Assembly: GCA_002457715.1 (NCBI GenBank)
Contig: NTKN01000008.1
Coordinates: 1-32,083 of the forward strand
Reading direction: 5' to 3'
Origin: Cryomorphaceae bacterium MED-G14
Lineage (GTDB): Bacteria; Bacteroidota; Bacteroidia; Flavobacteriales; Flavobacteriaceae
DNA length: 32,083 bases
The first letter of the stretch is position 1; the number at the start of each line of letters is the position of its first letter. The translations under genes and the position numbers were made by a program. The notes beneath the pieces were generated by a model, which saw only the letters and a program-made list of their open reading frames with translations, searched no databases and was not told the origin of the DNA. Shown here one piece after another: positions 1 to 32,083 of the stretch.

Positions 1-70
1 TAAGAGCTCTTATACCTGGAGCTGAAATACCATCATCATTAGTCACTAGTATTAAAGGTTTTTTTGACAT
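1..70 (-). CDS. surE: 5'/3'-nucleotidase SurE, N-terminal fragment (runs off left edge)
   Basis: Reverse complement from ATG at 70 reads MSKKPLILVTNDDGISAPGIRAL, the SurE N-terminal motif (TNDDGxxAPGI). Not in the supplied ORF track because it is truncated. Confidence 0.9.
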   Translation of the reverse strand, partial: MSKKPLILVTNDDGISAPGIRAL

Positions 71-138
71 ATATGGTCTAATTTTTGAACAAAAGTAATT
101 AAATCAAAATACATAATATTAAATAGATTTGATTCTAT

Positions 139-158
139 AATTATTATTATTATTATTT
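139..158. repeat. Short (TTA)n trinucleotide tract upstream of the S41 peptidase
   Basis: aattattattattattattta directly readable, ending about 17 nt before the ATG. Confidence 0.7.
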
Positions 159-174
159 ACTTTTATAAATCACT

Positions 175-2271
175 ATGAACAAGAAATTTGAATATTTATT
201 TTTGTTGATTCCATTATTAATTATTGGTTTTACAATTACCAATAAAAATTTTTCTGATCCTAATAAAGATAGATTATTGATAGAGATTATAAAGTATGTT
301 GTTGAAAAGGGACATTATAATAAAATTCAAATTGATGATGATCTCTCAGAAAAAATTTATTTATCCTTTATTGATAAACTCGACAAACAAAAAAGATTTT
401 TTTTAAAATCTGATCTAAAGAATTTCGAAAAGTACAAGTACAGGTTAGATGACCAAATTAAAAATTATGATCTTACTTTTTTTAACCTAGTTTACGAAAC
501 ACTAAAACTAAGATCTAATGAAGTTCAATCTTATTATAAAGAAATTTTAGCTAAACCGTTTGACTTCAAATATAAAGAGGAATTAAATTTAGATTTTGAG
601 AATAAAGATTTTTCAAAGAATAAAAGTGAAATTAAACAAAGGTGGAGAAAACAACTTAAATTTTCAACTTTAGATATTTCATTACTAAAGCTAGGTGATT
701 CTATTTCAACAATAAATGATCGTATATATAATGAATCCTTAGCAATTGTAAAAAAAAACACAGAAGATTTCTTCGAGTTTTATAACGATATGGATAGAGA
801 TGATTGGTTTTCTTCATATATAAATTCTTTTTTAAATCAACTTGATCCACATACATTTTATTTTCAGCCTGATGACAAGGAAAGATTTGATGTTAATATA
901 TCAGGAAAATTTAATGGAATAGGTGCAAGATTAACAAAAACTGAAGGTTCAATAAAAATTGTAGAAATTATTATTGGAGGTCCAATCTGGAAAGATAATT
1001 TGCTCAATGTTGGTGATGTAATTTTAAAAGTAGCACAAGATAATTCTGAACCTATAGATGTTGTAGGTATGAAGTTGGATGATGCTATAAAACTTATTAA
1101 GGGTCCAGCTAAATCTTTCGTAACATTAACAGTAAAAAAGATTGATGGCTCTATAAAAGATGTTAGTATAATGAGAGACTTAGTTGAATTAGAGGAAATA
1201 TATGCTAAATCAACCTTAATAAACAAAGAAAATATAAATTATGGATACATAAGTTTACCAAAGTTTTATGTTGATTTTTCTGATTATAAAAACAGGAATT
1301 CCTCTGAAGATGTTAAAAATCACATAATCAAGCTCAAAAATAATGGGATGAAAGGCCTTATCCTTGACTTAAGAAATAATGGTGGAGGATCCCTACAAAC
1401 TGTAGTAGATATGACTGGTTTATTTATTGAAAAAGGACCTGTAGTTCAAGTAAAGTCAATTGGAAATAGAAAAAAAATTTTATATGACAGAAATCCTGAA
1501 ATTATTTGGGATGGACCCTTAGTAATTTTAATTAATGAAATGTCTGCATCTGCTTCCGAAATTCTTGCTGCTGCTCTTCAAGATTATAAAAGAGCTGTGA
1601 TAATTGGCAGCAAAAAGTCTTTTGGAAAGGGCACTGTTCAAAACATTATAGATTTAAACAAGTTTATCTCAAATTCAGACTTTGATATGGGAGCTATAAA
1701 AATTACTACCGATAAGTTTTACAGAATTAATGGTGAATCTGTGCAATTAGAAGGTGTTAAAAGTGATGTTGTAATTCCTGACAGTTATATGCATATTTTT
1801 AATGGAGAGAAAGATGAGAATAATCCATTAAAATGGGATAAAATAGATGCTGCTTTTTACAATCCATGGAATGGCTTTAAGAATTTCAGTTTTATAAAAA
1901 ATAATGCGCAGTCAAGGATCAATTCAAATAATTATTTAAAGTTGATTAGTAAAAGAGCTGATTGGATTAAAGAACAAAGTGAAAATAAATTAATTCCCTT
2001 AAATTTTTCAGTATATAAAGATTATGTTGAAAATAATAAGAAAAGAAACAAGCTTTTTGAAAGTATTTCAGAATATTCTAACAACCTTAATTTTAAATTA
2101 CTTAAATCAGAAAAAGATTTTATTATGTCAAATAAAGATTTACTTAGCAATAGAAATCGATGGCATAAAAATTTGAAAAAAGATATTTTTATTAGTGAGG
2201 GTGTCAATGTTTTAGAGCAAATTTTTTTAAATAAATCTAAATCTGAAATGATTATAGCTAATAAGGAATGA
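175..2271 (+). CDS. prc: S41 family C-terminal processing peptidase (Tsp/Prc type, PDZ domain)
   Basis: PDZ-like region (GIGARLTKTEGSIKIVEIIIGGPIW...GDVILKV), S41 core LILDLRNNGGGSL, catalytic Ser/Lys region INEMSASASEILAAALQDYKRAVIIGSKKSFGKGTVQ. Confidence 0.93.
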   Translation: MNKKFEYLFLLIPLLIIGFTITNKNFSDPNKDRLLIEIIKYVVEKGHYNKIQIDDDLSEKIYLSFIDKLDKQKRFFLKSDLKNFEKYKYRLDDQIKNYDLTFFNLVYETLKLRSNEVQSYYKEILAKPFDFKYKEELNLDFENKDFSKNKSEIKQRWRKQLKFSTLDISLLKLGDSISTINDRIYNESLAIVKKNTEDFFEFYNDMDRDDWFSSYINSFLNQLDPHTFYFQPDDKERFDVNISGKFNGIGARLTKTEGSIKIVEIIIGGPIWKDNLLNVGDVILKVAQDNSEPIDVVGMKLDDAIKLIKGPAKSFVTLTVKKIDGSIKDVSIMRDLVELEEIYAKSTLINKENINYGYISLPKFYVDFSDYKNRNSSEDVKNHIIKLKNNGMKGLILDLRNNGGGSLQTVVDMTGLFIEKGPVVQVKSIGNRKKILYDRNPEIIWDGPLVILINEMSASASEILAAALQDYKRAVIIGSKKSFGKGTVQNIIDLNKFISNSDFDMGAIKITTDKFYRINGESVQLEGVKSDVVIPDSYMHIFNGEKDENNPLKWDKIDAAFYNPWNGFKNFSFIKNNAQSRINSNNYLKLISKRADWIKEQSENKLIPLNFSVYKDYVENNKKRNKLFESISEYSNNLNFKLLKSEKDFIMSNKDLLSNRNRWHKNLKKDIFISEGVNVLEQIFLNKSKSEMIIANKE

Positions 2272-2284
2272 TAAATTTCAAGGT

Positions 2285-3328
2285 TTGGTAAATAATATTC
2301 CTTTAAGATTATCATACCTCTATATTTTTCTTTGCTTTATAGTTTCTGTTTTTGTTTTTTTTATTGTACCAGATAAAACCAAGAATGCAAATGCAATGAA
2401 TTTAAATATTCAGTCAAAAAAACCAGGATTTGAGGTTAATATTTTAAAAGTTCCAATAAATTATCACAATGAAAATTTTTCAGACTTATTTTTTGGTTCG
2501 GAAAAAAAATTTGATGAATATGCTATTAGTTCAATTTCTAGCGAAGGCAACCAATTAGTTGTTAATATATATTCAGATAATAATAATCAGATAGTAAAAA
2601 ACTTTGATTTTGATCGATTTGATGAAAATAATTTTGATCTAATTAAATCAAAGTATGTTTCTTCCAAAAAATTTCTTTTTGGTACTGATATATATGGAAG
2701 AGATGTTTTTAGTAGAGTTTTATTAGGTACTAGGGTTTCATTATCTATTGGATTAATGGCAGTAATAATTTCAACAATTATTGGATTATTTTTTGGTGTT
2801 TTAGGAGGTTACTATGGAGGCAAGATAGATTCATTTGTTGTTTGGTTAATTAATGTTTTTTGGTCAATACCAACCTTATTATTAGTTATTGCAATCTCTT
2901 TATCTATAGGAAAAGGATTTTGGCAAATTTATATAGCAATTGGATGTTCCATATGGGTTGAAGTTGCTAGACTTGTGCGTGGTAAGATTAAATCAGAAAA
3001 AGAAAAAGACTACATAACAGCTGTAAAAGTTTTAGGAATTAGTGATTTCAGAATTGTTTTAAAACATATTCTTCCTAACATCATTGGCCCAATTTTAATA
3101 ATTTCTGCTACTAACTTCGCATCAAGTATCCTGTTAGAAAGCGGTCTAAGCTTTTTAGGAATTGGAACTCAACCTCCTATGCCTAGTTGGGGATATATGA
3201 TTAAAGAAAATTATCAGTATATTCTTTTGGGTAATGCTTATTTAGCATTAATTCCAGGCTTTTTTCTTATGATTTTAGTTACAAGTTTTATTTATATATC
3301 AAACTATTATTCAGAAATAATTAAGTAG
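2285..3328 (+). CDS. ABC transporter permease, OppC/DppC-like
   Basis: GTDIYGRDVFSRVLLGTRVSLSIGL and ESGLSFLGIGTQPPMPSWGYMI are OppC/DppC signatures; multiple TM segments. Start is TTG at 2285, with no in-frame ATG nearby. Confidence 0.88.
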   Translation: MVNNIPLRLSYLYIFLCFIVSVFVFFIVPDKTKNANAMNLNIQSKKPGFEVNILKVPINYHNENFSDLFFGSEKKFDEYAISSISSEGNQLVVNIYSDNNNQIVKNFDFDRFDENNFDLIKSKYVSSKKFLFGTDIYGRDVFSRVLLGTRVSLSIGLMAVIISTIIGLFFGVLGGYYGGKIDSFVVWLINVFWSIPTLLLVIAISLSIGKGFWQIYIAIGCSIWVEVARLVRGKIKSEKEKDYITAVKVLGISDFRIVLKHILPNIIGPILIISATNFASSILLESGLSFLGIGTQPPMPSWGYMIKENYQYILLGNAYLALIPGFFLMILVTSFIYISNYYSEIIK

Positions 3329-3330
3329 AG

Positions 3331-4581
3331 TTACCATTTTTCTTTTTTTACAGAATCTAGCTTTATATATCCCCCAAATAAGATTATTGAAGCTAATAAG
3401 CTTGACCCTCCATAACTTATAAATGGCAAAGGAATACCTACAGTTGGAAAAACTCCAATCACCATACTTATATTAATAGCAAATTGGAAAAAAAAGATAG
3501 ATGCAACGCTATAAATAACTATTTTATTAAATATATTTCTATTAGTGTTAGCTCTACTAATCATTCTTAATATGAGAATTGTAAATAGAATTATTGTCAA
3601 AATTGAACCAAAAAACCCCCATTCTTCTCCAATAGTTGCAAAAATATAATCACTATGTTGTTCAGGAACAAAATCTCCTTTTGTTTGAGTTCCTTTTAAA
3701 AAACCTTCACCAAAAAAACCTCCAGATTTGAATGCAAGTTGTGACTGATTTGTATTATAGCCAATTCCTCTATTATCTTCTTTAATACCCAATACTATAT
3801 CAAACCTATCCCTATGCCTTTGTTCAAAAACTTCATTAAAAATAAAGTCAACACATAAAATGAATATTAATGACAATATTCCGTAGAATAAAAATTTTCG
3901 AAAAGATAATTTTCTATAAATATATATGAGTAAGATTGAAATAATTAATGTTGATATTATAAACAAAATATTTTGTTTTCCAACTACTATAGTTGTAATA
4001 AATAAAATAGTAAGCCATATAAAAATATTCATATATGTACTTGGTAAACCAATAACATACAAAACAAAAAAGAAGCTAAAATATATTAATGCAGTTCCAG
4101 GATCAGGCTGAATTATTATAAGAAAAATTGGTATTAAAACGATTAAAAAGCTATATAATTGAATACTTTTTCTTTTTAGATCTGAGTTTATATTACTCAG
4201 ATATTTTGCTAAAGCTAAAGCGGTTATTGGTTTCATGAATTCGGAAGGTTGAAGACTAAAACCCATTAAAGAAAACCAAGATTTTGCTCCTTTAACTTCA
4301 TTTCCAAAAATTAGTACAGCAATTAATAAAATAATACCAATTAGGTAAATTATACTTGAATATCTGAAAAAAAATCTATCATCAGAAACAAGAATAAATA
4401 AGAAAATTATTAATGAAATTAAAGTAAAAATCAATTGTTTTCCAAAAGGATTTTTGAATGAGAAAAAACTCATATTATCAAAATAAGTGGATGAGTAAAT
4501 ATTAACTAATCCAATCATGATTAATAAGCTTACAATTGAAATTGATACAAAATCAAATTTTTTAATATTTAAACTATTCAT
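3331..4581 (-). CDS. rodA: Rod shape-determining protein RodA (SEDS family)
   Basis: Polytopic SEDS protein with SLQPSEFMKP, PDPGTALIYF, SDYIFATIGEEWGFFG, FPTVGIPLPFISYGGSS; located after mrdA. Confidence 0.95.
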   Translation of the reverse strand: MNSLNIKKFDFVSISIVSLLIMIGLVNIYSSTYFDNMSFFSFKNPFGKQLIFTLISLIIFLFILVSDDRFFFRYSSIIYLIGIILLIAVLIFGNEVKGAKSWFSLMGFSLQPSEFMKPITALALAKYLSNINSDLKRKSIQLYSFLIVLIPIFLIIIQPDPGTALIYFSFFFVLYVIGLPSTYMNIFIWLTILFITTIVVGKQNILFIISTLIISILLIYIYRKLSFRKFLFYGILSLIFILCVDFIFNEVFEQRHRDRFDIVLGIKEDNRGIGYNTNQSQLAFKSGGFFGEGFLKGTQTKGDFVPEQHSDYIFATIGEEWGFFGSILTIILFTILILRMISRANTNRNIFNKIVIYSVASIFFFQFAINISMVIGVFPTVGIPLPFISYGGSSLLASIILFGGYIKLDSVKKEKW

Positions 4582-6433
4582 TTATAGTAAAATTTTCATA
4601 TATGTATGGCTTCATGTATTCTTCTTTTAAATTTCCATTTAATATGTAGTTCTCAAGCCATTTTCTTTCAACATTTCTGTTTAGATATTTTTCAGCAATA
4701 AGGCTAGATATTGGAGCTGCCCATCTTGTTCCCCAATACCCATTCTCTATAAAAACGCATATGGCAATCTCAGGATCTTCTGCCGGTGCAAATCCAATAA
4801 AAATTGAATGATCGGTTAGCTGTTTTCTTTTACCATTAATTTTTATAAAATTCTCAGCAGTTCCAGTTTTACCAGCTAATGTTATTCCTTTAATTTTAGA
4901 GTTTTGAGCTGTACCTTTCTCTACTACATCAATCATTCCTTTAATAATTGGATCAAAGTGTTTTTCTGAAATTAATGTTTTTTTAATTTTTTTATAATTT
5001 TTATCAATTGAATCATTTTCAATATTTTTAACAAAATGAGGCGATATATACCAACCTTTATTTGCGATTATCGCTGCAAAGTTTGCTAATTGAATTGGTG
5101 TTGTAAGGACTTCACCCTGTCCAATGGAATTTGAGATTGTAGTTGATGCTTCCCATGAGTTTTTATACCATCTATTATAATAATCTGAGCTAGGTATAAA
5201 TCCTCTTTTTCCTGTAGGATGATCATAACCTAAAAAGTTTCCAAATCCAAATGAAGTAACATAATCTTTCCATTTGTCTAAGCCAATTGATGAAGTTTTA
5301 TAGTTTTCGATAATTTCTTTGTAAGTTTTTGCAAAATATGTATTACATGAGGTATATATTGCATTATTTAAATTTGTATATGTTTCTAGATTAGTATGAC
5401 ATTTCATGAAAGCATTTTTAGCATAAAAATGGCCACCATTACATCTAAACACAGTCTCTTCTCGAATTACATTTTCTTGTAATCCAATTAATGCATTAAT
5501 TATTTTAAAAGTTGAACCAGGAGGATATTGACCTTGAAGTCCTCTTTCAAACAAAGGTTTTCCGATACTATCTAAATTTAAATTATTATAATTAACGGAT
5601 CGATCTCTTCCAACCAATAAACTTGGATCATATCCGGGAGAATTAACTAAGGCTAGGATTTCTCCAGATTTTGGTTCAATAGCAATAATACTTCCAAATT
5701 TATTTTTCATCAATGAATCACCATAAACTTGAAGTTCGATATCTAAGGTAACATCAATATTTTTTGCAGGTATCATTAAGCTATCATAGATACCGTTTTT
5801 ATACTTGCTAATAATTCTATTAAACTTATCCTTTTGAAAATATTTTACACCTTTCTTACCTCTCAAAACTTTTTCATAAGATTTTTCTAAACCTTGCCTT
5901 CCGATCATTTCACCAGCTCTGTAATAGGGGTTGGTATCAATCTCATATGTATTTACTTCGCTTATATATCCAAAAAGATTTGAAGCAGTTTGAAAGTTGT
6001 ATTTTCTTTTTGATTTTTTTTGGATAAAAAGACCACTAAATTTCCAAAGTTTCTCTTGAATATTAGCATACTCATTTTTTGTTATACCAGAGATTAATAT
6101 TGAAGGTTTAACAGCAGAATATTTTTTTGCCTTGTTAAGTCGGTTAAGAAAATCTCTGCTGGTTATATTAATTTCATTCGAGATTGATAAACTATCTGAA
6201 ATTTTAATGTCTTTTGGAATAATCATTAAGTCATAATATGGTTCGTTATATACAATCAGTTTTTTATTTCTATCGTATATATACCCTCTTTCAGGAAAAT
6301 CATATACTTTTTGAATTGAAGCTCTTTCTAAAATTTGTGAAGAGTTATTATTAATAATTTGAAGATCAAAAAGTTTAATTATTAAAAGAACTGATATGAT
6401 GATAACTATTATTTGAAAAAGTTTATCACGCAT
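4574..6433 (-). CDS. mrdA: Penicillin-binding protein 2 (transpeptidase)
   Basis: N-terminal TM, PBP dimerisation region, SxxK (PPGSTFK), SxN (TSCNTYF), KTG (AGKTGTAEN). Confidence 0.95.
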   Translation of the reverse strand: MRDKLFQIIVIIISVLLIIKLFDLQIINNNSSQILERASIQKVYDFPERGYIYDRNKKLIVYNEPYYDLMIIPKDIKISDSLSISNEINITSRDFLNRLNKAKKYSAVKPSILISGITKNEYANIQEKLWKFSGLFIQKKSKRKYNFQTASNLFGYISEVNTYEIDTNPYYRAGEMIGRQGLEKSYEKVLRGKKGVKYFQKDKFNRIISKYKNGIYDSLMIPAKNIDVTLDIELQVYGDSLMKNKFGSIIAIEPKSGEILALVNSPGYDPSLLVGRDRSVNYNNLNLDSIGKPLFERGLQGQYPPGSTFKIINALIGLQENVIREETVFRCNGGHFYAKNAFMKCHTNLETYTNLNNAIYTSCNTYFAKTYKEIIENYKTSSIGLDKWKDYVTSFGFGNFLGYDHPTGKRGFIPSSDYYNRWYKNSWEASTTISNSIGQGEVLTTPIQLANFAAIIANKGWYISPHFVKNIENDSIDKNYKKIKKTLISEKHFDPIIKGMIDVVEKGTAQNSKIKGITLAGKTGTAENFIKINGKRKQLTDHSIFIGFAPAEDPEIAICVFIENGYWGTRWAAPISSLIAEKYLNRNVERKWLENYILNGNLKEEYMKPYIYENFTINE

Positions 6434-6941
6434 TTTTTCTAAAAAATATTAACAAGATAAAGTATGAAAAGATTATTGAAATAATCGAGCTAATTAATGT
6501 TTTGTTCAATATAATATCAAAATTTTTTAATGAAAAAATTTCTACTGAGTTTAAAATTAATTGATGTGTAAAAAACATTAGGAATAGATAAGTAAGTTGT
6601 TGATATAAGCTTGTACCGCTAATATACTCTGATGTTTTTCTGACTTTATTTACGTCAAAGTTTCCAAAAGCAAATTTAATTATGTACGGTTTAGTTAAAA
6701 TAGATAGAAGAAGAGAAAATGTAATTATCCCAAATGAATTAGAAAAAAAGTCTATAACAAAACCAAAAATAAATGTAATTATATAAGCGATACTTTTATT
6801 GAAATTTAAAGGAAAAACTAAAACAAAAATCAGATATATATTAACTGTATTTCCAAAAATTAAAAAATTATTAAATATCATAACTTGAGATAATGATAAA
6901 ATTATAAATCTAAAAAACAATATTTGATTTAGATTATTCAA
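6426..6941 (-). CDS. mreD: Rod shape-determining protein MreD
   Basis: Small polytopic membrane protein between mreC and mrdA in canonical mre order; TTG start at 6941. Confidence 0.85.
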   Translation of the reverse strand: MNNLNQILFFRFIILSLSQVMIFNNFLIFGNTVNIYLIFVLVFPLNFNKSIAYIITFIFGFVIDFFSNSFGIITFSLLLSILTKPYIIKFAFGNFDVNKVRKTSEYISGTSLYQQLTYLFLMFFTHQLILNSVEIFSLKNFDIILNKTLISSIISIIFSYFILLIFFRKNA

Positions 6942-7734
6942 TTAAGTTTATTAAATCGTTGAACTCTTCAATAAAATCATTTTTTACTATGTAAACATTT
7001 CGTAAGGAGCCAAAATCTTCAAACAATTTTACTGAAATATTAAAGTAATTAGTTGATTCTGGCAAATTAAAATCTGATATGACTCCAATAGGAATATTTC
7101 TAGGAAAAATAGAAGACATACCCCCTGAAATTATTGTGTCACCTATGGAAATATTAGCACTTTTTGGAATGTCCTCTAATTCCATTATTTGATGATTTTT
7201 GCCGTTCCAATATAATGAACCAAAATGTTCACTCTTTTTTACAACTGCATTAATTTTAAGTTGTGAATTTAAAATTGAAATTGCAGTGGCAAATCTTTCA
7301 GATACATTATTTATGACTCCAATAATTCCTTGGCTGGTTATTATTCCATCATCAACTTCAATATTTTGAAACTTTCCTTTATCAATAGTTATAAAATTCT
7401 TTGAAAATTTTATACTATTAGAAATAACTTTTGATGGAATATATCTAAAATTTTTTTTTAAAATAATTGAGTCATTTTCATATTTATAGTTTAAATTATT
7501 TTTTAGAAATGAATTTTCAATTACTAATTTTTGATTTGTGTTAACCAAATCAAAATATTCAAAAACTTCTGTTTTAATTTCATTAATCGAATTAACTATA
7601 GAGCTGGAGTATAAATTAAACTTAGAAATTTGGTAATAGTTTCTGCTAAAAATTTGTGTAGTTGAGATAGAAATTAGAATTAAAAAAATTATGGAGTTTA
7701 TATTTTTAATAATAAAATCAATAAAGTTTCGCAT
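6934..7734 (-). CDS. mreC: Rod shape-determining protein MreC
   Basis: N-terminal TM plus MreC-like domain (GKFQNIEVDDGIITSQGIIGVINNVSERFATAISILNSQLKINAVVKKS); between mreB and mreD. Confidence 0.92.
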   Translation of the reverse strand: MRNFIDFIIKNINSIIFLILISISTTQIFSRNYYQISKFNLYSSSIVNSINEIKTEVFEYFDLVNTNQKLVIENSFLKNNLNYKYENDSIILKKNFRYIPSKVISNSIKFSKNFITIDKGKFQNIEVDDGIITSQGIIGVINNVSERFATAISILNSQLKINAVVKKSEHFGSLYWNGKNHQIMELEDIPKSANISIGDTIISGGMSSIFPRNIPIGVISDFNLPESTNYFNISVKLFEDFGSLRNVYIVKNDFIEEFNDLINLIE

Positions 7735-7738
7735 TAAA

Positions 7739-8767
7739 TTATTTTACTAAAACACTTTTAAAGCGTTCAATATTTTTTAATGTAATACCTGTACCTCTTA
7801 CAACAGCTCTAAGTGGATCTTCAGCGATAAAAACAGGTAGGTCAGTTTTTTTTGAAATTCTTTTGTCAAGACCTCTAAGCATTGAACCTCCGCCAGCTAA
7901 ATATATTCCAGTGTTATAGATATCTGCCGCTAGTTCAGGTGGTGTTTGAGAGAGTGTTTCCATCACTGATTCCTCAATTCTTACTATTGACTTATCTAAG
8001 GCTTTAGCTATTTCTCTGTAGCCAATTGAAATTTCTTTAGGTTTTCCTGAAAGAAGATCCCTACCTTGAACCAGTATGTCATCAGGAGGAGTATCTAATT
8101 CATCTAAAGCTGATCCTATATTAATTTTTATTTTTTCAGCTGTTCTATCTCCAATCGATAAGTTGTGTTGAGTTCTCATGTAATAAACAATATCTTCGGT
8201 GAAAACGTCACCTGCAATTTTTACACTTTTATCACAAACAATTCCTGCTAAAGCTATTACCGCAATTTCAGTTGTACCACCGCCTATATCAATAATCATA
8301 TTACCCTTGGGTTGCATAATATCTACACCAATTCCAATAGCAGCAGCCATTGGTTCATGAATTAAATAAACTTCTTTTCCATTTACTCTTTCAGCAGATT
8401 CTTTAACAGCCCTCATCTCTACTTCTGTTATACCGGATGGAATACATATTACCATTTTTAAAGATGGAGAGTAAAATCTTTTATTTAGATTAGGAATACT
8501 TTTTATTAATTGACCAATCATTTGCTCGGATGCATTAAAGTCAGCAATAACACCATCTTTTAAGGGACGAATTGTTTTAATATTTTCATGAGTTTTACCA
8601 TGCATTAATTTTGCTTCTTTTCCAACTGCAATGATCTTACCTGACTTTTGGTCAATGGCAACTATAGATGGACTGTCAACAACAACTTTATCATTATGAA
8701 TAATTAAAGTATTAGCAGTTCCAAGGTCAATAGCAATTGATTCAGTCCAAAAGTCAAAAAAACTCAT
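7739..8767 (-). CDS. mreB: Rod shape-determining protein MreB (actin-like)
   Basis: IAIDLGTANTLI, IHEPMAAAIGIG, MIIDIGGGTTEIAVIAL, YLAGGGSMLRGL. Confidence 0.97.
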   Translation of the reverse strand: MSFFDFWTESIAIDLGTANTLIIHNDKVVVDSPSIVAIDQKSGKIIAVGKEAKLMHGKTHENIKTIRPLKDGVIADFNASEQMIGQLIKSIPNLNKRFYSPSLKMVICIPSGITEVEMRAVKESAERVNGKEVYLIHEPMAAAIGIGVDIMQPKGNMIIDIGGGTTEIAVIALAGIVCDKSVKIAGDVFTEDIVYYMRTQHNLSIGDRTAEKIKINIGSALDELDTPPDDILVQGRDLLSGKPKEISIGYREIAKALDKSIVRIEESVMETLSQTPPELAADIYNTGIYLAGGGSMLRGLDKRISKKTDLPVFIAEDPLRAVVRGTGITLKNIERFKSVLVK

Positions 8768-8797
8768 AAAGTATTGGTTATTAGTAAAGTTAGCAAA

Positions 8798-10303
8798 TTA
8801 ATGTTTAAAGTGTCTGTTTCTAGTGAAAACCATGGAGATATTGTTATTATTACAATAGTCAATAGATAAATTATCTTTAATTGACCCTCCAGGCTGAATT
8901 ACAGAACAAATTCCATTATTTGAAGCTATTTCGACACAGTCAGGAAATGGAAAAAACGCATCACTTGCCATTACGGAATTTTTAAGATCAAAATTAAATT
9001 TTTTTGCTTTATCAATCGCTTGATTAAGGGCATCAACTCTTGAGGTTTGACCTGTTCCTGATGAAATTAATTGATTGTTTTTTGCCAGAACAATAGTATT
9101 AGATTTTGTATGCTTTGAAATTTTAGAAGCAAATAATAAATCTTCAATTTCCTTATTAGTTGGTAGTTTCTTTGTTACATATTCTAAATGATCAAGATTA
9201 TCAGTGATATTATCTCTATCTTGAGTTAGGATACCATTTAAACATGTTCTTACTGTTTTATTATCTAATTCAATATTTTTAATTTTTAAAATAATCCTAT
9301 TTTTTTTGCAACTTAAAATTTTTAATGCATCTCTTGAATATGAGGGAGCCATAATGACTTCAAAGAATAATTTATTAATTTCATTTGCTGAATGCAAATC
9401 AATTTCTTTATTAGAAATCAATACCCCTCCAAAAGCTGAAATTGGGTCACCTTGAAGAGCTTTTTTATAAGCTTCTAAAATTGAATTTCTTATAGCTAAT
9501 CCACATGCATTATTATGTTTAAGTATTGCAAAGGTTGAATCATTATTCCAAAATTCCTTTATTAAATTATATGCTGAATCAATATCAAGTAAATTATTAT
9601 ATGAAAGTTCTTTCCCGTTTAATTTTTCAAAAATAGAATCAATTTCACCAACAAAAGATCCTTTTTGATGAGGGTTTTCTCCGTATCTCAATTCATTAGA
9701 CTTTTCAATTGAGCCTTTTTCAAAATATTGATTTATAAAATTATCATAATTGGATGATATTTTAAATGCTTTAGCTGCATATTTTTTTTTCTTTTCTATT
9801 GAAAATATTCCTTTATTCTTATCCAAGTCGTCAAGGAATTCATCATACTGATCAATTGAAGATAAGCACACAACATGATTGAAATTTTTTGCTGCAGCAC
9901 GTATTAATGAAATCCCACCAATATCAATTTTTTCAATTATTTCTTCATGCGATTTAGCATCATTTACTGTATTTTCAAAAGGATATAAATCAACAATTAC
10001 ATAATCAATGTTTGGAATATCATATTCTATTTTTTCATTTGAGTCATTTGTATTTTCTCTTCTGAATAATATTCCACCAAAAATTTTTGGGTGAAGGGTT
10101 TTTACTCTTCCTCCAAAAATTGAAGGGTAATCAGTCAAATTTTCAACTTTTTTTATTTCATAACCTAGCTCAGTAAGATATTTTTCTGTTCCACCAGTTG
10201 AAATAATTCTAATATTTAAATCACTAAGTTTTTTAGCAATTTTTTCAATTCCATGTTTATCATACACTGAAATTAGTGCCGATTTTTGAAAGTAACTATT
10301 CAT
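8798..10303 (-). CDS. purH: Bifunctional AICAR transformylase/IMP cyclohydrolase
   Basis: MGS-like N-terminus (ALISVYDKHGIEKIAKKL...STGGTEKYL), GGRVKTLHPKIFGGIL, LRYGENPHQKG, KHNNACGLA, C-terminal RHFKH. Confidence 0.96.
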   Translation of the reverse strand: MNSYFQKSALISVYDKHGIEKIAKKLSDLNIRIISTGGTEKYLTELGYEIKKVENLTDYPSIFGGRVKTLHPKIFGGILFRRENTNDSNEKIEYDIPNIDYVIVDLYPFENTVNDAKSHEEIIEKIDIGGISLIRAAAKNFNHVVCLSSIDQYDEFLDDLDKNKGIFSIEKKKKYAAKAFKISSNYDNFINQYFEKGSIEKSNELRYGENPHQKGSFVGEIDSIFEKLNGKELSYNNLLDIDSAYNLIKEFWNNDSTFAILKHNNACGLAIRNSILEAYKKALQGDPISAFGGVLISNKEIDLHSANEINKLFFEVIMAPSYSRDALKILSCKKNRIILKIKNIELDNKTVRTCLNGILTQDRDNITDNLDHLEYVTKKLPTNKEIEDLLFASKISKHTKSNTIVLAKNNQLISSGTGQTSRVDALNQAIDKAKKFNFDLKNSVMASDAFFPFPDCVEIASNNGICSVIQPGGSIKDNLSIDYCNNNNISMVFTRNRHFKH

Positions 10304-10339
10304 AAATATATAAACGGTAAATGTAAAATATTTAAAAAA

Positions 10340-10367
10340 AAAAAAGCTGCATATGAGCAGCTTTTTT
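10340..10367. terminator. Rho-independent terminator downstream of groEL, with A/T tracts on both sides
   Basis: aaaaaagctgc-atatga-gcagctttttt: 11-bp perfect stem with a 6-nt loop, between the groEL stop (10388) and purH start (10303). Confidence 0.85.
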
Positions 10368-10387
10368 AAGTATAAATTTTAAACTTA

Positions 10388-12031
<1,644 letters not shown>

Positions 12032-12035
12032 TTAA

Positions 12036-12314
12036 TTAAACTATTGCTAGAATATCACTTTCTCTCATTATTAAATAATCTTTGCCATCTAACTTCAATT
12101 CGGTACCTGAATATTTTCCATATAATACAGTTTCTCCAACCTTAAGTGTTATGGGATTTTCTTTAGTACCTGCACCGACAGCAACAACATTACCTTTTTG
12201 AGGTTTCTCTTTAGCTGTATCAGGGATAATTATGCCTGAAGCTGTTTTTGTTTCCGCTTCAAGAGGTTCAACTAGAACTCTATCAGCAAGTGGTTTAATT
12301 TTTAATTTACTCAT
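12036..12314 (-). CDS. groES: Co-chaperonin GroES (10 kDa)
   Basis: [44 protein letters not shown]...[10 protein letters not shown]. Confidence 0.98.
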
Positions 12315-12341
12315 AATTAATATTAAATTTTTTAGATTAAA

Positions 12342-12357
12342 GTCATCAATCGTGCCA
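12342..12357 (-). promoter_or_regulatory. Candidate sigma-54 -24/-12 promoter for groESL
   Basis: Minus strand TGGCACGATTGATGAC against consensus TGGCACGNNNNTTGCW: -24 half perfect, 12-nt GG-to-G spacing correct, -12 GC is GA. Predicted +1 about 18 nt before the groES ATG. Confidence 0.45.
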
Positions 12358-12389
12358 AATCAAAATATATGACATGATGGCATTATATA

Positions 12390-12725
12390 TTACTCAGAAT
12401 CTGACGGAGTTTCATTATTCTCAAGAATTTCTTCTATTTCAAAATCACTTTCGTTATTTAATAATTCAGACTCAGATCCTTGATTTCCAGAATTTAATGT
12501 GATGTTTGAAAACAAAATTAAAATAAGAAGGGCTACTGCAAGAAACCAGGTGCTTTTATCTAGAAAATCTGAAGTTTGTTTAACTCCACCAAGCTGTTGG
12601 GAGTCACCACCTCCAAAGCTAGATGATAAACCTCCACCTTTTGGATTCTGAACCATAATTACTAGAATCAGTAGAAATGATAGAAAAATTATTGAAAATA
12701 ATATAATTGTAAATATGCTATTCAT
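12390..12725 (-). CDS. secG: Preprotein translocase subunit SecG
   Basis: Two TM segments, VMVQNPKGGGLSSSFGGG core motif, acidic C-terminal tail. Confidence 0.93.
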   Translation of the reverse strand: MNSIFTIILFSIIFLSFLLILVIMVQNPKGGGLSSSFGGGDSQQLGGVKQTSDFLDKSTWFLAVALLILILFSNITLNSGNQGSESELLNNESDFEIEEILENNETPSDSE

Positions 12726-13323
12726 TCTTCAACTTATTTTTAATAAATTTTATTTGGTCTGCAAATAAACTGATTTTTTCTGGATATTTCAAACTTAAAA
12801 TTTTATATGCTTTTAATGCTTCTTTGAGCTTATTTTGTTTTACATACATTTTAGCTAGAGTTTCTGTCATGTAATCTTCCTTATTGATTTTGAACTTAAT
12901 ATTTTTTCTTTTGTAGTTAAATTCATCAATTATTTCAAGATCAACATTAAAACTTTTTCTAAACTGTAATGTTTCCGTATCCTTTGTTTTTGATAGCCAT
13001 TGTAAAAATGATAAATTATTTTTATGTACATCTTTATTCAAATCATTTATGATTTCTTTTGAGCTTTTTTCATTCAATAAAATCTCATTTTTTAAAATTT
13101 TAAACAAATGAACTCTGTCTAAAAATCTTAAAGAGAATTTTTTTAAATTTTTTTCATAAATAATTGAATTATGATTTTTTGCAATTACTAAATTTATTAT
13201 GTGTGCTGGATTAAAGAAGGGATAATCCTCAGAAATTTTAAAAAAAAATTTATGATCTTTTTTCTTAATTTCGGATGGTTTTTTTAGTCCATTAAAAAAT
13301 AACTTGTTGTCATTATTTACCAT
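12718..13323 (-). CDS. Uncharacterised TPR-like protein between lptE and secG
   Basis: C-terminal TPR-like TETLAKMYVKQNKLKEALKAYKILSLKYPEKISLFADQIKFIK; N-terminal ~150 aa match no family I recognise; overlaps both neighbours. Confidence 0.7.
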   Translation of the reverse strand: MVNNDNKLFFNGLKKPSEIKKKDHKFFFKISEDYPFFNPAHIINLVIAKNHNSIIYEKNLKKFSLRFLDRVHLFKILKNEILLNEKSSKEIINDLNKDVHKNNLSFLQWLSKTKDTETLQFRKSFNVDLEIIDEFNYKRKNIKFKINKEDYMTETLAKMYVKQNKLKEALKAYKILSLKYPEKISLFADQIKFIKNKLKNE

Positions 13324-13838
13324 TTTGCTAACGATGCATTAAATATGTCTTGTGTCAATCTTTCAAAAATTATTTCATGAGCTTCGCTCTTAACAGAAAC
13401 AAGTTGTTGTTCAGCTGGATAGTCAAAAAAAAAGGAAAATCTTCTTTCAAAACTGTCTTCCTCTTTTTTAAAGTTTGTGTAAATTACATTAACACTAATT
13501 GTTAATCTATTTTGAGCTGCATTTAAGTCTGCCGTACTTGTCATTGGACTTACTCTATATTCAATTATTTCTCCCTCATAAAGAAGGTCTCCATTGCTTT
13601 GGATTAATTGTAGATTTGTTTGATTTTCTAAAATATTTTGAAGAGCTATTGTAAAATCTCTATCTAGTCCTGGTTCATATATTGAACCAACATTATTACC
13701 AGAATTATTACTAAATAAATTAACTTGAAATGTTTCTGTACCTTCTGGAATTGAAGCACCTGTGAATGAATAATTTCCACATGAGTTAATTGCTATTATG
13801 ATTATGAAAATAAATATTTTATTAAAGCTTGATATCAT
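13317..13838 (-). CDS. lptE: LptE-like LPS-assembly lipoprotein
   Basis: Lipobox-like INSCGNYSFTGASIPEGTETFQVNLF..., typical Bacteroidetes LptE start; genomic position between a sigma-54 activator and the TPR protein/secG. Confidence 0.82.
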   Translation of the reverse strand: MISSFNKIFIFIIIIAINSCGNYSFTGASIPEGTETFQVNLFSNNSGNNVGSIYEPGLDRDFTIALQNILENQTNLQLIQSNGDLLYEGEIIEYRVSPMTSTADLNAAQNRLTISVNVIYTNFKKEEDSFERRFSFFFDYPAEQQLVSVKSEAHEIIFERLTQDIFNASLAKW

Positions 13839-15066
13839 AATGTTTTATCTTTCTGTATAATGTTCTTTCTGAAATACCAAGCTCATTTGCCGCTGCTTTT
13901 CTTCTTCCATTATTTCTTTCCAATGATTTCATTATTAATTCTAATTCTTTATCTTGAATTGATAATGTTTCTTCTTCATGAATTTCTTCAGCAAAATCAT
14001 ACTTATCATTAATTGTATTTATGTTTTTTGAGCTTTCAAATTGTATTAAGTTATTTTCAGGTTGAGATTCTTCGACTATTTTTTCTGAATATTTTTTTTG
14101 TTTACTCTCAAAATTTGAAATGTTAAAATCAGGATTTTCATCTTTAATTTTTCCAATAACTTTTTTAAGTTCATTTAAGTCATTCTTCATGTCAAAGAGA
14201 ATTTTGTAAAGTATTTCTCTTTCGTTTGAAAATTCACTGTTGTGAGTTTCCTGATCAATCAGTGCTGGTAAATTACTTAAAGGATTTGGTAAATAACTGG
14301 AAAGTAGTTGTGAAGTAATAGCTCTTTCTTGTTCGAGAACTGAAAGTTGTTCAGTGATATTTTTTAATTGTCTAATATTACCATTCCATCTGTAATTTTT
14401 TAATAAAATTTGTGCTTCATTTTCGAGTCTTACGGTTGGCATATTATATTTTTTTGCGAATTCAGATGCAAATTTTCTAAATAATAAAACAATATCGTTT
14501 TTTCTCTTTCTTAGTGGGGGTACTTTAATTTCAACAGTGCTAAGTCTGTAATACAAATCCTCTCTAAATTTATTTTTTTTGATAGCGGAATCCATATTTA
14601 AATTTGTAGCAGCAACAATTCTAACATTTGTTTTTTGAACCTTTGAGGACCCTACTTTTAAAAATTCTCCATTTTCTAAAACCCTTAGTAATCTCACTTG
14701 GGTTGTTAATGGGAGTTCGCCAACTTCATCTAAAAAAATTGTTCCGCCATCAGCAACTTCAAAATATCCAGATCTTGTTGATGTTGCACCTGTAAATGCC
14801 CCTTTTTCATGTCCAAACAACTCTGAGTCAATTGTACCTTCTGGAATGGCACCACAATTCACTGCAATAAATTTATTATGTTTTCTGTGAGATAGTTGAT
14901 GAATAATTTTAGGAAAAATTTCTTTACCAACTCCACTTTCACCAGTAATTAACACAGAAATATCAGTTGGTGAAACTCTAATTGCTTTTTCAATGGCTCT
15001 ATCTAATCCAGGATCAATTCCAACTATTTCAAATCTTTGTTTTATATTTTGGATGTTTGAATTCAT
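13822..15066 (-). CDS. Sigma-54-dependent transcriptional activator (AAA+, Fis HTH), no N-terminal sensory domain
   Basis: Walker A GESGVGKE, GAFTGA loop (EKGAFTGAT), Walker B GGTIFLDEVGELP, C-terminal HTH GRRKAAANELGISERTLYRKI. Confidence 0.95.
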   Translation of the reverse strand: MNSNIQNIKQRFEIVGIDPGLDRAIEKAIRVSPTDISVLITGESGVGKEIFPKIIHQLSHRKHNKFIAVNCGAIPEGTIDSELFGHEKGAFTGATSTRSGYFEVADGGTIFLDEVGELPLTTQVRLLRVLENGEFLKVGSSKVQKTNVRIVAATNLNMDSAIKKNKFREDLYYRLSTVEIKVPPLRKRKNDIVLLFRKFASEFAKKYNMPTVRLENEAQILLKNYRWNGNIRQLKNITEQLSVLEQERAITSQLLSSYLPNPLSNLPALIDQETHNSEFSNEREILYKILFDMKNDLNELKKVIGKIKDENPDFNISNFESKQKKYSEKIVEESQPENNLIQFESSKNINTINDKYDFAEEIHEEETLSIQDKELELIMKSLERNNGRRKAAANELGISERTLYRKIKHYDIKL

Positions 15067-16484
15067 TTAATTTTATTAATAACTGAACCAATTAATGTTG
15101 TGTAAGTAGATTTATTAATTAAAACCTCTACAAAATCTCCAGGACTATAATTTTCTTTAGGAAAAACAACCATAAAATTCTGTTCATTTCTTCCTGCCCA
15201 AAAACTAGTAGATTTTTTCGATTCCTTCTCTATTAAAACCTCAGTTTTCTTTCCGATAAATTTAGATAGATTTTCAGAACTATGCCTAAATTGCAAGTCA
15301 ATGATTTCTGATAATCTACTTTGTTTTACTTTTTCTGGAACATTGTCATCTAGCTTTCTGGCTGCAAGTGTCCCAGGTCTTTCAGAATATTTGAACATAA
15401 AACCAAAATCATATTTGACTTTATTCATTAAACTTAATGTTTGAGAATGATCAATTTCAGTTTCATTAGGAAATCCAGTTATTATGTCGTGAGATATCCC
15501 ACAGTTTGGTAGTATTTTTTTAATTTGTTTAATAAGCTCCAAATACTCCTCAATCGAGTGTTGTCTATTCATTGCTTTTAAAATATTATTGCTTCCAGAT
15601 TGAACAGGTAGATGAATGTGGTTACATATATTTTTATGATTCTTCATTGTTTTTAAAACTTCAACATCCATATCTTGGGGGTTTGAAGTTGTAAACCTTA
15701 TTCTGAAATTAGGATAACATTTAGCAACTAAATCAAGAAGTTTTGCAAAATTAATACATGTTTTTTTTTGAATTTCACTTGCGTTTTTAAAATCTTTTTT
15801 TAGACCACCACCATACCATAAATAGCTATCAACATTTTGTCCAAGTAAAGTAATTTCCTTAAATCCATTTAACTTTAATTCATTTATTTCAGATAAAATA
15901 CTTTTAGGGTCTCTACTTCTTTCTCTCCCTCTTGTAAAAGGTACAACACAAAACGTACACATATTATCACATCCCCTAGTTATTGAAACAAAAGCAGATA
16001 TACCATTTGAATTTAGCCTTTGAGGTCTAATATCTGCATAAGTTTCCTCTTTAGACAATATGACATTAACTGCATCTCTACCAGAATTAATTTCTTTTAG
16101 CAAATTTGGTATGTCACGATATGCATCGGGGCCTACTACCAAGTCAACTATTTTTTCTTCATTTAAGAATTTTTCTTTCAACCTTTCAGCCATACAACCT
16201 AATACACCAACTTTAATATCCAATTTTTTTTTCTTGAGATAATTAATACTTGATAATTTTTTTCGAATTGTTTGCTCAGCTTTTTCTCTAATCGAGCATG
16301 TATTTAGAAGAATTAAATCTGAATGCTTAATATCTGCACAATGTTCATATCCAATATTTTCTAAAATTGATGCTACAACTTCCGAATCAGCAAAATTCAT
16401 TTGACATCCATATGAAATAATATGATATTTACGTTTATATATTTTGGTGCTATTTCTTTTTACAACTTCAGAATCAACCAACAT
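15063..16484 (-). CDS. miaB: tRNA-2-methylthio-N6-dimethylallyladenosine synthase MiaB
   Basis: N-terminal SYGCQMNFADSE, radical SAM cluster RGCDNMCTFCVVPFTRGRERSR, C-terminal TRAM-like region. Confidence 0.96.
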   Translation of the reverse strand: MLVDSEVVKRNSTKIYKRKYHIISYGCQMNFADSEVVASILENIGYEHCADIKHSDLILLNTCSIREKAEQTIRKKLSSINYLKKKKLDIKVGVLGCMAERLKEKFLNEEKIVDLVVGPDAYRDIPNLLKEINSGRDAVNVILSKEETYADIRPQRLNSNGISAFVSITRGCDNMCTFCVVPFTRGRERSRDPKSILSEINELKLNGFKEITLLGQNVDSYLWYGGGLKKDFKNASEIQKKTCINFAKLLDLVAKCYPNFRIRFTTSNPQDMDVEVLKTMKNHKNICNHIHLPVQSGSNNILKAMNRQHSIEEYLELIKQIKKILPNCGISHDIITGFPNETEIDHSQTLSLMNKVKYDFGFMFKYSERPGTLAARKLDDNVPEKVKQSRLSEIIDLQFRHSSENLSKFIGKKTEVLIEKESKKSTSFWAGRNEQNFMVVFPKENYSPGDFVEVLINKSTYTTLIGSVINKIK

Positions 16485-16506
16485 ACTTAATTTATTACAA
16501 CTAATG

Positions 16507-16514
16507 CAAATATA
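16507..16514 (-). promoter_or_regulatory. Candidate Bacteroidetes -7 element for miaB
   Basis: Minus strand TATATTTG matches TAnnTTTG, about 23 nt upstream of the miaB start; no well-spaced -33 TTTG seen. Confidence 0.35.
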
Positions 16515-16647
16515 AAAAAACTGTCAAATTGTCGTGTTTTACAATGAGTCAATTTATTACTTTTTACATTAGTGGAATGAAAATTGATAATTATTTGTAT
16601 AAAAATTAAGTTATTTAGCATAAAAACCTTGATTTTAAAAAAACATA

Positions 16648-16655
16648 TATTTTTG
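16648..16655 (+). promoter_or_regulatory. Candidate Bacteroidetes -7 element for topA
   Basis: TATTTTTG matches TAnnTTTG, 18 nt before the topA ATG; CTTG at 16628-16631 is a possible -33 element. Confidence 0.45.
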
Positions 16656-16673
16656 TGAACCTAAACTTTATTT

Positions 16674-19112
16674 ATGTCTAAAAATCTTGTAATTGTAGAA
16701 TCACCTGCTAAAGCTAAAACAATTGAAAAATTTCTAGGCAATGATTTCAAGGTTGTTTCTAGTAATGGTCATATCTCAGATTTACCCTCAAATGAGTTAG
16801 GTATTAATGTCGACGAAAACTATGCCCCTAAATACATTGTATCAAAAGATAAAAAAGATATTGTTAAAAAATTAAAAAGTGAAGTTAAAAAAGTAGAAAC
16901 TGTTTGGCTGGCAAGTGATGAAGATAGAGAAGGAGAGGCTATTGCTTGGCACCTACAAGAATCATTAAAATTAGATGAGAGTAATACTAAACGAATCGTC
17001 TTTAGAGAAATTACTGAAGATGCAATTAAAAAAGCTATAACGCGCCCGAGGAAAATTGATAAATCTTTAGTTGATGCTCAGCAAGCAAGAAGAATTTTAG
17101 ACAGGTTGGTGGGATATAAAATATCTCCCATCCTATGGCGAAAAGTAAAGGGTGGATTATCAGCTGGTCGAGTTCAATCTGTAGCTCTTAGATTGATTGC
17201 AGATCGCGAAAAAGAGATAAATCTTTTTAAATCTGATGAAACATTTAAAATATCTGGATTATTTTCTACATCTGAAAACAAACTTTTTAAAGCTAAAATT
17301 CAGAAAAACCTTAGTTATGATAAACATTTTAAATCATTTTTAAATAATTTTATTAATTCAGTATTTTCAATCCAATCAGTAACAAAAAAACCTACAGAAA
17401 AAAAGCCCACACCACCATTTACAACATCAACTTTGCAACAGGAAGCTTCTAGGAAATTAGGATTTTCAGTCTCAAGAACAATGTCTGCAGCACAAAAACT
17501 TTACGAACAAGGTTACATTACATACATGCGAACCGACAGTGTCAATTTATCAGACCAAGCAATTAGTTCAATAAAAAAAACAGTTGTTAAAAATTTTGGT
17601 GAAAAGTATTTTACCCAAAGAAATTATAAGAATAAAAATAAAGGTGCACAAGAAGCACATGAAGCAGTCAGACCTACAAATTTTTCAGTAGACAATTTAG
17701 TTGTAGATTATGATCAAGCAAAGCTATATAGCCTTATATGGAAAAGGACTGTATCCTCTCAAATGTCAAATGCTAAACTCGATAAAACAATAATAAAAAT
17801 TAAATCTTCAAAACATCATGAGTTATTTCATGCTGATGGTGAAGTTGTTAAATTTGATGGTTTTTTAAAATTATATATTGAGTCTAAGGATAATGTTTCT
17901 GATGAAGATGAAAATGAGTTATTGCCTGATTTGAAACAGGGTGAAATTATTACAAAAAATAAAATTATAGCTACCCAATACTTTTCAAAACCACCATTCA
18001 GATTTTCTGAGGCTACACTTGTAAAAAAACTTGAAGAACTTGGAATTGGAAGGCCATCTACTTATGCTCCAACCATATCAACTATAATCAATAGAAAATA
18101 TGTTTACAAAGGTGACTCGGCAGGTTCTTCTAGGGACTTAATACAATTTATAATAAAAGAAAGTCTCGAAGAATTAACTATTAAAGAAAATTTTGGATCA
18201 AACAAAGGAAAATTAGTTCCAAGTGAAGTAGGTCAACTAGTGAATGATTTTTTAACAAATAACTTTAGTAATATTATTGATTACAATTTTACTGCTTCAG
18301 TAGAAGATGATTTTGATTCAATTGCTAATGGTGAGAAGGATTGGCAATCTATAATTGATAGTTTTTATAATCCTTTTAACACAAAAGTTGATGATGTAAG
18401 TAAAAATGCCAAAAGAGAAACAGGTGAAAGAATTTTAGGTGAAGATCCAAAAACAGGAAGACAATTAAGTGTTAAGCTAGGCAAGTTTGGTCCAATAGCA
18501 CAAATTGGTAAAAATGATGATGAAGAAAAACCAATATTTGCTAGTCTCCTTCCTGAACAACAAATAGGTAAAATTAAATTTGAAGAAGCTATTAAATTAT
18601 TTGATTTACCAATTTATTTAGGTGATTATGAATCAGATAAGGTTGAAGCTAATATCGGGAGATATGGTCCATATGTAAAGTATGGAAAAAAATTTATTTC
18701 AATCCCGGACGGCAGATCACCTTTCGATATCAGCTATGACCAAGCAGTTGAATTAATCAAACAAAAAAATGAAAGCGATAAACCAATCTTTATATATAAA
18801 GAATTGGGTGTTACTAAAGGTAAGGGTCGTTTTGGTCCATTTATTAAGTGGAATAATATGTTTATTAATGTTAATAAGAAATATGATTTTGACAATCTAA
18901 CTGAATCAGACTATATCGAGCTCATTGAGGATAAGATTAAAAAAGAGAAAGAAAAAGTTATTAAAAAATGGCCGGACCTAAATATTTCAGTTGAAAAAGG
19001 TAGATGGGGTAAAGTGTTTGCAATTAAAGGGAGAAAAAAAGTTCAAATTCCTAAGACAATTGATCCTCAAAGTCTTAGTCTTGACGATGTAAAAATTTTT
19101 TTAAAAAAATAG
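16674..19112 (+). CDS. topA: DNA topoisomerase I
   Basis: KNLVIVESPAKAKTIEKFLG, WLASDEDREGEAIAWHL, YITYMRTDSVNLS catalytic region, C-terminal repeats NIGRYGPYVKYGKKF and GRFGPFIKW. Confidence 0.98.
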   Translation: MSKNLVIVESPAKAKTIEKFLGNDFKVVSSNGHISDLPSNELGINVDENYAPKYIVSKDKKDIVKKLKSEVKKVETVWLASDEDREGEAIAWHLQESLKLDESNTKRIVFREITEDAIKKAITRPRKIDKSLVDAQQARRILDRLVGYKISPILWRKVKGGLSAGRVQSVALRLIADREKEINLFKSDETFKISGLFSTSENKLFKAKIQKNLSYDKHFKSFLNNFINSVFSIQSVTKKPTEKKPTPPFTTSTLQQEASRKLGFSVSRTMSAAQKLYEQGYITYMRTDSVNLSDQAISSIKKTVVKNFGEKYFTQRNYKNKNKGAQEAHEAVRPTNFSVDNLVVDYDQAKLYSLIWKRTVSSQMSNAKLDKTIIKIKSSKHHELFHADGEVVKFDGFLKLYIESKDNVSDEDENELLPDLKQGEIITKNKIIATQYFSKPPFRFSEATLVKKLEELGIGRPSTYAPTISTIINRKYVYKGDSAGSSRDLIQFIIKESLEELTIKENFGSNKGKLVPSEVGQLVNDFLTNNFSNIIDYNFTASVEDDFDSIANGEKDWQSIIDSFYNPFNTKVDDVSKNAKRETGERILGEDPKTGRQLSVKLGKFGPIAQIGKNDDEEKPIFASLLPEQQIGKIKFEEAIKLFDLPIYLGDYESDKVEANIGRYGPYVKYGKKFISIPDGRSPFDISYDQAVELIKQKNESDKPIFIYKELGVTKGKGRFGPFIKWNNMFINVNKKYDFDNLTESDYIELIEDKIKKEKEKVIKKWPDLNISVEKGRWGKVFAIKGRKKVQIPKTIDPQSLSLDDVKIFLKK

Positions 19113-19118
19113 TTTAGT

Positions 19119-20228
19119 TTGTTAGATCAATACTTTACAGAACCCAGTCAAAAAATTTTAGAATTTAGAAATACAGTTGAAACCTCAACAATAGGTAGAA
19201 ACATAAAAATTTTTGGAATTGATAATTTTGAAATTAATAAAGATTATTCTGTTGCGATATTTTCATTAAATGGAGATCAAGAATCAGAAAAGTTTAGAGA
19301 GTTATTTTATTCTTTTAGCTATAGTAGTTGGAAAATTAAAATTATTGATTTTGGAATACTTAAACGCGGATACTCAGAAACTGACACCAAGTTTGCAATA
19401 GAGGAAATAATTGACAGACTATCATCATTTGGAATATTAGTTATTTGTGTTGGAGGTAATTCAGCTTTAACTAATACTGTTTGTGATGCATTAAAGGATA
19501 ATTTTGATTATTTAAACATTGTTTCAGTTGACAAGCTTATTGGTATTAACGATCATAAAAATTCTATCGACAATAATAATTATTTGTCTCATTTAATCAC
19601 GAATGACAATTCAAAACTTAATTTTTTTTGTAACATTGGATACTTACGACACTTAAATCAAATTGAAAAAATTGACCTTGTAAAAAAAATAAATTTTGAT
19701 TTATTTAGTTTAGGGGATTTAAGAAGTAATTTTGATGAAGTTGAACCTATATTAAGAGACGCGAATATATTAAATTTTAGTCTAGAAAGTCTCCAATCAA
19801 ATATTATTAATTTTAAATTAACATCCCCAAATGGTCTTTCCGCACACGAAGCATGCAAATTATCAAGATATGCAGGATTAAGTTCTAGTATGAAAGTTGT
19901 AATGTTTGGAAATGTGAAAAGTACATTAGAATGCAACTATATTTTATCAGAAATCGTTTGGTACACAATTGAAGGATATAATAACCGTCATATGGATGAT
20001 TTCTCAAAAGATCATGATTTTAATTACTATAACATCGAAGTGGATGGACATAACCTAAGATTTTATCAGAACAAGATTAGTAACCGTTGGTGGGTTGAGT
20101 ATGTTGATAAACTAATGGTATCTTATAAAAAAGACATAATTCCATGCTCAAAAAATGATTATAAATTAGCTCAGAGCTCCATAATTTCTGATAGAATAAT
20201 TAAAAGATTAAAGAACAAGATTATATGA
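19119..20228 (+). CDS. Arginase/formimidoylglutamase-fold protein with degenerate metal-binding motifs
   Basis: Overall arginase-family layout (ILVICVGGNSALTNTVCDAL, LNIVSVDKLIGIND, NFSLESLQSNIIN, EACKLSRYAGLSSSMKVVMFGN, IVWYTIEGYNNR). TTG start at 19119. Confidence 0.7.
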   Translation: MLDQYFTEPSQKILEFRNTVETSTIGRNIKIFGIDNFEINKDYSVAIFSLNGDQESEKFRELFYSFSYSSWKIKIIDFGILKRGYSETDTKFAIEEIIDRLSSFGILVICVGGNSALTNTVCDALKDNFDYLNIVSVDKLIGINDHKNSIDNNNYLSHLITNDNSKLNFFCNIGYLRHLNQIEKIDLVKKINFDLFSLGDLRSNFDEVEPILRDANILNFSLESLQSNIINFKLTSPNGLSAHEACKLSRYAGLSSSMKVVMFGNVKSTLECNYILSEIVWYTIEGYNNRHMDDFSKDHDFNYYNIEVDGHNLRFYQNKISNRWWVEYVDKLMVSYKKDIIPCSKNDYKLAQSSIISDRIIKRLKNKII

Positions 20229-20281
20229 AATTAAACCAAAAGTGTTATTTTAGGGTCCAACTTTTTATTATTAAAAGCAAT

Positions 20282-21697
20282 ATGTCTGTGAAAAAATTGT
20301 TGTTTATTTTTATTACTTTATTATTTTTCATCTCATGCTCTAAAAGTGATAGAGGTGAATTAATTGGTGTAAAATCCAATAAATTTTTTCCTACTCAACC
20401 AAAAGGTATGGTTTTGATTCCCTCTGGATCTTTTACAATGGGGCCCTCATATCCAAATGCTTCTCTAGAACAAAACCCAACACTAAAAACTGTTTCTATC
20501 AAAGCATTTTACATGGACGAAACTGAAATAACAAACAGCGAATATAGACAGTTTGTTAACTGGGTAAGAGATTCTGTTGTTAGGCATGAAATTGCAAAGG
20601 CAGCTTATGAAAAAATTGGAGAGGAATTTTCTGAGGACGATCCATTATGGGAGTTCATGCCAATATACAATAGAATTGAAGATGGTGATGAAAAATCAGC
20701 CTATCAAGAATATCTGGAAGAGAATGGTCTAGGTATTTTAGATATTGAAGATAAATCAACTTATCGTTTAAATTGGGATAATAAAATATCCTGGGATAGG
20801 TCAGATTATTTAGATGCTAATTATGCTGCCATTTTAGAAGGTGGTATAGGACCGGACTTATTGGAAGATTATGAAGGGTTTTTTATACCTGCAGATTCAA
20901 CCCCAAATGGATTAAGAGCATTTAAAACAAAAAGAATTAAATATAGTTTTCGTGAGTTTGATTTAGAAAAAAATAAATGGAGTGATTATAAAGAAATTGA
21001 AGTTTATCCAGATACAACTGTATGGTATAAAGACTTTAATTATAGTTATAATGAACCAATGCACAATGATTATTTTTGGCATGATGCATACTCTGATTAT
21101 CCTGTTGTAGGTGTATCATGGGAACAAGCCAAAGCATTTGCAGATTGGAGAACATTCTATAAAAATCAGCATAATAGAAAAAAGAAAAAAGACATTCAAC
21201 TTGTAAGTAGATATAGATTACCAACTGAAGCTGAGTGGGAATATGCTGCAAGAGGTGGAATTGAAAGAGCTGAATATCCTTGGGGAGGCCCTTACACTTA
21301 TGATGAAAAGGGATGCTTCCTGGCAAATTTTAAGCCTGAACGTGGTGATTATGCTGCTGATCAAATATTATATACTGCTGAAGCAGAGTCTTATTGGCCA
21401 AATGATTATGGACTTTACAATATGTCAGGAAATGTATCTGAGTGGACAGACTCTAATTATGAAAAATCAGCAAATGATTTTGTTGCTGGAATAAATCCTA
21501 ATATTGAAGGTGATAATAATAATTCAAGAAAAGTAGTTAGGGGAGGATCCTGGAAAGATGTTGCACATTTTTTAAAAGTATCTACCAGAGATTATGAATA
21601 TCAAAACAAAAAAAGATCTTACATTGGATTCAGAACTGTACAAAGTTATCTAGGAGAAGATGTTGGTTTTCAAGAAAATCCAAATAAAATATTTTAA
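20282..21697 (+). CDS. gldK: Gliding motility / T9SS outer-membrane lipoprotein GldK
   Basis: Likely ATG at 20282 (MSVKKLLFIFITLLFFISCSK lipoprotein signal) rather than 20225; FGE-like domain (IPSGSFTMG, RLPTEAEWEYAARGG, YNMSGNVSEWT, VVRGGSWKD); followed by gldLMN. Confidence 0.95.
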   Translation: MSVKKLLFIFITLLFFISCSKSDRGELIGVKSNKFFPTQPKGMVLIPSGSFTMGPSYPNASLEQNPTLKTVSIKAFYMDETEITNSEYRQFVNWVRDSVVRHEIAKAAYEKIGEEFSEDDPLWEFMPIYNRIEDGDEKSAYQEYLEENGLGILDIEDKSTYRLNWDNKISWDRSDYLDANYAAILEGGIGPDLLEDYEGFFIPADSTPNGLRAFKTKRIKYSFREFDLEKNKWSDYKEIEVYPDTTVWYKDFNYSYNEPMHNDYFWHDAYSDYPVVGVSWEQAKAFADWRTFYKNQHNRKKKKDIQLVSRYRLPTEAEWEYAARGGIERAEYPWGGPYTYDEKGCFLANFKPERGDYAADQILYTAEAESYWPNDYGLYNMSGNVSEWTDSNYEKSANDFVAGINPNIEGDNNNSRKVVRGGSWKDVAHFLKVSTRDYEYQNKKRSYIGFRTVQSYLGEDVGFQENPNKIF

Positions 21698-21706
21698 ATT
21701 ACTTAC

Positions 21707-22306
21707 ATGAAAAAAATAAAAACTAAAAAGAAATTTCTTCCAGATAATGTTATTGAGTTAATGTTTGGACTTGGTGCATCAATTGTTATAATTGGAGCTC
21801 TTTTAAAAATCACTCATCAGGATCTTGGACCAATAACAGGAGATTTAATGTTATCTGTGGGATTAATAACTGAGGCAATAATTTTTGGTATTTCTGGTGT
21901 ACAAGGTTATTTTACTGGAGATTCATCTGTAGAAGACAAAGGTTTGCAAACTATTGAAGCAGAAACACAAAATCTTCAAAGTGCCGTTGACGAAACAGTT
22001 GCAGGCTTATCTGCATTAAATAATAATTTATCTAGTGCTGCTAAAGCTACATCTGCTTTTGTAATTCCCAAAGACATGAGTGAAAATATGAGCACATACA
22101 ATACAAATCTAGCAGGTGCTGCAAAAAAAGTTAAAGATATTAACTTATTATATGATTCACTTAGCTCTAATTTATCAGAAATCAATTCATCAACAGGTTC
22201 TATGAATATTCCAGAAGGTTTAGGTGAAGAGTTAACTAAAATGAAACAAACTATCAATGAGCTTAATGCAAAATATGCAGCTATGCTTCAAGGGATGAAG
22301 AATTAA
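21707..22306 (+). CDS. gldL: T9SS inner-membrane protein GldL
   Basis: DNVIELMFGLGASIVIIGALLKITHQDLGPITGDLMLSVGLITEAIIFGISG; two TM helices; between gldK and gldM. Confidence 0.94.
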   Translation: MKKIKTKKKFLPDNVIELMFGLGASIVIIGALLKITHQDLGPITGDLMLSVGLITEAIIFGISGVQGYFTGDSSVEDKGLQTIEAETQNLQSAVDETVAGLSALNNNLSSAAKATSAFVIPKDMSENMSTYNTNLAGAAKKVKDINLLYDSLSSNLSEINSSTGSMNIPEGLGEELTKMKQTINELNAKYAAMLQGMKN

Positions 22307-22309
22307 TTT

Positions 22310-24031
22310 ATGGCAGGAGAAAAGACTAATACTAGACAAAAAATGATAAACATGATGTATCTCGTGTTTATTGCAATGTTAGCATTAAATATTGATAAGG
22401 AAGTTCTTGCAACTATTGGAGTTATCAATGAAGATTTAGAAACCAGCGTAGAACAACTTTCTGGTGATAATGTAATAAAGTATGCAACAATCGATAACCT
22501 TCAGTCACAGCCTGAATATCAAATTGTCTACCCATATGTTCAAGATCTAAAAGAAATATCTAGCAACTATTTCAATTACATTAAGGACTTAAAAAGCAGT
22601 ATTTTGGATAGTGATAAAGAGGGAACTAGCTATGTTAGAAACATTAAAAATAAATCAAATTCAGATAAACCTGATCAAGTTATGATCGATTATCAGGTAA
22701 TGGATAAATCAGGTCCCCTTGATGAACTATTTTTTGAAAGGTCAACACTTTTACCTGAAGGTGAAACTTATAGAAACAATTTTATAGCTTTCAGAAGAGA
22801 TGTTAAATCAATTATTGATAGTATCAAGATTAATGATCCAAAGTATTTGTCAGATAAAATAGCATTAACAAATCTAGAAAGCGTACTTAATGACTTAGAT
22901 TCAAGATTTGAATATCCTGATGATGGAAAAAAATTAAATAGTAATGGTAATGAATTGGATTTCATGGATTATGAATTTAAAGGTTTTCCACTTGTTGCAT
23001 CATTATCAAAAATGACTAAGACTCAGAATAATATTAGATATATTGAGAATAAATTGCTTTCAGTTATTCTTGGTGAAATTGCTGTTGCAACAACTGGTGG
23101 AGGTGTTTTACAGGCTTATTTGAAAACACCTAAAGCCCAATATTTTTCAGGTGAAGTTTTTGATGGTAGTATTATCATGGGTCAAAAATCTTCATCTTTT
23201 GCATTTGAAGATCAAGACATTAAGTTAACATTCCCAGGATCAAATCAAGCTAGAGATCTATTAGAAGGCTCAGATTATGAAATTTCTGAGGGTCAAATTA
23301 TATTCAAAAAAAGATTAACCCAAACTGGTAGTTATAAGTTGTCAGGTTCCGTTACTAAATTGGATGATAGAAATGTTACCACTATACCAATTAATGAGGA
23401 GTTTTCAATCATTGAAAAACCTTCTACGGCAACAGTTGAGGCAGTCAGAATGAACATATTGTATGAGGGTTTGAAAAATCCTGTAAATGTTGTTTTGCCA
23501 GGAGCTGTTCAATTAAGTCAATATAATAGCCAAGACTCTAATGTAACTCTTGCTTCAACAAATATTCCTGGTGCTAATTTTACTGCAAAACCTCTCCCAG
23601 GCTCGACAGAAGCATTTATTCAGGTAAGAGGTATAGTTAATGGTCAGCCAGCTATATCAGAACCTAAATTATTTAGAGTTAAGAAAGCTCCTGACGGAGT
23701 TGGCGCAATAGAGAACGATCAATCATACCCGTCTGGATCTACAGTTACCCAGTTTAACATATTGAATGGACAAGTAACTGGTTATAAACCTGTTGATTTT
23801 GATTATGAATTTAACGTAGAGGTTACTAGATTTATTATCAGTGTTGGGATTAATCAAGCGCTCACAATTGAAGGTAATTTTATTGAAGGATTAGCGGAAG
23901 ATTATATTAGACAATCTCCCCCAGGAACACCTATCGTTTTTTCAAGTATTGAGGCTATTGGCTGGGAAGGTACTGACAGGAGTGAGGCATTTAAATATAA
24001 TGTAAATGATTTTACAATTAGAAAACAATAA
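22310..24031 (+). CDS. gldM: T9SS/gliding motor protein GldM
   Basis: MAGEKTNTRQKMINMMYLVFIAMLALNIDKEVLATI N-terminus and gldKLMN order. Confidence 0.95.
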   Translation: MAGEKTNTRQKMINMMYLVFIAMLALNIDKEVLATIGVINEDLETSVEQLSGDNVIKYATIDNLQSQPEYQIVYPYVQDLKEISSNYFNYIKDLKSSILDSDKEGTSYVRNIKNKSNSDKPDQVMIDYQVMDKSGPLDELFFERSTLLPEGETYRNNFIAFRRDVKSIIDSIKINDPKYLSDKIALTNLESVLNDLDSRFEYPDDGKKLNSNGNELDFMDYEFKGFPLVASLSKMTKTQNNIRYIENKLLSVILGEIAVATTGGGVLQAYLKTPKAQYFSGEVFDGSIIMGQKSSSFAFEDQDIKLTFPGSNQARDLLEGSDYEISEGQIIFKKRLTQTGSYKLSGSVTKLDDRNVTTIPINEEFSIIEKPSTATVEAVRMNILYEGLKNPVNVVLPGAVQLSQYNSQDSNVTLASTNIPGANFTAKPLPGSTEAFIQVRGIVNGQPAISEPKLFRVKKAPDGVGAIENDQSYPSGSTVTQFNILNGQVTGYKPVDFDYEFNVEVTRFIISVGINQALTIEGNFIEGLAEDYIRQSPPGTPIVFSSIEAIGWEGTDRSEAFKYNVNDFTIRKQ

Positions 24032-24037
24032 TTTATA

Positions 24038-24922
24038 ATGAGATCTATAGCTGCTTTTTTTATTTTATTTTCAAATTTAATTTTTTCGCAAGTTGACTTA
24101 ATTAATGCAAAAAAACCTATTGATGCTGAAAAAAAATCTATAAATGAGATTACTCCTCTGGAGTATGGCACTATTGACGAAAATGATATTTTGTGGTCAA
24201 GGGTAGTATATGAATTTATAGATCTAAATGAGAAGTTAAATTTTCCTCTACTTTTTCCAACTAATGATGAACAAAATAAGATTGGTAGAAAGTCTATCTG
24301 GAGAGTTTTGAAAGAATTTATTGTCAATAAAATTGAAGAAGACCCCTCAGGAAAGAATCTTGAAATTTATAAATTCGATGAATTCTCATCTGAAGATAAA
24401 CTATCCACAAACGAAATTAAAGATTTGATGAGTTACGAATTAATTTCTAGAAAAGCTGGTACTCAGACTTTATATGTTAACTCTAATGAAATTGGTGGAT
24501 ATAATATTAAAGGAATATGGTATTTTGATAAGAAATACTCAGAATTAAAATATAGATTATTAGGTATTCAACCTGTTGGGGCCAATACTGAGGATTTAAA
24601 AAATGGTGTTCAGAATCCTAATTTAGGGTCCCCTTATTTTTGGATATGGTATCCATCAGTTAGAGAAGAATTAAATAATCATTTAGTTTTCAATGATAGA
24701 AATACTAATAATAGAATATCATTTGATGATTTATTAATAAACAGAAGATTTAGTTCGTTTATTTATAAATATAACAATTTATATGGTGACAGAGAAATTA
24801 AGGACTACATTAAACAAAGGCCAGGAGAATCAAAACAACAACATAACCTTAGAATAATTCTTGAATCAGAAAGAATCAAAAAAGAAATTCTTGATTTTGA
24901 ATTAGATATGTGGGGATATTAG
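24038..24922 (+). CDS. gldN: T9SS/gliding protein GldN
   Basis: Signal peptide, LEYGTIDENDILWSRVVYEFIDLNEKLNFPLLFP, RKSIWRVLKE; directly follows gldM. Confidence 0.94.
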   Translation: MRSIAAFFILFSNLIFSQVDLINAKKPIDAEKKSINEITPLEYGTIDENDILWSRVVYEFIDLNEKLNFPLLFPTNDEQNKIGRKSIWRVLKEFIVNKIEEDPSGKNLEIYKFDEFSSEDKLSTNEIKDLMSYELISRKAGTQTLYVNSNEIGGYNIKGIWYFDKKYSELKYRLLGIQPVGANTEDLKNGVQNPNLGSPYFWIWYPSVREELNNHLVFNDRNTNNRISFDDLLINRRFSSFIYKYNNLYGDREIKDYIKQRPGESKQQHNLRIILESERIKKEILDFELDMWGY

Positions 24923-24969
24923 TTATACAAAATCAAATTAAAAATTACATAAACTATAAATATTAAATT

Positions 24970-25503
24970 ATGAAAAATTACTTATTATTATTTTTGGCAG
25001 TATTATTCATTGGATGCTTACCTACTGGAGTTCAAGTTACATTTGATGATGATAAGTCAGATGCTATTAGAACCCAATTTCAGAATTATTTAAATAATGA
25101 CATGGAAGCTATAAAGACGTTATTATCACCTGATGTGCAATTTTATTTAAATAGTACAGAACCTCTTACCATGGACGAGTTCTTACCCTTACTAGAAGCT
25201 CAACATGCTACTTTTAGTCCAATTACTATGTCATGGAGCGGTAATGGCGAAGTAGATTTAGGATCATGGGTGCAAACTATAAATTATCCTGAAGGTCCTG
25301 CAAACAATGCTGCAACTGCAACCCAAGCTTGGTTTACTTGGAATGCAACCAGTAAATTAAGTGGTGAAACAATTAATTTACCAGCCCATATAGTTTTTGT
25401 TTGGGGAGATGATGGAAAAGTGATTGCTGAATATCATCATTATGACACAACTGAAATGACGGCTGCGATTAGTGCGGCACAAGCTGCAGCAATAGCAGAA
25501 TAA
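24970..25503 (+). CDS. Putative lipoprotein, NTF2/SnoaL-like
   Basis: MKNYLLLFLAVLFIGCLPT lipobox; ~130 aa domain ending IVFVWGDDGKVIAEYHHYD is reminiscent of the NTF2-like fold; Ala-rich C-terminus. Confidence 0.6.
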   Translation: MKNYLLLFLAVLFIGCLPTGVQVTFDDDKSDAIRTQFQNYLNNDMEAIKTLLSPDVQFYLNSTEPLTMDEFLPLLEAQHATFSPITMSWSGNGEVDLGSWVQTINYPEGPANNAATATQAWFTWNATSKLSGETINLPAHIVFVWGDDGKVIAEYHHYDTTEMTAAISAAQAAAIAE

Positions 25504-25529
25504 TAATTATTATAAAACAATTTTAAATA

Positions 25530-25551
25530 GGGGCTCTATGCCCCTTTTTTT
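25530..25551 (+). terminator. Rho-independent terminator after the gldKLMN/lipoprotein unit
   Basis: ggggc-tctat-gcccc followed by ttttttt; overlaps the 3' end of the convergent aconitase gene. Confidence 0.85.
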
Positions 25552-27794
25552 ATTAGATTTAATGCAGATCCCTCTTTGTACCAATCAATTTGTTGTGAAT
25601 TGTAGGTGTGGTTGGTTTTGATAACATCTTTAGAACCATCAGAATGAATCAATTCAATTGTAATTTGATTTCCTGGGCTGAAATTTTCTAAATCAATAAA
25701 GTTGAAAGTATCATCCTCTTGGATTAGGTCATAATCTGATTCATTATGAAAGGTTAATGCTAGCATACCTTGCTTCTTTAAATTTGTTTCATGAATTCTT
25801 GCAAAGGATTTTACAATAACTACTTTGACACCTAGATGTCTAGGTTCCATTGCAGCATGTTCTCTTGAAGATCCTTCTCCATAATTATGATCCCCAACTA
25901 CAACTGTGGGTATATTATTTTTCTTATACTCACGCTGAGTTTCAGGAACTCCACCATATTCACCGTTCAGTTGACTTTTTATAAAGTTTGTTTTCTTATT
26001 GTATGCATTTACAGCACCAATCAAACAGTTATTAGAAATATTATCCAAGTGTCCTCTGTATCTCAGCCATGGACCTGCCATTGATATGTGATCTGTGGTA
26101 CATTTACCAAAGGCTTTAATTAAAAGTTTTGCTCCAGTTATATTTTTTCCATCCCATGGTGCAAAAGGTTCTAACTTCTCTAATCTTTTTGAATCAGGAT
26201 TGATAATTACATTTACATTTGATCCATCACAATCAGGCTCAATATATCCTCTATCATCTACCTCAAAACCTTTAGGAGGTAATTCCCAACCAGTGGGTTC
26301 CTCTAATTTAACTTCTTCACCTAGGTTGTTAAATAATGAATCAGTTTTTGGATTAAATCCTAAATCACCTGAAATTGCTATAGCTGCTACAATTTCAGGT
26401 GAAGCAACAAAAGCGTGTGTATTTGGGTTTCCATCAGCTCTTTTTGCAAAATTTCTGTTAAAAGAGTGTATGATTGAGTTTTTTTCTTGTTTATCAGCTC
26501 CATCTCTAGCCCATTGACCAATGCACGGGCCACAAGCATTAGTAAAAACTTTAGCATCAAGCTTTTCAAAAATATCAAGAAAACCATCTCTCTCAGCTGT
26601 ATATCTTACCTGCTCCGAGCCGGGGTTAATTCCAAAGAACGCCTTGGTTGATAGGTTTTTATTTAATGCTTGATCAGCAATAGATGATGCACGTGATAAA
26701 TCTTCATATGAAGAATTTGTACACGATCCTATAAGCCCCCATTCAATTTTTCTAGGCCAATTATTTTTTTCCAAAGTCTCAGCCATTTTGCTAATTGGAG
26801 TAGCTATATCAGGTGAAAAAGGACCATTAATGTGTGGTTCTAGCTCTGAAAGATTAATTTCAATTACTTGATCAAAATATTTTTCTGGATTTTGATATAC
26901 CTCAGGATCACCCGTCAAATACTCTTTTATATTATTTGCTTCATCAGCTATTTCATCACGCCCCGTTGCTCTTAAATATTTTTCCATTGATTCATCATAA
27001 CCAAATGTTGAAGTAGTTGCTCCGACTTCAGCTCCCATATTACAAATCGTTCCTTTTCCTGTACAAGATAAATTTTGAGCACCAGGTCCAAAATATTCAA
27101 TAATGGCTCCGGTTCCTCCCTTAACAGTTAGAATGCCAGCAACTTTTAAAATAACATCTTTTGCAGCAGTCCAGCCTGATAACTTTCCAGTCAATTTTAC
27201 ACCTATCAGTTTTGGGAATTTTAATTCCCATGCCATTCCTGCCATTACATCCACTGCATCAGCACCTCCAACTCCTATTGCAACCATTCCTAGTCCACCG
27301 GCATTAACAGTGTGTGAATCTGTACCGATCATCATGCCACCTGGAAACGCATAGTTTTCCAAAACAACTTGATGAATAATGCCTGCGCCTGGTTTCCAAA
27401 AACCGATTCCGTATTTGTTTGAAACTGATTCTAAAAAATTAAAAACCTCATTACTTGTGTTTATTGCTTCCTGTAAATCAGGTCCAGCACCAATTTTGGC
27501 TTGTATTAAATGATCACAATGTACTGTAGTTGGGACAGCAACTTTATTTTTACCAGCTTGCATGAATTGAAGCAATGCCATTTGAGCTGTTGCATCTTGA
27601 CATGCAATTCTATCAGGTGCAAAATCTACATAATCAACGCCCCTTCTAAAAGTTGATTTAGTTTTTTCCCACAGATGAGAGTATAATATTTTTTCTGAAA
27701 GAGTTAGGGGATGATTACAAACTTTTTTTGCATGATCAACTTTGTCTTTCATTGAAGAATAAACATTTTTAATCATTTCAATATCAAAAACCAT
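25536..27794 (-). CDS. acn: Aconitate hydratase
   Basis: [85 protein letters not shown]. Confidence 0.96.
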
Positions 27795-28018
27795 AGGTAT
27801 GTTATTAGTATTGTAAAATTAATAAAAGAAAAGATTTTTTAGTTGATATAATCCTCTTCTTTTTATTCTTATTTCTGTTTAGTTCAATATAGAGTATGAA
27901 TTTGATAGTTTAAAAGATTATTTATTTTCAAATCATAATAAATGTGAATCATAGTATTCAATCTAATCATTTTTAAAATATTTTAAATAAAGCAATAAAA
28001 AATTTGTATATTTTTTTA

Positions 28019-29500
28019 ATGAAATCAGCTAACAAATTTTTATTAATTCTATTTATAATTTTTTCATGCAAATCTGAAAATAATTATAGTCCTAATGAAA
28101 GATTGAATGTTTTGTTTATTGTAGCAGATGACTTAAATTGTGCAATAGGCGCATATGGTGATAAGCAAGCTATTACCCCAAATATTGATAAGCTTGCAAA
28201 AAATGGATTAGTTTTTACAGATGCTCACAATCAATATCCACACTGTGGACCCTCCAGAGTGTCATTTATGACTGGTTTATACCCAGATCAAACAAAATCG
28301 AAAGGATTAAGACTTTACGTTAGGCAAACTATCCCTGATGTTGTAACATTAGGTGAAAAATTGATTTCTGAAAATTATCATTCAGCAAGGGTAGGTAAAA
28401 TATATCATTATCACAATCCCAGAGATATTGGTACAGCTGGTCATGATGACCCTTTTACTTGGAACAGAACTGTTAATCCGTGGGGAAGAGATAAAAAAGA
28501 AGAACATAAAATAAATACTTTACAAGAAGGTGAATATGGGGGCACTTTAAGCTGGCTTGAAGCTGATGGAACTGATGAAGAACAAACAGATGGAATAGGA
28601 GCTAATGAAACAATTCGTTTTTTAGATGAGTTTGCTGAAAGTGGAGAAAATTTCTTTTTAGCATTTGGTTTATTTAGACCACATACACCATATGTTGCTC
28701 CAAAAAAGTATTTTGATATGTATAATATGTATGATTTTGATATTCCAGAAAGTGATGAAGAATATTTAAAAACCATCCCCATGCCAGCAGCTAGATCTGT
28801 TAGAGAAAAAAAAGTACAAAATTATTTAGATAAAGACCTTGCTAAAGAGATTAAGCGCGCATACTATGCAACCACATCCTTTGTTGATGCTCAAATTGGA
28901 AGAGTTTTGGATAAGCTTGAAGAAACGGGACTTGATAAAAATACAATAGTTATATTAACATCTGACCATGGATATCATCTTGGTGAACACGGGCATTGGC
29001 AAAAAAGAACCCTGTTTAATCACGCAACCAGAGTCCCATTAATTTTTTCAGGTCCAGGGATAAGTAATAATAAAGGAGATGTAAATGATCCAGTTGAACT
29101 TATTGATATTTACCCAACAATTATGGATGTATTAAATATGGATGCTCCAAAATTTCTCAGTGGAAAAAGTTTAAAACCTTACCTTTTGGGTGATAGAAAT
29201 CAAATTAGAAATGAGGCCCTTACTGAACTTCGTGTTTGGACACCGACTGGCCACGCACAAGGATATTCAATTAAAAGTAGAGATTATAGATTTACCAAGT
29301 GGATTCATAATGGAATTCTTGATTCTGAGCTGTATGATTTAAAATTTGATTCAGCAGAATTAAATAATTTATCAAAAGATATTTCATATCAAAAAATTAA
29401 AGATTCACTATTACAAGTTATAAATAAAAGGATTTTTGAAGCTAATTCATATCCTGAAAGCTTGGGTAGACAAATTGAAAATGCAATACCAATTAACTAA
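28019..29500 (+). CDS. Secreted lipoprotein sulfatase, iduronate-2-sulfatase-like
   Basis: True start probably ATG at 28019 (MKSANKFLLILFIIFSCKS lipobox) rather than TTG 28004; NVLFIVADDLNC, Cys-type motif HCGPSRVSFMTGLYP, SDHGYHLGEHGHWQK. Confidence 0.93.
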   Translation: MKSANKFLLILFIIFSCKSENNYSPNERLNVLFIVADDLNCAIGAYGDKQAITPNIDKLAKNGLVFTDAHNQYPHCGPSRVSFMTGLYPDQTKSKGLRLYVRQTIPDVVTLGEKLISENYHSARVGKIYHYHNPRDIGTAGHDDPFTWNRTVNPWGRDKKEEHKINTLQEGEYGGTLSWLEADGTDEEQTDGIGANETIRFLDEFAESGENFFLAFGLFRPHTPYVAPKKYFDMYNMYDFDIPESDEEYLKTIPMPAARSVREKKVQNYLDKDLAKEIKRAYYATTSFVDAQIGRVLDKLEETGLDKNTIVILTSDHGYHLGEHGHWQKRTLFNHATRVPLIFSGPGISNNKGDVNDPVELIDIYPTIMDVLNMDAPKFLSGKSLKPYLLGDRNQIRNEALTELRVWTPTGHAQGYSIKSRDYRFTKWIHNGILDSELYDLKFDSAELNNLSKDISYQKIKDSLLQVINKRIFEANSYPESLGRQIENAIPIN

Positions 29501-29510
29501 AATAATTCAA

Positions 29511-31091
29511 ATGAAAAATTCCATTAAAATTTTAATTCTGATATTAATTACTTTTTCTTGTGAAACAAAAAAACCAGATATTAACAATGATAATTTAAAT
29601 GTTCTATTTATCATGGCTGACGACCTAAATTGTGACCTTGGATCATATGGTCATCCACAAGTTATAAGTCCAAATATTGATAAATTAGCTAACAGTGGAG
29701 TATTATTTGAAAATGCACATAACCAATTCCCACTATGTGGACCCTCCAGAGTTTCATTGATGACAGGTATGTATTCTGATCAGACTATGCATACTCAACT
29801 TGATATAGATTTGAGGCAAACTATCCCTGACGTAGTAACATTAGGTCAGAGATATAGACAAAGAGGCTATAAATCTGTTAGAATAGGTAAGATTTACCAT
29901 TATGGCAATCCTGGAACAATAGGATCATCTGGTCAAGATGATATAACAACTTGGGATTACACTATAAACCCTTATGGAAGAGATAAAGATGAAGAATATA
30001 AAATCAATACGTTAAGACCAAGACAATATGGTGGAACTTTAAGTTGGTTATCAGCAGAGGGAAAAGATGAGGAGCAAACGGATGGAATTGGGGCAACTGA
30101 AGCGATTGAACAATTAGAAAAATTTTCCAAGAATGGTCAAAATTTCTTCTTAGCCGTAGGAATGTTCAGGCCTCATACTCCTTTTGTGGCCCCAAAAAAA
30201 TATTTTGATATGTATGAAATGGATGAAATGGAAATTCCCTACGATGGAAGTAGTGATGAATACTTAAGTACAATTCCTATTCCTGCAGCAATTTCAGTAA
30301 GATGGAAAAAAGATCAAATTCTTTTAAATGATAAATCAAATCATAAACTTGCTCAGGAAATAAAAGAAGCATATTATGCAACTACTTCATTTGTAGATGC
30401 TCAAATAGGAAGAATTTTAAAAAAACTAAAGGATACAGGTCTTGATAAAAATACAATTGTGGTATTTACTTCAGATCATGGATATCATCTTGGAGAACAT
30501 GGGCATTGGCAAAAACAAACTTTATTTGATGATTCTACAAGAGTGCCTTTGATTTTTTCTGGTCCCGGTGTCACTAAAGGTGTAAGATCCAATTCACCTG
30601 TTGAATTAATTGATATTTACCCTACTTTGATGGATTTAACTAAAATTGAAACACCATCTCACGTTGTTGGAAAAAGTCTTACACCAATATTTGAAGACTC
30701 AAGCCATAAAGTTAGACGAAGTGCATTAACTAGATGGAGAGCATCACAGCATGGTAATTTAAACTTTTCAGAATCAGGAATTCAAGGTTATTCTGTAAAA
30801 ACTGAAAGATACAGATTGACTAAGTGGGGAGAAAAAGGTGAACATGGTTATGAATTTTATGATCATTCGATTGATGAAAATGAAATGAATAATATTATAA
30901 ATAATTCTAATTATATTACTATAATTGACTCTTTAAAAACTCATATTGATGAAAGAATTTCTGATGCTAGAACAAAACCTGCAGGATTAGGAAGACAATT
31001 TGAAGAAAAACGACTTCGTAAAGTTACGATGACAACTGGTGACATATATGAAATCAATGGCAAGAGAGTGAAAATGAAAACTGATGAATAA
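29511..31091 (+). CDS. Secreted lipoprotein sulfatase, iduronate-2-sulfatase-like (tandem paralog)
   Basis: ATG at 29511 (MKNSIKILILILITFSCETKK lipobox) rather than 29436; NVLFIMADDLNCDLGSYG, LCGPSRVSLMTGMYS, SDHGYHLGEHGHWQK. Confidence 0.93.
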   Translation: MKNSIKILILILITFSCETKKPDINNDNLNVLFIMADDLNCDLGSYGHPQVISPNIDKLANSGVLFENAHNQFPLCGPSRVSLMTGMYSDQTMHTQLDIDLRQTIPDVVTLGQRYRQRGYKSVRIGKIYHYGNPGTIGSSGQDDITTWDYTINPYGRDKDEEYKINTLRPRQYGGTLSWLSAEGKDEEQTDGIGATEAIEQLEKFSKNGQNFFLAVGMFRPHTPFVAPKKYFDMYEMDEMEIPYDGSSDEYLSTIPIPAAISVRWKKDQILLNDKSNHKLAQEIKEAYYATTSFVDAQIGRILKKLKDTGLDKNTIVVFTSDHGYHLGEHGHWQKQTLFDDSTRVPLIFSGPGVTKGVRSNSPVELIDIYPTLMDLTKIETPSHVVGKSLTPIFEDSSHKVRRSALTRWRASQHGNLNFSESGIQGYSVKTERYRLTKWGEKGEHGYEFYDHSIDENEMNNIINNSNYITIIDSLKTHIDERISDARTKPAGLGRQFEEKRLRKVTMTTGDIYEINGKRVKMKTDE

Positions 31092-31097
31092 AGTAAA

Positions 31098-32083
31098 TTA
31101 TTCCAGAATTAGTTCTTTTATTTCAATAGACTCGTTACCAATAATTTCACTATATAAATTAATCATTTCCTGAAGTTTTTCAGGATTAGATTTTGCAAGA
31201 TTATTTCTTTGAGATATGTCATTCTCCAGATTATATAACTTATATTCTTTAGAATTACCTAATTCAATATTAACATTAGTATTTTTTTCGGGTCCGTTAT
31301 AAGGTGGTATCATAGCCCAATTACCACTTCTCAATGCCGTTCTTTTTACAGCCTCAATTACAAGATTATTTCGTCCATTACCTTTATTATTGAAAAAAAC
31401 ATCGGAAAGATCGACTCCATCTCTAGATTTAATATCTGAGCCCAATAATGAAGAAAACGAATTAAGAAAATCTATTTGAGATACAATCTCATCAGAAACT
31501 TGTGGTTTTGTTTTTCCTTTCCAATACGTAATAAATGGAACTCTTGTACCCGCTTCAAATAAACTATATTTTCCTCCTCTGAGTTCACCAGCAGGTTTGT
31601 GGTCACCTAATTTTTCTACGGCATCATCATAGTAACCATCATTTAAAACCGGTCCGTTATCACTCGAGATAATTATAATAGTATTTTCAAGAAGATTATT
31701 TTCTTCCAAATGATTATATAACTCTCCAATACACCAATCAGCTTCTTTTATTACGTCACCTCTAGGCCCCATTCCTGAGGATCCCTCAAATCTTGGATGA
31801 GGGGTTCTTGGAACATGTGGTTGCTGTAGAGTATAAAATAAAAAGAAAGGACTGTCTTTAACTTTATTAATATATTTTTTTGCTTCATCTAAAAATTTAT
31901 CAGCCATATCAATATCACTCCATTTAGCTTTTTCACCACCTTTCATGTATCCAATTCTTGGAACTCCGTTAACTATAGCCTTATTATGCCCATGATGCCA
32001 TTTCATAGTTAATAACTCAGGATTTTTAGTTCCGCTAGGCAACCCATAATCATCGTTTTTGAAATTAACTTCAATAGGATCAT
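31098..32083 (-). CDS. Arylsulfatase A-like sulfatase, C-terminal part (N-terminus beyond right edge)
   Basis: PFFLFYTLQQPHVPRTPHPRF, IIISSDNGPVLNDGY, GELRGGKYSLFEAGTRVPFITYW. The listed start at 32042 is an internal TTG; the frame stays open to the edge (DPIEVNFKNDDYGLPSGTKNPE). Confidence 0.92.
   Translation of the reverse strand, partial: DPIEVNFKNDDYGLPSGTKNPELLTMKWHHGHNKAIVNGVPRIGYMKGGEKAKWSDIDMADKFLDEAKKYINKVKDSPFFLFYTLQQPHVPRTPHPRFEGSSGMGPRGDVIKEADWCIGELYNHLEENNLLENTIIIISSDNGPVLNDGYYDDAVEKLGDHKPAGELRGGKYSLFEAGTRVPFITYWKGKTKPQVSDEIVSQIDFLNSFSSLLGSDIKSRDGVDLSDVFFNNKGNGRNNLVIEAVKRTALRSGNWAMIPPYNGPEKNTNVNIELGNSKEYKLYNLENDISQRNNLAKSNPEKLQEMINLYSEIIGNESIEIKELILE

Follow-up and report, generated by a model that had tools for sequence, protein, structure and literature searches.

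The window, as the whole stretch of 32,083 nucleotides analysed here is called, raises the question of what an arginase-like protein with degenerate metal-binding motifs is doing between a DNA topoisomerase gene and the core operon of the T9SS. The gene in question, referred to below as ARG, lies at 19119..20228 on the + strand and encodes a degenerate ureohydrolase-fold protein of 369 aa, an assignment that draws on the list of open reading frames, a family alignment (A1), an AlphaFold model and Foldseek. It opens with a TTG codon, a start that the two closest relatives share with it at 94% and 89% identity, and a contig search for near-identical relatives returned two only. No hydrophobic N-terminal signal is evident in the product, which is thus presumably cytoplasmic. 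The preceding gene, topA (DNA topoisomerase I; 16674..19112, +; Pfam/NCBIfam), stops 6 bp before the start of ARG. On the other side, the open reading frame of gldK, which encodes the T9SS ring lipoprotein (TIGR03525, 520 bits), opens at 20225 and overlaps the stop of ARG, with the lipoprotein signal MSVKKLLFIFITLLFFISC suggesting that the gene itself starts at 20282 (20282..21697, +). It is followed, likewise on the + strand, by gldL (21707..22306; TIGR03513, 69.4 bits against a cut-off of 68.3), gldM (22310..24031; TIGR03517), and gldN (24038..24922; TIGR03523). GldL is short (199 aa) and barely exceeds its cut-off, so the T9SS motor protein of the window lineage is divergent. A scan of the other ORFs of the window gave no match to hut genes, whose absence a preliminary description of this DNA had stated. 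Beyond an aconitase gene, two arylsulfatase/choline-sulfatase-like genes are found in tandem (28004-31091).

Taken alone, the sequence of the window protein provides weak evidence for the arginase fold, with a score against Pfam PF00491 of 11.8 bits (E 0.17), which is below the threshold of 22, a best PDB sequence match to a guanidinobutyrase at E 0.027, and no match to the NCBIfam models, the HutG model TIGR01227 included. The fold becomes clear through the relatives, many of which exceed the PF00491 cut-off. In A1, which comprises 30 ARG family sequences, PF00491 is matched by 29 members (best E 1.7e-25), TIGR01227 is matched by 27 of 30 relatives at E values of up to 1 (best 7.3e-28), and the family profile retrieves agmatinase and formimidoylglutamase from among the solved structures at E of about 1e-10. 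Modelled with AlphaFold2, as the preliminary description had proposed, the window protein is predicted to adopt the three-layer arginase fold (pLDDT 84, pTM 0.88), and a Foldseek search of the PDB with this model gives metformin hydrolase (8x3g) as the top match, along with formimidoylglutamase (3m1r), at a TM of about 0.6 and E of 1e-12. The arginase/formimidoylglutamase layout that had been claimed for the protein is thereby borne out.

The six Mn-ligand positions, H101, D124, H126, D128, D232, and D234 in arginase numbering, are occupied in the window protein by S115, D138, L140, G142, S221, and E223, as placed by alignment with true ureohydrolases, meaning that one of the six ligands is kept (D138, at the D124 position) and five are lost. 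The first former motif, GGNSA at 19452..19466 (+; canonical GGxHS), has S115 at the H101 position according to the same alignment; the second, DKLIG at 19530..19544 (+; canonical DAHxD), keeps D138 while H126 and D128 have become L140 and G142; and in the third, SLE at 19779..19787 (+; canonical DxD), D232 and D234 have become S221 and E223. The preliminary description had quoted the letters of these motifs correctly, although its claim that each of them was completely lost is slightly overstated, as D138 remains. The possibility that the Mn ligands are present at shifted positions was ruled out by the alignment with 16 real ureohydrolases. The close relatives L031 and L032 likewise retain only the Asp at the D124 position, with a possible His in L032 that depends on the alignment.

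The same positions were compared in 92 ARG family members and in a set of 16 ureohydrolases that belong to the same phylum. The full H-D-H-D-D-D set is found in 13 of the 16 real ureohydrolases, the other three deviating at one position each, and among the ARG members four ligands are retained in 13, three in 61, two in 8, and one in 10, with none of the 92 keeping five or six. The binuclear site, for which a family alignment had been suggested as a check, is thus missing in all of the aligned members. The commonest pattern in the family is Q101, D124, K/R126, D128, D232, and S/N/G at 234: the H101 position carries Q in 63 of 92 members and keeps its H in 13, H126 and D234 are gone almost throughout, replaced by K or R (64 of 92) and by S/N/G, respectively, and D124, D128, and D232 are present in most members. 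The loss of the site across ARG members indicates that it is old and common to the family, and that the window lineage, which sits on a long branch of the family tree, went further; family f5 (L079-L081) is as degenerate at the ligand positions as the window protein. It could be argued that ARG is still an enzyme, which would act on a guanidino or formimino substrate with a rearranged or single-metal site, given that the three Asp persist in most members and H101 in some, and that an Asn at the H101 position, as in the formimidoylglutamases of T. cruzi and B. subtilis, is not fatal by itself. Such an activity is nevertheless very improbable in view of the nearly family-wide replacement of H126 and D234, and of the fact that the window lineage and family f5 have lost nearly all of the other ligands while still keeping ARG. 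Where four ligands are kept, weak metal binding may be possible. Of the 64 members with K/R126, 55 keep the full trio of Asp, as compared with 11 of the 21 that have neither K/R126 nor a basic residue at 101 (counts uncorrected for relatedness), and this association suggests that the basic side chain among the three kept Asp may replace the charge of the metal by forming an internal salt bridge, and that the old pocket may survive in typical members as a structural core.

The ARG family is a previously undescribed family of arginase-fold proteins whose catalytic metal site was lost long ago. In a quick tree of 92 rows, 76 from the ARG family and 16 from real ureohydrolases, the two sets are split with an SH-aLRT of 100, making the family monophyletic, with some long branches inside it, and it co-occurs with real ureohydrolases within the same genomes. 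The aligned members share a C-terminal domain of approximately 70 residues with the signature FYKSxxSxRWWxExP...PCxxxDYxxA...IPxRW, which is found in none of the 16 real ureohydrolases and which in the window protein spans about residues 299-369 (20013..20225, +). In the AlphaFold model of one relative this domain is predicted to consist of four strands and two helices (pLDDT 92). Its comparison with the PDB and Pfam gave nothing credible, so that a binding role for it is one that we infer. An identity with PUR/DUF3276, to which the strand pattern and a weak Foldseek match had pointed, was not supported, with an hhalign probability of 0.2%.

The positions of the family that vary least fall in the scaffold and the C-terminal domain. 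Wherever the 76-row set shows 100% invariance, the window protein retains the residue, several of the metal-motif consensus residues being gone. The conserved scaffold and C-terminal residues that are also present in the fast-evolving window lineage (R60, Y64, D77, F193, E209, R213, W281, F315, W324, C343) may form a functional binding surface. In the window lineage ARG is undamaged and subject to purifying selection, with a full-length ORF in three genomes and dN/dS values of 0.115 and 0.110 against the two relatives, those of neighbouring genes being 0.06-0.09. A decaying pseudogene, of which the weak Pfam score and the fast branch might be taken as signs, was rejected on a dN/dS of 0.11, well below 1, and with the full-length frames and the invariant residues kept, its probability is negligible. 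The earlier suggestion that the gene is retained for a function other than that of a ureohydrolase holds, supported by this selection together with the lack of the binuclear site in 92 of 92 members, the SH-aLRT of 100, and the co-occurrence with real ureohydrolases.

Of 398 Flavobacteriales genomes, 310 have ARG. A profile search detected it in 160 of 168 genomes sampled from across Bacteroidia at a completeness of no less than 95%, with some of the lowest-scoring matches possibly being real ureohydrolases; GldK exceeds its cut-off in 308 and 161 genomes of the same two sets. When the ARG-negative genomes were re-searched by profile they stayed negative, bar one match in G013 that resembles a real ureohydrolase, by which the explanation of missing ARG as a search artefact was rejected. 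The usual gene order is topA-ARG-porP-gldKLMN. The first 32 loci all read topA-ARG-(porP)-gldK, with operon-like spacing between topA and ARG and with both genes on the same strand in 32 of 32. Among the matches listed, ARG lies within 4 kb of gldK in 108 of the 110 Flavobacteriales genomes in which both were placed, the remaining two having them on different contigs, and across the class 85 of 142 genomes show the linkage, as do 30 of 50 families, porP/sprF-like genes standing between ARG and gldK in many. ARG is thus genetically linked to the T9SS core operon, and the synteny survey bears out the link to the T9SS or gliding proposed in the preliminary description insofar as genomic linkage is meant. 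This linkage indicates that the need for ARG usually goes hand in hand with functions of the T9SS or the envelope. In family f5 (L079-L081), ARG is in the topA region, and in L080 and L081 it is followed by glycosyltransferase and other polysaccharide-type genes rather than gldK; three loci of family f19 (L099, L100, L102) have a shortened, N-terminally diverged ARG near gldK and a murF-like gene, the orientation being opposite.

As a statement of obligate function, however, the proposed link does not stand, the presence of ARG not being strictly tied to the T9SS. GldK is found without ARG in eight Flavobacteriales genomes (G009, G010, G012, G013, G023, G035, G046, G093), and in two of them (G012, locus L104; G010, locus L105) ARG is cleanly absent, with topA directly joined to porP-gldK or gldK. 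The two genes are separated in families f5, f17, f18, and f23, and in some families ARG is beside neither topA nor gldK. The opposite case is provided by G319, a genome of 1.3 Mb from family f16; the remaining f16 genomes tested measure 0.2-0.6 Mb and have neither ARG nor gldK. In G319, ARG is intact (386 aa, retaining 30 of the 33 near-invariant residues), as is topA, and directly after ARG (contig 4, 701000-718000; L126) comes a decaying gldKLMN operon, in which gldK is in frame-shifted pieces, gldM is an N-terminal piece, gldN is in fragments, and no gldL is detectable; elsewhere in the genome, sprA is in pieces, with stops. An intact ARG next to a dead gldKLMN, with sprA dead as well, indicates that the need is not for the T9SS alone, though it could be that ARG is retained there by lag rather than by selection. 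Three further genomes without a full GldK match (G025, G107, G075) have an intact or near-intact sprA and are therefore probably incomplete assemblies.

These data bear on two opposing readings of the gene order. In the first, ARG would be a dedicated component of the T9SS or of gliding that, in the cytoplasm, partners the GldLM motor or the GldKN ring or helps to assemble it, and that is useless without the T9SS. The nearly constant neighbourhood with gldK in Flavobacteriales speaks for it, as does a locus in which ARG-porP-gldK occurs without an adjacent topA (L067), and the presence of ARG and gldK tracks closely, down to the f16 genomes tested, which apart from G319 have neither; but the eight genomes with GldK and no ARG, the four families with separated genes, and G319 itself make so strict a dependence unlikely, if still worth considering. 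In the second, the function of ARG would belong with topA, that is, with DNA/chromosome housekeeping, its linkage to gldK being passively inherited with the operon. The two genes do remain side by side in loci that gldK has left (L080, L135) and in G319, where gldKLMN is dead, with the spacing and common strand described above, whereas L067 lacks topA, the f19 loci have ARG near gldK, and the relation of the C-terminal domain to the nucleic-acid-binding PUR is unsupported by profile comparison, so that this reading appears distinctly unlikely.

It has also to be considered that ARG might serve, as a subunit without catalysis of its own, to activate a real ureohydrolase encoded elsewhere in the genome, by analogy with MetCb, which has lost five of the six ligands and is required for the activity of MetCa (PMC11271267), and with metformin hydrolase being the top Foldseek match. 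Two genomes (G011, G486) carry ARG and no other PF00491 protein, which disfavours a partnership of this type; in the loci that were read no real ureohydrolase stands beside ARG, and the family has a C-terminal domain of its own. Taken together, such an arrangement seems improbable.

The explanation that we consider probable, with due reserve, is that ARG is a pseudoenzyme of the ureohydrolase superfamily, kept as a cytoplasmic, non-catalytic binding or scaffold protein that is linked but not restricted to the T9SS. A founder early in the class Bacteroidia would have lost the binuclear Mn site and gained the four-strand, two-helix C-terminal domain, and selection would since have kept the protein in its non-catalytic role. 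This role would be coupled to the biology of the cell envelope and the T9SS operon, which would be the reason why ARG stays beside gldK, and the one lineage that keeps it after decay of the T9SS would point to a T9SS-independent use as well. A bolder version, offered tentatively and rather doubtful as it stands, would have ARG as an overlooked cytoplasmic factor throughout Bacteroidia, built from a dead arginase fold and a new C-terminal domain, that regulates the envelope/T9SS machinery or helps to assemble it and has a second job independent of the T9SS; if true, the T9SS core operon would have had an unrecognised extra gene throughout the class.

Should the scaffold proposal be correct, a family that annotation models score as formimidoylglutamase or agmatinase would be no enzyme, which would remove a source of false metabolic annotation, and in much of Bacteroidia the T9SS core operon would nearly always have a non-enzyme family next to it. 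A large and old prokaryotic clade would join the few known ureohydrolase pseudoenzymes, and the family presents a natural series of metal-site loss, with four, three, two, or one ligand kept. In the G319 lineage, the need for ARG appears separable from the T9SS, and a direct knockout test of ARG would be easy in species with established genetics. The open-access literature searched held no papers on the ARG family, nor any linking gldK or the T9SS to an arginase or formimidoylglutamase neighbour, subscription papers being outside the scope of that search.

Among known systems, TbARG of Trypanosoma brucei was reportedly described in 2015 by Hai et al. as a protein whose arginase fold evolved with no Mn cluster. 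ARG shares with it the fold and the lack of the cluster, TbARG being a eukaryotic, single-lineage case, and we know of no C-terminal domain of the ARG kind in that protein. The HutG enzymes of B. subtilis (3m1r) and T. cruzi (4mxr) have the same fold and layout as ARG, are among its best profile and fold matches, and carry the Asn at the H101 position that is seen in a few ARG members; they differ in that their motifs 2 and 3 retain the His/Asp ligands and in that they bind metal, whereas ARG does not keep this set, has a C-terminal domain that HutG lacks, and has no hut genes nearby. MetCb/MfmB (8x3g, 8snf, 8ryi) is, like ARG, a ureohydrolase-fold pseudoenzyme, and in its clade three to five of the ligands are gone, with MetCb being needed for the activity of its partner (PMC11271267); the same paper also refers to the arginase-like protein of T. 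brucei that has no Mn cluster. In most cases a MetCb gene is paired with that of the active partner, whereas some genomes with ARG have no other ureohydrolase, and the neighbours of ARG are topA, porP, and the gld genes. The T9SS core operon porP-gldKLMN (porPKLMN) is the constant neighbour of ARG in Flavobacteriales and in many families of Bacteroidia, with a joint presence that is obligate in neither direction.
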